Positions 1 through 64,000 of a stretch of DNA of 64,000 nt are shown piece after piece. Each line of letters starts with the position of its first letter. Within the stretch, counting starts at the first letter, position 1. A model generated the notes under the pieces. It was not told the DNA's origin. It did no database searches and saw only the letters and a program-made list of their open reading frames with translations. Both the position numbers and the translations under genes were made by a program. The stretch comes from Fibrobacter sp. UWB13 (GTDB taxonomy: Bacteria; Fibrobacterota; Fibrobacteria; Fibrobacterales; Fibrobacteraceae), in assembly GCF_900177805.1 (NCBI RefSeq), contig NZ_FXAX01000001.1, positions 496,001 to 560,000 of the forward strand. Direction: 5' to 3'.

Positions 1-1570
1 CTTTTTCTGTGCTTTTGTTTGGTTCAAGCAATTTTTTGACGGGCAACGCGAAAATTTTTTGCTGGCTATCGCCATGGACTACAACTTGGAATTTTTTGAT
101 TTCGCAGTTGTTGCCATATTCGTCCATGTGCTTTACAAATTCACTAGATTGAGGATTCCAATCTTGGTCGTAATCTTCTAAGAATTTTGCTCTAGTTTCG
201 TTAAAGTCTATGCAATACCAGAAATTTCCGCCTTTTGCATTGCCGTTGCCGACACCCCAAGATTCGAGTTCTGTAAATTCTGTGCCTTCCCAGTGGATGT
301 TGAATTCAAGACCCTTTTCTGCCATATCTTTATAGACTTCGATTGGCGGTGTTTTAGCTGTTTTGAATGTTGTTTTTCCACTTAAAATTTTGTTTAATGC
401 AGCACCTTTTTTGCCAAAAATTTCAGGAATGTTTTTTTCATTATAGATGCTGTTGAATTTTTTGATTTGAGCATCGCTCATGGTGATTGTATTCAACATA
501 AACAAGTTTTCGGGCTTTTTTGTGGATGGCTTTTTTTGTGATGCATTCTTGCTTTTAGAGACCCCTTTGGGAAGGTTATCGCTTTTTTCAAGCAAAGAAT
601 CACTGAAAATGACCTTCTTGTTTTTTACTTTTGAAACATCCCACTTGCTGATGTCACCGTTGAATTGAGAACGTGCGAACATGTAGTCCATGTCGGTCAC
701 GTTAGACACGTTCCAGTTGCTGATGTCGCCGTTGAATATAGATTCAGCAAACATTCCTTGCATGTTTGTGACTTTTGATACGTCCCAGTTGCTGATGTCG
801 CCGTTGAATTGAGATCGTCCGAACATGAAACTCATGTTGGTCACGTTAGACACGTCCCAGTTGCTGATGTTGCCGTTGAATTGAGATCGTCCGAACATGA
901 AATTCTTGCCGGCTTCGAACATGAAACTCATGTCGGTCACGTTAGACACGTTCCAGTTGCTGATGTCGCCGTTGAATTGCGAATCAGTGAACATGTTGCT
1001 CATGTTGGTCACGTTAGACACGTTCCAGTTGCTGATGTCGCCGTTGAATTGAGAACCTGCGAACATGTAGCTCATGTTGGTCACGTTAGACACGTTCCAG
1101 TTGCTGATGTCGCCGTTGAATTGAGAACCTGCGAACATGTAGCTCATGTTGGTCACGTTAGACACGTCCCATTTGCTGATATCGCCGTTGAATTGAGATT
1201 CATCGAACATGTAGCTCATGTTGGTCACGTTAGACACGTCCCATTTGCTGATATCGCCGTTGAATTGAGATTCATCGAACATGTAGCTCATGTTGGTCAC
1301 GTTAGACACGTCCCATTTGCTGATATCGCCGTTGAATTGAGATTCATCGAACATGTAGCTCATGTTGGTCACGTTAGACACGTCCCACTTGCTGATGTCT
1401 CCGTTAAATTCCGATGAATGAAATAACCAACACATGTCTGTTATGTTAGAAACATCGATGAAATTGAGATTGCAATTAATACCTTTTTCTTTTATGGAGT
1501 CTTCAATCAATTTTTTTAGATGCTCTTTGTCTTTTGCGACGACTTTTTCTTCGGTCTTTTTTGTTGCCAT
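1..1570 (-). CDS. BspA-like (DUF285) repeat protein, 3' end outside window
   Basis: The reading frame opens at an ATG (1568-1570, minus strand) and stays open to the left edge, so at least 523 residues are present and the C-terminus is missing. There is no signal peptide: the N-terminus is a Lys/Glu-rich stretch (MATKKTEEKVVAKDKEHLKK). Residues about 45-310 are 24-residue repeats of the type FNGDISKWDVSNVTNMSYMF, the DUF285/BspA leucine-rich-like surface repeat. The region after the repeats is unlike them and contains WYCIDFNE and NPQSSEFVKHM segments; its function is not recognised. Family members are usually secreted surface proteins, yet no export signal is visible, so the location is uncertain. 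The gene is divergent from the nitroreductase gene. Confidence 0.8.
   Translation of the reverse strand, partial: MATKKTEEKVVAKDKEHLKKLIEDSIKEKGINCNLNFIDVSNITDMCWLFHSSEFNGDISKWDVSNVTNMSYMFDESQFNGDISKWDVSNVTNMSYMFDESQFNGDISKWDVSNVTNMSYMFDESQFNGDISKWDVSNVTNMSYMFAGSQFNGDISNWNVSNVTNMSYMFAGSQFNGDISNWNVSNVTNMSNMFTDSQFNGDISNWNVSNVTDMSFMFEAGKNFMFGRSQFNGNISNWDVSNVTNMSFMFGRSQFNGDISNWDVSKVTNMQGMFAESIFNGDISNWNVSNVTDMDYMFARSQFNGDISKWDVSKVKNKKVIFSDSLLEKSDNLPKGVSKSKNASQKKPSTKKPENLFMLNTITMSDAQIKKFNSIYNEKNIPEIFGKKGAALNKILSGKTTFKTAKTPPIEVYKDMAEKGLEFNIHWEGTEFTELESWGVGNGNAKGGNFWYCIDFNETRAKFLEDYDQDWNPQSSEFVKHMDEYGNNCEIKKFQVVVHGDSQQKIFALPVKKLLEPNKSTEK
640..1430 (-). repeat. 72-bp tandem coding repeats (about 11 copies)
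   Basis: About eleven copies of a 72-bp unit encode the 24-residue DUF285 repeat. Copies between about 1030 and 1400 are almost identical, and those between 640 and 860 are more diverged. One spacing is 96 bp instead of 72, because of a 24-bp insertion near 895-920 that duplicates part of a unit. Confidence 0.9.
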
Positions 1571-1737
1571 TGTTTAATTCCTTATTTTACCTAATGGAAT
1601 ATATCCTTTTTTCGTAAGAATATTATAGAATTTTGACGCACCTCGTTTTATTATCGTTCGTGAAGTGGTCTTTTGTCGAGATATTTTTGGAAATATTTTA
1701 ATATAATTGCTAAGAGGAATGCTTTCTATAAACATTG

Positions 1738-1766
1738 TTGACAGAGGTATATTGTTTTTATAGATA
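1738..1766 (+). promoter_or_regulatory. candidate sigma70-type promoter for the nitroreductase
   Basis: TTGACA at 1738-1743 is followed after 17 bp by TAGATA at 1761-1766. This is a good match to a vegetative promoter and sits about 40 bp upstream of the start codon at 1808. It is sequence-based only. Confidence 0.5.
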
Positions 1767-1799
1767 TACAGAAAAAGGAAAGATACAGAAAAAGGAAAG
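1766..1799 (+). repeat. perfect 17-bp tandem duplication carrying the ribosome-binding site
   Basis: Two adjacent identical copies of ATACAGAAAAAGGAAAG (1766-1782 and 1783-1799) lie directly before GAGTACTTATG. Each copy contains a purine-rich AAGGAAAG segment; the second merges with the Shine-Dalgarno sequence of the gene at 1808. Confidence 0.9.
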
Positions 1800-1807
1800 G
1801 AGTACTT

Positions 1808-2329
1808 ATGTCATTTATTGAATTGGCCAGAAATCGTTTTAGTTGCCGTGCTTTTAGCGAAAAAGAAGTTGAACCCGAAAAACTGATGCAGGTTCTCGAA
1901 GCGGGCCGTATCGCTCCGACGGCGGTAAACGGTCAACCGGTGTTTATCAAGGTTCTCCAGTCTCCCGAAGCGCTCAAGAAGATTCGTGGCATCACGCGCA
2001 TGGCGTATAACGCTCCTGTGGTGCTTATGGTCTGTTATGACGACAATAAGGTCTACTCTCCGACGACCTACATGGACGATTTCAAAAGTGGCATTATGGA
2101 TTCTAGCATCGTCACGACTTCGATGATGATGCAGGCGACAGACCTTGGGCTTGCAACGCTTTGGGCTCGCGGTTTCAATGCTTCTCACATTGAACATGAA
2201 TTTGGCTTCCCGGAAAACATCAAGCTTGCTTGCCTTTTGGACGTTGGCTATGCCGACCCGCAGAACGGTGTGCCGTCACCTCGTCATGACGTGCGCAAGC
2301 CGATGAGTGAATTTGCCGAAAAGCTTTAA
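1808..2329 (+). CDS. nitroreductase family protein
   Basis: A 173-residue protein of the FMN-dependent nitroreductase superfamily. The N-terminus has the family pattern of a short helix followed by RNRFSCRAF (the R-S-x-R-x-F phosphate-binding motif). The segment IAPTAVNGQPVFIKVL matches the conserved AP(S)AxNxQPW region, and the C-terminal part has the usual CLLDVGYAD strand. Members reduce nitro compounds, flavins or enones with NAD(P)H; the substrate cannot be read here. It has a strong Shine-Dalgarno sequence (AAAGGAG) within a duplicated leader. It lies 32 bp upstream of the 5'-nucleotidase gene and may be cotranscribed with it. Confidence 0.85.
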   Translation: MSFIELARNRFSCRAFSEKEVEPEKLMQVLEAGRIAPTAVNGQPVFIKVLQSPEALKKIRGITRMAYNAPVVLMVCYDDNKVYSPTTYMDDFKSGIMDSSIVTTSMMMQATDLGLATLWARGFNASHIEHEFGFPENIKLACLLDVGYADPQNGVPSPRHDVRKPMSEFAEKL

Positions 2330-2361
2330 TACGGGCAAAAATTTGCAATTATAGAGGGGTT

Positions 2362-3945
2362 ATGAATAAGCTAAAGTACTTGTTGCCTTTGGTTGTTTTT
2401 GGCGTATTTTCTTGTTCAGGGAAACAGCCTCAAGTTGAAGGGCGTTCGAATGCTTTGGCTTCGCCTCGGAGCATCGTAGTTGTTTACGAAAACGATGTTC
2501 ATTGCAATATGGATGGCTATGCAAAATTTGCGGGTCTTCGCGATGCGATTGCGGATACGGCGGATGTCTTGACGGTTTCGTCCGGCGATTTCTTGCAGGG
2601 CGGAGCGATGGGGAGCATTTCTCGTGGCGGCTATGTTGTAGCGCTCATGAATGCTGTCGGTTACGATGTCGTGACGCTTGGTAACCATGAATTTGATTAT
2701 AAGATTCCTCGCTTGATGGAACTTTCTGATTCCTTGAACGCAGCAATTGTTTGTGCGAACCTTGTGCAGAAAGGAACTTTGACGCCGCTGTTTAAGCCCT
2801 ACGTTTTAAAGCAGATTGGCGCAAAAAAAATTGCATTTGTCGGAGTGCTGACACCGCAAACTTTAGTGGGGGAGGCTTACGCGTTTACGGATGAATCGCT
2901 AAAGACTTTGTACGATATTCCTACAAAGGAAATTTTCAATTTAGTGCAGTCGGCGGTTGATGATGCGCGTAAAGCAGGCGCAGATTACGTGATTTTGCTT
3001 TCGCACTTGGGGCTTGTGCCACCGGTGAGTTCTGTTGAAGTTGTTCAGAAAACGATGGGGATAAACGCTGTGTTGGACGGGCATTCGCATAGTGTTGTTG
3101 TCGAAGAGTTTATTGCAAACGCCAATGGCGACAGCGTTCTTGTTTCGCAGACGGGAACGAAATTCCAGAATGTCGGGGTGCTGGATATTACTCGCAATGG
3201 GAAATTCCACTCTCGGTTGATTCCGATGGATAGCGTCGTTGCAGAGAACCAGAAAGTCGCAGCAGCACACGATAGCTTGCGTTCTTTGACAGCCGCCGAT
3301 TTACAGAAGGTTGTCTCGAATACGAAATTTGATTTGACAATCAATGGCGATGACGGAAAACGTTTGGTTCGCAAGGGCGAAACGAACTTGGGCGATTTGG
3401 CGGCGGATGCCATGCGCTTTTCAGTAGGGGCGCAAATTGGAATTGAAAATGGCGGGAGTGTCCGCGTGACGATTCCTGCGGGCGCAGTGAAATATCAAGA
3501 CATTCTGAATGTGATGCCATTTGCAAACGGCATGTGCTTGATTCGTGCAACCGGGCGTCAGATCAAGGAGGCGCTTGCTCAAGGAGCTTCGAAATTGCCT
3601 GAGGAATCCGGCGGATTCTTGCAAGTTTCGGGACTCCGCTATACGGTTGTCGTTGATACGAAAAATGGTGGTGATGCGGCGCGAGTACGCGTTGAAAATG
3701 TGCAGGTAGAAACCGAGAACGGCTTAGTCGCTATTGACGAGGAGGCTTTATATACGGTCGGATTGTCATCTTATGTGGCGTATGAGGGCGGTGAAATTAC
3801 AGCCTTCCGCGGAAGTGAAATCATTATGGATAAGGTGATGACCGATGATGAAGCGATGGTGAAATTCTTGAAAAGCTTGGGCGACGATATCCCTGAAGCT
3901 TATCGAAAACCACAGGGGCGGATTGCGGTGAAATATGATAGGTAG
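2362..3945 (+). CDS. lipoprotein 5'-nucleotidase / UDP-sugar hydrolase family (UshA-like)
   Basis: A 527-residue exported protein. The N-terminus is a lipoprotein signal (MNKLKYLLPLVVFGVFSCSG), with the lipobox Cys at about residue 18. The metallophosphoesterase domain carries ENDVH, GDFLQGG, GNHEFDY and, near residue 240, GHSH, the dimetal ligand set. From about residue 330 a C-terminal 5'-nucleotidase domain contains NLGDLAADAMR and IENGGSVR, the substrate-binding signatures. Likely role: periplasmic or outer-membrane dephosphorylation of nucleotides for salvage. The length fits the UshA/NT5E family. It is followed by 730 bp without a clear gene. Confidence 0.9.
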   Translation: MNKLKYLLPLVVFGVFSCSGKQPQVEGRSNALASPRSIVVVYENDVHCNMDGYAKFAGLRDAIADTADVLTVSSGDFLQGGAMGSISRGGYVVALMNAVGYDVVTLGNHEFDYKIPRLMELSDSLNAAIVCANLVQKGTLTPLFKPYVLKQIGAKKIAFVGVLTPQTLVGEAYAFTDESLKTLYDIPTKEIFNLVQSAVDDARKAGADYVILLSHLGLVPPVSSVEVVQKTMGINAVLDGHSHSVVVEEFIANANGDSVLVSQTGTKFQNVGVLDITRNGKFHSRLIPMDSVVAENQKVAAAHDSLRSLTAADLQKVVSNTKFDLTINGDDGKRLVRKGETNLGDLAADAMRFSVGAQIGIENGGSVRVTIPAGAVKYQDILNVMPFANGMCLIRATGRQIKEALAQGASKLPEESGGFLQVSGLRYTVVVDTKNGGDAARVRVENVQVETENGLVAIDEEALYTVGLSSYVAYEGGEITAFRGSEIIMDKVMTDDEAMVKFLKSLGDDIPEAYRKPQGRIAVKYDR

Positions 3946-4675
3946 GGGGTGAATTATGGTTTATAAAGGCGGTTTCCGCATGATTCCTGCTATCGTTTGT
4001 TCAATCTGAACGATAATCAGTATAACGGATTTTTTCAAGGGACTTTGGGACTAAGTTGTAAATTATGCATTTTTTGTTTTTTTTGCAATCTATCGTTTGC
4101 ATTTTTTTCTTATATTACGCTTTGACATAGGGTAATGCAGGAATTTTGGGTTCAGTTGGCGGTTGTCTTTTATGCCATTCCGGCTTCCGAACAGGAATCT
4201 GTTTCTGCAACACTCGTTTGAAGAGTTTATTAGCTCTTGTTCTCACATTGAAATCGGGAAAATTTCAAATTACACGAGGACAAGGCGAACGCTCACGTGA
4301 ATACGATTTTCAAGCCGTAGCAATGCGGTTCGTTTAGGCGTATTTCGACAAGAACAGCAACGTTCATCGTGTCATTGCGAGCCGAAGGCGAAGCAATCTA
4401 TACGAAACTTGCTGTGTTTTCTGTCGCCCGCTTTGGGACGTGGGTCGTTTGCTTTTATCGTGTAAGGGCCCTTTCCCGAGCCTCAATGTGGTAAATTGCA
4501 GCGACCTGCGTCCTTTTCTTTTTTCAAAGAAAATCGCTAGTTCGGGAATTATTTGTTCCGCCTGTAAATTTCATCGAGCAAGAGCGCAAAGTGCGATTTG
4601 TGGTTTTGCGTAATTTGTCTGACGCCGTCGGCTTTTATCGCTTTGCTACGGATTGTGCAAAGGGCGATTTGAAAG
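3946..4675. other. 730-bp gap upstream of the defence operon, possible gene remnants
   Basis: No intact gene is convincing here. Two short stretches look like decayed coding sequence: an ATG at 4136 followed by about 25 sensible codons, then apparent frameshifts; and, on the minus strand at 4549-4650, a C-terminal-like segment ending LLLDEIYRRNK before a stop. A possible -10 box (TATATT) lies at 4111-4116. A hairpin-forming repeat lies at 4371-4401. The base composition is AT-rich to about 4130. Confidence 0.4.
4371..4401. repeat. REP-like short palindromic element
   Basis: GTCATTGCGAGCCGAAGGCG followed by AAGCAATC can fold by pairing ATTGC with GCAAT. The wording resembles dispersed GTCATTGCGAGC...GCAATC elements known in many bacteria. 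Related GTCATCC...GGATC elements lie at 40783 and 54576. Confidence 0.45.
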
Positions 4676-7600
4676 ATGACGGTGATAGACAATATCAACC
4701 AGAAGTTACGCGATGACCTGGCTTTGGAAATCAAACAAGGCAGCAAGGTTTCGATAGCTGCATCCTGTTTTTCGATTTATGCTTATCAGGAACTCAAGAA
4801 GCAATTAGAAAACATCGAAGAGCTTCGCTTCATTTTTACATCGCCGACATTTATCTCAGAAAGTTTTCCCAAAGAGAAAAAAGAATTCTTTATTCCGCGA
4901 TTGAACCGCGAACGCAGTCTTTACGGCTCTGATTTTGAGGTACGACTTCGTAACGAATTGTCTCAGAAGGCAATTGCACGCGAATGTGCGGAATGGATTC
5001 GTGAAAAGGCTCGTTTTAAATCGAACTTTACAAGCGAACACATGCTCGGATTTGCGAACGTGGATTCCACATCTTATTCTCCACTGCGAGGATTTACAAC
5101 GGTTGACTTGGGTTGCGAACGAGGCGACAACATTTACAACTTTGTGACCAAGCTTGAAGCCCCTCATTCGTCACAATTTTTGCAGCTGTTTGATTCCTTA
5201 TGGAATGATTCAGGCAAAATGCAAGATGTGACGGAAACAGTCATTGAAAACATTTCCGCAGCCTATAACGAAAATTCCCCTGCGTTCATTTACTTTGTCA
5301 CGCTTTACCATATCTTTAGCGAGTTCTTGCAAGACATTTCCGAAGACACTCTTCCGAATGAAAAATCGGGTTTTAAGCAGAGCAAAATCTGGAATATGCT
5401 TTACAATTTCCAAAAAGATGCTGCTCTTGGTGTTATCAATAAGCTTGAAAAATACAATGGATGCATTTTAGCCGATAGCGTTGGTCTTGGGAAAACGTTC
5501 ACCGCTCTGGCTGTCATCAAGTATTACGAAAACAGGAACAAGTCTGTATTGGTTCTATGCCCTAAAAAGCTTGCGAACAACTGGAATACGTACAGAGGTT
5601 TTTACGAAGATAATCCTGTTTATGAAGATCGCCTCGGTTATACGGTTCTTTTTCATACGGACTTGAACCGAGAATCTGGAGATTCCAATGGAACGGACCT
5701 TTCGCGTATTAAATGGAGTGCGTTTGATTTAGTTGTGATTGATGAATCGCACAACTTTAGAAACGGTAGCAAGTACAAAACGTCAAAAGGGAAAATGGTC
5801 GATGATGATTTCGAGCTTGACGAAATCGACAAGATGAACCGTTATGCGACTCTTTTAAATAACGTAATCAAACAGGGTGTAAAGACTAAAGTTTTGATGC
5901 TTTCGGCAACGCCTGTGAACAATCGTTTTAACGACTTGAAAAATCAGCTTGCGCTCGCTTACGAAGGCAAAGAAGAAAACATTAATGACAAACTTTCGAC
6001 AGATAAAGGAATTGGAGAAGTTTTCAGAAATGCACAAAAAGCCTATAACACGTGGAGTAAGTTTGAAGCAAAAGACCGAATGACCGAAAATCTGTTAAAG
6101 CTTCTCGATAGCGATTTTTTCCGTGTACTCGATGCCGTGACAATTGCACGTTCCCGTAAACATATCCAGCGCTATTACGATACCGCTGATATCGGCAAAT
6201 TCCCGGAACGCTTAAAGCCGATTAGCAAAAGTCCAAAGCTGACCGATGTTTCCGGCGTTTGCGATTACAATAAGGTTTATGAGCTTCTCTGCAAATTAGA
6301 CCTGAGCGTTTATACACCGACTAGTTTTATACTCCCCAGTTGCCGAGAAAAATACGAATTGGCCGATGATGAATATCGTTCACTTTCGCAGGCTGGGCGT
6401 GAACAGGGCATTCGCCGATTAATGAGCATCAACTTGCTCAAACGTATGGAAAGTTCTGTCTATTCATTTAACATTACAGTCAAGAAAATTAAAAAACTAA
6501 TTGATTCTAAAATTCAGGAAATCGATGAATTTATTAAGCAAAAGACTAGTCATCAAAAAATTGAATTAGCGGAATTTGCAACTGGAAATTTTGTAGATGA
6601 TTTTGATGCGGATGACCAAAACGATGACGTTCTTTATGGAGTAAAAAAGCACCTTCGCATTGATTTGGCTGACATGGATTATGTTTCGTGGCGAGCTTCA
6701 CTTGCAACGGACTCCGCTTTGTTAGATAGTCTGCTTTCGATGACATCTGTCGTGACGCCTGAACACGACGGAAAATTGCAAGAATTGCTTTCACTCATTA
6801 AGAATAAAGTTGAAAGTCCTATTAATGATGGCAACAAGAAAGTCATTGTATTTACTGCATTCGCCGATACTGCAGATTACCTTTACACGCATGTTTCTGC
6901 ATTTGTAAAAGCGAAATTTGGCTTAGAAACCGCAATGATTTCGGGAACCGAAGAAGGCCGCACCACCGCTAAGCTCAAAAAGCGTGACATGAACACAGTC
7001 CTGACTTGTTTTTCTCCGATTTCAAAAAATAAGGCGGCCATGAAATCCAAGGAGACTGCGGTCATTGATATATTGATTGCGACAGATTGTATTAGTGAAG
7101 GCCAAAACTTGCAGGACTCGGATTACTTGGTGAATTACGACATCCATTGGAATCCGGTTCGTATTATTCAGCGATTTGGACGTATTGACCGCATTGGTTC
7201 AAAGAATGATAAAATTCAACTGGTGAATTTTTGGCCCGACGTGACTTTGGACGAATATATCCAGCTTAAAGCACGTGTTGAAGCGCGTATGAAAATCGTC
7301 GATATGACCAGTACGGGTGACGACAATATCATCGATGAAAATGAAAAAGCCGATTTGGAATATCGTAAATCACAACTTCAAAAACTCCGTGAAGAAGTTG
7401 TGGATCTTGAAGAGATGAACGGTGGCATTAGCATTACCGATTTAGGCTTGAATGAATTCCATTTGGATTTGCTGGATTACGTCAAGAAACATCCCGACAT
7501 TGAAAACGCTCCGCTAGGTTTGCATTCTGTGGTTCAAGCGACAAAAGAGAATCCGCCTGGCGTGATATACGTACTAAAAAATCGTGTAAAAGACGTGAAT

Positions 7601-7954
7601 ATCGATAAGCGGAATCCAATTCATCCCTTTTACATGGTGTATATCACCGATGACGGCAACATTGTTTGCAATCATCTGAATCCGAAAAAGTTACTCGACG
7701 AAATGCGTCTCTTATGCAGGAACCAAGCGGAACCTATAGCTGGCTTATATCGGTTGTTTAATAAAGAAACGCGAGATGGTCGCGATATGAAGAAGTATTC
7801 CAAGTTGCTAGGGGAAGCTATTGTATCGCTTGTGGCAAAAAAGGAGGAGTCGCAAATGGATTGTTTCTTGAATGGCGACTTTGTGGATTTCAAGAGTGAA
7901 GTTGTCAAAGGTCTTGACGATTTTGAATTGATTTGCTTTTTGGTGGTACGCTAG
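4676..7954 (+). CDS. SNF2/RapA-like helicase with degenerate PLD-like N-terminus
   Basis: A 1092-residue superfamily 2 helicase. Residues 1-180 resemble the phospholipase-D-like domain that precedes such helicases (KVSIAASCFSIYAYQEL...), but no HxK...D catalytic motif is visible. The helicase core has Walker A DSVGLGKT (K273), Walker B DESH (356-359), motif III LSATPVNN, and in the second lobe ATDCISEGQNLQ and QRFGRIDRIGS. These are typical of RapA/HepA-like translocases that move on double-stranded DNA. It is the first gene of a co-directional operon; its stop is 9 bp before the DUF4391 gene. The likely role is in DNA surveillance with the type III enzymes downstream, which is inference from context. 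Confidence 0.85.
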   Translation: MTVIDNINQKLRDDLALEIKQGSKVSIAASCFSIYAYQELKKQLENIEELRFIFTSPTFISESFPKEKKEFFIPRLNRERSLYGSDFEVRLRNELSQKAIARECAEWIREKARFKSNFTSEHMLGFANVDSTSYSPLRGFTTVDLGCERGDNIYNFVTKLEAPHSSQFLQLFDSLWNDSGKMQDVTETVIENISAAYNENSPAFIYFVTLYHIFSEFLQDISEDTLPNEKSGFKQSKIWNMLYNFQKDAALGVINKLEKYNGCILADSVGLGKTFTALAVIKYYENRNKSVLVLCPKKLANNWNTYRGFYEDNPVYEDRLGYTVLFHTDLNRESGDSNGTDLSRIKWSAFDLVVIDESHNFRNGSKYKTSKGKMVDDDFELDEIDKMNRYATLLNNVIKQGVKTKVLMLSATPVNNRFNDLKNQLALAYEGKEENINDKLSTDKGIGEVFRNAQKAYNTWSKFEAKDRMTENLLKLLDSDFFRVLDAVTIARSRKHIQRYYDTADIGKFPERLKPISKSPKLTDVSGVCDYNKVYELLCKLDLSVYTPTSFILPSCREKYELADDEYRSLSQAGREQGIRRLMSINLLKRMESSVYSFNITVKKIKKLIDSKIQEIDEFIKQKTSHQKIELAEFATGNFVDDFDADDQNDDVLYGVKKHLRIDLADMDYVSWRASLATDSALLDSLLSMTSVVTPEHDGKLQELLSLIKNKVESPINDGNKKVIVFTAFADTADYLYTHVSAFVKAKFGLETAMISGTEEGRTTAKLKKRDMNTVLTCFSPISKNKAAMKSKETAVIDILIATDCISEGQNLQDSDYLVNYDIHWNPVRIIQRFGRIDRIGSKNDKIQLVNFWPDVTLDEYIQLKARVEARMKIVDMTSTGDDNIIDENEKADLEYRKSQLQKLREEVVDLEEMNGGISITDLGLNEFHLDLLDYVKKHPDIENAPLGLHSVVQATKENPPGVIYVLKNRVKDVNIDKRNPIHPFYMVYITDDGNIVCNHLNPKKLLDEMRLLCRNQAEPIAGLYRLFNKETRDGRDMKKYSKLLGEAIVSLVAKKEESQMDCFLNGDFVDFKSEVVKGLDDFELICFLVVR

Positions 7955-7963
7955 GATTTATCG

Positions 7964-8620
7964 ATGTTTGGATTCCCTGTAGATTCTGAAATTAAAAAGA
8001 TTGTGGCAAAAGATGCCCTGCTGGGACGCGTGGGGCTGCTTGCACCATCATCTACATCTCAAAAGGCGACTTTTAATGAGGATATTGCCCAAGTCGTCAT
8101 TACAAACGTCATTTCTACAAAGAGCTTGCCCGTAGCAGCGGGCGCCCGCGTAAAGGGCTTTTATGTGGCTCGGGTTACGATGAAGCGAAAACAGTTCAAC
8201 CCGAAGAATGTGGAGACCCTGCTTCACCGCATTGGACAAAAGAACATCCTTCTCGCTTTGAGTTATGGCGATGTGGTCCGTTTTGCGCTGAAGTATGACG
8301 AACATATTGTGGTATCAAAGGATTGGGTGTTTGCTGAAGAATTCTGCTTCGTTTTTAGCGGCCTCAACCTGGATGATGTTTGGAACGGAATTGTGAAACA
8401 GGTGGCGGGCAACCCTTGGAACGATGCCTTGAGTGTTTCCGAAAACTTGGATATTCAGGAACATATCGCCAAGTTGCAGAAGGAAATTGCGAACCTTGAA
8501 AAGAAGGCTCGCACCGAAAACCAACCCGCCCGCAAACTTGAATTTTTTAACCGCAAGCGAGACATGGAATCTCAACTCACGGAGTACCAAAATGGAAAAA
8601 GCGAACATGCACAGCCTTGA
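7964..8620 (+). CDS. DUF4391 family protein
   Basis: A 218-residue protein with FPVDSEIKK near the start, a central DVVRFALKYDEHIVVSKDW segment, then a tryptophan-containing VWNGIVKQVAG region. It ends in a Lys/Glu coiled coil (about residues 165-215: LQKEIANLEKKARTENQPARK). This pattern is that of DUF4391, a family I know from helicase plus type III methyltransferase clusters; its biochemical role is not established. An AGGA element precedes the ATG by about 7 bp. The 3' end overlaps the Mod start by 29 bp, suggesting translational coupling. Confidence 0.7.
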   Translation: MFGFPVDSEIKKIVAKDALLGRVGLLAPSSTSQKATFNEDIAQVVITNVISTKSLPVAAGARVKGFYVARVTMKRKQFNPKNVETLLHRIGQKNILLALSYGDVVRFALKYDEHIVVSKDWVFAEEFCFVFSGLNLDDVWNGIVKQVAGNPWNDALSVSENLDIQEHIAKLQKEIANLEKKARTENQPARKLEFFNRKRDMESQLTEYQNGKSEHAQP

Positions 8621-10448
8621 TATGGTGAACGAGAACATCAAGAAAATCGGGAACCTTTTCCCAGAATGTGTCACCGAGACAGTTGACGAAAATGGCAACG
8701 TCAAGGCCGCTATTGATTTTGAAAAATTGCAGGAAAACCTGAGCCACGCTACCATTGGCGAAGGTGAAGAACGTTATCAGTTTACTTGGCCCGGCAAACG
8801 CGAAGCTATCCACAATGCGAATGCTCCCACCAACATGACGCTGCGCCCCTGCAAGGAAGAATCCGTGGATTTTGACAACACGGAAAACCTTTACATTGAA
8901 GGCGACAACCTTGAAGTACTCAAGCTACTCCAGGAAAATTACTTGGGAAAGGTCAAGATGATTTACATTGACCCGCCTTACAATACGGGCAACGACTTCG
9001 TATATAACGACGACTTCAAGGAAGATACGGAATCGTTCCAATCGAAGAGCGGAATGTATGACGAAGATGGAAACATGCTTTTGCAGAACTTCGAGAAGAA
9101 TACCGAAAGCAACGGCCGTTTCCATACTGACTGGCTGAACATGATGTATCCGCGCCTGAAGATTGCAAGGAATTTGCTAAGCGATGACGGCGTGATATTT
9201 ATCAGTATTGATGATAATGAAGTTGAAAATCTTCGTAAAGTTTGTGATGAAATTTATGGAGAAGGTAATTTCATTGCTTGTATTTCGTGGCGAAGAACAG
9301 ACAACCAACCTAATATAGGTTTTTTTGCAAGAGTAAAAGAATACATACTAATCTACGCAAAAACTTCAAATTTTAGTTTAGGAAGGCTTCCCTTAACAGA
9401 AAAAGCTAAGGCTGAGTATAGATACAAAGATGCAAAAGGGTTGTTTCGTAGATCAATTCTTTTGCATAAAACTCGTGGGCGCAGGTTTTATCCAAAAGTA
9501 ACTAAACTAGGAAATACTCTAAATGGTCCTTGGATGGTTTCAGAGGAAGAATTTGATAGAATGGATGCTAATGATGAAATCTATTGGACTGAAAATGGTG
9601 ATGGCCAACCTTATGGAAAAATCTATTTGTCAGAATCCAAAGGTCAAATTGCAAATGATTTTTGGGGTATAGAGTATGGAACCAATCAGAGAGCTAGTTT
9701 GGAAGTCGAAAAAATATTTAATAAGAGATTTTTTGATTTTCCCAAACCCATTAGCTTACTCTCATTTCTAGTGACTCTAGGATCCAATAAAAATTCCATC
9801 ATCCTCGACTTCTTCTCCGGCTCTGCCACCACCGCTCATGCGGTAATGCAGCTCAATGCCGAAGATGGTGGCAAACGTAAATTCATCTGCGTTCAGCTTC
9901 CCGAAGCGACTGTGGAAGATTCCGAGGCCTATAAGGCTGGCTACAAGAACATCTGTGAAATCGGCAAGGAACGTATCCGTCGTGCAGGCAATAAAATCAA
10001 GGAAGAATTTGGCGAAAAGGCAAAAGACCTTGATATCGGTTTCCGTGTGTTGAAACTTGCCGATAGCAACATGAAGGACGTGTATTATAGCCCTGCAGAA
10101 ACAGATTCCGCAGACATTTTTGACGTAAACAACGTCAAGGAGGACCGTACCCCGCTTGACCTGCTTTTCCAGGTCATGCCCGAATGCAATCTGCCGCTCT
10201 TCAGCAAGATTGAAGAGCGCTCCATTGAGGGTAAGACTGTCTATTTCGTGAACGGCAACTATCTCGTCGCCTGTTTTGATGAAGGAATCACCGAAAAACT
10301 CATCAAGTCTGTCATAGACGTTCCCGATAGCGAAAAACCTTACTATTTCTATATGCGCAATCTCGGTCTCGAAAGCGACAAGGTTCTCGACAACTTCGAA
10401 CAACTCTTTGTCCATTACAGCCCTACCACCAAACGCAAGGTCATCTAG
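8592..10448 (+). CDS. mod: type III restriction-modification methyltransferase (Mod), beta class
   Basis: A 618-residue N6-adenine or N4-cytosine methyltransferase. DPPYNTG (D127) comes before the AdoMet-binding DFFSGSATT (from D406), the order of beta-class and type III Mod enzymes. The first 120 residues carry LYIEGDNLEVLKLL, typical of Mod. The ATG at 8592 is preferred over upstream in-frame starts because it follows GGAGTACC and begins with the expected N-terminal sequence; it overlaps the DUF4391 gene by 29 bp. The stretch 9200-9785, between the two catalytic motifs, is clearly more AT-rich than its flanks and corresponds to the target recognition domain, suggesting exchange. The C-terminal part is ordinary in composition. 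Confidence 0.93.
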   Translation: MEKANMHSLDMVNENIKKIGNLFPECVTETVDENGNVKAAIDFEKLQENLSHATIGEGEERYQFTWPGKREAIHNANAPTNMTLRPCKEESVDFDNTENLYIEGDNLEVLKLLQENYLGKVKMIYIDPPYNTGNDFVYNDDFKEDTESFQSKSGMYDEDGNMLLQNFEKNTESNGRFHTDWLNMMYPRLKIARNLLSDDGVIFISIDDNEVENLRKVCDEIYGEGNFIACISWRRTDNQPNIGFFARVKEYILIYAKTSNFSLGRLPLTEKAKAEYRYKDAKGLFRRSILLHKTRGRRFYPKVTKLGNTLNGPWMVSEEEFDRMDANDEIYWTENGDGQPYGKIYLSESKGQIANDFWGIEYGTNQRASLEVEKIFNKRFFDFPKPISLLSFLVTLGSNKNSIILDFFSGSATTAHAVMQLNAEDGGKRKFICVQLPEATVEDSEAYKAGYKNICEIGKERIRRAGNKIKEEFGEKAKDLDIGFRVLKLADSNMKDVYYSPAETDSADIFDVNNVKEDRTPLDLLFQVMPECNLPLFSKIEERSIEGKTVYFVNGNYLVACFDEGITEKLIKSVIDVPDSEKPYYFYMRNLGLESDKVLDNFEQLFVHYSPTTKRKVI

Positions 10449-10465
10449 CTTTAGAAAGGATTTAT

Positions 10466-11632
10466 ATGTCAAGTAAAAATGATGAAAACAACGATAATCC
10501 AATTGTCGCCATTTGTTATGATTTTGATAAAACTTTATCTCCCGACGATATGCAGGCGCAGGGTTTTATTCAGGCTGTCGGATATGACGTTCAGACTTTT
10601 TGGAAAAAATCAAATGATTTGGCAAAGCAAAATGGAATGGATCAAAATTTGGCCTATATGTATACGATGTTGAAGACGGCAATCGGAAAAACTCAGGTCA
10701 CGAAAAAATCTTTAAAAGATTATGGCGCTAAAGTTGAACTTTTTCCTGGTGTAAAAGAGTGGTTTTCTAGAATTCGTGATTTTGGAAAAGAAAATAATGT
10801 AACAGTTGAACATTATATCATTTCTTCAGGGCTGAAAGAAATGATTGAAGGGAATTGTATAGCAAATGAATTTACTCGAATTTATGCAAGCTCGTTCTTT
10901 TTTGAAGATGATATTGCGATGTGGCCTGCTCAAACTGTAAACTATACAAATAAAACTCAATTTTTGTTTAGAATAGAGAAGGGAACGCTTGATGTTAATG
11001 ATCAAGATGTGAATAAAAAATTTTCAAACAGTGAAATAAGGATTCCTTTCCGCAATATGATTTACATTGGAGATAGCGATACGGACATTCCCTGCATGAA
11101 ACTTATAAATACTAATGGAGGGCATTCTATTGGCGTTTATGATAAATCGACTATGGATAAAACAAAAGTCTATAGAATGATGCGTGATGACCGGATTCGG
11201 TATTTCGCTTCTGCGGATTATAGCGAAAATTCAGAATTAGACAAACTTGTTAAACAAATAATTTTACGTACAAAAGAAAATGAAAAATTGGAGTCCATTC
11301 ATATAGAAAATTTGCAGGAACAAATGGATTATGATAGTGGACTAGATGAAAATAAAAAACATAAACAAGATTTGATTTTGGCTTTGGAATGTAGCAGTAG
11401 TTTTGCTAAAACTCATGATGTTATAAGCGATTTGCGTAAAATTCAAGATTGGGATAGCAATGAAATAGAAAGTCTCTTTAGAATTGGTCATCTTAATAGC
11501 CAAGTAAGTGCAATTTTAGATGATGACGATGTGAAATTATTCTTTAGCAATCTATTGGATAGTAAAGAATGCGATAAAACGCGAAAATACGCAAAGAGAA
11601 TTATAGACGATATGAATGAATCGGAAAACTAA
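10466..11632 (+). CDS. HAD-fold phosphohydrolase inside the R-M operon
   Basis: A 388-residue protein. Residues 1-240 form a HAD domain: motif I DFDKTLS (nucleophile D19, acid/base D21), motif II IISSGL, and the metal-binding GDSDTDIPC (D203, D205, D207). HAD enzymes are Mg-dependent phosphatases; the substrate cannot be inferred. Residues about 260-388 are charged and helical with no recognised domain. The gene has a good Shine-Dalgarno sequence (AAAGGA), starts 17 bp after mod, and ends 20 bp before the res start. It is markedly AT-rich compared with mod and res, suggesting separate acquisition into the operon. Confidence 0.8.
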   Translation: MSSKNDENNDNPIVAICYDFDKTLSPDDMQAQGFIQAVGYDVQTFWKKSNDLAKQNGMDQNLAYMYTMLKTAIGKTQVTKKSLKDYGAKVELFPGVKEWFSRIRDFGKENNVTVEHYIISSGLKEMIEGNCIANEFTRIYASSFFFEDDIAMWPAQTVNYTNKTQFLFRIEKGTLDVNDQDVNKKFSNSEIRIPFRNMIYIGDSDTDIPCMKLINTNGGHSIGVYDKSTMDKTKVYRMMRDDRIRYFASADYSENSELDKLVKQIILRTKENEKLESIHIENLQEQMDYDSGLDENKKHKQDLILALECSSSFAKTHDVISDLRKIQDWDSNEIESLFRIGHLNSQVSAILDDDDVKLFFSNLLDSKECDKTRKYAKRIIDDMNESEN

Positions 11633-11651
11633 AACGAAGGATTATCACATC

Positions 11652-14600
11652 ATGAAATTCAAGTTCAAGATTCAGCAATACCAGACCGATGCTGTCGAAA
11701 ATACCGTAAACGTTTTTTCGGGGCAACCTTGCTATGACAATACCGTTTATCGCCGTGACTTGGGCAAGCGCAAAGGTCAAGTAAACGTATTCGACCAGGA
11801 CGATGCGGGCTTCCGTAACCACGATATCGAACTTTCCGAAAGTGAACTGCTCGCTAACATCCACAAGTCGCAGGATATCTGCGACATCAAGCGCTCTGCA
11901 AGCGTCGTAAAGTCCGGCGTGGAAGCTTGCCGCCTCGATATCGAAATGGAAACGGGTACAGGCAAGACTTACGTGTATCTCAAGACCATGTTCGAACTCA
12001 ACAAGCGTTATGGCTGGAGCAAGTTCGTGGTCATTGTCCCGAGTAAGGCCATCCGCGAAGGTGTCTATAAGAGTTTCCAGACGCTCGAAGACCACTTTAT
12101 GGAATATTACGGCAAAAAGGCCCGCTATTTCATCTATAACAGCGACCATTTGCAGCAGATTGATTCCTATTCGAGCGATGCCGGCATTAATGTAATGATT
12201 ATCAACGCCCAGGCGTTTGCATCTTCGTTCAACGAAGAAGATTACAAGAAGAAAATTGCCGAAGGCAAGAAAATTCCCGAAGCGAACAGGAAAATTTTTG
12301 ACAGGCGCGATGAATTCGGGAGCCGTAGGCCCATTGACGTGCTGGCGGCAAACCATCCGATTGTCATTCTGGATGAACCTCAGAAACTTGAAGGAACTGT
12401 CACGCAGAAGACCATGCAGGCGTTCAAGCCGCTGTTCATCTTGAACTACTCTGCAACGCACAAGGTTCAGCACAATCTCATCTATGCCTTGGACGCTCTT
12501 GACGCCTACCGCCAAAAACTCGTGAAGAAAATTCAGGTCAAGACGCTTACTGCAAAGAACCTGGCGGGAACGGCTGCATACATGTATCTGGATGATATCA
12601 TCTTAGATCCGAAAAAGGCTCCTGTTGCAAAAATTCAACTTGAAGTCAAGAAGGGTACGGGAATCAGCCGGGAATATCGCAAGTTTGAATATGGTGACAA
12701 ACTTTCTGTTGCTAGCGGGACCAATGCGTATGACGGTTTCACCATTGCGGAAATTGATCCGCTCGCAAACCAGGTTGTATTTACTAACGGAAAAGTAATT
12801 TACAAGGGCCAAGTCGTAAACGATACGGACGCAAAGACGATGCAGCGTCTGCAAATCCGCGAAACTATCGAAGCTCACTTAAAAAAAGAAGAAGAACTCT
12901 TCAAGAAAGGAATCAAGTGCCTTTCGCTGTTTTTCATTGATGAAGTCGCAAATTACAAGAGCTATGAAGGCGATGACGAGGTCAAGGGTTTCCTCTGGAA
13001 AACGTTCGAAGAAGAATACAACAATATCGTTTCAGAAAAACTGACTTTTTTCGATGACGATTATCAAAAGTATCTAAAGGGAATCTCTGCCGAAGATACG
13101 CACAAGGGTTATTTCTCTATCGACAAGAAAGGCCACGCCTGCGATAGCAAGGCCGAAAAGAAACTGGACGGAATGAGTGATGATGTTTCCGCTTACGACC
13201 TTATTCTAAAGAATAAAGAACTCCTGCTCAGTTTCAAGAATCCCGTGCGATTCATTTTTAGCCATTCCGCATTGCAGGAAGGCTGGGATAACCCGAACGT
13301 ATTCCAGATTTGTACGCTCCGCCACGCCAGTTCCAATGTCCGCCGCCGGCAAGAGGTGGGGCGTGGGCTACGCCTTTGCGTCAATCAGGATGGTGACCGC
13401 CAGGATTTGGAAGTCTTGGGCGAAAACATCCATAATCTGAACAAACTGACTGTCATTGCTAACGAAGATTACGCCGCATTTGTAAGTGGCTTGCAATCCG
13501 AAATCAGGGAAGCGCTTCGCGATAGGCCGACGCTGGCCAACAAGGATTACTTCTTCGGGAAATCGATTGAAATGGTCGGTGGTGAAAAGCATACGCTTTC
13601 GGATGCCGAAGCAAGCCTTGTATTTGCATACCTTTACAGCAACGATTATGTCGATGAAAAGGGGCATGTTACAGAAACATATAAAGTCGCCAAAGATACC
13701 GGAACGCTTGCCGCAATGGGCGGTAAATTGGCCGGAATGGAAACAAGTATCCATAGACTTGTGCAGGCGACATTCGATACGGAACTTGCGCTCGAAACGA
13801 TGGTCGAAGACGGAAACGCAACCGAGGTTCCGGCAAGCGTCTTGAACGCGAACTACTACAAGCAGGAATTTCAGGATTTGTGGAAACGCTTAAACCACAA
13901 GTATGTCTATACCGTCGATTATGACAGTGCAGAACTTGTGGAAAAGGCCGCCAAGAGTATCAATGACAATTTGATGGTGAGCGAACTGACATACGTGATT
14001 ACCGAAGCCGACCAGACCGGAGTTGATGCGTTCGGTGCGACAAAGACTGTCCGCAAGAAGGCTTCTACAGTATCTTCATCAACGGTAAAATATGACCTAG
14101 TAGGTGAAATTGCCGAAGGTGCAAAACTTACCCGCAAGACGGTCGTTGAAATCCTGAAAAAGACCGAAGGCAAGTTGTTCATGTTCCGCAACAATCCCGA
14201 AGAGTACATCAAGAATGTGGTGAAACTCATCAAGGAACAGAAAGCGACCATGATTGTGGAACACATCGGTTATTCTGTGATTGACGGAACTTACGATAGC
14301 GGTATCTTTACCGCCGAGAAACACGCCACGCTCGACAAGGCGTTCCTTACGGAAAAGCATATCACCGACTACATCTTTACTGACGGCTATGCCAAAAAGC
14401 CCGAAGAAAGCGTAGAAGCGCGCTTCGCAAAGCAGCTTGAATCTGCTGACGAAGTGGCCGTGTACGCAAAGCTCCCGAAGGCATTCCAGATTCCGACTCC
14501 GGTTGGCAACTACTCGCCCGATTGGGCCATTGCCTTCAAGAAGGATTCCGTGAAGCACATCTTCTTTGTCGCCGAAACCAAGGGCAGCATGGATTCCATG

Positions 14601-14732
14601 CAGCTCAAGGCCATCGAAGATGCAAAGATTCACTGCGCCGAACGCCTCTTCAACGAAATCTCGACCGAAGACGTGAAATACCACAAAGTCGCAAGCTATG
14701 AAGATTTGTTGAATGCTATGGAGGCTGTGTAA
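11652..14732 (+). CDS. res: type III restriction endonuclease subunit (Res)
   Basis: A 1026-residue SF2 helicase-nuclease. Walker A is ETGTGKT (K105), motif II DEPQ (D241), motif III YSATH, and motif VI RRQEVGRGLRL. The C-terminal PD-(D/E)xK nuclease is seen as SPDWAI (D957) followed by AETKG (E975, K977). This is the standard Res architecture, which cleaves DNA after ATP-dependent interaction with Mod at unmethylated sites. The ATG at 11652 (MKFKFKIQQYQ) is chosen because it follows GAAGGA; an in-frame upstream ATG at 11616 would overlap the HAD gene. All motifs are intact, so restriction is probably active. A terminator follows at 14752. Confidence 0.93.
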   Translation: MKFKFKIQQYQTDAVENTVNVFSGQPCYDNTVYRRDLGKRKGQVNVFDQDDAGFRNHDIELSESELLANIHKSQDICDIKRSASVVKSGVEACRLDIEMETGTGKTYVYLKTMFELNKRYGWSKFVVIVPSKAIREGVYKSFQTLEDHFMEYYGKKARYFIYNSDHLQQIDSYSSDAGINVMIINAQAFASSFNEEDYKKKIAEGKKIPEANRKIFDRRDEFGSRRPIDVLAANHPIVILDEPQKLEGTVTQKTMQAFKPLFILNYSATHKVQHNLIYALDALDAYRQKLVKKIQVKTLTAKNLAGTAAYMYLDDIILDPKKAPVAKIQLEVKKGTGISREYRKFEYGDKLSVASGTNAYDGFTIAEIDPLANQVVFTNGKVIYKGQVVNDTDAKTMQRLQIRETIEAHLKKEEELFKKGIKCLSLFFIDEVANYKSYEGDDEVKGFLWKTFEEEYNNIVSEKLTFFDDDYQKYLKGISAEDTHKGYFSIDKKGHACDSKAEKKLDGMSDDVSAYDLILKNKELLLSFKNPVRFIFSHSALQEGWDNPNVFQICTLRHASSNVRRRQEVGRGLRLCVNQDGDRQDLEVLGENIHNLNKLTVIANEDYAAFVSGLQSEIREALRDRPTLANKDYFFGKSIEMVGGEKHTLSDAEASLVFAYLYSNDYVDEKGHVTETYKVAKDTGTLAAMGGKLAGMETSIHRLVQATFDTELALETMVEDGNATEVPASVLNANYYKQEFQDLWKRLNHKYVYTVDYDSAELVEKAAKSINDNLMVSELTYVITEADQTGVDAFGATKTVRKKASTVSSSTVKYDLVGEIAEGAKLTRKTVVEILKKTEGKLFMFRNNPEEYIKNVVKLIKEQKATMIVEHIGYSVIDGTYDSGIFTAEKHATLDKAFLTEKHITDYIFTDGYAKKPEESVEARFAKQLESADEVAVYAKLPKAFQIPTPVGNYSPDWAIAFKKDSVKHIFFVAETKGSMDSMQLKAIEDAKIHCAERLFNEISTEDVKYHKVASYEDLLNAMEAV

Positions 14733-14751
14733 AAATAATTGAAATGTTTTT

Positions 14752-14778
14752 AAGTGTAGTTTCTCGACTGCACTTTTT
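14752..14778 (+). terminator. intrinsic terminator of the R-M operon
   Basis: The 8-bp stem AAGTGTAG / CTGCACTT (14752-14759 and 14768-14775) has one G-T pair and is followed by TTT. It lies 20 bp after the res stop. Confidence 0.7.
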
Positions 14779-14913
14779 AGTATGACATTCGCTTGCAACT
14801 CGGCGAATTTATCGCCTCTGAATGGAACGGGTGAATCTTCAATGGGGAATATTTCCCTACTTGGCTTAAAATTTCTACATTTGCCTTTGTAAAAACTTAA
14901 AAAAGGATAAATC

Positions 14914-16356
14914 ATGCGTGATCAATTCGAAAGCCCGCTTATCAAGCGTTATGCTAGCAAGGAAATGAGTTTCATCTTCAGCCCGCAGTACAAGTTCCAG
15001 ACTTGGCGCAAGCTGTGGATTTACCTCGCTGAATCCGAAATGGAGCTCGGCCTCCCGATTACGCAGGAGCAAGTCGATGAATTGAAGGCTCACGAAAAGG
15101 ACATCAACTTCGAAGTTGCCGAAGAAGAAGAAAAGCGTCGCCGTCACGATGTGATGAGCCACGTCTATGCTTACGGCGTGCAGTGCCCGAAGGCGAAGGG
15201 CATCATTCACCTCGGTGCAACGTCTGCATTCGTGGGTGACAACACCGACCTCATCCAAATGCAGCAGGCTATGATCCTCGTTCGCAAGCGTCTTTGCCGC
15301 GTGATGGACAAGCTTTCCAAGTTTGCTATGGAATACAAGGACATGGCCCAGCTCGGCGCCACCCACTTCCAGGCCGCCCAGCTCACGACTGTGGGTAAGC
15401 GCGCTTGCCTCTGGCTCCAGGACATGCTCATCGACCTCGAAGAATTGAACTTCCTCATCGAAGTGCTTCCGTTCCGTGGCGTGAAGGGTACGACCGGTAC
15501 GCAGGCAAGCTTCATGGACCTGTTCAATGGCGACGAAGAAAAGATTATGGAACTCGACCGCCGCGTGACCGCCAAGGCAGGCTTCAAGCGCGTGCTCACC
15601 ATCACCGGCCAGACTTACACCCGCAAGTGGGACAACCGCGTGAACCAGGTGCTCAGCTCCATCGCTCAGAGTTTGCACAAGTTCGCCACCGACATGCGCC
15701 TCATGCAGGGCGTCAAGGAAGTGGAAGAACCGTTCGAAAAGACTCAGATTGGTTCTTCTGCCATGGCTTACAAGCGTAACCCGATGCGTAGCGAACGCAT
15801 TTGCTCCCTTGCCCGTTTCGTGATGGCCCAGGTGAACAGCACCGCCTTCACGCAGGCAACGCAGTGGTTCGAACGTACGCTTGACGACAGTGCGAACAAG
15901 CGCCTCGCCATTCCGGAAGCATTCCTCGCTATGGATGCCATGCTCATCATCGCTGAAAACGTCACGAACGGTCTCGTCGTTTATCCGAAGGTCATCGAAA
16001 AGCGCATCATGGCTGAACTCCCGTTCATGGCTACCGAAAACATCATCATGGAAGGCGTGAAGAATGGCGGCGACCGTCAGGAACTCCACGAAGAAATCCG
16101 CGTGATGTCCATGGAAGCTGGCAAGGTCGTCAAGGAACAGGGCAAGGACAACGACTTGCTTGAACGCGTGCTGAAGAACGAAAAGTTCCAGAAACTCGGT
16201 ATCACCGAAGCCAAGCTCAAGGAAATCCTCGATCTCCGCAAGTTCGTGGGGCGCGCTCCTGGTCAGGTCGTGAAGTTCGTGACTGAAGAAGTTCGCCCAG
16301 CTATCGAAGCTGTGAAGGACTGGGCAAATATCGACGCCGGTGAATTGAAGGTTTAA
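14914..16356 (+). CDS. purB: adenylosuccinate lyase
   Basis: A 480-residue fumarase/aspartase superfamily enzyme. It splits SAICAR to AICAR plus fumarate and adenylosuccinate to AMP plus fumarate in purine synthesis. The family signature is seen as [15 protein letters not shown] near residue 285, with [10 protein letters not shown] and TRKWDNRV also conserved. The start follows an AAAAAGGA element by 8 bp. Length and sequence are close to the longer eukaryotic-like PurB type rather than the 430-residue Bacillus type. It is monocistronic, with a terminator at 16401. Confidence 0.95.
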
Positions 16357-16400
16357 TTAGCTTCGGTTCTAAAGCGATTTTGATAATGTTATTTATGCAA

Positions 16401-16430
16401 AAAAAACGAGTCCTTGCGGGCTCGTTTTTT
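16401..16430. terminator. bidirectional intrinsic terminator
   Basis: AAAAAACGAG-TCC-TTGC-GGG-CTCGTTTTTT forms a strong hairpin with A and T tracts on both sides. It can end purB on the plus strand and the small ORF at 16450-16509 on the minus strand. Confidence 0.9.
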
Positions 16431-16449
16431 GCATTGTAACTAAATGATG

Positions 16450-16509
16450 TTACGGCTTGAATGGCGGAATATAATCATCGCCTTCGTTACTGCGATTATG
16501 CGGTTCCAT
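16450..16509 (-). CDS. candidate 19-residue small protein
   Basis: On the minus strand an ATG at 16509 is preceded by AAAGGAGGGTGTAT, a near-perfect Shine-Dalgarno sequence with correct spacing. It opens a 19-codon frame, MEPHNRSNEGDDYIPPFKP, ending in TAA, with a hairpin terminator 20 bp further on. The peptide is acidic and proline-containing with no membrane segment. Ribosome-binding site plus terminator make expression plausible; function is unknown. Confidence 0.45.
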   Translation of the reverse strand: MEPHNRSNEGDDYIPPFKP

Positions 16510-16595
16510 ATACACCCTCCTTTCCTTTTTGGATGACGAAAATATATTTAGTTTTGCGTGTTTTTTAATGTGAATTCCATCACTGTGTGATTTTG

Positions 16596-16622
16596 TTCAC
16601 TTTTGAAAAAGTGAATTTTTTT
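16596..16622. terminator. hairpin with T-tract before the APH-like gene
   Basis: The perfect 7-bp stem TTCACTT / AAGTGAA (16596-16602 and 16609-16615) is followed by TTTTTTT. It could be a terminator or a leader hairpin of the gene that starts about 36 bp downstream. Confidence 0.5.
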
Positions 16623-16657
16623 GTGATTTCTCCAATAAAATGGTTTATTTTACCATT

Positions 16658-17512
16658 ATGGAGAAAATTGACTTATCACAATGGACGATGTTCAGCAATC
16701 GTCACAATTCCGAGAACTACAACAGTCCGGATGGCAAATGGATGCTGAAATTGGGTTTTCCGGGGTTTTGCTCGACGAAGGAGGAATTGCTCCGCGAGCA
16801 GGATATTTGCCGGAAAGTGGTTTCACTTGGAATCCCGACGCCGCATGTGGGCGATATTGTCGAACAGGACGGTCGTTTGGGCCTGATTTATGAACGCATC
16901 GTGGGGAAACGTTCTATTTCAAAATGCGTGGGTGAAAATCCAGAACATCTTGAGAAATACATCAAGGTTTTTGCAGAGCATTGCAAAAAGCTGCACTCCA
17001 CGTCGTGCATTCCCGGCACGTTCCAAGATGCAGAGGAGAAGTATTCGCGCTTGATCGAAGAATCGAAGATGTTCCCTGAGAATGTCAAGGAATTTGCGCG
17101 TAACCTCATTAAGGAAACGCCAAAGGTTTCTCGTTGCGTCCATGGTGACATGCAGACTGGCAACCTAATTGTTAATGACAATGGCGCGTACTTTATCGAT
17201 TTGGGCGAGTTTGCCTGCGGTAACCCGCTTTTCGATTTAGGTTGCTATTTCTATTTCTGCCATTATCTGCCGGATGATTATTTGCTGGCGGCCCACTACA
17301 TGAATGCGGCGATGATGCACAAGTGCTGGGACGTGTTTGCAAAGTATTATTTTGGTGCCGATACTCCGGAGAAATTGGCGGCGGTGGATGCTCGCGTCAA
17401 ACCGTACGTGCTGTTCTCGATTCTCGACTTTGAGCATTTGATGGCTGAAGATGCAAATTTAAAATACCTGGAAATGAATTTCCAGGTAGCTCGAAAAGAC
17501 TTGGGATTGTAA
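16658..17512 (+). CDS. APH/ChoK-fold kinase-like protein (Fibrobacter paralogous family)
   Basis: A 284-residue protein of the aminoglycoside phosphotransferase fold. The catalytic loop is CVHGDMQTGNLIV (HGD...N) near residue 165, followed by FIDLGEF for the metal-binding Asp. It resembles the paralogous family defined in Fibrobacter succinogenes (TIGR02172, from memory), whose substrate is unknown; resistance to aminoglycosides should not be assumed. An upstream in-frame ATG at 16640 is possible; the start at 16658 (MEKIDLSQW) is preferred because it begins with the family-like segment. Neither start has a clear Shine-Dalgarno sequence. The 3' end converges on the GCS2 gene with 6 bp between them. 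Confidence 0.8.
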   Translation: MEKIDLSQWTMFSNRHNSENYNSPDGKWMLKLGFPGFCSTKEELLREQDICRKVVSLGIPTPHVGDIVEQDGRLGLIYERIVGKRSISKCVGENPEHLEKYIKVFAEHCKKLHSTSCIPGTFQDAEEKYSRLIEESKMFPENVKEFARNLIKETPKVSRCVHGDMQTGNLIVNDNGAYFIDLGEFACGNPLFDLGCYFYFCHYLPDDYLLAAHYMNAAMMHKCWDVFAKYYFGADTPEKLAAVDARVKPYVLFSILDFEHLMAEDANLKYLEMNFQVARKDLGL

Positions 17513-17518
17513 GCGATT

Positions 17519-18802
17519 TTACTCGCTAATTCCATAGAGCCGGTTGTGCGCAAGGCAATCGGCTAATTTTTTGTATTCCGTGACAAACGCTTCGTGGGCG
17601 GGGGCATCGCCGAGTGCTTTGTAGAGGGCGCTGGAGAGCGTTCCGCGTTCGAGCATTTTTTCCATGAAGCTCTGTGAGACTTCGGTGAGATTGTTTTTCA
17701 CGACGCTGTAGATGTGCTTCCAGATGTCGCCCGCGGAAACCGCGGAATCCATGCCAAATACGGAGAGGTATTCTTGCCAGTCGATGGTCGCGTTTTCAGC
17801 ATCCTTTGTGGTCTTGGCGAGGAGTTCAGCAAGGCGTGTCGTGTCGAAGTTGCGCAAAAATTCACGGTATTCCTTGAGCGTGTGCGGCACGGAATTTGCG
17901 GCGGATGCGTTTTCGCGAGATGCCGCGAACTTGCCATTCACAATCGCCTTGAGTGTTGCTATTTCAAGCTCTACAATGGCGATGTCGGCATTCGGGCATT
18001 CTTGAATATCGACAAGGCGTATTTCAATGGCTCCACGATCAAAGCGGGCGATGGCACCACGACTGTTCAAGAAGAAATGATTGAGCAAGTGTTCGGTATC
18101 GTACGGGGCGATAGCCTTCTTGACTTTGTCAAAAATCATCTTGTTGTATTCATCGTAGCTGTACGCCTGTTCCGGGATGACTTGGCCTGTGATTTCAGGG
18201 ACCTTGTCTTGGTTGTGGCGGTAAACTTCGATGCGGGCGTCACGATAGCCGGTGTATTTGCCGTCGAGATACGGGCTGCTGGCTGCAATGGCTGGAATCA
18301 GCGGCAACAGCAAGCGAATTGCTGCGTGAAGCTCGCCAAATTCTTCGTCACCGTCAAAAGAAAGGTTCAGGTGCGTGCTTTGCAAGTTTGCCCAGCCGTG
18401 TCCTTTGCAGTTGAAAATGCGGTCATAAGTCTGGTAAATGTCGAGACAATCGTACGGCCAGAGTTGCATCTCTGCCGGGTCCATGAACGGATGGCAGGCG
18501 CTCGGCAAAAGCATCGCGTTGATCTTTTCGAGCTTCTTGTTTGCACGACGAATCTCGTGGAAGAATCGCTTGCCGAGCCCATCAAATGTGGATTTGGGGT
18601 GTGCGCACTTGAATTCCAGCACATGGCTTACGAGTTCGTTCGAAAGCCCGATATCATCGTATTCAATGTCAGAAAGCTGATTGCCGTCTTTATCTTTTCC
18701 GAGCGGGACATCGGCGCGAGGCAGCACGTTCAGCGTGTCGCGATCGACAATCATGAATTCCATTTCGACGCCGAAGCGTTCCCAAAGTTTGTAATTGCTC
18801 AT
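17519..18802 (-). CDS. glutamate-cysteine ligase (GCS2) family amidoligase
   Basis: A 427-residue carboxylate-amine ligase of the GCS2/YbdK type. The N-terminus WERFGVEMEFMIVD gives the FG-E-E-E-metal-binding pattern. SACHPFMDP and STHLNLSFDGDEEF match the conserved H-P and H-x-N motifs, and AIEIRLVDIQECPN the C-terminal catalytic region. Such enzymes join an amino acid to the gamma carboxylate of glutamate using ATP. The start lies 9 bp downstream of the RimK-like gene stop with AGGGGGC as ribosome-binding site, so the two form an operon. This pairing, rather than glutathione synthesis, suggests formation of a peptide or protein modification. Confidence 0.85.
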   Translation of the reverse strand: MSNYKLWERFGVEMEFMIVDRDTLNVLPRADVPLGKDKDGNQLSDIEYDDIGLSNELVSHVLEFKCAHPKSTFDGLGKRFFHEIRRANKKLEKINAMLLPSACHPFMDPAEMQLWPYDCLDIYQTYDRIFNCKGHGWANLQSTHLNLSFDGDEEFGELHAAIRLLLPLIPAIAASSPYLDGKYTGYRDARIEVYRHNQDKVPEITGQVIPEQAYSYDEYNKMIFDKVKKAIAPYDTEHLLNHFFLNSRGAIARFDRGAIEIRLVDIQECPNADIAIVELEIATLKAIVNGKFAASRENASAANSVPHTLKEYREFLRNFDTTRLAELLAKTTKDAENATIDWQEYLSVFGMDSAVSAGDIWKHIYSVVKNNLTEVSQSFMEKMLERGTLSSALYKALGDAPAHEAFVTEYKKLADCLAHNRLYGISE

Positions 18803-18811
18803 GATTGCCCC

Positions 18812-20314
18812 CTATAAAAACATATCTCTTTCGTGTTGGAGCACTTTTTGTTGTGCTGCGTTTTGGCGGTCTTCGATGCGGTGGCGCAGGCTCCTCATGA
18901 TGGCAAGATAAATCTTCTTTTTGCCAACTTGGTCTTCGATACCATGGTCAATACTTGGGTTGTCGTTTACTTCAATTACGACCGGGTGACCGTTGATTTC
19001 CTTGAGGTCCACGCCGTAAAGGCCGTTACCGATAAGGCTTGCGACGCGGAGAGCCGTTTTCACGATGCCATGCGGAACGCTTTCTATCGGGAGACAATCC
19101 CACTTGCCGCAGACCTCGTTCTTGTCCTTGCTATCCCAGTTGTAGATTTGCCAGTGGTCCTTCGCCATGTAGTATTTGCAGGCAAAGAGCGGTTTTCCGT
19201 CGAGAATGCCGATTCTCCAGTCGAATTCCGTGGGCGTAAATTCTTGAGCGATGAGCAAGTCGCTATGCTCGAACATCGTGTCGAGAATTTTTTCAAGTTC
19301 TTCCTTGTTGTTTGCCTTTTTGACGCCCATGCTGAAGCTTGAATCCGGCGTCTTGATGACCATCGGGAATCCGATTTCCTTGGCGAGCGTGTGTCGGTTT
19401 TCGCTGTGGGCAATAATCGTCTTCGGGGAGGGAATCTTGCCGACTGTCATCAGTTCTTGCAAATAAACTTTGTTGGAACAACGTAAAATACTGTCGGGAT
19501 CGTCAATGACGGCGATGCCTTCGCTCTGGGCGCGGCGTGCAAATGCGTATGTGTGGTGGTTGACGTTTGTCGTTTCGCGGATGAAGATGGCATCAAATTC
19601 ACCAACGCGGTGGTAGTCCGTCTTGGTAATCATTTCCACGCGGAAACCTGTATCCTGAGCGGCTTCGATAAAGAGCTGGATGGCTTCCTTGTTGCTCGGC
19701 GGTTCCACTTCATCGGGATTCGTTAAAATGCCTAGATCATACACGTAGTCTTCCGTCTTGGGGGAAACGTAGCGGTCTTTCTGGAAATATTCAATGGCAA
19801 ACTGGTCTACCATTTCCTTGTGCGTTTCGGGAATTTCGTCAACGCTAATCGGGCGGATAGACTGGATGAACCATTTTTGCTTGAAGACAAATTTTGCACG
19901 CAGGAGCGGTGCCTGGAAAACGCGGTAAAGAGCCTGCGAAAGTTCTAGGTATTGCGCGCTGACGTTTTGCCCAAAGTAAATGGAAAGCACGAATTCTGTG
20001 CCGGTCAGCTTGTGAAGGCTCTTCTGGATCAGCTCGTCGATTTCGTCGCTGATGATTTTTACGACTGCCGGGGCCTTGAAATCGCGGATGTTCTTGACGT
20101 TCGGGATGACCTTGTGACCGCGCGCTTCGGCAAGCAGGCTTACATAATAACCCTTGCTCTGGTAGCTGTAGTCTTTGCACAAGTTGAAAACACGAACGTT
20201 TTTCTGGGTTGTAAATTCTGGATTAGTAAGGTAGTCTTTTGCCGAGACAATTTCGGCTTCGGGAATGTGGAACTTCCAATTCTTTGGCGTGTTCACGACA
20301 ATTATTTTTTTCAT
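18812..20314 (-). CDS. RimK-like ATP-grasp ligase with RLAN-type N-terminus
   Basis: A 500-residue protein. Residues 1-190 resemble the N-terminal domain of RimK-like proteins of this size (MKKIIVVNTPKNWKFHIPEA, YYVSLLAEARGHKVIPN). Residues about 200-480 form an ATP-grasp domain: FDAIFIRETTNVNHH, NKVYLQELM, GFPMVIKTPDSSFSMGV for ATP binding, AQEFTPTEFDWRIGIL, and PVVIEVNDNPSIDHGIED for the metal-binding E-N-N motif. It likely adds amino acids (glutamate in RimK) to a carboxylate acceptor. The ATG at 20314 (MKKII) is chosen over one 17 codons upstream. It is the first gene of an operon with the GCS2 gene and divergent from mfd. Confidence 0.85.
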   Translation of the reverse strand: MKKIIVVNTPKNWKFHIPEAEIVSAKDYLTNPEFTTQKNVRVFNLCKDYSYQSKGYYVSLLAEARGHKVIPNVKNIRDFKAPAVVKIISDEIDELIQKSLHKLTGTEFVLSIYFGQNVSAQYLELSQALYRVFQAPLLRAKFVFKQKWFIQSIRPISVDEIPETHKEMVDQFAIEYFQKDRYVSPKTEDYVYDLGILTNPDEVEPPSNKEAIQLFIEAAQDTGFRVEMITKTDYHRVGEFDAIFIRETTNVNHHTYAFARRAQSEGIAVIDDPDSILRCSNKVYLQELMTVGKIPSPKTIIAHSENRHTLAKEIGFPMVIKTPDSSFSMGVKKANNKEELEKILDTMFEHSDLLIAQEFTPTEFDWRIGILDGKPLFACKYYMAKDHWQIYNWDSKDKNEVCGKWDCLPIESVPHGIVKTALRVASLIGNGLYGVDLKEINGHPVVIEVNDNPSIDHGIEDQVGKKKIYLAIMRSLRHRIEDRQNAAQQKVLQHERDMFL

Positions 20315-20462
20315 AATGTTTGCACGTGTGGCGTCTTCATGGCGAAGTTGCGTCGTGCGTGCCAAAAACCTCTTTGCTTTTTGACGCTATAAAGATAGCT
20401 CAATATTTCAAGAATTGTAAAGCGTGGCGAGGAAAAGGGAGATTTTTTCTACATTTCCCTCT

Positions 20463-23400
20463 ATGCTTACCATTTCGGAATTCCTTCAAGAAAATTCGTT
20501 CCCTGCGATTTCGCTTTTTGAAAATGCTGATAACGAGGCCATTCACGTCAATGGCGCGTCGGTTCCGCTTGCATCGATGATGGTGGCGAACCGCTTTTTG
20601 AAAAGCCCGCAGAACATTCTGGTGATTGCAAAGGATTACCGCAGTGCCGAAGTTTGGGTAGAGAATCTCGAAAGCATGGTAGGCGAGGAGTTTGTTCGTT
20701 TTTTCCCGTCGCTCGGCTTGAAGCCTTACGAAATCAAGGTGCCATTCGAGGGCGTGCTTGAAGAACGTCTGAAGTTCTTCCGCGATGTTTCGCATACCGA
20801 AAAGCCGTTCGTTGTCGTTTGTCCGCTTGATGCGTTCTTGATGAAACTCCCGGAACCGGGCGAAATTATGCGTCAGGTGCGTTCGCTTCGCGTGGGCGAC
20901 CAACTGGAACCTTCGTCTTTACGCCCGTGGTTCTTGGACCATGGCTTTGTAGAACAGCCGATGGTGAGCGGCGTGGGTGAGTTTTCGATTCGTGGTTGCA
21001 TTGTCGATGTGAACTGTCTTTTGTATCCACATCCGATTCGTATTGAATTTTACGGCGACGAAATTGAATCCATCCGTGCGTTCGATATTTTCTCGCAGCG
21101 CTCGTTGGAGCAGATGACGCATATCGAGTTCTTCCCGATGGGGGAATTTACGGTGCCGGAATCGGTGATGGCGGGCGAGGAATGTTCCAAAGAATCGCTG
21201 TGGTGGCATCGACCGAATCACCAGCGTTTGGTCGCGAGCCTCTTAGATTATATGCCGCGTGCATCACTTGTTTTTGAAGAACTTTCGTTGCTTTCGGAAA
21301 CAGCTTCGAAAATGTATGGTGCATTCCGCGGTGCTTATGATGAAGCCCGCGTGGCTGATGCTGGAATTGCAGCCCCTGCGGATATTTGGTTCAAAATTGG
21401 CGAACTTTCGCGTTTGTTCGTAGGCCGCGCGTCGCTGGATATGACTCGTGTCAAGGTGGATGACGGCAACTGGCATGAGATGCACATGCGTCCGCAAGAT
21501 TTTACCTCGAACGGCACGGATGCAGTTGCCAAAGAAATTGAGGAATTTTACGACAAGGGCGGTCGCGTTTATGTGATGGCCCAGACGCTTGGCGGCGTGA
21601 ACCGCTTGCGTGAAATTTTTGACGGCTTGCCGGTCGAAGATTATTTTATCGGAAACTTGAGCGAAGGCTTTTGGCTCGAAGACGATAACGTTGCGTTTCT
21701 CACGGAATCGAGAATTCTAAACCGCCATGCGAACAAGGCTCGTAAGCACAAGATTGCGGGCTCGGTGACGAATGCGTTGATGGTGGAATCGCTCAATCGC
21801 GGTGACCTGGTGGCGCACGAAGACCACGGTATTGGTCGCTACTTGGGACTTGTCCGCGTGGAAGTCAACGGCGGTATGGTCGATTGCGCATTGCTGGAAT
21901 ACGATGGCGGAGATCGCCTGAAGTTCCCTGTGTCGGACTTGCAAAAGATTGAACGCCTCGACCGCTCGGACGATGTGGAAACCAAGCTCGACCGCCTCGG
22001 CAGCAAGACTTGGGAAAACATCAAGAAGCGCGTCAAGGAAAAGGTCATCAAGATTGCGCGTGACCTTGTGGAACTTTATGCGAAACGCGAACTTGTCGAA
22101 GGATTCGGCTTCCCGCCTGATGGCAACATGCAAAAGGAATTCGAGGAATCATTCGAATACGATCCGACGCCAGACCAGCTCCGCGCCACGGCCGACATCA
22201 AGCGCGATATGGAAAGCCGTCGCCCGATGGACCGCCTCATTTGCGGTGACGTGGGCTTTGGAAAGACCGAAGTTGCGATGCGTGCGGCATTCAAGTGCGT
22301 GGCTTCCAACAAGCAGGTGGCCATTCTCGTGCCGACAACGATTCTTGCGGCACAACATTACGAAAATTTCTGCGAACGCTTTGCCGCTTATCCGGTCAAC
22401 ATCGCCTTGATGAACCGTTACAAGAGTGCCAAGGAAAAAAAGGAAATCTTCAAGCAGATTGCGGAAGGTTCCGTGAACATCGTCATCGGAACGCATGCGC
22501 TGTTATCGAACAAGAGCGAGTTCAAGGATTTGGGACTTTTGATTATCGACGAAGAGCAAAAGTTTGGCGTGAAGCAAAAGGAAAAATTGCGCCAGCTCCG
22601 CCTTGCTGTCGATACGCTCAGCATGAGTGCCACGCCGATTCCGCGATCGCTGCACTTGAGCATGACGGGCGTTCGCGACATTTCGCTTATTAATACGCCG
22701 CCCATTAACCGTTTGCCGGTGGAGACCAAGCTGATGCAGCGCGATGACGAAGTCTTGAAGAACGCGATTCTTGATGAACTTGCTCGTGGCGGCCAGGTGT
22801 TTGTGGTGAACGATCGCGTGCAAACGATTACGAAACTTGCCGAAGATATCGAAGCGATGGCTCCTGATGCGAAAGTCGCTGTGGCCCATGGTCAGATGGA
22901 AGACCATGAACTTGAACGCGTGATGGATGCTTTCCTTTCGCGCAAGTTCGATATTCTCGTGAGTACAAGCATCATTGAATCGGGCTTGGACGTGCCAAAC
23001 GCGAACACGATTATTATCATGAACGCGCACCACTTTGGCATTAGCCAACTTTACCAGATGCGTGGACGTGTGGGCCGCAGCAGCGTCTTGGCAAAGGCGT
23101 TCCTCGTCATTCCGCAGCGTGGCGAAATCTCGCAGGAATCCATGCGCCGCCTCAAGGCTTTGGAACAGTTTACCGATCTCGGCAGCGGCTACCAGCTTGC
23201 CATGCGCGACCTTGAAATTCGCGGTGCAGGGAACTTGCTTGGTCAGGAACAGCACGGCTTTATTGCCGAAGTCGGCTTTGAAACTTATGTGCGCTTGGTG
23301 CGCGAAGCGGTCGAAATGCTGCGCGGTGGCGCTCTTGAAAAGCCAATTCAGCCGCGTGTGGAAATCGGCGTGGATGCGTACCTTCCCGAAGATTACGTGG

Positions 23401-23861
23401 AAGACGGTCTCACGAGAATCTCGCTGTACCAGCGCATTGCTCGCATCACATCGCAGGCGGATGTACAGAACATCGAAAGCGAATTGCAGGACCGCTTTGG
23501 CCCAGTGCCGACACCGGCAAAGATGCTTTTGCTCGTGACCGAACTTGGACTTTTGGCGGGCCGCTTGCGCATCCAGGGGCTTGCGCTCCGCAAGGGTGTC
23601 ATTGTTGCGACATTTGCAGAAACGCCTTCACCGGACCCGCGCGTGCTTGGCGAAATCAGCAGTCTCTGCACATGCAGTATGCGTTACCTAGGTATGTCTC
23701 CGTTGCAGGCGGTGTTCGAGGTCGGACGCGGAACGCCTGTGGAAATGGCAAAAAAAACGCTCGAAGTGTTCCGAGCGTTCGCAAATATTCAAGTTCAGGC
23801 GGCGACCGTCCGGTCGGCGGATCCTTTACTCAAGGCTCTTGGCGTAGGCGAGCCGAACTGA
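20463..23861 (+). CDS. mfd: transcription-repair coupling factor Mfd
   Basis: A 1132-residue protein with the complete Mfd layout. The N-terminal UvrB-like region comes first (FPSLGLKPYE near residue 80). An RNA polymerase-interacting domain follows, with GDLVAHEDHGIGRYLGL near residue 450. The translocase core has GDVGFGKTEVA (Walker A), DEEQKFGV (motif II), LSMSATPIPRSL (motif III) and QLYQMRGRVGRS (motif VI). The C-terminal TRCF domain includes YLPEDYVEDG. It removes stalled RNA polymerase at lesions and recruits UvrA. The ATG at 20463 is preferred over an upstream in-frame one at 20424. Its last 36 bp overlap the convergent TatD-like gene. Confidence 0.96.
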   Translation: MLTISEFLQENSFPAISLFENADNEAIHVNGASVPLASMMVANRFLKSPQNILVIAKDYRSAEVWVENLESMVGEEFVRFFPSLGLKPYEIKVPFEGVLEERLKFFRDVSHTEKPFVVVCPLDAFLMKLPEPGEIMRQVRSLRVGDQLEPSSLRPWFLDHGFVEQPMVSGVGEFSIRGCIVDVNCLLYPHPIRIEFYGDEIESIRAFDIFSQRSLEQMTHIEFFPMGEFTVPESVMAGEECSKESLWWHRPNHQRLVASLLDYMPRASLVFEELSLLSETASKMYGAFRGAYDEARVADAGIAAPADIWFKIGELSRLFVGRASLDMTRVKVDDGNWHEMHMRPQDFTSNGTDAVAKEIEEFYDKGGRVYVMAQTLGGVNRLREIFDGLPVEDYFIGNLSEGFWLEDDNVAFLTESRILNRHANKARKHKIAGSVTNALMVESLNRGDLVAHEDHGIGRYLGLVRVEVNGGMVDCALLEYDGGDRLKFPVSDLQKIERLDRSDDVETKLDRLGSKTWENIKKRVKEKVIKIARDLVELYAKRELVEGFGFPPDGNMQKEFEESFEYDPTPDQLRATADIKRDMESRRPMDRLICGDVGFGKTEVAMRAAFKCVASNKQVAILVPTTILAAQHYENFCERFAAYPVNIALMNRYKSAKEKKEIFKQIAEGSVNIVIGTHALLSNKSEFKDLGLLIIDEEQKFGVKQKEKLRQLRLAVDTLSMSATPIPRSLHLSMTGVRDISLINTPPINRLPVETKLMQRDDEVLKNAILDELARGGQVFVVNDRVQTITKLAEDIEAMAPDAKVAVAHGQMEDHELERVMDAFLSRKFDILVSTSIIESGLDVPNANTIIIMNAHHFGISQLYQMRGRVGRSSVLAKAFLVIPQRGEISQESMRRLKALEQFTDLGSGYQLAMRDLEIRGAGNLLGQEQHGFIAEVGFETYVRLVREAVEMLRGGALEKPIQPRVEIGVDAYLPEDYVEDGLTRISLYQRIARITSQADVQNIESELQDRFGPVPTPAKMLLLVTELGLLAGRLRIQGLALRKGVIVATFAETPSPDPRVLGEISSLCTCSMRYLGMSPLQAVFEVGRGTPVEMAKKTLEVFRAFANIQVQAATVRSADPLLKALGVGEPN

Positions 23862-24566
23862 TTCTAGACGACCTTCTAGTTCTTCAAGAAGCTCCGCAGG
23901 CTCAAGGAATGATTCATCGGCATCAGTCTCGAAGAATACGTTGCTTTCAGGAATGAGCTTGATAGCGGCTGTGGTCGTTTTTTTGCGGAAACTATCCTCG
24001 TGCAGGGAAAAGAGCGCTCCATAGGGGAGGGCTTTTTTCACGAAATTTGCATCCCCGCCAAAACGGTGGAATATCGGGCGTGGCGCTTCTCGTGACGGCG
24101 CGCTTGTGGCTCTATCGGTTTGAGCCACGGACTCAAACCCCGCTTCTTCCAAAAGTTTCAGCACGTGCATATAGTCCCCAACGCAGTGTATTTGCAAATC
24201 CCGCTTGAGTTCCAATGCAAGTCCGGCTTGCGCCAAAAAAATCTGGTCTTGGGTGCCGTCGTTGTAACCCGGATAGCGCTTGTCGATACCCGCTTCGCCG
24301 ACCATGGCAAACGGATCCTCTTCTAAACGGGTGCGCAGTTGGGCTAACGTTTCGCGAGAGGCCTGCGTTGCAATCATCGGGTGGATTCCGTAGGTCACTT
24401 TAAAAGGCTTGATTTCGGTCGAAAACTCTTTTTTCAGTTGCGAGACTTCTTCCCATTCCCAGGGTTCGCAAGAAACCGCTATAAAGTCGTAATTGCGTTC
24501 TAAAAGCAACTGCGCGAGCTGCTTTTTTTGGGGTAATCGTGCTAAATGAATGTGAAAATCGAACAT
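23826..24566 (-). CDS. TatD-family metal-dependent hydrolase
   Basis: A 246-residue amidohydrolase-fold protein. FDFHIHL carries the first metal-binding H-x-H. GIHPMIA, MVGEAGID, the DLQIHCVGDY histidine and PIFHRFGG follow in the TatD order, and FFETDADE holds the final Asp. TatD enzymes are 3'-5' DNases or related hydrolases. The insertion at residues 150-165 (VAQTDRATSAPSREAP) is unusual and may be a linker. The ribosome-binding site is AGGGGGC, like that of the GCS2 gene. The gene ends inside the 3' end of mfd (36-bp convergent overlap). Confidence 0.85.
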   Translation of the reverse strand: MFDFHIHLARLPQKKQLAQLLLERNYDFIAVSCEPWEWEEVSQLKKEFSTEIKPFKVTYGIHPMIATQASRETLAQLRTRLEEDPFAMVGEAGIDKRYPGYNDGTQDQIFLAQAGLALELKRDLQIHCVGDYMHVLKLLEEAGFESVAQTDRATSAPSREAPRPIFHRFGGDANFVKKALPYGALFSLHEDSFRKKTTTAAIKLIPESNVFFETDADESFLEPAELLEELEGRLESVRLAYAKSLE

Positions 24567-24707
24567 AATAGCCCCCTATACCTTTAAAATACAAAGAATT
24601 TATGGAAAAACAAAATTATTTGCTTGTTTTTTGGGGTAAAAAAGCCTAGTTTAAGTTTGTTGGTGCGCCAACCCAAGTTTTTTGATCACCTCATTAAAGG
24701 AGTCGCT

Positions 24708-24905
24708 ATGCGCGATTTACTCGAAAAAGCTCTGAATAAAGGTTTGACTGTCTGCTTTACATCCGAAAATGGCTTTGATGTCATTCGAATTTCTTCCGGT
24801 AACGAAGTCGTTGCAAGTTGCAGCCTTGGATCGAATAGCTTCCGTGCTTCGGTCGAAGAATCTCTCCAGGCGCTTTTGCTCGACCTGGAACGCAAGGGCT
24901 TCTAG
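24708..24905 (+). CDS. small protein of unknown function (65 aa)
   Basis: A 65-residue soluble protein, MRDLLEKALNKGLTVCF..., with an amphipathic helix, a beta-rich centre (FDVIRISSGNEVVASC) and a helix near the end. No family is recognised. The ATG at 24708 is well supported by AAAGGAG 6 bp upstream; longer in-frame starts lack this. It stands alone between convergent or divergent neighbours and is followed by heptamer repeats and a terminator. Confidence 0.7.
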   Translation: MRDLLEKALNKGLTVCFTSENGFDVIRISSGNEVVASCSLGSNSFRASVEESLQALLLDLERKGF

Positions 24906-24923
24906 CGGCTTCGCCGCAGTTAT

Positions 24924-24951
24924 CAGTCGGCAGTAGACAGTAGGCAGTAAT
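24924..24951. repeat. heptamer-phased tandem repeat, site a
   Basis: Four units of pattern CAGTNNN: CAGTCGG, CAGTAGA, CAGTAGG, CAGTAAT. They lie 19 bp after the stop at 24905. Confidence 0.8.
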
Positions 24952-24958
24952 TGCAAAA

Positions 24959-24988
24959 GAAATCCTGCGAGGTCATCGCAGGATTTCT
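24959..24988. terminator. intrinsic terminator between convergent genes
   Basis: AAATCCTGCGA ... TCGCAGGATTT is an 11-bp perfect stem with a short loop, followed by CTTTT on the plus strand and preceded by A residues that serve the minus strand. It separates the small gene at 24708 from the FISUMP gene. Confidence 0.9.
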
Positions 24989-25009
24989 TTTATGATTTTT
25001 AAGTGACTG

Positions 25010-26590
25010 CTAGTCTTTTACGCAGCGGACATTTTGCAAGTCCGTTTTGTGACATGCGTAACCAGAAGTGTTTGCGTAATCGTCGTTGAAATTGGCTATG
25101 GTTGAAGTCCAGAATTGCATTTGGAAATAGTCCATTCCAAAATCTTTATATAACAGTTTGTTTAAGTCTGGATCTTCAATTTTTTTGAACCTGGTATGCT
25201 TTAAAAGACATTCCCCTTCATAAACGGTATAGGGGTTGATGGATTCCATAAAGTCCTCTATTTCGTTATTGTCGGGTAAATGCCAACCTGAGGGACATGC
25301 GATTAAAGCTTGATTCCAGGTGTAGAATTTTCCATAGTTTTTACAAGTGGCTTCATGTTCTTTGCAGTAAGTGTCGTCTATGCTGTATTTGTTTTTACAA
25401 CTTACAGGGCTTCCGATAAGTGGATGTTTGCAGGAATAATCAGAAGATTTTTTGCATTCATCTTCATATTCTTCATCATCATCATTTTCTTCGTTTAATC
25501 TACATGCTGCATTTGTATCCACAACGTCAAATACGTAATTTAAGTTTTGGTCCATCCATGTTTTGCCGTTGACAACAACGGTCTTGTATGTTTGTCCATC
25601 GCGTTCATCGGTGAATTCACTGTATTCAAAATCTGGCAAGGCGGGCGCGGTTGGCAGAGGTGGGTCCACCCAATCAACTCCGGCAGGTTCGTCTCTTACG
25701 CAACGGAGCGAACTCATGTATCCGTGGTATTCTTCATAAACAGCAACGACTTCGTATTCTTCTCTAACGCCGCTATCATAGGTTGCTTCGGTTGCGATAC
25801 TCCAAGTAAGTGTATCTGCTGTTGTTAAAAATTTTGTTGGAGGATTCCTTTCGTATTCAAAAGTAAAACCTTCCATGCCATCACCCCACCATATGGCATA
25901 ATAACCGGCAGGAAGTACTGCAAAACCGAATTCATCGGTACCGTTGTTAATTTTCCATTCTGAATTTTGGGCTTTAAGCTTTTGTGCTGTTCCACATTTT
26001 CCGCCTATTGCTCTAATCAATTGTTCGACCTCTGATGGATTGGGAATATGGAAACCTTCGGGGCATATTCCACGAACCATTCCCGTTAAATTACATGGAG
26101 ACTCGAAGCCGCAACCTTTGGCACTTGTTCCAAATAATCCGGCTGTATCGATGGCGATGTTCCACGGGTAGAAATGCTCGCTAGTGTCTAAAACTTCGCC
26201 ATACAAATAACTGTTCCATAAGGCGTCATAAAAACCGTATTCGTTATTATATGTTCCGTCATCAACGTATTGGGTAACATCCAATTTGAGATTTTCAGCC
26301 ATCCACACCTGATTTCCGATGACCGTTGTCTTGTATGTTTTGCCATCGCGCAAATCGACAACTTTGCCATCGGTGATGATGGAACCGTTTGATATTTCTG
26401 TGGAGGGTGTTTGTGAACTAGAACTTGTGACTACCGTTTCAGAACAGGAACTTGTTTCGATTACATCAGAGCTGGAGCTAGAATCCTCTTGACTTGATAC
26501 AGGAGGCTCGTTAAGTGCGACCGCATTTTCGTCACCACATGCCACAAGCGCAAGTGTCGCCGCTACCGCAAGCGTTCTTAATAATTTCAT
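25010..26590 (-). CDS. FISUMP-domain lipoprotein, two domains
   Basis: A 526-residue exported lipoprotein: MKLLRTLAVAATLALVACG gives a lipobox Cys at residue 18. A Ser/Thr/Glu-rich linker to about residue 65 follows. Two FISUMP (Fibrobacter succinogenes major paralogous) domains then occur. The first is about 75-300, with VWMAENLKLD and GICPEGFHIPNPSEV. The second is about 340-526, with TWMDQNLNY, FYTWNQALIACPSGWHLPD and a C-terminal LQNVRCVKD. These domains are abundant in Fibrobacter envelope proteins; function is unknown. The ATG at 26590 follows AAGGAGGATATGG, deciding the start against an upstream in-frame ATG. Confidence 0.9.
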   Translation of the reverse strand: MKLLRTLAVAATLALVACGDENAVALNEPPVSSQEDSSSSSDVIETSSCSETVVTSSSSQTPSTEISNGSIITDGKVVDLRDGKTYKTTVIGNQVWMAENLKLDVTQYVDDGTYNNEYGFYDALWNSYLYGEVLDTSEHFYPWNIAIDTAGLFGTSAKGCGFESPCNLTGMVRGICPEGFHIPNPSEVEQLIRAIGGKCGTAQKLKAQNSEWKINNGTDEFGFAVLPAGYYAIWWGDGMEGFTFEYERNPPTKFLTTADTLTWSIATEATYDSGVREEYEVVAVYEEYHGYMSSLRCVRDEPAGVDWVDPPLPTAPALPDFEYSEFTDERDGQTYKTVVVNGKTWMDQNLNYVFDVVDTNAACRLNEENDDDEEYEDECKKSSDYSCKHPLIGSPVSCKNKYSIDDTYCKEHEATCKNYGKFYTWNQALIACPSGWHLPDNNEIEDFMESINPYTVYEGECLLKHTRFKKIEDPDLNKLLYKDFGMDYFQMQFWTSTIANFNDDYANTSGYACHKTDLQNVRCVKD

Positions 26591-26626
26591 CCATATCCTC
26601 CTTAAAACAAACCATTTATCAGTAAT

Positions 26627-26653
26627 ATAAAAAAACACCCTGCCAAGCAAGGT
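26627..26653 (-). terminator. minus-strand intrinsic terminator
   Basis: On the minus strand CACCTTGC-TTG-GCAGGGTG is followed by TTTTTTTATAT. It is the second hairpin after the porin-like gene and lies just upstream of the FISUMP gene. Confidence 0.75.
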
Positions 26654-26688
26654 GCCTTTGTAAAGCCAGGCTGTTTTTGCAGTAGTCT

Positions 26689-26735
26689 GTGAGCAAAAAG
26701 CCCTCGGTATTAACCGAGGGCGTTGGCGAGAGCGA
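26689..26735 (-). repeat. repeated hairpin module (copy A), likely terminator
   Basis: GCCCTCGGT-ATTA-ACCGAGGGC is a perfect 9-bp stem with conserved flanks GTGAGCAA on the left and GCGAGAG on the right. On the minus strand the stem is followed by TTTTTGC, so it can terminate the porin-like gene. A near-identical copy is at 55485-55533 after fba. Confidence 0.85.
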
Positions 26736-26779
26736 GGCGAAGACGGAGTCTTGCTTTGCTCAAGAGCCGAGCAGTCTTA

Positions 26780-28354
26780 TTAGTTTATTCTACCCACCAG
26801 GTTGCCAGAAATCATCACGTCTCTGGAACCGTAGTAGTTGTGAAGGCCGGCAGACAGGGAGAAGCGATCCGTGAGCGCCTTTTCAAGATAAAGTGCTGCA
26901 AGAACGTCCTTGATATGCTTGGTCTGGACTTCATAGAAACCATGTCTTCTGCGATGGTTGATGTATTCTGCTTCAAGAATGACGCGGTCAACAGTCTTGA
27001 AGTTGAATTCGAAACCGCCAGTGACAGGTACTGCGAGGTCGTCAGCAAGGTCCATGAGGGCTGCTTCAGCAAAGACCGTGAAGAAATCCGGAACGATCGG
27101 AGCGCGAACCTTCAGAGATGCATTGTGCTGGATCTTGGCTTTGCTATCGTGAACTCTGTCAAAGATGTTGCTACGGTAGCCGAGCTGGATATCGAACAAT
27201 TCGAGACTCGGAAGATCGTGGAAGTTAAACACAAGGCGGAGGTCACCGTTGTTGAGGTGGGCAGCCGTGCTGATGAAGGAAAGGGCGATATCCATGTTTT
27301 CGTTGACATTGAAGCCAAATTCAAACTGGTTTTCCGGATCCTGCGTAGAAAGGAAACCGCTCTTGTAACCATCGATATAGCCACCGAAGTAGTCGCCATT
27401 CTTATCGGTGTTGTCCCAACGACCGACCTTGAAGCTGAACCAATCCTTGCTCTGGTAAGCCCAAGCTTCATCGAGAGTGAAGTAGTCTTCTGCACCACCA
27501 ATGGCGTGGTTGTCGCTATCGGTCTTCAAGTCACCAGGATAGAAGGCGAGAGCAACCTTGCCTTTGAAGTTCTGTGTTTCAGCGAGGATAGCGAGGTTGG
27601 CCTTACCGCTCCAGGTTTCAAAGTTATCCGAATTCTCATCGTCTTCGGTTGTCCAAAGAACCTTGCCTGCTTCGAGTTCGAAGTCGGCGTTGATGTCGAA
27701 ATCAATCTGGTTGACGGTAAAGACTGCGTTTTCGATCATCTTCTTTTTCTTGCGGCTCGTAGTAGAAGCCGGTTCTGCGGAAGCGACTTCAGCCGGTGCA
27801 ACTTCTGTCGGAACTTCGACAGCCGGAGCGGGGGCGACAACAGGTGCTGGAGCTGCCGGGGCGTTGACTTCGGCAACCGGTGCGGGTTCAGCCTTCGGTG
27901 CTTCCGGAGTCGGTGCGATAGCCGGAATAATCGGTTCTGCCGGAGCCTTTGTTTCAACGGCGGTTGCGGCGTCAGCCTTAGCGGCTTCAGCTGCTGCTTC
28001 TACAGCCTTTGCTGTTTCCTGAGCCTTGACTTCTGCTTCCGGTGCCTTTTCGGCTACAGCGGCTTTAGCATTATCCTTGGCTTCGGTTGCTGCAGTTTTT
28101 GCTGTTTCTGCTGCCTTAGCGGCTTCCTGAGCCTTAGCATCGGCAGCTGCTGCAGTAGCCTTGGCATCTTCAGCGGCCTTTTCGACCTTTGCCTTAGCCT
28201 TTGCTTTCTTCTTTGTGGTTGCAGCCTTTGCCTTGGTAACAGCGGTCTTTGCTTCTACTGCCGGCTTTTCAGTTGCTGCCTTAACATCTTCTGCACTCGG
28301 TGCTGCAAAAACGGATGCTGCAAGCAGGCAAGTTGCAAGAAACATTTTCTTCAT
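26780..28354 (-). CDS. porin-like outer-membrane protein with Lys/Ala-rich N-terminal region
   Basis: A 524-residue exported protein. The signal peptide is MKKMFLATCLLAASVFAAP. Residues about 20-205 are low-complexity Ala/Lys/Glu then Pro/Ala/Glu, consistent with a long helix or extended periplasmic segment. After RKKKK at about 208, residues 210-524 read as an amphipathic beta-barrel with alternating aromatic strands (FSFKVGRWDN, LALYLEKALTDRFSLSAG), ending in an aliphatic residue and Asn. The barrel resembles carbohydrate or general porins. The N-terminal part could bind or span the peptidoglycan, as inference. AAGGAG precedes the start. The opposite strand is open for 550 codons because of Ala bias and is not a gene. 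Confidence 0.75.
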   Translation of the reverse strand: MKKMFLATCLLAASVFAAPSAEDVKAATEKPAVEAKTAVTKAKAATTKKKAKAKAKVEKAAEDAKATAAAADAKAQEAAKAAETAKTAATEAKDNAKAAVAEKAPEAEVKAQETAKAVEAAAEAAKADAATAVETKAPAEPIIPAIAPTPEAPKAEPAPVAEVNAPAAPAPVVAPAPAVEVPTEVAPAEVASAEPASTTSRKKKKMIENAVFTVNQIDFDINADFELEAGKVLWTTEDDENSDNFETWSGKANLAILAETQNFKGKVALAFYPGDLKTDSDNHAIGGAEDYFTLDEAWAYQSKDWFSFKVGRWDNTDKNGDYFGGYIDGYKSGFLSTQDPENQFEFGFNVNENMDIALSFISTAAHLNNGDLRLVFNFHDLPSLELFDIQLGYRSNIFDRVHDSKAKIQHNASLKVRAPIVPDFFTVFAEAALMDLADDLAVPVTGGFEFNFKTVDRVILEAEYINHRRRHGFYEVQTKHIKDVLAALYLEKALTDRFSLSAGLHNYYGSRDVMISGNLVGRIN

Positions 28355-28485
28355 TTGTGGATCTCCTTGGTATAAATCCGGGTTTAAATACTCGATTAAA
28401 TGTTAGAAAAAAAATCTTAATCTTTTTTTTACTACATATAAAGCCCCCAATAATCTAATTTAAATATCCAAAAGAGGTGATTGTT

Positions 28486-29556
28486 TTGAAAAAAATTTTG
28501 TTGGTGGTGTTGGTTATTTTAACGGCGAGCGCATTCGCCCAGATGAAACTTAATGTCTATAAGAAAATTGATGGGAATATAGACGAAAATCGACCGCTTG
28601 GGTATTTGATGTCTTCGGATGCCATTAAGGAACTCCCGATTCCGAAGGACAGAATTGAACACGAAAGTTTTGTGGATGTTCAGGAAAAGGTTCGTGGCAA
28701 AAACGGGAAATACAAGACCGTTACCAAAAAGCAAAGAGTTGTCACTTATGAAGAGGTCGAGCCGAAAGCTCCGCCGCGCTATGTACCGGTAAATTGCAAG
28801 TTTGGTGATGTGTGGGTCAAGCGTTCGGAGCTGGACCGTTTTATGCAAGAATACGCAGACTTGAGTGGGGAATACGTCTCTGAAACGGGACGCGTGGTTC
28901 TCAAGAGTTCGCCGAGCAACGCTAGCCGCTTTAACATTGTTGTGCAGAATGGTAAGGACGATAACGTAGCCGAAATCGAAATGGGTAATCTCGAAAAGAA
29001 AAACATCAATGGTCATGCTCGCTTTGTTTACCAAGAAGAAGGCTGTGCCGTTGGCGTGGATGTGTTTAACCGAGTTGTTCGCGTGGCTCAGCGCGGCTGC
29101 GAAGATTACAATGCTGGCGAATACACGCTTGCCGGCAATTATCCGACGTTTAAGGGTAACAACCGTATCGTTGAAACATTTAATTTGGATTCCTATAGCT
29201 TCTCTTATCCAAAATATCTGTGGTGCGCAAGCGGTTTCGATACATGCGAACCGCTAAAAGATGAACATGGCATTGTGAACATCACCTGGAGCAAAGACGG
29301 CCACGGAACGATTGAACGCAAGGCTGGCAATACGGTGCATACGTACCGCGCTATGGAACGCGTAATTCCGCACAAACGCGATTTCTACAATGGCGAAAAA
29401 CCGATTGCCATCAAGACTAAGCGTACGGACATGAGTGGCGAATGGATGAACTGGTATTTCTATCCGCGTGCGGGGCGCTTTAAGATGATGCGTTCTGGAC
29501 AGCGCCACGATGCCGCTTACATGGAAATCTACGAACCGGTCAAAGAAGATGATTAA
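28486..29556 (+). CDS. secreted protein of unknown function
   Basis: About 356 residues with a clear signal peptide (MKKILLVVLVILTASAFAQ). The TTG at 28486 is chosen because AGAGGTG lies 6 bp upstream and the signal peptide then begins correctly; a GTG at 28477 would sit inside that ribosome-binding site. The mature protein is basic and rich in Tyr and Arg, with paired Cys residues near FGDVWVKRSEL and the EGCAVGVDVFNRVVRVAQRGC region. A C-terminal WYFYPRAGRFKMM segment is present. No family is recognised. Its stop overlaps the start of the PIN gene (ATGATTAA), so both are probably cotranslated. Confidence 0.75.
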   Translation: MKKILLVVLVILTASAFAQMKLNVYKKIDGNIDENRPLGYLMSSDAIKELPIPKDRIEHESFVDVQEKVRGKNGKYKTVTKKQRVVTYEEVEPKAPPRYVPVNCKFGDVWVKRSELDRFMQEYADLSGEYVSETGRVVLKSSPSNASRFNIVVQNGKDDNVAEIEMGNLEKKNINGHARFVYQEEGCAVGVDVFNRVVRVAQRGCEDYNAGEYTLAGNYPTFKGNNRIVETFNLDSYSFSYPKYLWCASGFDTCEPLKDEHGIVNITWSKDGHGTIERKAGNTVHTYRAMERVIPHKRDFYNGEKPIAIKTKRTDMSGEWMNWYFYPRAGRFKMMRSGQRHDAAYMEIYEPVKEDD

Positions 29557-29998
29557 GTCGATTGAACAGAGTCGTATTTTATTTTTGGATTCGGGGCCGC
29601 TCGTTAGGCTTTTGCAGATGCATCCGGATTATTATCCGGTTGTTTCGGGTGTGCTCGATGGCGTGTATGAAAATAATGTGCAGGTTTTGGTTTCATCTGT
29701 GACGTTGTTTGAAATTTGCAAGAAGGCGTATGGCGCCAATGACGGCGTACTTGCTAGGCAGTATCGCGAATTTTTTGAGAAGTCTGCGAATGTGCGTCTT
29801 TGCGAAGTGAATGCCGATGTGTCGCTCAAGGCTGCGGAGCTTTTTGCGGCTGCAGCCCGTACAAACCACAAGCTGACCGAAGCGGAATCGCTGCGCTTGG
29901 CGACGGCGTTTGTGAACGGTGCCGACTGCATCCTCTCGGAATGTGCAAATTTCCGTGACGCAACTGATGCGCTTGTTGTGACATTGGACGAACTTTAG
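29549..29998 (+). CDS. PIN-domain protein (VapC-like) without visible antitoxin
   Basis: A 149-residue PIN-fold protein. The acidic residues expected for a metal-dependent RNase are seen at ILFLDSGPLVRLL (Asp), TLFEICKKA (Glu) and NGADCILSECANFRD (Asp). The ATG at 29549 overlaps the upstream stop in ATGATTAA; a longer frame from 29510 would overlap the upstream gene more. VapC toxins are usually preceded by a small antitoxin gene, but here the upstream gene is a 356-residue secreted protein, so this may not be a toxin-antitoxin pair. Confidence 0.75.
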   Translation: MIKSIEQSRILFLDSGPLVRLLQMHPDYYPVVSGVLDGVYENNVQVLVSSVTLFEICKKAYGANDGVLARQYREFFEKSANVRLCEVNADVSLKAAELFAAAARTNHKLTEAESLRLATAFVNGADCILSECANFRDATDALVVTLDEL

Positions 29999-30074
29999 GC
30001 TACGGGGTGTGGGCTCGCACCTTTAGTGCATTGAGCACGCTTCGCTTTGAGGTTAGAGCGTTTTACAAGCATAT

Positions 30075-30109
30075 CTAAGTTCTAAGCTCTAAGTTCTAAG
30101 TTCTAAAAT
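30075..30109. repeat. heptamer-phased tandem repeat, site b
   Basis: Five units of CTAAGTT type: CTAAGTT, CTAAGCT, CTAAGTT, CTAAGTT, CTAAAAT. They lie in the gap between the PIN gene and gatB, 37 bp before gatB. Confidence 0.85.
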
Positions 30110-30145
30110 ACTATCTTTTCCGCGTAAAATTTATTGGAGTTTAAC

Positions 30146-31603
30146 ATGTCTAATTACTGTCCTGTTATTGGTCTCGAAATCCATTGCCAGCTCGCCACTA
30201 AGACAAAGATGTTCTGTGGCTGCGAAATTGAAGTGAACACAAGCCCGAACAAGCACGTTTGCCCTGTTTGCCTCGGTATGCCGGGTGCAATGCCGGTGCC
30301 GAACAAGAAGGCTGTGGAATACGCCATTCGCCTGGGCCTCGCTCTCAACTGCGAAATCGATTTGAACGCCATGTGGACTCGTAAGAACTACTTCTACCCG
30401 GACCTTCCGAAGGGTTACCAGATTACGCAGACGGGTGGACTTCCGGTTTATGACCATCCGATTTGCAAGAACGGCTGGCTTGAAATTGTGAAGGCTGACG
30501 GCACCAAGAAGCGCGTGGGCATTACCCGTATTCACATGGAAGAAGACGCCGGTAAGCTTATCCACGACATGAGCCCGTCCCAGAGCCATTTTGACGCAAA
30601 TCGCTGCGGTACGCCGCTTTGCGAAATCGTGACTGAACCGGACATCCGTAGCCCGGAAGAAGCCGTGCTCGTCTTGAAGAAGATCAAGCAGACGCTCGAA
30701 TACACTCGCGTTTCTAACGCCAACATGGAAAACGGCAACATGCGCTGCGACGGTAACATTTCTCTCCGCGCATCTGAAGACGCTCCGTTCGGTATCCGCG
30801 CTGAAATCAAGAACTTGAACAGCTTCACGAACCTCGAAAAGGCTCTCTACTGCGAAATGAACCTCCAGGCATCGACGCTCGATGCTGGCAAGGAAGTCGA
30901 ACAATGCACCAAGCGTTATGATCCCAACGCCGACAAGACGATTGTGATCCGCTCTAAGGAAGACGCACACGACTACAAGTACTTCCCGGAACCGGATATG
31001 GTCCGCCTCGTGACTGACCCGGCCTTCGTCGAAGAAATCCGCCGCACCCTTCCGGAACTGCCGGATGCACGCCGCGAACGCTTCATGAAGGACTTCGGTG
31101 TTTCTGAATACGATGCCCAGGTGCTGACCGAAGACCGCGACGTGAGCGAATGGTACGACACCGCCGCCAAGAACTGCAAGAACGGTAAGGTGCTTGCTAA
31201 CTGGGTCATCACGGAACTCCTCGCTAAGATGAAGGACCTTGAAGGTGGCCTCTCTGCTCTCAAGATCAAGCCGGAACAGCTTTGCGCTCTCGTGAACCTC
31301 ATTGCAGACAACACCATCAATGGTAAGATTGCAAAGACCGTGTTCGCCGAAATGTTTGAAACGGGCAAGGATCCTGAAGTTATCGTGAAGGAAAAGGGTC
31401 TCGTGCAGGTGACTGACACCGCCGCTATCGAAGCTGTTGTTCGCGAAGTCTGCGCCGCTAACGCTGCACAGTTCGCAGAATTCAAGGCCGGTAAGGTTGC
31501 ACTCAAGGGCTTCCTCGTGGGTATGACAATGCGCAAGTCCGGTGGCAAGGCCAACCCGGGTCTCGTGAACCAGATTCTCGACAAGCTCGCTAAGGAAGGT
31601 TAA
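30146..31603 (+). CDS. gatB: aspartyl/glutamyl-tRNA amidotransferase subunit B
   Basis: A 485-residue GatB protein. MSNYCPVIGLEIHCQL begins at 30146 after GGAG. The zinc-binding region CGCEIEVNTSPNKHVCPVCLG and the conserved LPKGYQITQ, VGITRIHMEEDAGKL and FNRCGTPL-like SHFDANRCGTPLCEIV segments are present. The C-terminal YqeY-like tail ends GGKANPGLVNQILDKL. With GatA and GatC it converts Glu-tRNA(Gln) and Asp-tRNA(Asn) to the amides. GatA and GatC are not in this window. The stop directly abuts a heptamer repeat. Confidence 0.97.
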   Translation: MSNYCPVIGLEIHCQLATKTKMFCGCEIEVNTSPNKHVCPVCLGMPGAMPVPNKKAVEYAIRLGLALNCEIDLNAMWTRKNYFYPDLPKGYQITQTGGLPVYDHPICKNGWLEIVKADGTKKRVGITRIHMEEDAGKLIHDMSPSQSHFDANRCGTPLCEIVTEPDIRSPEEAVLVLKKIKQTLEYTRVSNANMENGNMRCDGNISLRASEDAPFGIRAEIKNLNSFTNLEKALYCEMNLQASTLDAGKEVEQCTKRYDPNADKTIVIRSKEDAHDYKYFPEPDMVRLVTDPAFVEEIRRTLPELPDARRERFMKDFGVSEYDAQVLTEDRDVSEWYDTAAKNCKNGKVLANWVITELLAKMKDLEGGLSALKIKPEQLCALVNLIADNTINGKIAKTVFAEMFETGKDPEVIVKEKGLVQVTDTAAIEAVVREVCAANAAQFAEFKAGKVALKGFLVGMTMRKSGGKANPGLVNQILDKLAKEG

Positions 31604-31631
31604 GACGAGAGACGAAAGACTAGAGACTAGG
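31604..31631. repeat. heptamer-phased tandem repeat, site c
   Basis: Four units: GACGAGA, GACGAAA, GACTAGA, GACTAGG, starting immediately after the gatB stop codon. Confidence 0.8.
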
Positions 31632-31633
31632 GT

Positions 31634-31670
31634 AACAAGGTCGCTGAGCATGTCGAAGCGCCTTGTTTTT
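31634..31670 (+). terminator. hairpin plus T-tract that overlaps the next start codon
   Basis: AACAAGG-T-CGCT and AGCG-CCTTGTT pair across a loop containing GAGCATGTCGA, followed by TTTT. It looks like the gatB terminator, but the ATG of the next gene (31650) lies in its loop. Confidence 0.55.
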
Positions 31671-31967
31671 GCATTTCTTGTTTCTCTCTTTCTTGCTTTT
31701 CCGACCTCTGCTTTTGCAAAGATGGACCGCTCGGACAGTTCCTATGTTAGCACGTTGAACATGACGGAAGAACAAAAGGAAAAGGTCTATGGCGTAGATT
31801 CCTCAACTCTCGCCAAAGGCCCAACGCTCCAGGAACTCAACGAAGAAAATCCGACTTACGTCAAACGCGAATATGACCACAAACAGCAAGTGGTTGTCGG
31901 TAGCGTGGTGATGTTCTGCGTTGCCCTTGCAATGGTCCTGATGAACAATTACAACCCGAAGAGATAA
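31650..31967 (+). CDS. small secreted or membrane protein of unknown function
   Basis: A 105-residue protein with an N-terminal signal peptide (MSKRLVFAFLVSLFLAFPTSAFA) and a C-terminal transmembrane helix (about residues 79-98, QVVVGSVVMFCVALAMVLMN) before NYNPKR. The middle is acidic and polar. No family is recognised. The start codon lies in the loop of a REP-like hairpin, and AAGG about 10 bp upstream is the only ribosome-binding-like element, so the start is plausible but weak. Confidence 0.65.
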   Translation: MSKRLVFAFLVSLFLAFPTSAFAKMDRSDSSYVSTLNMTEEQKEKVYGVDSSTLAKGPTLQELNEENPTYVKREYDHKQQVVVGSVVMFCVALAMVLMNNYNPKR

Positions 31968-32010
31968 GTTTAAACCTACAACAAAGTGCCGCTGGCACGC
32001 CGAAATCAAT

Positions 32011-32745
32011 ATGAACTACACAGAAGATGCAAAACAGAATTTCAACGACCTCTCCAAGAACCCGTATCCGGGCCGTGGCATTGTGCTTGGCACAAGCGCC
32101 GATGGCAAGTCTTACGTGCAGGTTTACTGGATCATGGGTCGCAGCGTGAACAGCCGCAACCGCGTGTTTGAAATCGAAGCCGACACTGGTTTTATGAAGA
32201 CCAAGGCTTTCGATGAATCCAAGCTCACGGACCCGCACCTCATCATTTACTATCCGGCTCGCCATACGAAGGACGTGCAGATCATCACGAACGGCGACCA
32301 GACGGACACGATTTACAACGCCATTAAGCTCGGTGGCACGTTCGAAAGCGCTCTTCGCACTCGCCAGTACGAAGACGATGCTCCGAACTTCACGCCGCGT
32401 ATTTCCGGCATCCACTACAAGAATGCTGAACCGGCTATCTACAAGCTCTCCATCCTCAAGAGCAGGGGCAACAGCGAAGATGCTGGCTGCGAACGCATGA
32501 CGTTTGAATTCGAAAAGGCTTTGAACGGTCTTGGACACTTCATCAGCACATACGAAACGGATGGCAAGCCGATTCCGTCTTTCAACGGTTTTCCGAAGCT
32601 TATGCCGATTTTCGCTACCGCCGAAGAAACGCTCAAGACTTATTGGGACGCTCTCAACGCTGACAACAAGGTTTCCTTGATGGTCAAGTGGATTGACCGC
32701 GAAACCTTCGAAGCTAAGACGATTATCGTGAATAAGAATGTTTAG
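32011..32745 (+). CDS. purO: IMP cyclohydrolase, PurO type
   Basis: A 244-residue protein. NPYPGRGIVLGTSADG near the N-terminus and SVNSRNRVF fit the PurO-type IMP cyclohydrolase family, an NTN-hydrolase-like fold first known in archaea and found in some bacteria. It would close the FAICAR ring to IMP, the last purine step. This fits with the stand-alone AICAR transformylase at 36031, which lacks its own cyclohydrolase domain. No clear Shine-Dalgarno sequence is seen before the ATG. The stop TAG is the first triplet of a heptamer-repeat region. Confidence 0.8.
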   Translation: MNYTEDAKQNFNDLSKNPYPGRGIVLGTSADGKSYVQVYWIMGRSVNSRNRVFEIEADTGFMKTKAFDESKLTDPHLIIYYPARHTKDVQIITNGDQTDTIYNAIKLGGTFESALRTRQYEDDAPNFTPRISGIHYKNAEPAIYKLSILKSRGNSEDAGCERMTFEFEKALNGLGHFISTYETDGKPIPSFNGFPKLMPIFATAEETLKTYWDALNADNKVSLMVKWIDRETFEAKTIIVNKNV

Positions 32746-32829
32746 TTAATGGTCGTTCTATGGTCATTAGTTTTTGGCGCATGTCGCGATTAATTAATAA
32801 CTATTGACTAGCTACTAACGACTATTAAA
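32746..32829. repeat. heptamer-phased repeats in inverted orientation, site d
   Basis: This 84-bp gap between convergent genes holds NNNACTA-type heptamers on the right (ATAACTA, TTGACTA, GCTACTA, ACGACTA at 32797-32824). Complementary heptamers on the left (GGTCGTT..GGTCATTAG at 32751-32770) read the same pattern on the minus strand, so the two arms can pair. The right arm ends at the stop of the GntR gene. Confidence 0.75.
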
Positions 32830-34221
32830 CTATTTCTCAATGACCTGCCCCAGAATCTGGTGCAGGCGCTTTTTATTCCCGAATCCATCGGGATTTTCGA
32901 TGTAGTAGAAAATTTGCTTGATAAGTGCGCTTGTGTTAAAGTCGTACGATGCAATGCGCAACAAGTAGCTTTCGGCGGAGTTATCAAATCCGAGCACGTT
33001 CGGGTCGGTCTTATCGCCTGGCAATGTGCAATCGCCGTCATCGCTCATTTCGTAGAAAATACCTGCGACTTCATCATTTACGCAGACCCAGCAGTTGCAA
33101 TCCTCAGGAACATTCTTGGCGAACTGCAAAAGCTTTTTCTTCACGAGATTACGGGCGTACGATTCGACGGAAAATCTCGAGACTCTCTGTCTTGCGATTT
33201 CCTTGTAGTCCCACGGGCTTGCATATTCGTCATCGGTAAATGCAATGACTTCTAGCCCCGAATTCATGAGGCCTGTCAAGCGGTCCTTGGACCAGGAACT
33301 GTTATGGTACGGCGAGAAATAACAGACCTTCTTGATGCCTTTTTGCAAAAGGTATTTGCCGAGCTGCTGGCCCGGGATTTCTCCGAATGTGGAGTTGAAA
33401 AACGCCCAGTTATTTTTGCTCAAGAATCTCGGTGGAATGTTTTGCAACGGGTGTTCCCACCACACGGAGACGGGGTATTTCACACCGTAAAAGAGCTGCA
33501 AAAGTGCATGCGGGTTCTGCACCAAGAGTGTCGATAGCACTGCACCGATAGCATTCGGATAATCTGTCAGACGGCAGACTTTTCCACTGCGGTCAATGAG
33601 CTTGCCGCTTTCTTCGTTTATGCCGAGCAGAATGAGCTTGAAATGTTGTTCACCGGCGGTCTGGTAAACGAGACGCAAAAAGTCGAGTTCGCGTTCACTT
33701 TCGGCGGTAAAGCCGCCCCACGAATTGCATCGCGTGACGAACAAAATCTCGCTGAAATTCTTGACCGTCTTTGTCTTGAGCGGGGAAGCGAATGCGTACA
33801 AACGCCCTCTGCGGACAAGAATTCCCTGATTCACTTTATGAATCAGGAACTTGCGGAGAATCGTCTGCGACACGTTATAGCGGTCGGAGAGTTCCTTTGC
33901 AAGCGGCAAATTCCTATTCGGGTCGAGGAATCCCTTTTCCCAGTCCGTTGAAAATTCTCGTTCAAGGCGTTCGAGCACGGTTTCGCGATGGACCGTTTTC
34001 GAAAGCATTTGTGCAAGATCATTGGCGTCTGGAGCCTTGCCCCAGAAGAATCCCTTGCCGCGGATGCTGTAAATGAACCCTTCTTCAGAGAGCTGCTTGA
34101 GCACGCCCTGAATGGTTCCCGATGAGACTCCAAACGTTTTCATCAGCTTGCGTACAGACGGGAGCATTTCCCCGTCTTTCAGCTCTTGTTGCAAAATCGC
34201 TTGTTTGATCTCGTCACGCAT
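32830..34221 (-). CDS. GntR-type transcriptional regulator with LacI-like sensor
   Basis: A 463-residue DNA-binding protein. Residues 1-65 are a winged helix of GntR type (SVRKLMKTFGVSSGTIQGVLKQLSEEGFIYSIRGKGFF). A second winged-helix-like segment follows at about 100-165 (LAKELSDRYNVSQTILRKFLIHKVNQG). Residues about 170-463 look like a periplasmic-binding-protein fold sensor, as in LacI-type regulators (WVCVNDEVAGIFYEM, LPGDKTDPNVLGFDNS). The ligand is probably a small metabolite and is unknown. It starts 3 bp after the trmFO stop and is the last gene of the operon. Confidence 0.8.
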   Translation of the reverse strand: MRDEIKQAILQQELKDGEMLPSVRKLMKTFGVSSGTIQGVLKQLSEEGFIYSIRGKGFFWGKAPDANDLAQMLSKTVHRETVLERLEREFSTDWEKGFLDPNRNLPLAKELSDRYNVSQTILRKFLIHKVNQGILVRRGRLYAFASPLKTKTVKNFSEILFVTRCNSWGGFTAESERELDFLRLVYQTAGEQHFKLILLGINEESGKLIDRSGKVCRLTDYPNAIGAVLSTLLVQNPHALLQLFYGVKYPVSVWWEHPLQNIPPRFLSKNNWAFFNSTFGEIPGQQLGKYLLQKGIKKVCYFSPYHNSSWSKDRLTGLMNSGLEVIAFTDDEYASPWDYKEIARQRVSRFSVESYARNLVKKKLLQFAKNVPEDCNCWVCVNDEVAGIFYEMSDDGDCTLPGDKTDPNVLGFDNSAESYLLRIASYDFNTSALIKQIFYYIENPDGFGNKKRLHQILGQVIEK

Positions 34222-34224
34222 AAT

Positions 34225-35556
34225 TTATGCCATATTGCGGGCCGCAATCCATTCGCGAACGGCGCGTTCAGCTCGTTCTGCAAGAATCTCTTTCTTGTTC
34301 TTTTTTTTCAAGCCTTCGTGATGGGGGAGGAGTCCGAAGTTGAAATTCATCGGCTGGAAATCCTCGTTCTCTTCGACAAGGCGGTTCATCAAGGAGCCGA
34401 TGCAACTTTCATCTGGGAGCGGGTCGGCGTGTCCGTGCAAAATCGTCTGCGCCATATTCCATGCGGCGTACCAACCTGTAGCAACCGCTTCGGTATAACC
34501 TTCAGAACCCGTAATCTGGCCTGCAAACCACGTGGGCGGAATATCCTTGGCGCAATCGAGTTCCGGACGCAAGCGGAGCGTCTTATCAAGGAACTTCGGC
34601 GATTCGATGAACGTGTTGCGGTGCATGCAGCCGAAGCGTGCAAATTTTGCGTTTCGTAACGCAGGCACCATGGTAAAGATTTCCTTTTGCGTGCCCCACT
34701 TGAGGCGCGTCTGGAAACCGACCATGTTGAACAAAGTCTTCTGCTTGTTTTCGGCACGGAGCTGGATCACGGCATACCACAGATGTCCGTTGTTTCCAAG
34801 CCCAAGCCCAATCGGACGCATGGGTCCGTGGCGGAGTGTTTCGTAGCCACGACGCGCCATTTCTTCAACCGGCAGGCAGCCTTCAAAAAGTTCGCGCTTT
34901 TCGAACGGGCGCGGTTCGGTTGCTTCTGCTTCGCAGAGCTTGTTTACAAATTCTGTATAAGTTTCTTTGTCGAGTGGGCAGTTGATAAAGTCTGCCGTTT
35001 CGCCCTTTTCCCAGCGGTTCATGTAGAACGCATGGTTAAAGTCGATGCTGTCTGTCTCGACGACAGGAGCAATCGCATCAAAGAAGTGCAGACGGTTACT
35101 GCCGAGGCGCTTGAAAATATCGTCGGCGAGAGCATCACTTGCTAAAGGCCCTGCGGCAACAAGCGTCGGGCAATCGCCTTCGAGACTCGTCACTTCTTCG
35201 CGGTGCAGCGTGATGTTCGGGAATTCTGCAATCTTCTTTTCGACAAGTTCACTAAAAATGTCGCGGTTCACCGTCAGGGAATCGCCTGCTGGCACTGCCG
35301 CTTCACGAGCGCAATCCAAGAGGAAACTCCCGAGCAGAGTGAGTTCCGCTTTTAAAAGGCCATGGGCACTAGTTATGCCTAAAGCCTTGAAACTGTTAGA
35401 ACAGACGAGTTGGGCGAGGTGTCCATCCCTATGGGCGGGCGTCTGCCTGTTGGGGCGCATTTCGTACAAATCTACCTGAAAACCACGGCTTGCCAATTGT
35501 AAAGCCGATTCGCAGCCTGCAAGACCGCCACCAATAACACGTACTCGTTCGTTCAT
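34225..35556 (-). CDS. trmFO: methylenetetrahydrofolate-tRNA-(uracil-54-C5)-methyltransferase
   Basis: A 443-residue flavoprotein that makes ribothymidine at tRNA position 54 with methylenetetrahydrofolate and FADH2. The N-terminal Rossmann motif VRVIGGGLAGCESALQLA binds FAD. YEMRP and AQLVCSNSFK hold the family signature Cys, and CMHRNTFIESP near residue 325 the other conserved Cys. The start is 1 bp after the upstream stop, so it is tightly coupled to the gene at 35558. The operon also contains a folate-dependent AICAR transformylase, which hints at shared one-carbon regulation. Confidence 0.95.
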   Translation of the reverse strand: MNERVRVIGGGLAGCESALQLASRGFQVDLYEMRPNRQTPAHRDGHLAQLVCSNSFKALGITSAHGLLKAELTLLGSFLLDCAREAAVPAGDSLTVNRDIFSELVEKKIAEFPNITLHREEVTSLEGDCPTLVAAGPLASDALADDIFKRLGSNRLHFFDAIAPVVETDSIDFNHAFYMNRWEKGETADFINCPLDKETYTEFVNKLCEAEATEPRPFEKRELFEGCLPVEEMARRGYETLRHGPMRPIGLGLGNNGHLWYAVIQLRAENKQKTLFNMVGFQTRLKWGTQKEIFTMVPALRNAKFARFGCMHRNTFIESPKFLDKTLRLRPELDCAKDIPPTWFAGQITGSEGYTEAVATGWYAAWNMAQTILHGHADPLPDESCIGSLMNRLVEENEDFQPMNFNFGLLPHHEGLKKKNKKEILAERAERAVREWIAARNMA

Positions 35557-35557
35557 T

Positions 35558-36013
35558 TTAATTCACAACAATTTTTCTATAGCTCTTCGCGTTTCCGATC
35601 CAGAGCTTGACCAACAATTCTTCGAGGGATGCCGTACTCACGCAATCCGGGTCTGCGTCCTGAATTTCGTCCGAAATAAGATTCGCCTGAGTCAAGTTCA
35701 GCATGCCGTAGTACAAAGCCTCAAGCAACTGAGACAAGAACTCGGGAGAAACCTTAGCGACAGACTCCATGTCATTCAACGGTGGGAGCTGTGTCTTGTC
35801 CGGCTGGAACTGATCCAGGTTATCCATAGTCCACATGTCGGTTGCCTTGCTCATTTCGGGCGAGGGTGCAATACCACTAAGCTTGGAACGGTAATCACTC
35901 CATTCCTTGGCGGTCGTTTTCCCGGCTTTGCGGACAGACTTCAAGAAGGAGAGGACTGCGTAATACAGGTCCTTCTCCCTTTGGTTTGATTCTTTCTGAG
36001 ATACTGGAATCAT
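35558..36013 (-). CDS. protein of unknown function (151 aa) in the purV-trmFO operon
   Basis: A 151-residue soluble protein, acidic and helical, beginning MIPVSQKESNQREKD. No motif is recognised. It has no signal peptide or membrane segment. It lies 17 bp after the AICAR transformylase stop and 1 bp before trmFO, so it is clearly part of the operon and likely real. Confidence 0.75.
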   Translation of the reverse strand: MIPVSQKESNQREKDLYYAVLSFLKSVRKAGKTTAKEWSDYRSKLSGIAPSPEMSKATDMWTMDNLDQFQPDKTQLPPLNDMESVAKVSPEFLSQLLEALYYGMLNLTQANLISDEIQDADPDCVSTASLEELLVKLWIGNAKSYRKIVVN

Positions 36014-36030
36014 TCTTACCTTATAATAAA

Positions 36031-37083
36031 TTAGTGGCGGAAGTGGCGCATTCCGGTGAACACCATCGCAATGCCGAACTTGTCTGCAGATTCGATGGAA
36101 AGGTCATCCTTCTTGGAGCCACCCGGCTGAACAATGTAACGGACGCCGGCATCGTGTGCGGCTTCGACGTTGTCCGGGAACGGGAAGAATGCGTCAGAAC
36201 CCATAACGACTTCGCCGAAGACCTTCTTTTCGAGAGCCTTGAGGCCTGCTTCGTTGATGAGCTTGCCGTTTTCGTCGAAGAATTCCTTTGCTTCCGGGAG
36301 GCGTGCGACGTTGTCGCGAACGCGCGGCTGGCAGAGGCGGAGGTTCGAGTCAATGCGGTTCGGCTGACCCGGGCCAAGACCCATCACCTGGAAGTAACCC
36401 GGCTTGTATTCGTAGCACATCACGATAGCGTTAGACTTTGTATGCTTGGTAACGAGCCAAGTGAAGCGGGCGAGGTCTTCTTTGTTCTTCGGGAACTGAG
36501 CCTTCGTTACGCATTCGAACTTTTCCCAAGTACCGATGTCGCGGTCCTGGACGAGCATACCGCCAATCACGTGCTTGTAAACCTTGCAAGGCGTAGCCTT
36601 CTTGATTTCGCCAACTTCGAGGAGGCGAATGTCCTTGGACTTGTTCTTGAGGAATTCGAGAGCGTCGTCATCGAAAGCCGGAGCGAGCAAGATTTCAACG
36701 AACTTGCCCTTGAGGAATTCGGCCGTCTTGAGGTCAACCTTGCGGGTCACTGCAATCACAGAACCGAAAGCGGACACCGGGTCACCTGCCCAAGCGGCTT
36801 CCAAAGCTTCGCGGAGCGTTTCGCCCGTAGCAAGACCGCACGGATTCATGTGCTTCACAATCACGACAGCATTGCCGTCGCTGAATTCGCGAGCCATTTC
36901 GAGGGCGGCGTCAGCATCGACGATGTTGTTGAAAGAAAGTTCCTTGCCCCAGAGCTGCTTTGCAGAAGCGAGGTTTGCTTCGGTGCAGGTCGGGTCGCGG
37001 TAGAATACAGCGGACTGGTGGGAGTTTTCACCGTAGCGCATCGGCTGCGGGTCAACGAATTTCAAAACGAGTTCTTCGGACAT
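36031..37083 (-). CDS. purV: stand-alone AICAR transformylase (PurH without the cyclohydrolase domain)
   Basis: A 350-residue protein that matches only the AICARFT half of Pur[10 protein letters not shown]-like [14 protein letters not shown] near the start, [37 protein letters not shown], and the C-terminal [11 protein letters not shown] plus VQPGGSKKD. The usual N-terminal MGS-like IMP cyclohydrolase domain (about 200 residues) is absent, not truncated by a frameshift: the gene starts cleanly after AAAGGAAATGAT. It formylates AICAR with 10-formyl-tetrahydrofolate. The name PurV is used for such proteins; the ring closure is assigned to the PurO-like protein at 32011. It is the first gene of the operon with 35558, trmFO and the GntR regulator. 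Confidence 0.9.
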
Positions 37084-37087
37084 ATCA

Positions 37088-37115
37088 TTTCCTTTGTGGA
37101 TTTTTCCAAAGGAAA
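37088..37115 (-). promoter_or_regulatory. leader hairpin enclosing the purV ribosome-binding site
   Basis: On the minus strand TTTCCTTTGGA and TCCACAAAGGAAA pair into an 11-bp stem with a 2-nt bulge and an AAAA loop. The right arm contains the purV Shine-Dalgarno AAAGGA, 5-8 bp before the ATG, so folding would hide it. Confidence 0.5.
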
Positions 37116-37120
37116 TATAG

Positions 37121-37150
37121 AAAAAAGCCCACGCAGGGTGGGCTCAAAAA
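37121..37150. terminator. bidirectional intrinsic terminator
   Basis: GCCCAC-GCAGG-GTGGGC (37127-37143) is flanked by AAAAAA on the left and CAAAAAA on the right. On the minus strand it ends with TTTTTT and would terminate the NifU-like gene. Confidence 0.85.
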
Positions 37151-37154
37151 ACGA

Positions 37155-37189
37155 ATAACTAATGACTATAGACCAATGACTAACGACTT
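37155..37189. repeat. heptamer-phased tandem repeat, site e
   Basis: Five units: ATAACTA, ATGACTA, TAGACCA, ATGACTA, ACGACTT. They end 4 bp before the stop codon of the NifU-like gene at 37194. Confidence 0.85.
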
Positions 37190-37193
37190 GTAA

Positions 37194-38015
37194 TTAGAAC
37201 AAACTAGCAGGCGGATTGTTGTCATCCAGGCCCGGCAAATCCGGATTCTGGGGGAGGTTTGCGAGCGGGTCTTCCGGTTCGACGATCAAGTTGTAATAGA
37301 CATTATTCTTGAGCTCATCTTCGATGTAGAAGAGCGTGCCGCCCATAGCGCTGCCGCATCCGGCGCATGCGCCTTGATAGCGGATTTGCAAACGGTTGTC
37401 GTCCGTCAAGTCGAGAATCTGCACGTCGCCACCATCGCCCTGGAGCGTTCCACGGACGGTCTGGTGCAACCATGCTTCAATCTTTTCGATTTTTTGAACT
37501 TTGGTAAGCGCATTCCATTCTGCATCAGCTTCGGCACGTCCTTCAGCGGTTTGCGTGCGGTACTTGATGCGTTCCATCTTCTCGCGAACGATGATTGCCG
37601 TAGCCTTCTTTTCGGGGTAGACGAGCAGAATCTTTGAGATGAGCGTGTTCATCTGCTTTATTTCTACGGCGTCCTCCGGGATGGCTCGCACGTCCGGCGT
37701 GTCGCGCAATTCTTCTTCGAGGCTTTCGGCGGTAATCTTGCAGGCGTCATCGACCGTAGCCATCTGGATTTTGCGGCAGAACGAATCGGCAAGGGCGGTA
37801 AAGAGCGGCCCGCCGTACGTAAAGAATCGCGTTTCCAAAATCTTGTCGCATTCCGGGTCAATCATCAAGTAGACCTTGAGGCTTGCTTCCTTCACATCGA
37901 CGAGGGCGAGGCCTTTTTCATCGGCTTCAATCTGGAAAATAGCCCCACGGTACTTGGGAGCCTTAGCAATATCTTGTAACTTCTGAGAGAATTTAGCGCT
38001 TTGTTCTTCGTTCAT
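37194..38015 (-). CDS. NifU-like protein: IscU-like domain plus Nfu domain
   Basis: A 273-residue protein. Residues about 1-125 resemble an IscU/NifU-N scaffold (ILETRFFTYGGPLFTALADSFC). However, the YGCGS motif that provides the first cluster-binding Cys is replaced by YGGPL, so this half may not assemble a cluster. Residues about 170-250 are an Nfu domain (LHQTVRGTLQGDGGDVQILD, QGACAGCGSAMGGTLFYIEDEL) with the intact CxxC that carries an Fe-S cluster. A Pro/Asp-rich tail follows. The likely role is Fe-S cluster transfer, relevant to the ferredoxin-dependent NifJ in this genome. It is monocistronic. Confidence 0.8.
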   Translation of the reverse strand: MNEEQSAKFSQKLQDIAKAPKYRGAIFQIEADEKGLALVDVKEASLKVYLMIDPECDKILETRFFTYGGPLFTALADSFCRKIQMATVDDACKITAESLEEELRDTPDVRAIPEDAVEIKQMNTLISKILLVYPEKKATAIIVREKMERIKYRTQTAEGRAEADAEWNALTKVQKIEKIEAWLHQTVRGTLQGDGGDVQILDLTDDNRLQIRYQGACAGCGSAMGGTLFYIEDELKNNVYYNLIVEPEDPLANLPQNPDLPGLDDNNPPASLF

Positions 38016-38100
38016 GCGCGCTAATTTAGAAATTTATGGCGCTTTTGGGGAGGTTTTTACAAAACCTAGCGTGAATATAGGGTTTTTAACGTAAAAAGGA

Positions 38101-38126
38101 AATGCCCGCGCTATGGCGGGCACTTC
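38101..38126 (-). terminator. minus-strand terminator after glgC
   Basis: The hairpin TGCCCGC-CATAG-CGCGGGCA lies about 50 bp beyond the glgC stop; on the minus strand it is followed by TTTCCTTTTT. A second hairpin (GCGCTC-TTC-GAGCGC) lies at 38153-38167. Confidence 0.75.
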
Positions 38127-38173
38127 CGAGACTTTATGTATTTACGCCTGGCGCTCTTCGAGCGCGAGCCTTG

Positions 38174-39424
38174 CTAGGCTTTTATGATAGTATCCTTGGC
38201 GAGGACAACAATACCGGATTCGGTCACGTGGAAGAGCTGCTTGTCGCGTTCCAGGTCGTAACCAATCTGGAAACCGGCCGGAATATGCAAGCCCTTTTCA
38301 ACGATTGCGCGGCGCACCTTAGCACCCGGGCCTATCGTCACGTTCGGGAAGAGGATGGATTCTTCGACGAGGGCATCCTTCTGGATGGTAACACCCGGCG
38401 AGAGGATGCTCTTCACAACCGTACCGCCACCGATAATGCAGCCCGCAGAAACGATGGAATCGACGGCTGCGCCCTGATGGCTTTCGTTGTCGCCCGCAAA
38501 GAAACGTGCAGGCGGCTGATTCCAGTTGTATGTACGGATCGGCCAGTAGTTGTTGTAAAGGTCGAACGGCGGATTTTCGGAGCAAAGGTCCATGTTTGCT
38601 TCGAAGAAGGCGTCAAGCGTACCCACGTCGCGCCAGTAGCCCTTTGTAGAAGCCTTTTCGCCACGCACGATGTTCGTGTTGAAGTCGTAGACGTACACCG
38701 GGTATTCCTTGTACAAGCGCGGAATGATGTGCTTGCCAAAGTCCGTTGCACCGTCGTTTGCGCCCTTCAAAAGTTCGCGCACGAGGAACTTGCTCGTGAA
38801 GAGGTAGTTACCCATGCTGGCGAGGCACCAACCCGGACGGTTCGGCATCTGCTTCGGTTCTTTCGGCTTTTCTTCGAAACCGATCATGCGGTTGTCCGCG
38901 TCAATTTCGATAATGCCAAATTCGCGAGCTTCTTCGACCGGCACCGGAATAGCCGCAATCGTGAGGAGGGCTGCACGGCTCAAATGGAAATCAATCATCT
39001 GGTTGATGTCCATCTTGTAAATGTGGTCGCCACCGAAAATCGCCACGAGGTCCGGACGTTCGTCGGTAATCAAGTTGATGTTCTGGAAAATGGCGTCGGC
39101 AGTACCGCGGTACCATTCGTCACCCGTACGCATCTGGGCGGGCACGAGGTCCACATACTGGTCCAAACTTGCGTTCAGGCTCCAGGCGGCAGAAATGTGC
39201 TTGTTCAACGAATCGCTCTTGAACTGCGTCAAAACCTTGATCTTGAAAATGCCGGAATTGATGAAATTGTTGAGGACGAAGTCGATAATGCGGTAGGTTC
39301 CGCCAAAGTGTACGGCGGGTTTTGCACGGTCGCGGGTGAGGGGCTGTAGACGGCTCCCTTGTCCACCAGCCATGATCATGCAAAGAATATTCTTTTGATG
39401 CTCTCTTGAGTAAGACCAGCTCAT
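38174..39424 (-). CDS. glgC: glucose-1-phosphate adenylyltransferase
   Basis: A 416-residue ADP-glucose pyrophosphorylase for glycogen synthesis. The N-terminal MAGGQGSRLQPLTRDRAKPAVHFGG is the nucleotide-binding signature. IFGGDHIYKMD holds the catalytic Asp, and FEEKPKEP the sugar-phosphate motif. The C-terminal left-handed beta-helix is seen as hexapeptide repeats (ILSPGVTIQKDALVEESILFPNVTIGPGAKV). The ATG at 39424 follows AGAGGAATTTC, preferred over one seven codons upstream. The family is allosterically controlled by glycolytic intermediates. It is monocistronic. Confidence 0.96.
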   Translation of the reverse strand: MSWSYSREHQKNILCMIMAGGQGSRLQPLTRDRAKPAVHFGGTYRIIDFVLNNFINSGIFKIKVLTQFKSDSLNKHISAAWSLNASLDQYVDLVPAQMRTGDEWYRGTADAIFQNINLITDERPDLVAIFGGDHIYKMDINQMIDFHLSRAALLTIAAIPVPVEEAREFGIIEIDADNRMIGFEEKPKEPKQMPNRPGWCLASMGNYLFTSKFLVRELLKGANDGATDFGKHIIPRLYKEYPVYVYDFNTNIVRGEKASTKGYWRDVGTLDAFFEANMDLCSENPPFDLYNNYWPIRTYNWNQPPARFFAGDNESHQGAAVDSIVSAGCIIGGGTVVKSILSPGVTIQKDALVEESILFPNVTIGPGAKVRRAIVEKGLHIPAGFQIGYDLERDKQLFHVTESGIVVLAKDTIIKA

Positions 39425-39512
39425 GAAATTCCTCTGTAAATGCAATTATGTAATAGTCGTCCATAAAATACTTTTTTTTTTGCAAAAAACCTTAAATTTT
39501 TGATTTTTTGTT

Positions 39513-39550
39513 AAAAAAAACATACCCCACCAAGGTGATTGGCGGAGTAT
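39513..39550 (-). terminator. minus-strand intrinsic terminator after the patatin gene
   Basis: On the minus strand ATACTCCGCCAA-TCACC-TTGGTGGGGTAT forms a stem with one or two mismatches and is followed by TTTTTTTT. Confidence 0.85.
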
Positions 39551-39610
39551 ATCCCATAAGTGTATGTCAGAAAGACTTATAGATGCTGTTTTCGACTTCT
39601 TTATGGATTT

Positions 39611-40522
39611 TTAGTCTTTCGTCAATTTCTGAGCCGGTTCTGTCGACTTCACAAATTCGCACACTTCCTTGCCGATTTGGTCGTACAGCTTATCCCAGAT
39701 GTCAGAAACTGTATCGATAACGGAGAGGTCGTCCATGGCGTATTTCTTATCGACTTCGGGAACGACACGATAAACGTTCTTTTCGCCAATGTTTGCGCAT
39801 GCCTGGAAATAGCCGGATCTGCCTGTGCGTGCCACCCATTCTTCCATGATGTATTTACCCCAGCCGATGATACTGTGGTCGGTTGGTGCTTTATTGGCAG
39901 AACGCATTCCCGTATTGAATGAGAGGATCTTGTAGTTGTCCTTGAATTCCTTGACCTTGTTCAAACCGGATTCCAGAACCATGATGGGGTCGTTGGACCA
40001 CATGCCGCCATCGCAATAAATTTCCGTTTTACCATTCTTTTCGCGACTTACAGGATCAAAATACGTTGGGGCAGAGCAGCTCGAGAGCACAGCAAACCAC
40101 TGGTCAGACATGCCATCGCCACGGTCCCAGACCTTTTCAACGCTATCGCCATTCATGAACGTTGAAGGGATAAAAATGGGCTTCTTGAATTCGTACATCT
40201 TGTAACGGAAATTCTGCTGCAAGAGCTTTTTGAGATTCGTATTGTCGTAACGATGGTAATCCGAAGAGAGAATGTTCAAAAATTGCGGTGTTTTGACCTT
40301 GGTAAAGATGGCTGGCAAATTGCATCTGTAAAGGTCGTAAAGCTGGCTTGCTGTCATGCCGGAGCAAAGACCTGCCGCAACGATAGAACCGGTTGAGGTT
40401 CCCGCAAAAGCAGCGCCTGCGTCAGCAAGATGAGAAGAAAGGTCTGCTTCCAGACGGCGCATAAACTGCAAAGGACCGATGCCAAGAGCACCACCGCCCG
40501 AAATAGCAATCGCAAGTTTCAT
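39611..40522 (-). CDS. patatin-like phospholipase
   Basis: A 303-residue acyl hydrolase of the patatin/RssA family. The oxyanion hole ISGGGALG is near the N-terminus. The nucleophile elbow GTSTGS (G-x-S-x-G) is near residue 45, and the catalytic Asp is in CDGGMW near residue 175. It has no signal peptide, so it is predicted cytoplasmic. The ATG at 40522 follows GGGAGAATTTT and begins MKLAIAISGGG; longer in-frame starts have no support. The leader upstream contains a candidate structured RNA (40590-40711), which might control it. Confidence 0.85.
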   Translation of the reverse strand: MKLAIAISGGGALGIGPLQFMRRLEADLSSHLADAGAAFAGTSTGSIVAAGLCSGMTASQLYDLYRCNLPAIFTKVKTPQFLNILSSDYHRYDNTNLKKLLQQNFRYKMYEFKKPIFIPSTFMNGDSVEKVWDRGDGMSDQWFAVLSSCSAPTYFDPVSREKNGKTEIYCDGGMWSNDPIMVLESGLNKVKEFKDNYKILSFNTGMRSANKAPTDHSIIGWGKYIMEEWVARTGRSGYFQACANIGEKNVYRVVPEVDKKYAMDDLSVIDTVSDIWDKLYDQIGKEVCEFVKSTEPAQKLTKD

Positions 40523-40589
40523 AAAATTCTCCCTGGTAAATAGTTCTATTAAAGTTTGTCTAAAAATAATAAAATATTCTGTACAAAGA

Positions 40590-40711
40590 AAAAAAAGAGC
40601 GGCAAGATTTCTCTTGCCGCGTATGAGACTCCGCATTCAACTATCGCATACAAGAACTTGTGACGTTGAATGCTCCGCGCTACGAAGGCTACTTAATAGT
40701 AGCCTCCTTCG
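40590..40711 (-). ncRNA. candidate structured non-coding RNA or leader upstream of the patatin gene
   Basis: Read on the minus strand, three hairpins follow in order. The first is at 40711-40683 (CGAAG...CTTCG with GGCTAC/GTAGCC, bulged). The second has arms GCATTCAAC and GTTGAATGC (40673-40633). The third is a terminator GCGGCAAGA/TCTTGCCGC followed by TCTTTTTTTTC (40620-40589). No reading frame explains the region. It could be a small RNA, an attenuator for the patatin gene, or decayed repeats. Confidence 0.4.
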
Positions 40712-40740
40712 CTTGGCGGTGGACGCCCGCTTTTAAAACA

Positions 40741-40774
40741 AAACACCCCGTCACTCATCGTGACGGGGCGTTTT
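40741..40774. terminator. intrinsic terminator after nifJ
   Basis: The stem ACCCCGTCAC-TCAT-CGTGACGGGGC... is a near-perfect 10-bp hairpin with AAACA on the left and TTTT on the right, usable from both strands. Confidence 0.85.
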
Positions 40775-40782
40775 AGTAAAGG

Positions 40783-40812
40783 GGAGATCCCCGCCTTCGC
40801 GGGGATGACATC
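40783..40812. repeat. REP-like palindrome
   Basis: On the minus strand GTCATCCCCGCGAAGGCGGG followed by GATCTCC is a strong hairpin (ATCCCCGC/GCGGGGAT) 2 bp after the nifJ stop. It is similar to elements at 4371 and 54576. Confidence 0.6.
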
Positions 40813-40814
40813 CA

Positions 40815-43800
40815 TTACAGGCTGATCAACCCTTCCGTATCCTTGGACATGGCGTCGTAGAAGGCATAGCGGGCGTCCACTTCCTTCTGGAGGTCGTCGG
40901 CGAGCTTCTTGGCCACTTCCGGATTGTTACGGGTGAGCTGCTTGTAGCGGTTTTCGGTGTAGATGTATTCTGCAACCGGAATCGTCGGCTTCTTGGAGTC
41001 GAGGATAAGCGGGGCCTTTCCTTCGGCGGCGAGAGCCGGGTTGTAACGGAGCAGAGTCCAGTAACCGGAATCCACGGCCATCTTCTGGTGCTGAAGCTGG
41101 CTGTTGAGATCGAAACCGTGGTTGATGCAGGGGCAGTAGCAGATGATCAGGGACGGACCATTGTGTGCTTCTGCTTCCTGGAGAACCTTCAGGGCCTGAG
41201 CGTCGTTTGCACCGAGGGCGATACGGCCCACGTAAACGTTCTTGTAGCTCATGGCGATAAGGCCGAGGTCCTTCTTGCCAGCGCGCTTACCAGCGGCAGC
41301 GAAGAGGGCGACGGCGCCACGGTTCGTGGCCTTGGAAGCCTGTCCACCGGTGTTGGAGTACACTTCGGTATCGAGGACGCAGATGTTCACGTTTTCGCCG
41401 GTAGCCATGACGTGGTCGAGACCACCGTAACCGATGTCGTATGCCCAACCGTCACCACCGAAGATCCATACGGACTTCTTCACGAGGTAATCGGCGAATT
41501 CGTCGCGGAGGCTGACGGATGCGTCGTCGGTTGCATTGGCGAGGGCAGCCTTCAGGGCGGCAACGTTTTCACGCTGGGCCTTGATGCCGGCTTCATCGTC
41601 CTGCTTCTGGGTCGTGAGCTTTTCCTTGAGTTCTGCAGGAACGTTCACGGCTTCGAGGAGGCTGAGTGCCTGCTTGGCATGCTTCGTGATAGCGAGGCGC
41701 ATACCGAGACCGAATTCGGCGTTGTCTTCGAAGAGGCTGTTGGCCCAAGCCGGACCGCGGCCTTCCTTGTTCTTTGCCCACGGTGTGGTCGGCAGGTTAC
41801 CGCCGTAAATGGAGGAGCAACCCGTAGCGTTAGCGACAACCATGCGGTCGCCGAAGAGCTGAGAAACGAGACGCACGTAAGCGGTTTCGCCGCAGCCTGC
41901 GCAGGAGCCGGAGAATTCGAACAACGGTTCGAGGAGCATGGCCTGCTTGACGAGATTCTTGTTGACCTTGGTACGGTCGAATTCCGGGAGATCGACGAAG
42001 AAGTCCCAGCACTTGCCTTGCTGAACCTTGATGGGTTCCTGCGGCACCATGTTGATAGCCTTCTTGGTGGCGTCGGTCTTGTCCTTACCGATACAGGCCT
42101 GCGTACAAACGCCGCAACCTGTACAGTCGTAGCTGGACACGGAAATTGCAAATACCGGCTTTTCGGAACCTTCGAGCTTGAAGCCCTTGGCCGGAGTGAA
42201 CTTGAAGCCTTCCGGAGCGTTTGCAACGGCGGATTCGTCCACAACCTTCATACGGATGGCTGCATGCGGGCAGACCATAGCGCACTTGCCGCACTGCACG
42301 CAAGCGTCCGGATTCCAGGACGGGATGTTGAGGGCGAGGTCGCGCTTTTCGTACTTGGTGGTAGCGGTCGGGAACACACCATCGCAAGGCATCTTGGAAA
42401 CGGGGAGCTGTTCGCCGTTGCCCTTGATGATTTCTGCGGTGACTTCGTTCACGAACTTCGGAGCGTTGCCGTGGATCGGAGCGCGGAATTCCTTGGTGCT
42501 GGTGACAGCGGCCGGAACCTTGACTTCGAAGAGGTTAGCAAGAGAAGCATCGATAGCGTCCCAGTTCTTCTGGACGACTTCCATACCCTTCTTGGCGTAA
42601 GTCTTTTCGGCGTACTTCTTGATGTACTTGATAGCAGTTTCTGCATCGAGAACGTTACCGAGCTTGGAGAAGAAGCAGGTCTGCATCACAGTGTTGATGC
42701 GGCGGCCCATGCCGGTCTTTGCGGCAACGGCGTAAGCGTCAATGACGAACACCTTGAGGTGCTTCTTGATGATGGCTTCCTGCACCGGACGCGGGAAGGT
42801 ATCCCAAACAGTGTCAGCGGAGTGCGGGGTGTTCACGAGGAACGTTGCACCGACCTTGGCATACTTGAGCATGTCGATGGATTCGAGATGCGGAGTATGG
42901 TGGCAAGCAACAAAGTCAGCTTCGTTTTCGCCAATGAGGTACGGGGCGTCGATGATGCTCTTACCAAAGCGGAGGTGAGAGGTGGTCATGGAGCCGGACT
43001 TCTTGGAGTCGTAAACGAAGTAGCCCTGAGCGTAGTTGTCGGTTTCGTTACCGATAATCTTGATGGAGTTCTTGTTGGCACCGACAGTACCGTCAGAGCC
43101 GAGACCGAAGAACATTGCCTGGAAGAAGTCGCTTTCGAGCTTGAAGTTCGGGTCGATGGTGAGACTCGTGTGGCAAACGTCGTCGTTGATACCGACTGTG
43201 AAGCGTGCCTTCGGTTCTGCCTTGGAGAGTTCGTCGAAGATGGCCTTGACCATAGCCGGCGTGAATTCCTTGGAAGAAAGACCGTAGCGGCCGCCGATCA
43301 TCTTCGGCATAGCCATCTTGCCTGCCATCACGGCTTCGGAAATAGCGGTCAGGGCATCCTGGAAGAGCGGTTCGCCTGCGGAACCCGGTTCCTTGCAGCG
43401 GTCGAGGACGGCAATCTTCTTGACTGTCTTCGGGAGAGCGGCAACGACAGCTTCCATCGGGAACGGACGGTAGAGGCGGATGTTGACGAGACCGACCTTT
43501 TCGCCCTTCCCGTTGAGGTACTTGACGGTGTCACCGATGGTGCAGGTCGAAGAACCCATAGAAATGATTACGCGTTCTGCATCAGCAGCACCGACGTAGT
43601 CCACGATGTGGTACTGACGGCCAGTGTAGCTAGCAACCTTGTCCATGTACTTCTGGACAATTTCCGGAACCTTTGCATAGAACGGGTTCACGGTTTCACG
43701 ACCCTGGAAGTAAACGTCCGGGTTCTGGGCGGTACCGCGCATAGTCGGGCGGTCCGGTGTGAGGCAGCGTTCGCGGCATGCCTTCACATACTTTTCGTCG

Positions 43801-44384
43801 ATAACGTTACGGATAACGCCGTCTTCGAGAGCTTCAATCTTCATCACTTCGTGAGAAGTGCGGAAGCCGTCAAAGAAGTGCATAAACGGAACGCGGCTTT
43901 CGAGCGTAGAAGCGTGGGCCACGAGAGCGAGGTCCTGGCATTCCTGGACGCAGCTGGAGGCGAGCATTGCAAAACCCGTCTGGCGGCAAGCCATAACGTC
44001 GGAGTGGTCACCGAAAATGGAAAGGCCCTGCATAGCAAGAGCACGTGCAGTGACGTGGAAGACCGTGGGGGTCAGTTCGCCCGCAATCTTGTACATGTTC
44101 GGGATCATCAAGAGAAGACCCTGAGATGCGGTGAAGGTCGTGGTCAAAGCACCGGCCTGCAAAGCACCGTGAACGGTACCGGCAGCGCCACCTTCGGACT
44201 GCATTTCAAACACGCGGGGAACCTGTCCCCAAATATTCTTCTTGCCTGCAGCACTCCAGTTGTCGGCGTGCTCAGCCATAGGACTAGACGGTGTAATCGG
44301 GTAAATAGCAGCAACTTCGCTAACAGCAAACGCTACGCTAGCGGTGGCTTCGTTACCGTCACACGCAATCATCTTTTTTGCCAT
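40815..44384 (-). CDS. nifJ: pyruvate:ferredoxin (flavodoxin) oxidoreductase
   Basis: A 1189-residue homodimeric-type PFOR. Pyruvate is oxidised to acetyl-CoA and CO2 with reduction of ferredoxin, a core step of anaerobic fermentation. Order: N-terminal domain (CDGNEATASVAFAVSE, YPITPSSPMAEH); domain II; the gamma domain; a two-cluster ferredoxin domain with CVQCGKCAMVCPHAAIRM and CTGCGVCTQACIGKD near residues 690-750; then the TPP-binding C-terminal part (SGSCAGCGETAY, GGDGWAYDIGYGG, YSNTGGQASKATNRG). Length and all Cys ligands fit an active enzyme. A ribosome-binding site (GGAGATATCC) precedes the ATG. The long open frame on the opposite strand is a codon-bias artefact. Confidence 0.97.
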   Translation of the reverse strand: MAKKMIACDGNEATASVAFAVSEVAAIYPITPSSPMAEHADNWSAAGKKNIWGQVPRVFEMQSEGGAAGTVHGALQAGALTTTFTASQGLLLMIPNMYKIAGELTPTVFHVTARALAMQGLSIFGDHSDVMACRQTGFAMLASSCVQECQDLALVAHASTLESRVPFMHFFDGFRTSHEVMKIEALEDGVIRNVIDEKYVKACRERCLTPDRPTMRGTAQNPDVYFQGRETVNPFYAKVPEIVQKYMDKVASYTGRQYHIVDYVGAADAERVIISMGSSTCTIGDTVKYLNGKGEKVGLVNIRLYRPFPMEAVVAALPKTVKKIAVLDRCKEPGSAGEPLFQDALTAISEAVMAGKMAMPKMIGGRYGLSSKEFTPAMVKAIFDELSKAEPKARFTVGINDDVCHTSLTIDPNFKLESDFFQAMFFGLGSDGTVGANKNSIKIIGNETDNYAQGYFVYDSKKSGSMTTSHLRFGKSIIDAPYLIGENEADFVACHHTPHLESIDMLKYAKVGATFLVNTPHSADTVWDTFPRPVQEAIIKKHLKVFVIDAYAVAAKTGMGRRINTVMQTCFFSKLGNVLDAETAIKYIKKYAEKTYAKKGMEVVQKNWDAIDASLANLFEVKVPAAVTSTKEFRAPIHGNAPKFVNEVTAEIIKGNGEQLPVSKMPCDGVFPTATTKYEKRDLALNIPSWNPDACVQCGKCAMVCPHAAIRMKVVDESAVANAPEGFKFTPAKGFKLEGSEKPVFAISVSSYDCTGCGVCTQACIGKDKTDATKKAINMVPQEPIKVQQGKCWDFFVDLPEFDRTKVNKNLVKQAMLLEPLFEFSGSCAGCGETAYVRLVSQLFGDRMVVANATGCSSIYGGNLPTTPWAKNKEGRGPAWANSLFEDNAEFGLGMRLAITKHAKQALSLLEAVNVPAELKEKLTTQKQDDEAGIKAQRENVAALKAALANATDDASVSLRDEFADYLVKKSVWIFGGDGWAYDIGYGGLDHVMATGENVNICVLDTEVYSNTGGQASKATNRGAVALFAAAGKRAGKKDLGLIAMSYKNVYVGRIALGANDAQALKVLQEAEAHNGPSLIICYCPCINHGFDLNSQLQHQKMAVDSGYWTLLRYNPALAAEGKAPLILDSKKPTIPVAEYIYTENRYKQLTRNNPEVAKKLADDLQKEVDARYAFYDAMSKDTEGLISL

Positions 44385-44525
44385 GGATATCTCCGTTTTT
44401 AGGTTTTTTCGTAAAAAATCTGATCATATACACCTTCGGCGTGCATTACACGCAAAAAGGGCAAAAATCCACGCATAAAATTAAATAAGATTACCCAAAA
44501 CGGACAACCAATTTTTGAAAAAAGT

Positions 44526-45209
44526 TTAAAAATTAAGCAGCTTTTGGTTAATCTCGATTTCAAGTCCCGCGTAACTTTGGCCGAACTTTTGGCGAAGCGT
44601 GGTCGTAAGGCCATCGGACTTGCCCAAATACGGGTAATTCTTGCGGATTTTAAGCCACGGGGCGCGTTCGTGGATGTTCTGGATGAGCGTTTGCGCAATT
44701 TTTACTTCGGCAGGTCGGCTCGGGTCATAGAGAATCCCGACATCGGCATCGCGCTCGACACCATTTAATACAGGCGTAAAGCTATGAATACCGAGGTGGA
44801 TGACCTTGAGCGGCGCTTCCTTAGGTGCATTTTTCTCATTTTTGCGCGCTCTCGCAGGAATTTCACTCGCGACAAAGTTTTCAATTTTCTCACGGTATTT
44901 TTCCCAAAGACTCATCATGTGCGATTTTACGGTATTTGGTAATCCAACAGTAAATTCAGAAAAGAACGTCTTGTTGGTCGCACTGCGGTTCATGTCGACC
45001 ACGAGTCTCGAGAACCGACTAGAGCAATGGAAGTCGGGCTTTAATCGTTTTACAAGATTTGAAAATACTTTATATGCACCAATGTCGTAAGCGCGGTGGG
45101 AGGCGAGAACGTCATCGGGAATCTTGGAATCGCGGAGTGCGCGCAGGACGAAATCCGGCACAGCGTTGCTCGCATGTTCGCAGGTAATCATCAGTGCCGG
45201 AGCTTTCAT
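44526..45209 (-). CDS. N-formylglutamate amidohydrolase-like protein
   Basis: A 227-residue protein of the N-formylglutamate amidohydrolase (HutG2-like) family. ITCEHASNAVPDFV near the N-terminus and DIGAYKVFSNLVKRL plus VDMNRSA are the family signatures; VIHLGIHSFTPVLNG carries another conserved His. These enzymes cleave N-acyl glutamate-like amides. The start overlaps the stop of the C39-like gene (TAATG), so the two are translationally coupled. With no hut genes nearby, a role in the amidoligase pathway (17519-20314) is more likely than histidine degradation; this is inference. Confidence 0.85.
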   Translation of the reverse strand: MKAPALMITCEHASNAVPDFVLRALRDSKIPDDVLASHRAYDIGAYKVFSNLVKRLKPDFHCSSRFSRLVVDMNRSATNKTFFSEFTVGLPNTVKSHMMSLWEKYREKIENFVASEIPARARKNEKNAPKEAPLKVIHLGIHSFTPVLNGVERDADVGILYDPSRPAEVKIAQTLIQNIHERAPWLKIRKNYPYLGKSDGLTTTLRQKFGQSYAGLEIEINQKLLNF

Positions 45210-45904
45210 TACTTTTTCTCCACGACCAGGATGTTTCCGTCGTACGTCATGACACCCAGCAAAATGCTGTGGATTAGGCGGAACTTGTCGACTTTGTAAT
45301 AAGGGCCGCTTGCCATCGGGTTCGTACAATCCGGGTCTGCAACCATGAACTGCTTCTTTTCATCGAGTCCGTAAAGCACTACGAAATGCCCCATCGGCTC
45401 GCCGTGAATATCGTCAAAGACGGACTGGTCTTTTTCGTTTGTGTATTCGCGAGGGGAACGATAAAGATAGGTGGCGCTGAGGCCGCAAAGCACCGGAATG
45501 TCTCGCTTGAAATAGCTTTCGAACATGCTTGCGCGAAGGTCTGCGGTAGCGACTGTTCCGCCAAGGTCAATGAATCTGATATAGGCATCAATTGCCTTTT
45601 TGAGCTTGGGGGCGTGTTTTGCCTTGTGCAAAGCGACCAGCTTTTCGCGGAGCTCGGGCATCTTGAGCTTGCTCCACGTCGGGTCAAAAATCTTTAAATT
45701 ATAAGAATAAATGGTAGCCTTGAATCCGCGCTTGAGGGCGTCGATACCAAGAAAAACGCCTAGCGTGCCACCTTCTTCCAAAAATTCGATTTCGGAAATG
45801 AGCTTTTTAAGGGGAATGTTATAGCCAAGATAAGAGTAAACAGCGTGTAGGCTAGTCGGTCCGCACGTAACATCGTCTGGCTGAGGGAGTATTTTCAAAT
45901 CCAT
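45209..45904 (-). CDS. C39-like cysteine peptidase
   Basis: A 231-residue papain-like protein. DDVTCGPTSLHAVYSYLG carries the catalytic Cys with the C39 Q/D-x-x-x-C-G pattern. GHFVVLYGLDEK carries the His, and FMVADPDCTNP the Asp. No ABC transporter domain or signal peptide is attached, so it is a free peptidase-like enzyme, probably cytoplasmic. The ATG at 45904 is used because the conserved domain begins right after it. C39-like peptidases of this type are known partners of RimK-like/GCS2 amidoligases. It forms an operon with the downstream amidohydrolase. Confidence 0.8.
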   Translation of the reverse strand: MDLKILPQPDDVTCGPTSLHAVYSYLGYNIPLKKLISEIEFLEEGGTLGVFLGIDALKRGFKATIYSYNLKIFDPTWSKLKMPELREKLVALHKAKHAPKLKKAIDAYIRFIDLGGTVATADLRASMFESYFKRDIPVLCGLSATYLYRSPREYTNEKDQSVFDDIHGEPMGHFVVLYGLDEKKQFMVADPDCTNPMASGPYYKVDKFRLIHSILLGVMTYDGNILVVEKK

Positions 45905-45995
45905 CGAGTGCCTCGTTATTAACCGTGGCGGTTTGATCATCAAATCGTCAATCCGCGCGTAAATATAGAAAAATTTATTTAGTTATCTTTTGTGT

Positions 45996-46592
45996 ATGAG
46001 CAAGTATTTTGAGGCTTTCGTTTCTGTCTTTTTTGCAATCGCGTTTTGGGCGTGTTCGGATTCTTCGGTGGGCGCGGCGGACGAGGATTCTCGCGCAGGC
46101 ATTTTCGTTGACGCTCGCGATTCGCAAAGCTACAAGACCATTGAAATTGGTGGCCTAGTCTGGATGGCTCAAAACTTGAATTATTTCGATGATTCGGACT
46201 CGCTTTACAAAAGAACGTTTTGCTATAACGATAGCACTGAATATTGCGAAAAGCAGGGACGACTTTATGCCTGGAATGTAGCGATGGTCGCTTGTCCGGA
46301 AGGTTGGAAAATCCCATCAAAAGCTGATTTTGACAACTTGGTTGAAGCTGTAGGCGGTTTTGATTTTGCTGCAGATTCATTGATGTCATTGGACTTTGTT
46401 TCAGAAATCGGTGGCGGTTACCATTTCTTAGAATACTATAATTATTTTGACGAATACGCCTACTTTTGGACGACAGACGAGGTCCGTGCAAATTACGCCC
46501 GCACTGTAATGCTCGAAAAAGACTGCTCTAGCGTATCGTACGATGAAACTTACGAAGAATTTGCCCTCTCCGTCAGATGTGTGAGGAAATGA
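45996..46592 (+). CDS. FISUMP-domain lipoprotein
   Basis: A 198-residue lipoprotein. MSKYFEAFVSVFFAIAFWACS gives a signal peptide with lipobox Cys at about residue 20. One FISUMP domain follows: DSQSYKTIEIGGLVWMAQNLNYFDD, then CEKQGRLYAWNVAMVACPEGWKIPS, and a C-terminal LSVRCVRK. It is a single-domain relative of the lipoprotein at 25010. The stop overlaps the next gene (AATGA), suggesting coupling. Confidence 0.88.
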   Translation: MSKYFEAFVSVFFAIAFWACSDSSVGAADEDSRAGIFVDARDSQSYKTIEIGGLVWMAQNLNYFDDSDSLYKRTFCYNDSTEYCEKQGRLYAWNVAMVACPEGWKIPSKADFDNLVEAVGGFDFAADSLMSLDFVSEIGGGYHFLEYYNYFDEYAYFWTTDEVRANYARTVMLEKDCSSVSYDETYEEFALSVRCVRK

Positions 46593-47191
46593 AAATGCGA
46601 CTTTGGCTCTTTACTTGTCCTGATGATTTTGCTGCTGAACATGACGATATCGAAGAAATGTTTCGCCGAGGTTTAACCCGTTTGATTCTCGACAAGCGTG
46701 GGCGCGGTGGCAATGCTCGCGCAACATTCAACGATTACGATCGATGGCTGCTTGGTCTCCCGATGGAATTGCGCGACCGCATCTGGGTGCGTGGAACGCC
46801 AGACATGGCCGAAGAGCTTGATGTTCGCGGTTGCGTCTGCGATGCGCAAAGCTTTATGGGCGAGGTTCCCGAAAGCTGGAAACGCATCAACTGCGTTGCT
46901 CTTTGCAAAAATGCGGAAGAAGCCGAAAAGCTCCCGGAATGGGTGGCGGGCGCTCTAGTCGGCCCGATTATGCAGCCGCTTTCGGCGATTGAACCTGTTG
47001 AAACGCTTGAATCTTCTTTAAGTATAAACGCAAAAGCCTCCCTCATTTTATGGGGAGGCGTCGATACGGATACGATTGACGATTTTAAGAAGTTATCGCC
47101 CGCCGGAGTCGCTTCGCTCGGTGGCGTCTGGAATTACGCCGACCCCGTGAATGCTTTTATAAAGCTTAATAGATTGGTCAATAGCATTTAG
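46589..47191 (+). CDS. thiamine-phosphate synthase-like protein (ThiE/TenI fold)
   Basis: A 200-residue TIM-barrel protein. MKMRLWLFTCPDDFAAEHDDIEEMFRRGLTRLIL fits the N-terminus of short ThiE-like proteins seen in Bacteroidetes-group bacteria, and LWGGVDTDTIDDFKKLSPAGVASLGGVW fits their C-terminal phosphate-binding strands. No true pyrophosphate-binding signature can be confirmed by eye, so TenI-like or regulatory roles remain possible. The start at 46589 overlaps the FISUMP stop (ATGA). Its stop codon lies in a heptamer-repeat block. Confidence 0.65.
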   Translation: MKMRLWLFTCPDDFAAEHDDIEEMFRRGLTRLILDKRGRGGNARATFNDYDRWLLGLPMELRDRIWVRGTPDMAEELDVRGCVCDAQSFMGEVPESWKRINCVALCKNAEEAEKLPEWVAGALVGPIMQPLSAIEPVETLESSLSINAKASLILWGGVDTDTIDDFKKLSPAGVASLGGVWNYADPVNAFIKLNRLVNSI

Positions 47192-47269
47192 TCAATGGAC
47201 ATTGGTTTCTGTTAGGCGACTCTGCCGTGATTCTTTAACCAATGACTAATAACCAGTGACTAACGACTA
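47190..47269. repeat. heptamer-phased inverted repeats, site f
   Basis: The right arm holds TTAACCA, ATGACTA, ATAACCA, GTGACTA, ACGACTA (47235-47269). The left arm (TAGTCAATGGACATTGGTTT, 47190-47209) reads TTGACTA, ATGTCCA, GAAACCA on the minus strand. CATTGGTT pairs perfectly with AACCAATG. The block fills the convergent gap and touches both stop codons. Confidence 0.85.
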
Positions 47270-49081
47270 TTTTACTACGAACATTCCGTTACGCGGCTTG
47301 CCAGAAAGCCTGTTACCGAGTAAATCAAAATAGATGGGGTTGCGTTTCAGACGTAAATCCTTGCGGCTTTCGCGCATTCCTCGGTTACCAATGCTTACCG
47401 GAGGTTGTTCTACATACGGCTTGTCCGGGTCATCTACGACAATCTTGATTTTTGCAACGCTCTTGCAGCCTGTTTCGTTTGTGTACGTCACAGTGTAATA
47501 GCCACTCTTGGTGCCATCCAGATTCTTAAGCGTGTTTTCTCGGGTTGTGGACTTGAACCCGTCTGGACCTTCCCAGCTCCAAATTTTGCCATCCCACGGG
47601 TGCGGGCCAAGCTGCACTGTAGCGCCTTTTGCAACTTTCACATCAAGCGTTTCGTTCCAGCCGCCATCGCCTACTTTCACGTAAGGGATAATCTTTGTTG
47701 CGCTACATGGTCCAACAACTTTCTTGCCATCGCAAACACCGATGGAATCGGGAATGTCGATGACTTTTGCTTCAAAGTCCGGAGTGGGGAAAGCCTTCAT
47801 GAGCGCTGCCGTTTCTGCTGCGGTAAGCGGGAGGATTGTACCGTGACGTGGCGTGAATGCGCCGCTTGTCTTGGTGTTCTGCACGAATTTGAATGTATTG
47901 AGGTCCGAGCTAGACGTGAACTGGTAATGCCCATTCACGTAGCAGTCGTACATCAAGACCCAGGAATTTTGGTTGATGAGCTTGAACACTCCTGCACCTT
48001 CGACAGCTTCGGTCGTCTGTTGCAATGCACCACTGCGTTTGTACCAGGTCGGGGCTTTAGTGCCGTTTTCCGAGGTTAATGTCTGCGCCTGCACCTTGCA
48101 GATGCCGCCATCGCCTTCGTTCTTGTAAAACGCGTGATAAAGCTTGTCTACTGGATTATAGACAATGTCCATGTCAATGGTCGATTTGCCGCGGTCAAAG
48201 AAATGTATCGGTTCACCTTCGAGGTCGGTAAAGTCTTCGTTGGCGTAATTGAAAAACACCTTGTCATAAGGAATGGTCCCGTCATTGGTCAACAGCGAGT
48301 AATAAACAAGTGGCCTGCCCTTGCTCCCGTCCTTGTTCACATAATTTGCGTCCCAGATGGTTTCGGGCGCCCACACGCGCGTGACGTTTGCAAAGTTCTT
48401 GCCTTTGTACTTGTCCGGAAAATGCACCGTGCTGTGTTTCCAGTTGATGAGGTCGCGGGACTTCATCAGCACCATGCCACGGTTACTAGCCCATCCTTCG
48501 GCACTCTTCATGTCTGTATTTACCATGTAGAACCAGCCATCAGGCGCACGTAGCACATGCGGATCACGGAGGCCTTTTTTGATACTCACGGAGTCGGCGG
48601 CCACGACGCGCTTGCCGTTATTCATCGGGGTGAAGTTGTATCCGTCGTTACTGAGGGCGTAATAGATGTTTTCGTTGTCGTTGGCTGGAAAATATGCAAA
48701 GAGGTAGTTGGAGTATGGTTCAAATCCGTGGATGGAAACTTTGTTCTTTACAACTTGTTTTTTATCGCTCAAATAGTCTTGCACGGTCGCCGTGAGCGTG
48801 ACTTCTTTGTTTTCGCCGACAAAACGACCATTGATGTGTCCATCATGGGTGAGGAACAGCGTATCGCTGCTTTCCCAGGTGATTGCAAAGGATTCTCCGC
48901 CCAACTTTATCGTGTCGGGGAGGGTAAGGTCATTATAAAGGTCGTTGATTATGTTGCCAAGGGCCACGCTATCGACAGCTCGATAGAACGGAGTGATATC
49001 GACAATTTCATCGGCTTGAACTGTGCTAGCCAGAAATGCGCTAGTAAAGAGTACTTTGGTCCATCCCAAACGATTTTTCAT
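47267..49081 (-). CDS. secreted GH43-family glycoside hydrolase
   Basis: A 604-residue exported enzyme. The signal peptide is MKNRLGWTKVLFTSAFLASTVQA. Residues about 45-115 resemble a bacterial Ig-like domain (SFAITWESSDTLFLTHDGHINGRFVGENKEVTLTATV). Residues about 125-430 form a five-bladed GH43 domain: GLRDPHVLRAPDGWFYMVNTD (general-base Asp), TRVWAPETIWD (catalytic Glu region), and MDIVYNPVDKLYHAFYKNEG. Residues about 450-560 may be an Ig/PKD-like domain ending in GYYTVTYTNETGCKS. The C-terminus is NPIYFDLLGNRLSGKPRNG, a FDLLGR-like sorting tail. GH43 enzymes attack arabinan or xylan side chains. Confidence 0.9.
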   Translation of the reverse strand: MKNRLGWTKVLFTSAFLASTVQADEIVDITPFYRAVDSVALGNIINDLYNDLTLPDTIKLGGESFAITWESSDTLFLTHDGHINGRFVGENKEVTLTATVQDYLSDKKQVVKNKVSIHGFEPYSNYLFAYFPANDNENIYYALSNDGYNFTPMNNGKRVVAADSVSIKKGLRDPHVLRAPDGWFYMVNTDMKSAEGWASNRGMVLMKSRDLINWKHSTVHFPDKYKGKNFANVTRVWAPETIWDANYVNKDGSKGRPLVYYSLLTNDGTIPYDKVFFNYANEDFTDLEGEPIHFFDRGKSTIDMDIVYNPVDKLYHAFYKNEGDGGICKVQAQTLTSENGTKAPTWYKRSGALQQTTEAVEGAGVFKLINQNSWVLMYDCYVNGHYQFTSSSDLNTFKFVQNTKTSGAFTPRHGTILPLTAAETAALMKAFPTPDFEAKVIDIPDSIGVCDGKKVVGPCSATKIIPYVKVGDGGWNETLDVKVAKGATVQLGPHPWDGKIWSWEGPDGFKSTTRENTLKNLDGTKSGYYTVTYTNETGCKSVAKIKIVVDDPDKPYVEQPPVSIGNRGMRESRKDLRLKRNPIYFDLLGNRLSGKPRNGMFVVK

Positions 49082-49245
49082 AAAAACTCCAAATTTATAT
49101 TCCTAATATACTTTCTGCTATGACGAAAATCACTAAATCATGGTGTGGAACCTTTGAGAAATAATCCATAGAGAAAAATAAGACTATTTTATGTTCTATG
49201 GTGTAATAAAATGAGTTGTAATATTTAGATTATTTAACGTATATT

Positions 49246-50337
49246 ATGAATATGGAACGTTCGCGTTTAAAAATTTTAGTTGTTGATGATACCAAGACGA
49301 ATATTGACGTGTTGGAAGGTATTCTGTCGAATGACTATGATGTTTGTGTTGCTCTCAATGGTAAAAAGGCGATTGAGCTTACCGAAAAAATTAAGCCAGA
49401 CCTGATTTTGCTTGATGTCATGATGCCCGAAATGGATGGTTATGAGACTTTGAGGATCATGCGCGAAAAAAACATTTTGCAAGGGATTCCGGTTATTTTC
49501 CTAACTGCCAAGGCTGATAGCAAGAGCGAACAGATAGGTCTAGACCTCGGTGCTGTAGACTATATTACCAAACCGTTCAACCCGGCTCTCGTGACGCTCC
49601 GCATCAAAAACCAGCTCCAGCTAAAGCTCCAGCGCGACCACTTGCACGATCTTGTCGATGAAAAGACGGCGGACCTCCGCAGGACGCTTAAGGTCATGCT
49701 TACGAGTCTTGGTTCGCTTGCCGAATACCGCGATCCTGAGACGGGTGAGCACATCAAGCGTACACAGATTATTGTACAGCGCCTTGCGGAAGAGTTGCGT
49801 AAAAACTCAAAATTCACTGAAACGATTACACCGGAATACATTGAGAATTTAGCGACCGCAGCACCGCTCCATGATATTGGCAAGGTCGGCATTCATGACC
49901 GTATTTTGCGCAAGCCGGGAACGCTTACGCAAGATGAACGTGAAATCATGATGCAGCACCCGCAGATGGGTTACGATGTTTTGCAAGAGGCGACCAAGGA
50001 ACTGCACGACAGTCCGATGGTACGTATCGCCGCTGAAATGGCTCTTGGCCACCATGAACATTGGAACGGCGAAGGTTACCCGAACCACAAGAAAAAAGAC
50101 GATATTCCCATAGGGGCTCGCATCATGGCGGTTGCTGATGTTTATGATGCTCTTGTTTCGAAGCGCCCGTACAAAGATCCGTATCCGCACGAAGTGGCTG
50201 TCAAAGAAATTGTCAAGGGCCGCGGGACGCAGTTTGACCCCGATGTTGTTGATGCGTTCCTCGCCATAGCAGACCAATTGCCCGAAATTTACGAACGGTT
50301 CAAAGACACTTCTTCTTCCGAGGAATGTAAGGATTGA
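49246..50337 (+). CDS. response regulator with HD-GYP domain
   Basis: A 363-residue protein. The receiver domain has VVDD and LLLDVMMP (phosphoacceptor D57, K108-P region YITKPF). Residues about 150-345 are an HD-GYP phosphodiesterase domain: PLHDIGKVGIHD (H209, D210) and HHEHWNGEGYP, with the GYP motif intact. The enzyme likely degrades cyclic di-GMP when phosphorylated. It overlaps the hybrid kinase by TTGA (50334-50337), so both are made together and the kinase is its probable partner. No clear Shine-Dalgarno sequence precedes the ATG. Confidence 0.93.
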   Translation: MNMERSRLKILVVDDTKTNIDVLEGILSNDYDVCVALNGKKAIELTEKIKPDLILLDVMMPEMDGYETLRIMREKNILQGIPVIFLTAKADSKSEQIGLDLGAVDYITKPFNPALVTLRIKNQLQLKLQRDHLHDLVDEKTADLRRTLKVMLTSLGSLAEYRDPETGEHIKRTQIIVQRLAEELRKNSKFTETITPEYIENLATAAPLHDIGKVGIHDRILRKPGTLTQDEREIMMQHPQMGYDVLQEATKELHDSPMVRIAAEMALGHHEHWNGEGYPNHKKKDDIPIGARIMAVADVYDALVSKRPYKDPYPHEVAVKEIVKGRGTQFDPDVVDAFLAIADQLPEIYERFKDTSSSEECKD

Positions 50338-53300
50338 CACCAAGTCCTATAAATGAAAAAAAGCGCCACCTCAGCTGGCGCATTTCGCTCGTTTATACCA
50401 TACCGATGCTTGTCTTTACCATCGTGTTGGTCGTTGTTTTTTCGAACTTTCTAAAATCCACCTTAATTACGTCTTCGTACAGTTCTTCGGAATCTAAATT
50501 TCAGGACAAAGTTGTTGTCGATCTTGAACTGTTCTTCTCGAAATTTGAAAAGCATTTCAAGCCACTTCCACAAATTCTCCAGCATACAAAAGAATCTGAA
50601 ATCAAGAAGGTGTTGAAAAAGCACCAGCAGTCATCTCCTTTTATTGTTGATGCCTATTATGGCAATAAGAATGGCAAGTATATTTCTGCAAATGATTATA
50701 AGCTCGAAGAAGGCAAAAAAGAATTTCGCATAAGAACTTGGTATTTGGAAGCTTCTCGGCACAAGGGGCTTGCTATCACGGGTCCCGAAATAAATGCAAA
50801 AGCCAAGAAGCGCGTGCTCACGTATTCATATCCGCTTTGGGAGAAAAATCGAACGTTTATGGGGGCTGTCGCCGTCGATGTCGATTTGCAAAAAGTCCGT
50901 CAGTTGATGGGGGAATTTGCTAGGACTGACGGCGGTATTACGATGCTTGTGAGTTCGGAAAACGATAGCCTGTTTACGTATTTCCCGTATGAAACCAATT
51001 TGCATAATATAGTTACGGATACTGTTGCGGGGCTTTTACACCTTGTCCAGGATGATATCCAGATTGAAAATTTGGATTCTGTGAACGTGACTCTTTTTGA
51101 AAAGACAAACGTCGAAAATCGCAAATTGATTTTTTTAGTTAAGCCGTTAAAAAATGCGCCGTTTTATGTTGTCCATGTGATTCAAAAAAACAAGGTCGTT
51201 GCGAAGGTTCAAGAAAATCTGTACGCCATTATTTTGGTTGTGTCGCTTATTGTAGTTTCGTTGATTTTCCTCACGTGGCTTATTGTGCGTTTCCTTTTCA
51301 AGTTCTTTATTCAAAAAGACTTGAACGAAAGTGTCAGTTCCAGTACGATGTTCGAGACGCTTTTGGGGAGTGATAACTTTAGACTTATCTTGACGAACGA
51401 TACGTTTGATATTCTCCATGCGAGTGCCTATATTGCTGAATTTTTCAATAATGGCAATGACGTCCGTGGCGAAATTCTCTGGAAGTTCTTCCGCTCGGAG
51501 CAATTCAAAAAGTTTGTCTACAAGGTGTCGAAGGGCGGCGAAATGCATGCTAGCGAGCGCCAGATTATTATTCCGGTGCGTAGTTGCGTGGGCGAAGATG
51601 CTTGGTGGAAAGTCATTTTCCAGTTCCTTGTCGAAGACGATGGGTCAATTCGCTATTTGTTCCTGATTTCTGATGAAACGAGCGGCATCCAGAAGGATAC
51701 GATTCTTGATACGATCATGCTTTCGGCAGGAAATTCGATTCTTGTGATTTTTGACAAGAACCGTAAAGTCAAGTACATGTCTAAACAGTTGGCTGATTAC
51801 CTTGTTGTGGACTGGAAAGATGCGATTGGGCAACCACTAGAAAACATGCCCAAGTGCGGCATGCCCGAAGATGTTGTAGAAGCGCTCAAAAGGACGTTTA
51901 ATGAGCAAGGTGTCTGGAAAGATACGTTTATGCTCCAGACGCTCAATTCGCATACAGACACTTGGTTCCGCGGAGAAGCTTGCACGCTCAAGGTGCAAGA
52001 AGCGATTGTCGGCTATATGCTCTCGATGATCGATATTTCTGAGGTTGTGGCGGCTCGTGAAATTGCTGAACATGCAACACAGGCCAAGAGTGAATTCTTG
52101 GCAAATATGAGTCATGAAATCCGCACACCGATGAATGCCATCATCGGTATGGCTCACTTGATTCAGGAAACGAAACTGGATGAGCGACAGCTTGGATTTA
52201 TCGAACGCATTAGCCATGCGGCAACATCGCTGCTCGGTATTATCAATAACATTCTCGATTTCTCGAAAATCGAAGCGAATAAGCAAGATTTGGAAATCAC
52301 GCAACTTGTGCTGCAAGATATTATTGGTGAAGTTGCTGCCCTTGCCGAAGTGCGCATCGCCGGGCGCCCAATAGAATTGATTGTCGATGTAGACCCGGAA
52401 ATTCCGGAAGTCCTGATGGGTGACCCGTTACGCCTTTCTCAGATTTTCACAAACTTGATAAACAATGCGACCAAATTCACGGAAAGCGGAAGCATTACGC
52501 TGAAGATCAAGCAGGAACAGGTGCTTGGAAATAATGTTAAGCTGTCGTTTAGCGTTATTGATACGGGTATCGGCATGACGAGCGAGCAACTGCAGCATTT
52601 GTTTAACGCATTCACGCAGGCGGATGGCTCTATTACCCGCAAGTACGGGGGAACTGGACTTGGTCTTGTCATTTCGAAATCGCTTGTGGAACTCATGGGT
52701 GGTGAACTGCGTGTCGAAAGTGAATATGGAAAGGGTTCAAAGTTCTTCTTTACGATAACGCTTGCTCTTGCTTCACAGGTGGCTGTTCCAAAATGGAAGT
52801 CTGTTTCGACATTTAAAAACAAGAATGTTTTGTTGGTGGACGACTGTGAAAGACTGCGAGCTGTTTTGAGGCATTATTTGACGAAGTTGCGCTGCGTTGT
52901 TGAAGAGGCAGCTTCTGTGGATGAAGCTTTGGATTTGATACAAGCTCACGAAGAAGCGGGGGAAACTCCGTACGATTTCTTTATTGTCGATTATCAGATG
53001 CCCATTATGAATGGGTTTGATTTTGTTCAGGGCTTGCCCGCAAACATGAGGATTATTCCGAAAATTCTCATGCATCCGATTCACTTTGACGAGAAAAATT
53101 ATCATCTGGCGTCAGAAATCGGTTTCAATAGCTGTGTCGCTAAACCGCTGCAGATAAGCTCCTTGCTAAGTGCTATGCAAGAAGCGGTTAATGAAAAACT
53201 CACGTATCAGAAAGCTCAAAAAGTTGAGAAAAATAAGATATTCTTCAAGGAAGCGAAGATTCTCCTCGTTGAAGATAATGAGATGAACCAGGATTTGGCT

Positions 53301-54323
53301 GTATCGCTTTTGAACAGCGTGGGACTTGCGACAATGGTTGCCGCAAATGGTAAAATCGCACTTGATTTGCTCAAAAAAGATGCTTTTGACTTGGTACTAA
53401 TGGATATCCAGATGCCTGTGATGAACGGTCTTGATGCCACAAGGGCGATTCGTAATCGCTCCGATGAGTATTTCAAGAATGTGCCGATTATAGCCATGAG
53501 TGCAAGAGCTTTCCAAAAGGACCGCGACGATTGTCTCCATGCGGGCATGAATTCTTACATCGCGAAGCCGATTGATCCGATGATGCTTTATGCGGAACTT
53601 GCCAAGTATTTACAAGTGGCGGATAAGATTCCGATGGCAGCAAGTGTTAGCGAAACAGAAAATACATCTGTAAGTACTGATGATAGTGCTGTCGCTATGT
53701 TCCAAAAGGTGCGCAACTTCGATGCGGCGGCAGGTCTTTACCACGCCAATGACAACAGGAATCTGTATTTCAAGATTATTCAGGGCTTTGTTCGTGATTA
53801 CGGTGGTGAAGTTCTTAAACTGAAAAAATCTTTTGAAGGTGCTGATTTCGAAGAATCGACGCGCATTGTTCATACGATTAAGGGGCTTTGTGGAACGATT
53901 GGTTCGTATCACGTGCAGACGCTTGGCGTTATGCTTGAAAATTCGTTGCTCAAGAAAGAGCAAAATTATAGCGAATACAATGCGTTTATAGATGCTCTCG
54001 AAGATTTAATTGACGATTTGAAAATTGTCTTGCAAAATATCGCAGCTGAGCAGTCGAGCGCTGCCGTTATTATCAAGCATGTGGATCCTGAAGCCATAAG
54101 CAAGCTTACTCAAGCTATAGAAGAACTTAAGCCGGCTGTAGAATCTTGCTCGCTGACCGCCTGCAAACGCATTCTCGATTCGCTCGATGAGATCATGTTC
54201 TCGCAGGAGCAGGAATCTCTTTTGCAGAAACTGCATAACCAGATTGATGATTACGATTTTACGGCTGCCGAAGCAAGCCTCAAGAGCTTGGAAGAAACGC
54301 TTAAAGAACCATCGCAGCCATAA
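50334..54323 (+). CDS. hybrid sensor histidine kinase (sensor-PAS-HisKA-HATPase-REC-REC-HPt)
   Basis: A 1329-residue membrane kinase. There is a transmembrane helix at about 17-39 (SLVYTIPMLVFTIVLVVVF), a periplasmic sensor (Cache-like, ISANDYKLEEG and YPLWEKNRTFMGAVAVDV), and a second transmembrane helix at about 295-318. PAS-type regions follow at about 340-580. HisKA has FLANMSHEIRTPMN with H594; HATPase has NLINNATKF, DTGIGM and GTGLGLV. REC1 has VDDC with phosphoacceptor D886 and REC2 VEDN with D1024; HPt has VHTIKGL with H1180. The TTG start overlaps the HD-GYP stop and follows GAGGAATGTAAGGA. No in-frame ATG is better placed. Signal output likely runs to the HD-GYP protein. Confidence 0.93.
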   Translation: MTPSPINEKKRHLSWRISLVYTIPMLVFTIVLVVVFSNFLKSTLITSSYSSSESKFQDKVVVDLELFFSKFEKHFKPLPQILQHTKESEIKKVLKKHQQSSPFIVDAYYGNKNGKYISANDYKLEEGKKEFRIRTWYLEASRHKGLAITGPEINAKAKKRVLTYSYPLWEKNRTFMGAVAVDVDLQKVRQLMGEFARTDGGITMLVSSENDSLFTYFPYETNLHNIVTDTVAGLLHLVQDDIQIENLDSVNVTLFEKTNVENRKLIFLVKPLKNAPFYVVHVIQKNKVVAKVQENLYAIILVVSLIVVSLIFLTWLIVRFLFKFFIQKDLNESVSSSTMFETLLGSDNFRLILTNDTFDILHASAYIAEFFNNGNDVRGEILWKFFRSEQFKKFVYKVSKGGEMHASERQIIIPVRSCVGEDAWWKVIFQFLVEDDGSIRYLFLISDETSGIQKDTILDTIMLSAGNSILVIFDKNRKVKYMSKQLADYLVVDWKDAIGQPLENMPKCGMPEDVVEALKRTFNEQGVWKDTFMLQTLNSHTDTWFRGEACTLKVQEAIVGYMLSMIDISEVVAAREIAEHATQAKSEFLANMSHEIRTPMNAIIGMAHLIQETKLDERQLGFIERISHAATSLLGIINNILDFSKIEANKQDLEITQLVLQDIIGEVAALAEVRIAGRPIELIVDVDPEIPEVLMGDPLRLSQIFTNLINNATKFTESGSITLKIKQEQVLGNNVKLSFSVIDTGIGMTSEQLQHLFNAFTQADGSITRKYGGTGLGLVISKSLVELMGGELRVESEYGKGSKFFFTITLALASQVAVPKWKSVSTFKNKNVLLVDDCERLRAVLRHYLTKLRCVVEEAASVDEALDLIQAHEEAGETPYDFFIVDYQMPIMNGFDFVQGLPANMRIIPKILMHPIHFDEKNYHLASEIGFNSCVAKPLQISSLLSAMQEAVNEKLTYQKAQKVEKNKIFFKEAKILLVEDNEMNQDLAVSLLNSVGLATMVAANGKIALDLLKKDAFDLVLMDIQMPVMNGLDATRAIRNRSDEYFKNVPIIAMSARAFQKDRDDCLHAGMNSYIAKPIDPMMLYAELAKYLQVADKIPMAASVSETENTSVSTDDSAVAMFQKVRNFDAAAGLYHANDNRNLYFKIIQGFVRDYGGEVLKLKKSFEGADFEESTRIVHTIKGLCGTIGSYHVQTLGVMLENSLLKKEQNYSEYNAFIDALEDLIDDLKIVLQNIAAEQSSAAVIIKHVDPEAISKLTQAIEELKPAVESCSLTACKRILDSLDEIMFSQEQESLLQKLHNQIDDYDFTAAEASLKSLEETLKEPSQP

Positions 54324-54537
54324 ATGCAAGCACGACAATCACCACTGCGACAATCGTAAGCGGGCTTGATTTTTTCTTCTTTTCGCCGAATTCATTTTCT
54401 ACAATTTCATCGTAGTCGGGGAGGTCGAGGTCGCTATATTCAGCGCCCTCTTTCCAGCCGGTGTTCTTGTCGCTCCCGCAGTGGGGGCAGAAGGTCGCGC
54501 CTTGTTTCAATTCGGCGCCGCAATGAGGACAAATCAT
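54301..54537 (-). CDS. zinc-ribbon membrane protein (78 aa)
   Basis: Residues 1-25 form a zinc ribbon (MICPHCGAELKQGATFCPHCG, two CxxC pairs). An acidic linker (YSDLDLPDYDEIVENEF) follows, then KKKK and a C-terminal transmembrane helix (PLTIVAVVIVVLAFMAAMVL). The orientation and role are unknown. The ATG is immediately preceded by heptamer repeats and no Shine-Dalgarno sequence is visible. The last 23 bp overlap the 3' end of the convergent hybrid kinase. Confidence 0.8.
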   Translation of the reverse strand: MICPHCGAELKQGATFCPHCGSDKNTGWKEGAEYSDLDLPDYDEIVENEFGEKKKKSSPLTIVAVVIVVLAFMAAMVL

Positions 54538-54571
54538 AGTAGGCAGTGGGTAGTAGACAGTAGGAAGTTGG
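54537..54571. repeat. heptamer-phased tandem repeat, site g
   Basis: Units ATAGTAG, GCAGTGG, GTAGTAG, ACAGTAG, GAAGTTG form a period-7 NNAGTNG pattern ending near 54571. On the minus strand the block runs straight into the zinc-ribbon ATG (54537). Confidence 0.8.
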
Positions 54572-54575
54572 ATGT

Positions 54576-54611
54576 GTCATCCTCGACCAAGCGTAGCGCG
54601 GAAGGGGATCT
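54576..54611. repeat. REP-like element
   Basis: GTCATCCTCGACCAAGCGTA followed by GCGCGGAAGGGGATCT has the GTCATCC...GGATC form seen at 40783. It lies between the zinc-ribbon gene and the secreted-protein gene stop. Confidence 0.45.
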
Positions 54612-54627
54612 AACCGGGAATCACCAT

Positions 54628-55419
54628 TTATTTTGTGAATTTATATCGTCCCAGAAGGTCGAAGTAACGGGCCTTGGGAAGCATTTTAACAGGCTTTACA
54701 GCTTTGCGGAGAGAGGATGTTTTGTTGGCATCAATAAAAAAGTATTCGGCGCTAGGATGGTCCAGGTTTCCTATGGTCATGCTTATGGAAAAGCCTTTTT
54801 CGTTGGGATTGTATGACAATGTAGCGTAATTTTTTTCATTAGCATAGAGATAGCATTTTGTATCGTCGTTTGGGTCTGCCACATATAGCATTGTACTTGA
54901 TTTCGAGTTAACTTTATAACCCATTTGTCTCCCATAGCTTTCGTCTTTAGATATAAGCGTATCCGGTTTTAATATAAATTCAGTAAGTTGATGGTAGTCG
55001 GGTTGTTCTATTTCTTGACTGATATAATCGGGTGTAGCTTTAATAGTGAGTGTGCCATCAAATAGTACCCCGTCTTGATAAATTGATTGTACATAGCACA
55101 AGGTATCTTTAGCTTCACATTTGGTCAAAATGTATTCTGTGCCTGTATTTTTCAAAGACGATTTATCAGCATCAGGATAAAAGTATAGAATTTGTTCTTT
55201 TTCGCCTTTCTCGCGAACCTCAGTAACCTTGCCGTTGGTATAAATGTATTTCTGGGTAGACGATTTAGTGTATACTGAATCTACATAGATATTCGGGTCT
55301 ATTCTAAGGTTTGGGTTTGCATTCATACTAAATGCTGCCTCTGTGCATTTGTTTGCAAATGCAGCCGTATTAAGAGTCAACATGGTAAAAGAAACCAAGA
55401 ACAGTGATTCACGAATCAT
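54628..55419 (-). CDS. secreted protein of unknown function with FDLLGR C-terminus
   Basis: A 263-residue protein with a signal peptide (MIRESLFLVSFTMLTLNTAAFA). The mature part is beta-rich with four Cys (CTEAAF, TKCEAKDTLCYV, TKCYLYAN). The C-terminus is MLPKARYFDLLGRYKFTK, matching the short FDLLGR-type tail of the GH43 protein and the HExxH protein. No catalytic motif is recognised. It is probably exported or surface-attached. AAGGAG precedes the start. Confidence 0.75.
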   Translation of the reverse strand: MIRESLFLVSFTMLTLNTAAFANKCTEAAFSMNANPNLRIDPNIYVDSVYTKSSTQKYIYTNGKVTEVREKGEKEQILYFYPDADKSSLKNTGTEYILTKCEAKDTLCYVQSIYQDGVLFDGTLTIKATPDYISQEIEQPDYHQLTEFILKPDTLISKDESYGRQMGYKVNSKSSTMLYVADPNDDTKCYLYANEKNYATLSYNPNEKGFSISMTIGNLDHPSAEYFFIDANKTSSLRKAVKPVKMLPKARYFDLLGRYKFTK

Positions 55420-55455
55420 AATTTTCCTCCTTAATTTGCTTTAAATATAACAAAA

Positions 55456-55479
55456 AACCGCCAGGCGATTGCCTAGCGG
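55456..55479 (-). terminator. minus-strand hairpin terminator
   Basis: On the minus strand ACCGCTAGGC-AATC-GCCTGGCGGT is followed by TTTTTTG. It is the second hairpin after fba and lies just upstream of the gene at 54628-55419. Confidence 0.85.
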
Positions 55480-55484
55480 TCTCC

Positions 55485-55533
55485 TGTGAGCAACAAAGCC
55501 CTCGGTATTAACCGAGGGCGTTTGCGAGAGTGA
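55485..55533 (-). repeat. repeated hairpin module (copy B), likely terminator
   Basis: This is the same perfect stem as copy A (GCCCTCGGT-ATTA-ACCGAGGGC) with the same flanks GTGAGCAA and GCGAGAG. It lies about 50 bp after the fba stop and is followed by TTTG on the minus strand. Confidence 0.85.
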
Positions 55534-55579
55534 GCGCCACTCACATATTTCTATGTGATTCTAGGCGCGAACGGTCTCA

Positions 55580-56578
55580 TTAGAGCTTGTCGTTGGAGCC
55601 GAGCACATCCACGATCTTGTGCATGTACATCTTCTTCATGTTTTCACGAGCCGGCTTGAGGTACTGGCGCGGGTCGAAGTGTTCCGGATGTTCGTCGAAA
55701 TACTTACGGATAGCGGCAGTCATAGCGAGACGGCTGTCAGAGTCGATGTTGATCTTGCAGACAGCAGAGCGAGAAGCTTCGCGGAGCTGTTCTTCCGGAA
55801 TACCAACTGCATCCGGGAGCTTACCGCCGTGAGCGTTGATCGTATCAACTTCGTCCTGCGGGACAGAAGAAGAACCGTGGAGAACGATCGGGAAGCCCGG
55901 GAGCTTCTGTTCGATGGCGTGGAGCACGTCGAATGCCAGAGGAGGCGGAACGAGCTTGCCCTGAGCGTTACGAGTGCACTGTTCCGGCTTGAACTTGTAT
56001 GCACCGTGAGAAGTACCGATGGAGATAGCGAGGGAGTCGCAGCCCGTACGGGTAGCGAAGTCGATCACTTCTTCCGGCTTCGTGTAGTGAGAAACTTCAG
56101 AAGCAACTTCGTCTTCAACACCGGCGAGAACACCGAGTTCAGCTTCGACGGTAACGTCGTGAGCGTGAGCGTATTCAACAACCTTCTTGGTAAGGGCGAT
56201 GTTGTCTTCGTACGGAAGAGCAGAACCGTCGATCATCACGGAAGAGAAACCGTTGTCGATGCAGTCCTTGCAGAGTTCGAAAGAGTCACCGTGGTCGAGG
56301 TGGAGCACGATCTGCGGATTTGCGCAGCCGAGTTCCTTGGCGTATTCAACAGCACCCTGAGCCATGTAGCGGAGGATGGTGCCGTTAGCGTAGTTACGAG
56401 CACCCTTAGAGACCTGCATGATCACCGGAGACTTGGTTTCAACGGCGGCCTGCACGATAGCCTGCATCTGTTCCATGGTGTTGAAGTTGAAAGCCGGGAT
56501 AGCATAGCCACCCTTAACTGCCTTAGCAAACATTTCCTTGGTGTTAACCAAGCCGAGTTCCTTGTAAGAAACTGCCAT
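55580..56578 (-). CDS. fba: class II fructose-bisphosphate aldolase
   Basis: A 332-residue zinc-dependent aldolase, joining or splitting fructose-1,6-bisphosphate in glycolysis. YAIPAFNFNTMEQMQAIV at the N-terminus, VLHLDHGDSFELCKDCIDNGFSSVMIDGS with the first metal-binding His and the catalytic Asp, and SIGTSHGAYKF plus PIVLHGSSSV with the other His residues are all present. KINIDSDSRLAMTAAIR is the phosphate-binding region. AGAGG precedes the ATG. It is monocistronic, ended by the hairpin module at 55485. Confidence 0.97.
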   Translation of the reverse strand: MAVSYKELGLVNTKEMFAKAVKGGYAIPAFNFNTMEQMQAIVQAAVETKSPVIMQVSKGARNYANGTILRYMAQGAVEYAKELGCANPQIVLHLDHGDSFELCKDCIDNGFSSVMIDGSALPYEDNIALTKKVVEYAHAHDVTVEAELGVLAGVEDEVASEVSHYTKPEEVIDFATRTGCDSLAISIGTSHGAYKFKPEQCTRNAQGKLVPPPLAFDVLHAIEQKLPGFPIVLHGSSSVPQDEVDTINAHGGKLPDAVGIPEEQLREASRSAVCKINIDSDSRLAMTAAIRKYFDEHPEHFDPRQYLKPARENMKKMYMHKIVDVLGSNDKL

Positions 56579-56710
56579 TTGTTTTACCTCTTGTTTTTGA
56601 TTGGCGACTTGCGCCGCCGGTTTAAAAGTTACGTGACTAAATCTAGAAAAAATAGACTTGATTAAAAGGCTTTTCTATCAAAAAGTTGATGAATTTTCCT
56701 GTATAAAAGA

Positions 56711-56732
56711 GACCCCGACCTAAGGCCGGGGC
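56711..56732 (-). terminator. hairpin terminator after the OmpA gene
   Basis: CCCCG-A-CCTAAGG-C-CGGGG forms a strong hairpin 28 bp after the OmpA-like stop; on the minus strand it is followed by TCTCTTTTAT. Confidence 0.75.
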
Positions 56733-56759
56733 GACTCCTGTCTTATTCGGTTTACCGAA

Positions 56760-57644
56760 CTACTTCACTTTCTGCGTACGGTCCGTGATAACGAGATCCA
56801 CGCGGCGGTTCTTCTGGCGACCTTCCTTGGTAGAGTTGTCCGCAATCGGCATGGTCATGCCAAGACCCTTGGCGGTGAGACGGGTTTCGGCAATGCCCTG
56901 TTCCACGAGGAAGTTCATCACGTTTTCTGCACGTTGCTGAGAAAGCGTCATGTTGAATTCTTCAGAACCGGTGTTGTCGGTGTTACCTTCGATGGACACG
57001 TCAAACTGCTGGTAAACGGAGAGGATCCCGGCAATCTTAGCAAGGCTTGTCATGAGGTCGGTCTTCAAGGTGGCACGGCCCACGTCGAACAAGATATCGG
57101 ACATCGAGAGGATTATACCGCGAGCGTCCTTCGTCACCTGGATCATCTGGGATTGGAGGGCGTTTAACTTGTCCATAGCTTCGTTCTTGCTGGCTTCGAG
57201 CTTGTCCTTCTGAGCCTTGATTGCCTGCTTTTCAGCTTCGAGGTCCGAAACCTTACCGCTACGAGCTTCGCCAATCTGTTCCTGGATTGCTTCGATGGTG
57301 CGGTTTGTGGCTGCGCGCTTTTCCCAGTTTTCTGCAATGTGATTCTGGATAGCCTGGGTTTCGCCCTGGAGCTTTGCGATTTCTGCGTATTTCTGGCAGT
57401 TTTCCAAGAATGTCGGGATCAGCTTGGATTCATCGTCATCCGCATAAATTGTTTCGAGGGCATTGAGCGTGCCATAGCCTTCGGCAAGCGTAAGCTTTGC
57501 GGCGTAAGCATTGGATGGCAAATTGGTTTTGGCATTGTCGAGAGCTAGTCTGCACTGGTCAACAGGGGTGACAGAAGGTGCATCTGCGGCAAAGCTCATG
57601 GATGCGGCGAGGGCGCCGAGAGTCAAAATCTTAATCGTCTTCAT
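56760..57644 (-). CDS. OmpA-family protein with coiled-coil region
   Basis: A 294-residue exported protein. The signal peptide is MKTIKILTLGALAASMSFA. Residues about 25-90 resemble the DUF4398-like helical region, and residues 95-175 are coiled coil (EWRIGA.. and QAIKAQKDKLEASKNEAMDKL). The C-terminal OmpA/MotB-like peptidoglycan-binding domain spans about 180-290. Its motifs are ILFDVGRATLK, SIEGNTDNTGSEEFN and LSQQRAENVMNFLVEQG, ending KNRRVDLVITDR. The protein tethers the outer membrane to peptidoglycan. It is coupled to the DUF4398 lipoprotein upstream (12-bp gap). Good ribosome-binding site AAGGAG. Confidence 0.92.
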   Translation of the reverse strand: MKTIKILTLGALAASMSFAADAPSVTPVDQCRLALDNAKTNLPSNAYAAKLTLAEGYGTLNALETIYADDDESKLIPTFLENCQKYAEIAKLQGETQAIQNHIAENWEKRAATNRTIEAIQEQIGEARSGKVSDLEAEKQAIKAQKDKLEASKNEAMDKLNALQSQMIQVTKDARGIILSMSDILFDVGRATLKTDLMTSLAKIAGILSVYQQFDVSIEGNTDNTGSEEFNMTLSQQRAENVMNFLVEQGIAETRLTAKGLGMTMPIADNSTKEGRQKNRRVDLVITDRTQKVK

Positions 57645-57656
57645 CTTTGCGGCTCC

Positions 57657-58040
57657 TTACTTCTTAGATTCCTTTTCGAGAATGCTCTGGTACAAGACCT
57701 TGCGTTCTTCGTCGGCACGGAGAGCTTCTTCGAGTTTCTTGTCTTCGATTTTTGCCTTTTCGTTTTCAGATTTGGCTATGGCGAGTCGCATTTCGAGTTC
57801 ACTCTGTTCTGCAAGAGCCTGGGCTTCTTCGATTTTTCCGTCTTCTTTCAGAGCCTTGGCTGCGACAAGTTTGGAGTACGAGTTCGAAGTCATGCTTGCG
57901 TCGAGTTTGTTTTCATTGACGAGCGAGCGCGTTGCATCGGCTTGTCCAAGGGAACGGTTGATTCCGCTCTGGCTTCCCGAGCAGCCGGTAAGGGCGGCAA
58001 GTGCGATTGCAGAACAACATGCTAATAATTTAGCCTTCAT
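57657..58040 (-). CDS. DUF4398-type lipoprotein
   Basis: A 127-residue lipoprotein. MKAKLLACCSAIALAALTGCSG carries the lipobox Cys near residue 20. The mature part is a helical, Ala/Glu/Lys-rich chain (KLVAAKALKEDGKIEEAQALAEQSELEMRLAIAKSE) of the DUF4398 type, which usually precedes OmpA proteins in an operon. A role in outer-membrane tethering is likely. AGGAG precedes the ATG. Confidence 0.85.
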   Translation of the reverse strand: MKAKLLACCSAIALAALTGCSGSQSGINRSLGQADATRSLVNENKLDASMTSNSYSKLVAAKALKEDGKIEEAQALAEQSELEMRLAIAKSENEKAKIEDKKLEEALRADEERKVLYQSILEKESKK

Positions 58041-58182
58041 TGGGGCTTCTCCTATGATTGATATTCCGCGCTAAAATTACATTCTGGTTTATTACATAGT
58101 TCTTGCAATCACAAAAAACTTTTTTTACTTGCTTATATATATGGAATAGTGTAAATTAAAATTGTATATAGGAAGGTTTTTT

Positions 58183-59307
58183 ATGAATCTTTTTGTAAAA
58201 AAATCAAGTTATATTGGAATTTTCTCCTTCCTGCTTCCGTTGTCTAGCGCTTTTGCTGGCAACGTTGAATATCATTTGAATAAATCCGCAAATCCGACTC
58301 AGGACGAACTTGACGCCTACGAGCATATTACGGCGGCGATGGATTCGGCGGTTTTCCTGTACAATAAGTACTCTGATCTTTCGAAACATATCGAAGTTTA
58401 CTACAGCACGGGCGTTCCTACAGCCGAGGCTAGCAGCAATGGCGATTTACGTTTCGGTAAGGATCGGGGTTATATGTATGTGGGCACTGCCATGCACGAA
58501 ATGGCGCATACCATGGGCATGGGCACAACATCTGAGTACAAAGCGATGTTCAAGGACGGTGTGTTCCAGGGAGAAAAAGCCCAGGCACTTATCAAGGAAA
58601 TTGATGGTCCGGATGCCGTGCTCAAGGGCGATAGCCAGCATTTTTGGCCGTATGGCATCAATTACAAGAGTGAAGTCCATTCCGAACAGGATTTGATCAA
58701 TCACGTGAAAATCGTGAACGCTATGTATCAGGACATTTTCAAGGAAGCGTTCTTCAAGCAGGGGAGGGTAAAGTCCCTTTCCGAAAAGAAATGCATGGGA
58801 ATAACTTCTTCGAATACGCTTGAACTCATGGATTGTGCCGACACGGCAACTTTTGTCAAGATTTATTCGATGGGCGATAAGCCTGTCACCTACCGATTCC
58901 AGCTTGGAAATCGCGTAATCGATATTCCGAATGAATCAACCGCTGCGGGTGTAACAGCCTCGACATACGGCTACAATGGCGGTGTGCACCAAAAATACCA
59001 GCTCGAAGATGCCGGAGTGAACACTCCGAATGCTTTCCTTCTCAAGAATTACAAGAGTGGGCTTTATTTGCAGGCGGTCGGTAAAAATGTCGTGCAGAAC
59101 CCAATGACATCGCGCTCTGATGATTTCATCTGGAAAATTGAAGAACAGCGAGCCGATACTGCGGATAAGCCTGTATCCATTTCCAAACGCCGAGTTCCAA
59201 ACAAGAATTTGGAAGAATCAATGCCAGAGCGGTTATTTGATGCTCTCGGACGAGCTGCCGGCAAGATTCGTCGCGGTGTAACGTCGAAACTTTTGAAAAG
59301 CAATTAA
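58183..59307 (+). CDS. secreted HExxH protein with C-terminal beta-trefoil-like region
   Basis: A 374-residue exported protein. The signal peptide is MNLFVKKSSYIGIFSFLLPLSSAFA. Residues about 90-105 carry AMHEMAHTMGMG, an HExxH zinc motif; the third ligand may be in DSQHFWPYGINY. The later part (about 195-330) has ricin-type QxW-like features: GRVKSLSEKKCMGITSSNTLELMDC and FLLKNYKSGLYLQAVGK. The C-terminus is ESMPERLFDALGRAAGKIRRG, a FDxLGR-like basic tail. It is probably a secreted metalloprotease or a derivative of one. The ATG at 58183 follows AGGAAGG, preferred over one seven codons upstream. Confidence 0.75.
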   Translation: MNLFVKKSSYIGIFSFLLPLSSAFAGNVEYHLNKSANPTQDELDAYEHITAAMDSAVFLYNKYSDLSKHIEVYYSTGVPTAEASSNGDLRFGKDRGYMYVGTAMHEMAHTMGMGTTSEYKAMFKDGVFQGEKAQALIKEIDGPDAVLKGDSQHFWPYGINYKSEVHSEQDLINHVKIVNAMYQDIFKEAFFKQGRVKSLSEKKCMGITSSNTLELMDCADTATFVKIYSMGDKPVTYRFQLGNRVIDIPNESTAAGVTASTYGYNGGVHQKYQLEDAGVNTPNAFLLKNYKSGLYLQAVGKNVVQNPMTSRSDDFIWKIEEQRADTADKPVSISKRRVPNKNLEESMPERLFDALGRAAGKIRRGVTSKLLKSN

Positions 59308-59319
59308 TTGAAATTTCAC

Positions 59320-59358
59320 AGGATACTTCGTGGCTATTCGCCTCTCAGTATGACGGTG
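59320..59358. repeat. REP-like element
   Basis: On the minus strand GTCATACTGAGAGGCGAATA followed by GCCACGAAGTATCC is a degraded GTCATnCTGAG...GAAGnATCC element. It lies 12 bp after the stop at 59307. Confidence 0.35.
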
Positions 59359-59380
59359 ATGAATCTTTATGACGACAATG

Positions 59381-59412
59381 AAAAAAATGACCGCTCGAAA
59401 GCGGTCTTTTTT
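59381..59412. terminator. bidirectional intrinsic terminator
   Basis: GACCGC-TCGAAA-GCGGTC with AAAAAAAT before and TTTTTT after. It serves the HExxH gene (plus strand) and rpoZ (minus strand). Confidence 0.9.
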
Positions 59413-59430
59413 GAATTCTGTTTTTCGAGA

Positions 59431-59745
59431 TTAGAAAGCGTCAGTTGCGGCTTCGCTTGCTTCTGCAACAGCTTCTGCGCTCGGAGCAACTTCTGCAACG
59501 GATGCCTTTACGGCATTTTCAGTCACATCGTTAGAGCCTTTTTCAACCATCGTAAGCTTATGTTCCTTAAAACGGTTCATAGCAATAGTTGTCGGCTTCT
59601 GAGTGAGCTGAATGTAACCTTGCTTGGACTGATTGTTAATGAAGCGGGCTTCATGAGCCATCATGACAACGGCGCGGAAAACCGAACCTTGGCATTCTTC
59701 ACTAGCGTAAATATCGTCAAGATAAACTCTTTGAGATTCAGCCAT
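59431..59745 (-). CDS. rpoZ: RNA polymerase omega subunit-like protein
   Basis: A 104-residue protein. Residues 1-70 resemble omega: LDDIYASEECQGSVFRAVVMMAHEARFIN corresponds to the conserved helix with A-R, and KPTTIAMNRFKEHKL to the later NPxxIALEE region. The last 35 residues are an Ala/Val/Glu tail (VTENAVKASVAEVAPSAEAVAEAS). Omega helps fold and assemble beta prime of RNA polymerase. The ATG at 59745 (MAESQRVYL) is used; the longer open frame upstream is only the tRNA-Ser read as protein. It lies 24 bp after the tRNA and may be cotranscribed. Confidence 0.7.
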   Translation of the reverse strand: MAESQRVYLDDIYASEECQGSVFRAVVMMAHEARFINNQSKQGYIQLTQKPTTIAMNRFKEHKLTMVEKGSNDVTENAVKASVAEVAPSAEAVAEASEAATDAF

Positions 59746-59769
59746 TAGGTACCTCGAAAAATTTTTAGA

Positions 59770-59853
59770 AGAGGGAGAGGGATTCGAACCCTCGTTACCG
59801 TAAGGTAAACACGCTTTCCAAGCGTGCGCCTTCAACCACTCGGCCATCCCTCC
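59770..59853 (-). tRNA. tRNA-Ser (anticodon GGA)
   Basis: On the minus strand the 5' end is GGAGGGATGGCCGAGTGG and the D-stem is GCC/GGC. The anticodon arm CGCTTGGAAAGCG has anticodon GGA. A long variable arm (TTACCTTACGGTAA) follows, then the T-arm GAGGGTTCGAATCCCTC and the acceptor 3' strand TCCCTCT. The long variable arm and anticodon fix serine. The acceptor end pairs G1 with T72, CCA is not encoded, and the discriminator base would be T rather than the usual G. Confidence 0.93.
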
Positions 59854-59988
59854 GTTAGGATGACCTCCATTGAGGAGGTGCGCCAATAATAACTTTTATT
59901 TTTTTGATTGTCAAGGGTGTTGGGCTAAAAAATCAAAAAAAAGTGAAATTTTTAGAGCTTTTAAGATTTTTTAGCCGCAAATACAGCC

Positions 59989-61683
59989 CTACAGCTTACT
60001 GAGTTCGTCCCAGACCACCTGCATCAAGGGTTCCAGCGTTTTGGGCGTGAAATCAAACTTGATGTTTGCTGTCGCGAAGAGTTCTGGAATCGGACGGCTG
60101 CTGCCTAGGCTTTCTGCCTTGAACAAATCGTCGATAGCCTTCTGCGGATCCTTCTTGAAGTTTGCCCAGACCTGCAAAGCGCCAATCTGTGCGATACCAT
60201 ATTCTATATAATAGAACGGGCATTCGAATAAATGAAGTTGCTTTTGCCAAAGGTTGCGGCGAACTGCTTCAAGTCCACTATAGTCCACACCGGCATCGTA
60301 GCGGTCCATGATTTCGTTCCAGATATCGCTGCGGTCTTCGGCGGTATGAGTCGGGAAGTTGTACAGACGATGCTGGAAACTGTCGATACTAGCCACCCAC
60401 GGGAACAACCAAATCACATCGGCAAGTTCGCCTTCAGTGCTGCGGACAATCGCTTCATGGTCGTCACCATAGAACGGCTTAAGGTTCGACATGCCGATGA
60501 GTTCCATGCTCATGCTTGCAACTTCTGCAAATTCAGCAGGAACATCGCGGTAAGCGAAAATCGGCTGGTTTGCGAGAGCAAACTGATGGAACGAATGGCC
60601 TGATTCATGCAACAGCGTATAAATGTCGCGGTCCGTATTGGCGGAATTCATGAAAATGAAGGGGAGGCGGCTTTCGTCAAAACCGATCTGGTATCCTCCT
60701 GGAGCCTTGCCCAGTCTGGAATCCGGATCGATAAGCTTTTTCGCCTGCATTTCACGAGCCCATTTACCGGCTTGCGAATGGATGCTTTCAAAAATGGAAT
60801 CGACTTTTTCGATAAGTTCATCACCGCTCTGGTACGGCTTAAGAGGCGGTCTGCTCAGCGGGTCGACATCCAAGTCCCACGGGCGCAAACGTTCGAGCCC
60901 CATTTTCTTGGCGCGACGCTTGTACATTTCCTTCTGCAACGGGAGAACAAGCTTCTCGATGCTTTCGTGGAATGCTTCGCAATCGGCAGGAGTGTAGTCA
61001 AAACGGTGTTTTGCAAGGAAGATGTAGTCGATGAAATCCTTGCAGTTTGCGTTTTTGGCAATCTGCTTGCGAATTTCAAACAACTTATCGTAAGATTGGT
61101 CTAACGCATCTTTGTCCTGGAGGCGGCGTTCCCACATAGCACGCCAGGCGCGTTCACGAAGATTGCGGTCGGTCTTTTCCATATAGGCAGCGAGCTGCTG
61201 CATGGTCTTGATCTCGCCGTCGAACTCGACGCTCATGCCACCAGTGATTTTCTGGTATGCCTGAATCGCTTTGTTCTCTTCGGTTTCAAGTGGAATGTTC
61301 GCGGGGGAGAACAAGTCCAAAGAAACTTGTACACCCTTGAGCCATTCACCAAATTCGCCCTTAAGAGCGTCCTTGGACGGGTGTGCCATGAGCTTCCTAT
61401 TCAGTTTGTTGTCGTATTCAATCATGAGCGGTTGAATGTTTTCAACAAAATCTGAATAAGCCTTGGCTGCTTTCTCGTCTCGGGTATCGCACGTCATGGC
61501 GACATAGCGTCTGCAGCTCACTTCGCCAAGAACCGATTCCAGTTCGCTCCAGTCTAAAATCCATTGACGGAGCGGTTCGACGTTTACAGGAATATCGCGC
61601 TGCAAAAGAGCGCGATATAGTCTAGAGATTTCTTTTTCATCATCCGGATTCAAATTCTCCGGAACAAAGGTACGTTTTTTCAT
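59989..61683 (-). CDS. pepF: oligoendopeptidase F-like metallopeptidase (M3 family)
   Basis: A 564-residue cytoplasmic zinc peptidase. The HExGH motif is in LLHESGHSFHQFAL near residue 390, and the third ligand Glu in DVPAEFAEVASMSMELIG. PGGYQIGFDESRLPFIFMN upstream is typical of M3B enzymes. The length fits the pepF/M3B group that hydrolyses oligopeptides. No signal peptide is present. It is followed 6 bp upstream, on the minus strand, by the lipoprotein gene that ends at 61690, so the two may be cotranscribed. Confidence 0.9.
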   Translation of the reverse strand: MKKRTFVPENLNPDDEKEISRLYRALLQRDIPVNVEPLRQWILDWSELESVLGEVSCRRYVAMTCDTRDEKAAKAYSDFVENIQPLMIEYDNKLNRKLMAHPSKDALKGEFGEWLKGVQVSLDLFSPANIPLETEENKAIQAYQKITGGMSVEFDGEIKTMQQLAAYMEKTDRNLRERAWRAMWERRLQDKDALDQSYDKLFEIRKQIAKNANCKDFIDYIFLAKHRFDYTPADCEAFHESIEKLVLPLQKEMYKRRAKKMGLERLRPWDLDVDPLSRPPLKPYQSGDELIEKVDSIFESIHSQAGKWAREMQAKKLIDPDSRLGKAPGGYQIGFDESRLPFIFMNSANTDRDIYTLLHESGHSFHQFALANQPIFAYRDVPAEFAEVASMSMELIGMSNLKPFYGDDHEAIVRSTEGELADVIWLFPWVASIDSFQHRLYNFPTHTAEDRSDIWNEIMDRYDAGVDYSGLEAVRRNLWQKQLHLFECPFYYIEYGIAQIGALQVWANFKKDPQKAIDDLFKAESLGSSRPIPELFATANIKFDFTPKTLEPLMQVVWDELSKL

Positions 61684-61689
61684 GTGTTA

Positions 61690-62367
61690 TTATTTAATAA
61701 TTTTTCCGAGCCATTTGTTCACGAGAAGATCAAACAATCTGTCGCGGACGAGGTTCTGGAGCTTTTCGACATCTTCAGGCTGGACATCTTTCTTGATATC
61801 GAAGTCCTGAGAAACCGATTCGCCCCCTTCGGTGAGGGATACGTCGATAAAGCCTGCAATGCCGTAATACTTGATTTCGTTAATCTTAAAGACGTTTGCA
61901 TCAAGCGGGAATGCTGCGTTGAAGTGCAGGTCGTTGTCGCCCGGAGCAAGTCTGATGGTATCTTTCAGAGTAAGCGGAACCGTCACAAGCGTATCGAACT
62001 TGATTTCGATCTGGAGCTTGTTGATCCACAAGGTGTCCTTGGTCGTGTTGTTGGCGTTCATGTAAACGTCAAAGTTAGCATTACCAAGGCTCTTGTTGAT
62101 GATGTTCTGGGACAAGTCCTTGACCAACATGACTGCCTTCGGGTTCGGCAAGAAACCGTCCATTCCGGTATTCACGAGTTCCATGACGTCATCATAGACA
62201 TCGACGTTATCAAAGGTGAGGTCCTTATACTCCATCTTTGTTTGGATGAGGACTTTAGCTGCCTGAAGCTTTTTGAAAATCGAGCAGCCGGTGAATGTCG
62301 TTGCCACAAGAGCAAATGCACCTGCAACAGCGAGCGATATTGCGAAGCGTGAGAATTTGGTTTTCAT
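61690..62367 (-). CDS. lipoprotein with LEA14-like domain
   Basis: A 225-residue lipoprotein. MKTKFSRFAISLAVAGAFALVATTFTGCS gives a lipobox Cys near residue 28. The mature part is beta-rich with alternating hydrophobic strands (DLTFDNVDVYDDVMELVNTG, ANFDVYMNANNTTKDTLWINKLQIEIKFDTLVTVPLTLKD). It resembles the LEA type 2 (WHy) fold of membrane-associated lipoproteins. The function is unknown. AAGGAG precedes the ATG. The gene lies directly upstream of the peptidase gene (59989-61683). Confidence 0.75.
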   Translation of the reverse strand: MKTKFSRFAISLAVAGAFALVATTFTGCSIFKKLQAAKVLIQTKMEYKDLTFDNVDVYDDVMELVNTGMDGFLPNPKAVMLVKDLSQNIINKSLGNANFDVYMNANNTTKDTLWINKLQIEIKFDTLVTVPLTLKDTIRLAPGDNDLHFNAAFPLDANVFKINEIKYYGIAGFIDVSLTEGGESVSQDFDIKKDVQPEDVEKLQNLVRDRLFDLLVNKWLGKIIK

Positions 62368-62419
62368 ATTTATCTCCTTGTCTTATATCATTTATTATAA
62401 CAAATATTTTTCCACTTGT

Positions 62420-64000
62420 TTAACTTTGCCTAAAATTAGTCAACATTTGGATAAGTTTTTGGACTTCAATCGGCTTGGCGAGGTGCCCGTTCATGCCCGC
62501 GTCAAGTGCGTTTTTCTTGTCTTCTTCAAAAGCATTTGCTGTCATGGCGATAATTGGAATTCTAGACTTTTGCGAATCCTCTAGCTTGCGGATAGCCTTG
62601 GTCGCATCGTAGCCGTTCATGCGGGGCATCTGCACGTCCATCAAGATGAGTTCATAATCGCCAGGTGCAGCTTTACGCACTTTATCGACGGCTATATCGC
62701 CATCAGTTGCAGTATCGACGATGAGTCCGTTTTCGGTCAGGATTTCTTCGGCGATTTCGCGGTTCATTTCGTTATCTTCAACGAGCAACACCTTCATTCC
62801 CTTAAGCGGGATTGTCGTAATGGTTTTCTGTTCTGTGACTTCGGTCTTCAATTCCTGGCACCACTTCATTGGGATGCTCACGACAATCTTTGTACCTTGT
62901 CCTTTCTTGGATTCGATTTTGATTGTGCCACCCATGATGTCTGTGAGCTTTTTCACGATGGTCATGCCAAGACCGGTGCCTTGGATACGGCTGACCGTTG
63001 TGGAACTTTCGCGTGTAAATTCGTCGTAAATGTGCTCCAAAAATTCAGAGCTCATGCCAATGCCTGAGTCTTCAACAGTAAAAGCGTAAATCCCGTAGCC
63101 ATCCCGGTCGCATTTTTGCTCTTCGAGTGTACACATGATGGTTCCATTTTCATTCGTGTACTTGATGGCGTTTCCGATGATGTTTGCCGCAATTTGATTG
63201 ATGCGGTCGCCATCGACAAGGACAAACTTGTGTTCGATGTTCGTGATAGTCGCTGTAAACAGAATGCCCTTTGTTTCGGCGTGCGAACCGTACGTTGTCG
63301 ACAAAGCCTTGATGATATTTTCGAGGTTGCACTTTTGTTCGCTCAGGATAATCTTGCCGGATTCAATACGGGACATTTCAAGAACTTGGTTCACAAGAGA
63401 CAAAAGCTGCTTACCGGCGATATCGATTTTATCCAAGTATTTTTTGACGGTTTCTTTTTCTTCGATATGTTTTTTCGCCATAGCCGTGAATCCCATGACC
63501 GCATTCATCGGAGTGCGAATGTCGTGTGACATGTTGAACAAGAATGTCGTCTTGGCATTACTTGCTTCGCGGGCGGCGTTCAATGCTTGCGAAAGCTTGC
63601 GGTTTGCTTCAATTTCTTTAGATTTCTCGGTGGTAATATTTCTAAATAAAATAATTCCTTTATGAACAACGTTATTTTTTACTTCGACAGGAATATACAC
63701 CATGGTTATGTATTCTTTTTTTTCATTGGGTTGTAGGCTACAGAATACGACACTTGGAATATAATTGAGAACTTTGCGATTCTTTATGGTTACATTAAAG
63801 AAGGTCCTAAAGTCGTCGCCATTCTGCATGTCGTCGTTGAATCTGATAAACCCTTCAACAAGATCATCCAAGCGTCCGTTTTTGGGAAACGGCATTGGCA
63901 TGATAGAGAGGTCTTCGAATGTTCCATTCTCGGCATCCACGTAAATCATGGCTCTTGCGATTGTATTTTCGGCTATGGCGATATAGTTCGCCATACGATT
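62420..64000 (-). CDS. hybrid histidine kinase, 5' end beyond window
   Basis: The reading frame stays open to the right edge, so the ATG at 63994 need not be the start. Domains in the visible 524 codons: a PAS-like region (about 1-125); HisKA with FNMSHDIRTPMNAVMGF; HATPase with NIIGNAIKYTNENG, DSGIGMSSEF and GTGLGMTIVKKL; and a C-terminal receiver with VLLVEDNEMNREIAEEIL and LILMDVQMPRMNGYDATKAI. It has no HPt domain in view, unlike the kinase at 50334. Its input domain and partners lie outside the window. Confidence 0.85.
   Translation of the reverse strand, partial: NRMANYIAIAENTIARAMIYVDAENGTFEDLSIMPMPFPKNGRLDDLVEGFIRFNDDMQNGDDFRTFFNVTIKNRKVLNYIPSVVFCSLQPNEKKEYITMVYIPVEVKNNVVHKGIILFRNITTEKSKEIEANRKLSQALNAAREASNAKTTFLFNMSHDIRTPMNAVMGFTAMAKKHIEEKETVKKYLDKIDIAGKQLLSLVNQVLEMSRIESGKIILSEQKCNLENIIKALSTTYGSHAETKGILFTATITNIEHKFVLVDGDRINQIAANIIGNAIKYTNENGTIMCTLEEQKCDRDGYGIYAFTVEDSGIGMSSEFLEHIYDEFTRESSTTVSRIQGTGLGMTIVKKLTDIMGGTIKIESKKGQGTKIVVSIPMKWCQELKTEVTEQKTITTIPLKGMKVLLVEDNEMNREIAEEILTENGLIVDTATDGDIAVDKVRKAAPGDYELILMDVQMPRMNGYDATKAIRKLEDSQKSRIPIIAMTANAFEEDKKNALDAGMNGHLAKPIEVQKLIQMLTNFRQS

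Follow-up and report, generated by a model that had tools for sequence, protein, structure and literature searches.

Amidoligase gene neighbourhoods that combine RimK-like, GCS2, C39 and N-formylglutamate-amidohydrolase genes were reportedly described by Iyer, Abhiman, Burroughs and Aravind in 2009. The gene set considered here thus appears to be described already; what is added is the splitting of the operon and the alternation between GCS2 and GNAT partners. No experimental study of the four-gene module was found in the literature searched. A passage in PMC10318531 cites the work of Iyer and Aravind when it names C39-like proteins with a fused GNAT as candidate ligase systems. Another described system is that of the osmolyte NAGGN, which involves an acetylating GNAT and a peptide ligase and has a peptidase gene in its operon (PMC8070244).

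The window, i.e. the whole stretch of 64,000 nucleotides of Fibrobacter sp. UWB13 that was analyzed, contains the same four families as the neighbourhoods of Iyer et al. 2009 but differs from them in that the genes form two pairs 24 kb apart, a ligase pair (RLAN-RimK and GCS2) and a hydrolase pair (C39 and the N-formylglutamate-amidohydrolase-like FGase); the window lacks the common, though not strictly defining, arrangement of all four in one operon. All four genes were found at the positions and on the strands reported in an earlier note on this DNA, with family matches above the Pfam cut-offs (Table 1; 72 bits for GCS2 against a cut-off of 21). In the ligase pair, for which that note proposed an operon, GCS2 lies directly downstream of RimK on the same strand, with 9 nt, including a G-rich stretch, between the RimK TAG and the GCS2 ATG. 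Likewise, the coupling described for the hydrolases is seen at 45211-45207, where TAATG holds the C39 stop codon TAA and the FGase start codon ATG with one A common to both; because of this overlap, we placed the FGase start at 45209 and not at that of the longer mechanical ORF. The window genome (3.8 Mb) has one match each for GCS2 and RLAN.

Table 1 Genes of the ligase and hydrolase pairs in the window.
Gene product	Coordinates	Strand	Length	Pfam match (E-value)
RLAN-RimK ATP-grasp amide ligase	18812..20314	-	500 aa	RLAN 1e-49; RimK 1.2e-10
GCS2 carboxylate-amine ligase	17519..18802	-	427 aa	GCS2 5.9e-20
C39-like cysteine peptidase	45209..45904	-	231 aa	Peptidase_C39_2 2.6e-8; C39 6e-7
FGase (N-formylglutamate-amidohydrolase-like hydrolase)	44526..45209	-	227 aa	PF05013 9e-16

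The first ligase carries an N-terminal RLAN domain, the signature of the RLAN-RimK ligase family. Its ATP-grasp residues K282, K321, D436, E448 and N450 are invariant in 30 diverse homologues, and E358 is kept in 28/30. In GCS2, E13, E15, R253, E260, R262 and others are invariant in 25 homologues, as are E11, H12, H138, H142 and others of FGase in 24. Q8, C14, H173 and D190 of the peptidase are invariant in 26 homologues, a pattern that fits a working Cys-His-Asp site of the papain-like type. Because catalytic residues are essentially invariant across 24-30 diverse homologues, all four enzymes are expected to be active. The AlphaFold model of RimK (pLDDT 85) resembles LysX/ArgX, RimK and D-Ala-D-Ala ligases in its ATP-grasp part, as judged by structure search. 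For the GCS2 model (pLDDT 91), the best structural matches are YbdK (1tt4, 1r8g) and the plant glutamate-cysteine ligase 2gwc, and a distantly common fold links it to PafA/Dop (structure-match ranks 22-27). The FGase profile matched the solved structure 2odf at 6e-27.

To follow the four genes through the phylum, profile searches for RimK, GCS2, C39 and FGase were run over 168 Fibrobacterota genomes. Complete sets were present in 73 of the 95 genomes with any member, while RimK and GCS2 were the only members in 9, FGase alone was missing in 8, RimK alone was missing in one draft assembly (G081), and single ligase genes were left in four (RimK only 2, GCS2 only 2). The earlier note had held that its link between the pairs would fall if genomes commonly carried just one of them; the co-occurrence counts mostly speak against such a pattern. 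C39 and strong FGase matches essentially never occurred without ligases, whereas ligases can occur without hydrolases. The genes form a single block in the order C39>RimK>GCS2>FGase in 40/73 complete-set genomes; 15/73, all of the window's type, carry RimK-GCS2 and C39-FGase as two separate pairs, with 25-125 kb in between where both lie on one contig. In addition, FGase alone is located elsewhere in 12/73, and the genes are spread over three places in 3/73. All four are thus retained after the break-up of the operon, and therefore function, not operon inertia, keeps them together. The retention of orthologues across Fibrobacterota also places the module far beyond chance. The split means that selection retains these genes together without operon linkage.

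Some Fibrobacterota loci depart from this pattern. Three Fibrobacter genomes (G086, G087 and G088, the last 99% complete) have RimK-GCS2 with C39 and FGase undetected and represent natural hydrolase-less strains. RLAN-RimK was found without detectable GCS2, C39 or FGase in G044 (locus L073) and G145 (locus L074), which belong to two further genera of this family. Some intact operons contain a gene for a lipoprotein-like protein of ~430 aa between GCS2 and FGase (L062, 5986-7431; L063, 2059-3363).

Outside the phylum, a search of 84,980 species genomes with the RimK profile returned at least 580 relatives, of which the 80 with the best matches were examined. These 80 are the closest relatives and not a random sample, and 74 of them lie outside Fibrobacterota. 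The full order C39-RimK-GCS2-FGase was present in 28 of these 74 loci, and C39-RimK-GCS2 in 21 more; 6 of the 21 are cut off by contig ends, and FGase was undetected beside the other 15, absences to be read with the fact that the FGase profile missed a PF05013 gene at one locus (L144). Full operons were found in Bacteroidota, Balneolota, Ignavibacteria, Spirochaetes, Planctomycetota, Gammaproteobacteria, Desulfuromonadales, Desulfobulbaceae, Nitrospirae and Vicinamibacteraceae, which brings the groups of about phylum rank that have this order to roughly ten. Of the four members, FGase is both the most dispensable and the most divergent. Apparent RimK-GCS2 gene fusions in six loci (L117, L122, L126, L133, L138, L142) were rejected as artefacts of out-of-frame ORF extension. 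One RLAN-RimK homologue (40% identity) lies on the Pseudomonas aeruginosa plasmid pZYPA1927 (L184, 4908-6497), adjoining pagP and glutamate/aspartate transporter genes; C39, GCS2 and FGase do not adjoin it.

Since the four genes form one operon in 40 relatives and in 28 loci elsewhere, the window holds a rearranged member of the module, and the connection that the earlier note drew between the two pairs is supported by this single operon in related Fibrobacterota and many other phyla. On the reading favoured here, they make up one functional module whose genes have come apart in the lineage of the window. In genus g5 (L176), purB lies next to the intact operon and is convergent with it; the purB of the window (14914-16356) is likewise still faced by RimK-GCS2, although a single kinase gene has come to lie in between. 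The most parsimonious account, with g5 as the one outgroup genus, is that the ligases kept their place and the hydrolases moved away. The intervening gene (16640-17512) encodes an APH-like kinase of a Fibrobacter paralogous family (TIGR02172, 350 bits); it is convergent, and its end lies 7 nt from that of GCS2. A ligase and hydrolase module that is found in the same order in many phyla and kept gene by gene after break-up must have a steadily useful role.

A variant of the ligase was observed with a different partner. In five loci of Bacteroidetes/Balneola (L103, L139, L153, L154, L156; about 7515-9480), an N-terminal GNAT is fused to RLAN-RimK, as seen by Pfam in three and by alignment of all five, and these fusions stand without GCS2, C39 and FGase. 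A GNAT gene adjoins RLAN-RimK in L101, L161 and L136 and is located about 2.3 kb upstream of it in L100. Among 48 RimK-bearing genomes, which are related, not independent, and in some cases fragmentary, none had both GCS2 and a RimK-linked GNAT (GCS2 only in 35, GNAT only in 9, neither in 4); with a GNAT profile built from 8 of the 9 scoring genomes, GNAT presence is partly circular, a reservation that does not touch the lack of GNAT in the 35 genomes with GCS2. In the same set, GCS2 and C39 were both present in 32 genomes and both missing in 12, with GCS2 only in 3 and C39 only in 1. Strong FGase matches were found in 20/35 genomes with GCS2 and in 0/13 without it, leaving 15 with GCS2 only. 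Given the kinship of the genomes, Fisher p-values for these tables exaggerate how independent the observations are. The mutual exclusion suggests that GCS2 and the RimK-linked GNAT are alternative amine-capping partners and, because both acylate amines, the two may be alternative caps. C39 and FGase would belong to the gamma-glutamyl version of the ligase. It is conceivable, if rather doubtful, that RLAN-RimK marks a widespread class of capped-peptide systems, in which the product is finished either by GCS2, which adds a gamma-glutamyl cap and brings C39 and FGase to remove it, or by GNAT, which adds an acetyl cap and lacks C39/FGase. If true, the products of this alternative-cap class would form a new family of peptide metabolites, or of reversible tags, common among bacteria. 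Concrete, testable predictions on the product and the order of the enzymes follow from the alternation of GNAT with GCS2 and from the rule that hydrolases occur only with ligases.

For the module itself we tentatively favour, at a little under even confidence, that a short peptide with a gamma-glutamyl cap is made by RimK and GCS2 and degraded by C39 and FGase. RLAN-RimK and GCS2, both ATP-dependent, would make a short amide-linked glutamate-containing peptide, the amine of which GCS2 would cap with a gamma-glutamyl group. C39 would cut an internal amide of the ligase product, and FGase would probably free acyl-glutamate or a terminal residue. Such removal is not obligatory, since G088 keeps the ligases alone and 15 loci lack an adjoining FGase. 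The product would more likely be a free small peptide (a storage compound, osmolyte or protective metabolite) than a protein tag. This proposal is built on the families, the conserved catalytic residues, operon conservation, co-retention, the dependence of the hydrolases on the ligases and the GCS2/GNAT exclusion. We infer the glutamate chemistry from family membership, and the substrates, the type of bond, the direction in which the cycle runs and the choice between small molecule and tag are predictions. The earlier note had considered a cycle of synthesis and removal of a peptide or protein tag; the cycle stays plausible, but the evidence gives a tag no preference over a peptide that is free.

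Among the alternatives, a reversible protein tag survives best, although we consider it unlikely: RimK and GCS2 would add a short peptide, either rich in glutamate or branched, to a protein, and C39 and FGase would untag it. RimK extends ribosomal protein S6, and in structure the ATP-grasp part is closest to enzymes that include RimK and the carrier-protein ligases LysX/ArgX. The distant PafA/Dop fold of GCS2 and removal by a peptidase and an amidohydrolase would also fit a tag, the target gene of which need not be nearby; the genomic footprint of a protein target would be much like that of a free peptide. However, RimK widely missed the cut-off of the protein-modifying equivalog NF007764 (32/331 bits), and no conserved target or small carrier, including a LysW-like one, was found near the operon. 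The GNAT alternation and the NAGGN precedent suit a small peptide at least equally.

More improbable is a glutathione-like thiol pathway, in which GCS2 would form gamma-Glu-Cys or an analogue, RimK would add the third residue, and C39 and FGase would recycle the product. The fold and family of GCS2 and an ATP-grasp enzyme as second ligase parallel GshA/GshB, and GshB is absent from the window genome; yet six gammaproteobacterial genomes have GshB over its curated cut-off beside the RimK-GCS2 module, and the equivalog cut-offs are missed by RimK (31/299 bits, TIGR01380) and GCS2 (34/249 bits, TIGR02048). Glutathione synthesis also has no need of C39 and FGase, and we rejected this pathway as the sole reading. 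Maturation of a ribosomal peptide of the graspetide-like RiPP type, with C39 as leader peptidase, is very improbable. ATP-grasp and C39 do occur together in RiPP clusters (PMC8939145), but the C39 of the module has no ABC transporter fused to it, and the loci outside Fibrobacterota yielded neither a precursor peptide nor a recurrent fifth gene, small carrier or transporter; small ORFs in the 1.5 kb flanks gave no family in more than 4 loci, and those were closely related. That two functionally unrelated pairs lie 24 kb apart by chance, as the genomes with the ligase pair alone might suggest, is hardly credible and largely refuted by the single operon in most relatives and many phyla. An anti-phage defence set was also considered and set aside, with a best PADLOC match (E 0.009) that is not convincing and no phage homologue of RimK found.

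Compared with enzymes of known function, the members of the module are related but distinct. RLAN-RimK has the ATP-grasp core and residues in common with the S6 glutamate ligase RimK, but it differs in its extra ~150-aa RLAN domain and its operon, and scores below the S6-RimK cut-offs (TIGR00768 73/143 bits, in addition to NF007764). GCS2 has the fold and the GCS2 Pfam family in common with YbdK and the glutamate-cysteine ligase 2 family, but reaches none of the cut-offs for YbdK and GshA (52/176 bits at best), with about 10-13% identity to solved members. FGase has PF05013 in common with HutG-type N-formylglutamate amidohydrolases and is related to the solved 2odf, whereas it has no NCBIfam match and stands in an operon with ligases, not with histidine degradation. 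The GNAT-fused RLAN-RimK variant is similar in plan to the NAGGN pathway (asnO-ngg and a peptidase; PMC8070244). An identity of the fusions with NAGGN synthetase was rejected: TIGR03103 was not among the best matches listed for three of them, and one linked GNAT reached 19/569 bits. In the module loci no AsnO-like or M42 gene recurs, and GCS2, FGase and C39 are found instead; NAGGN synthesis is a precedent for the capped-peptide plan, and not a relative.
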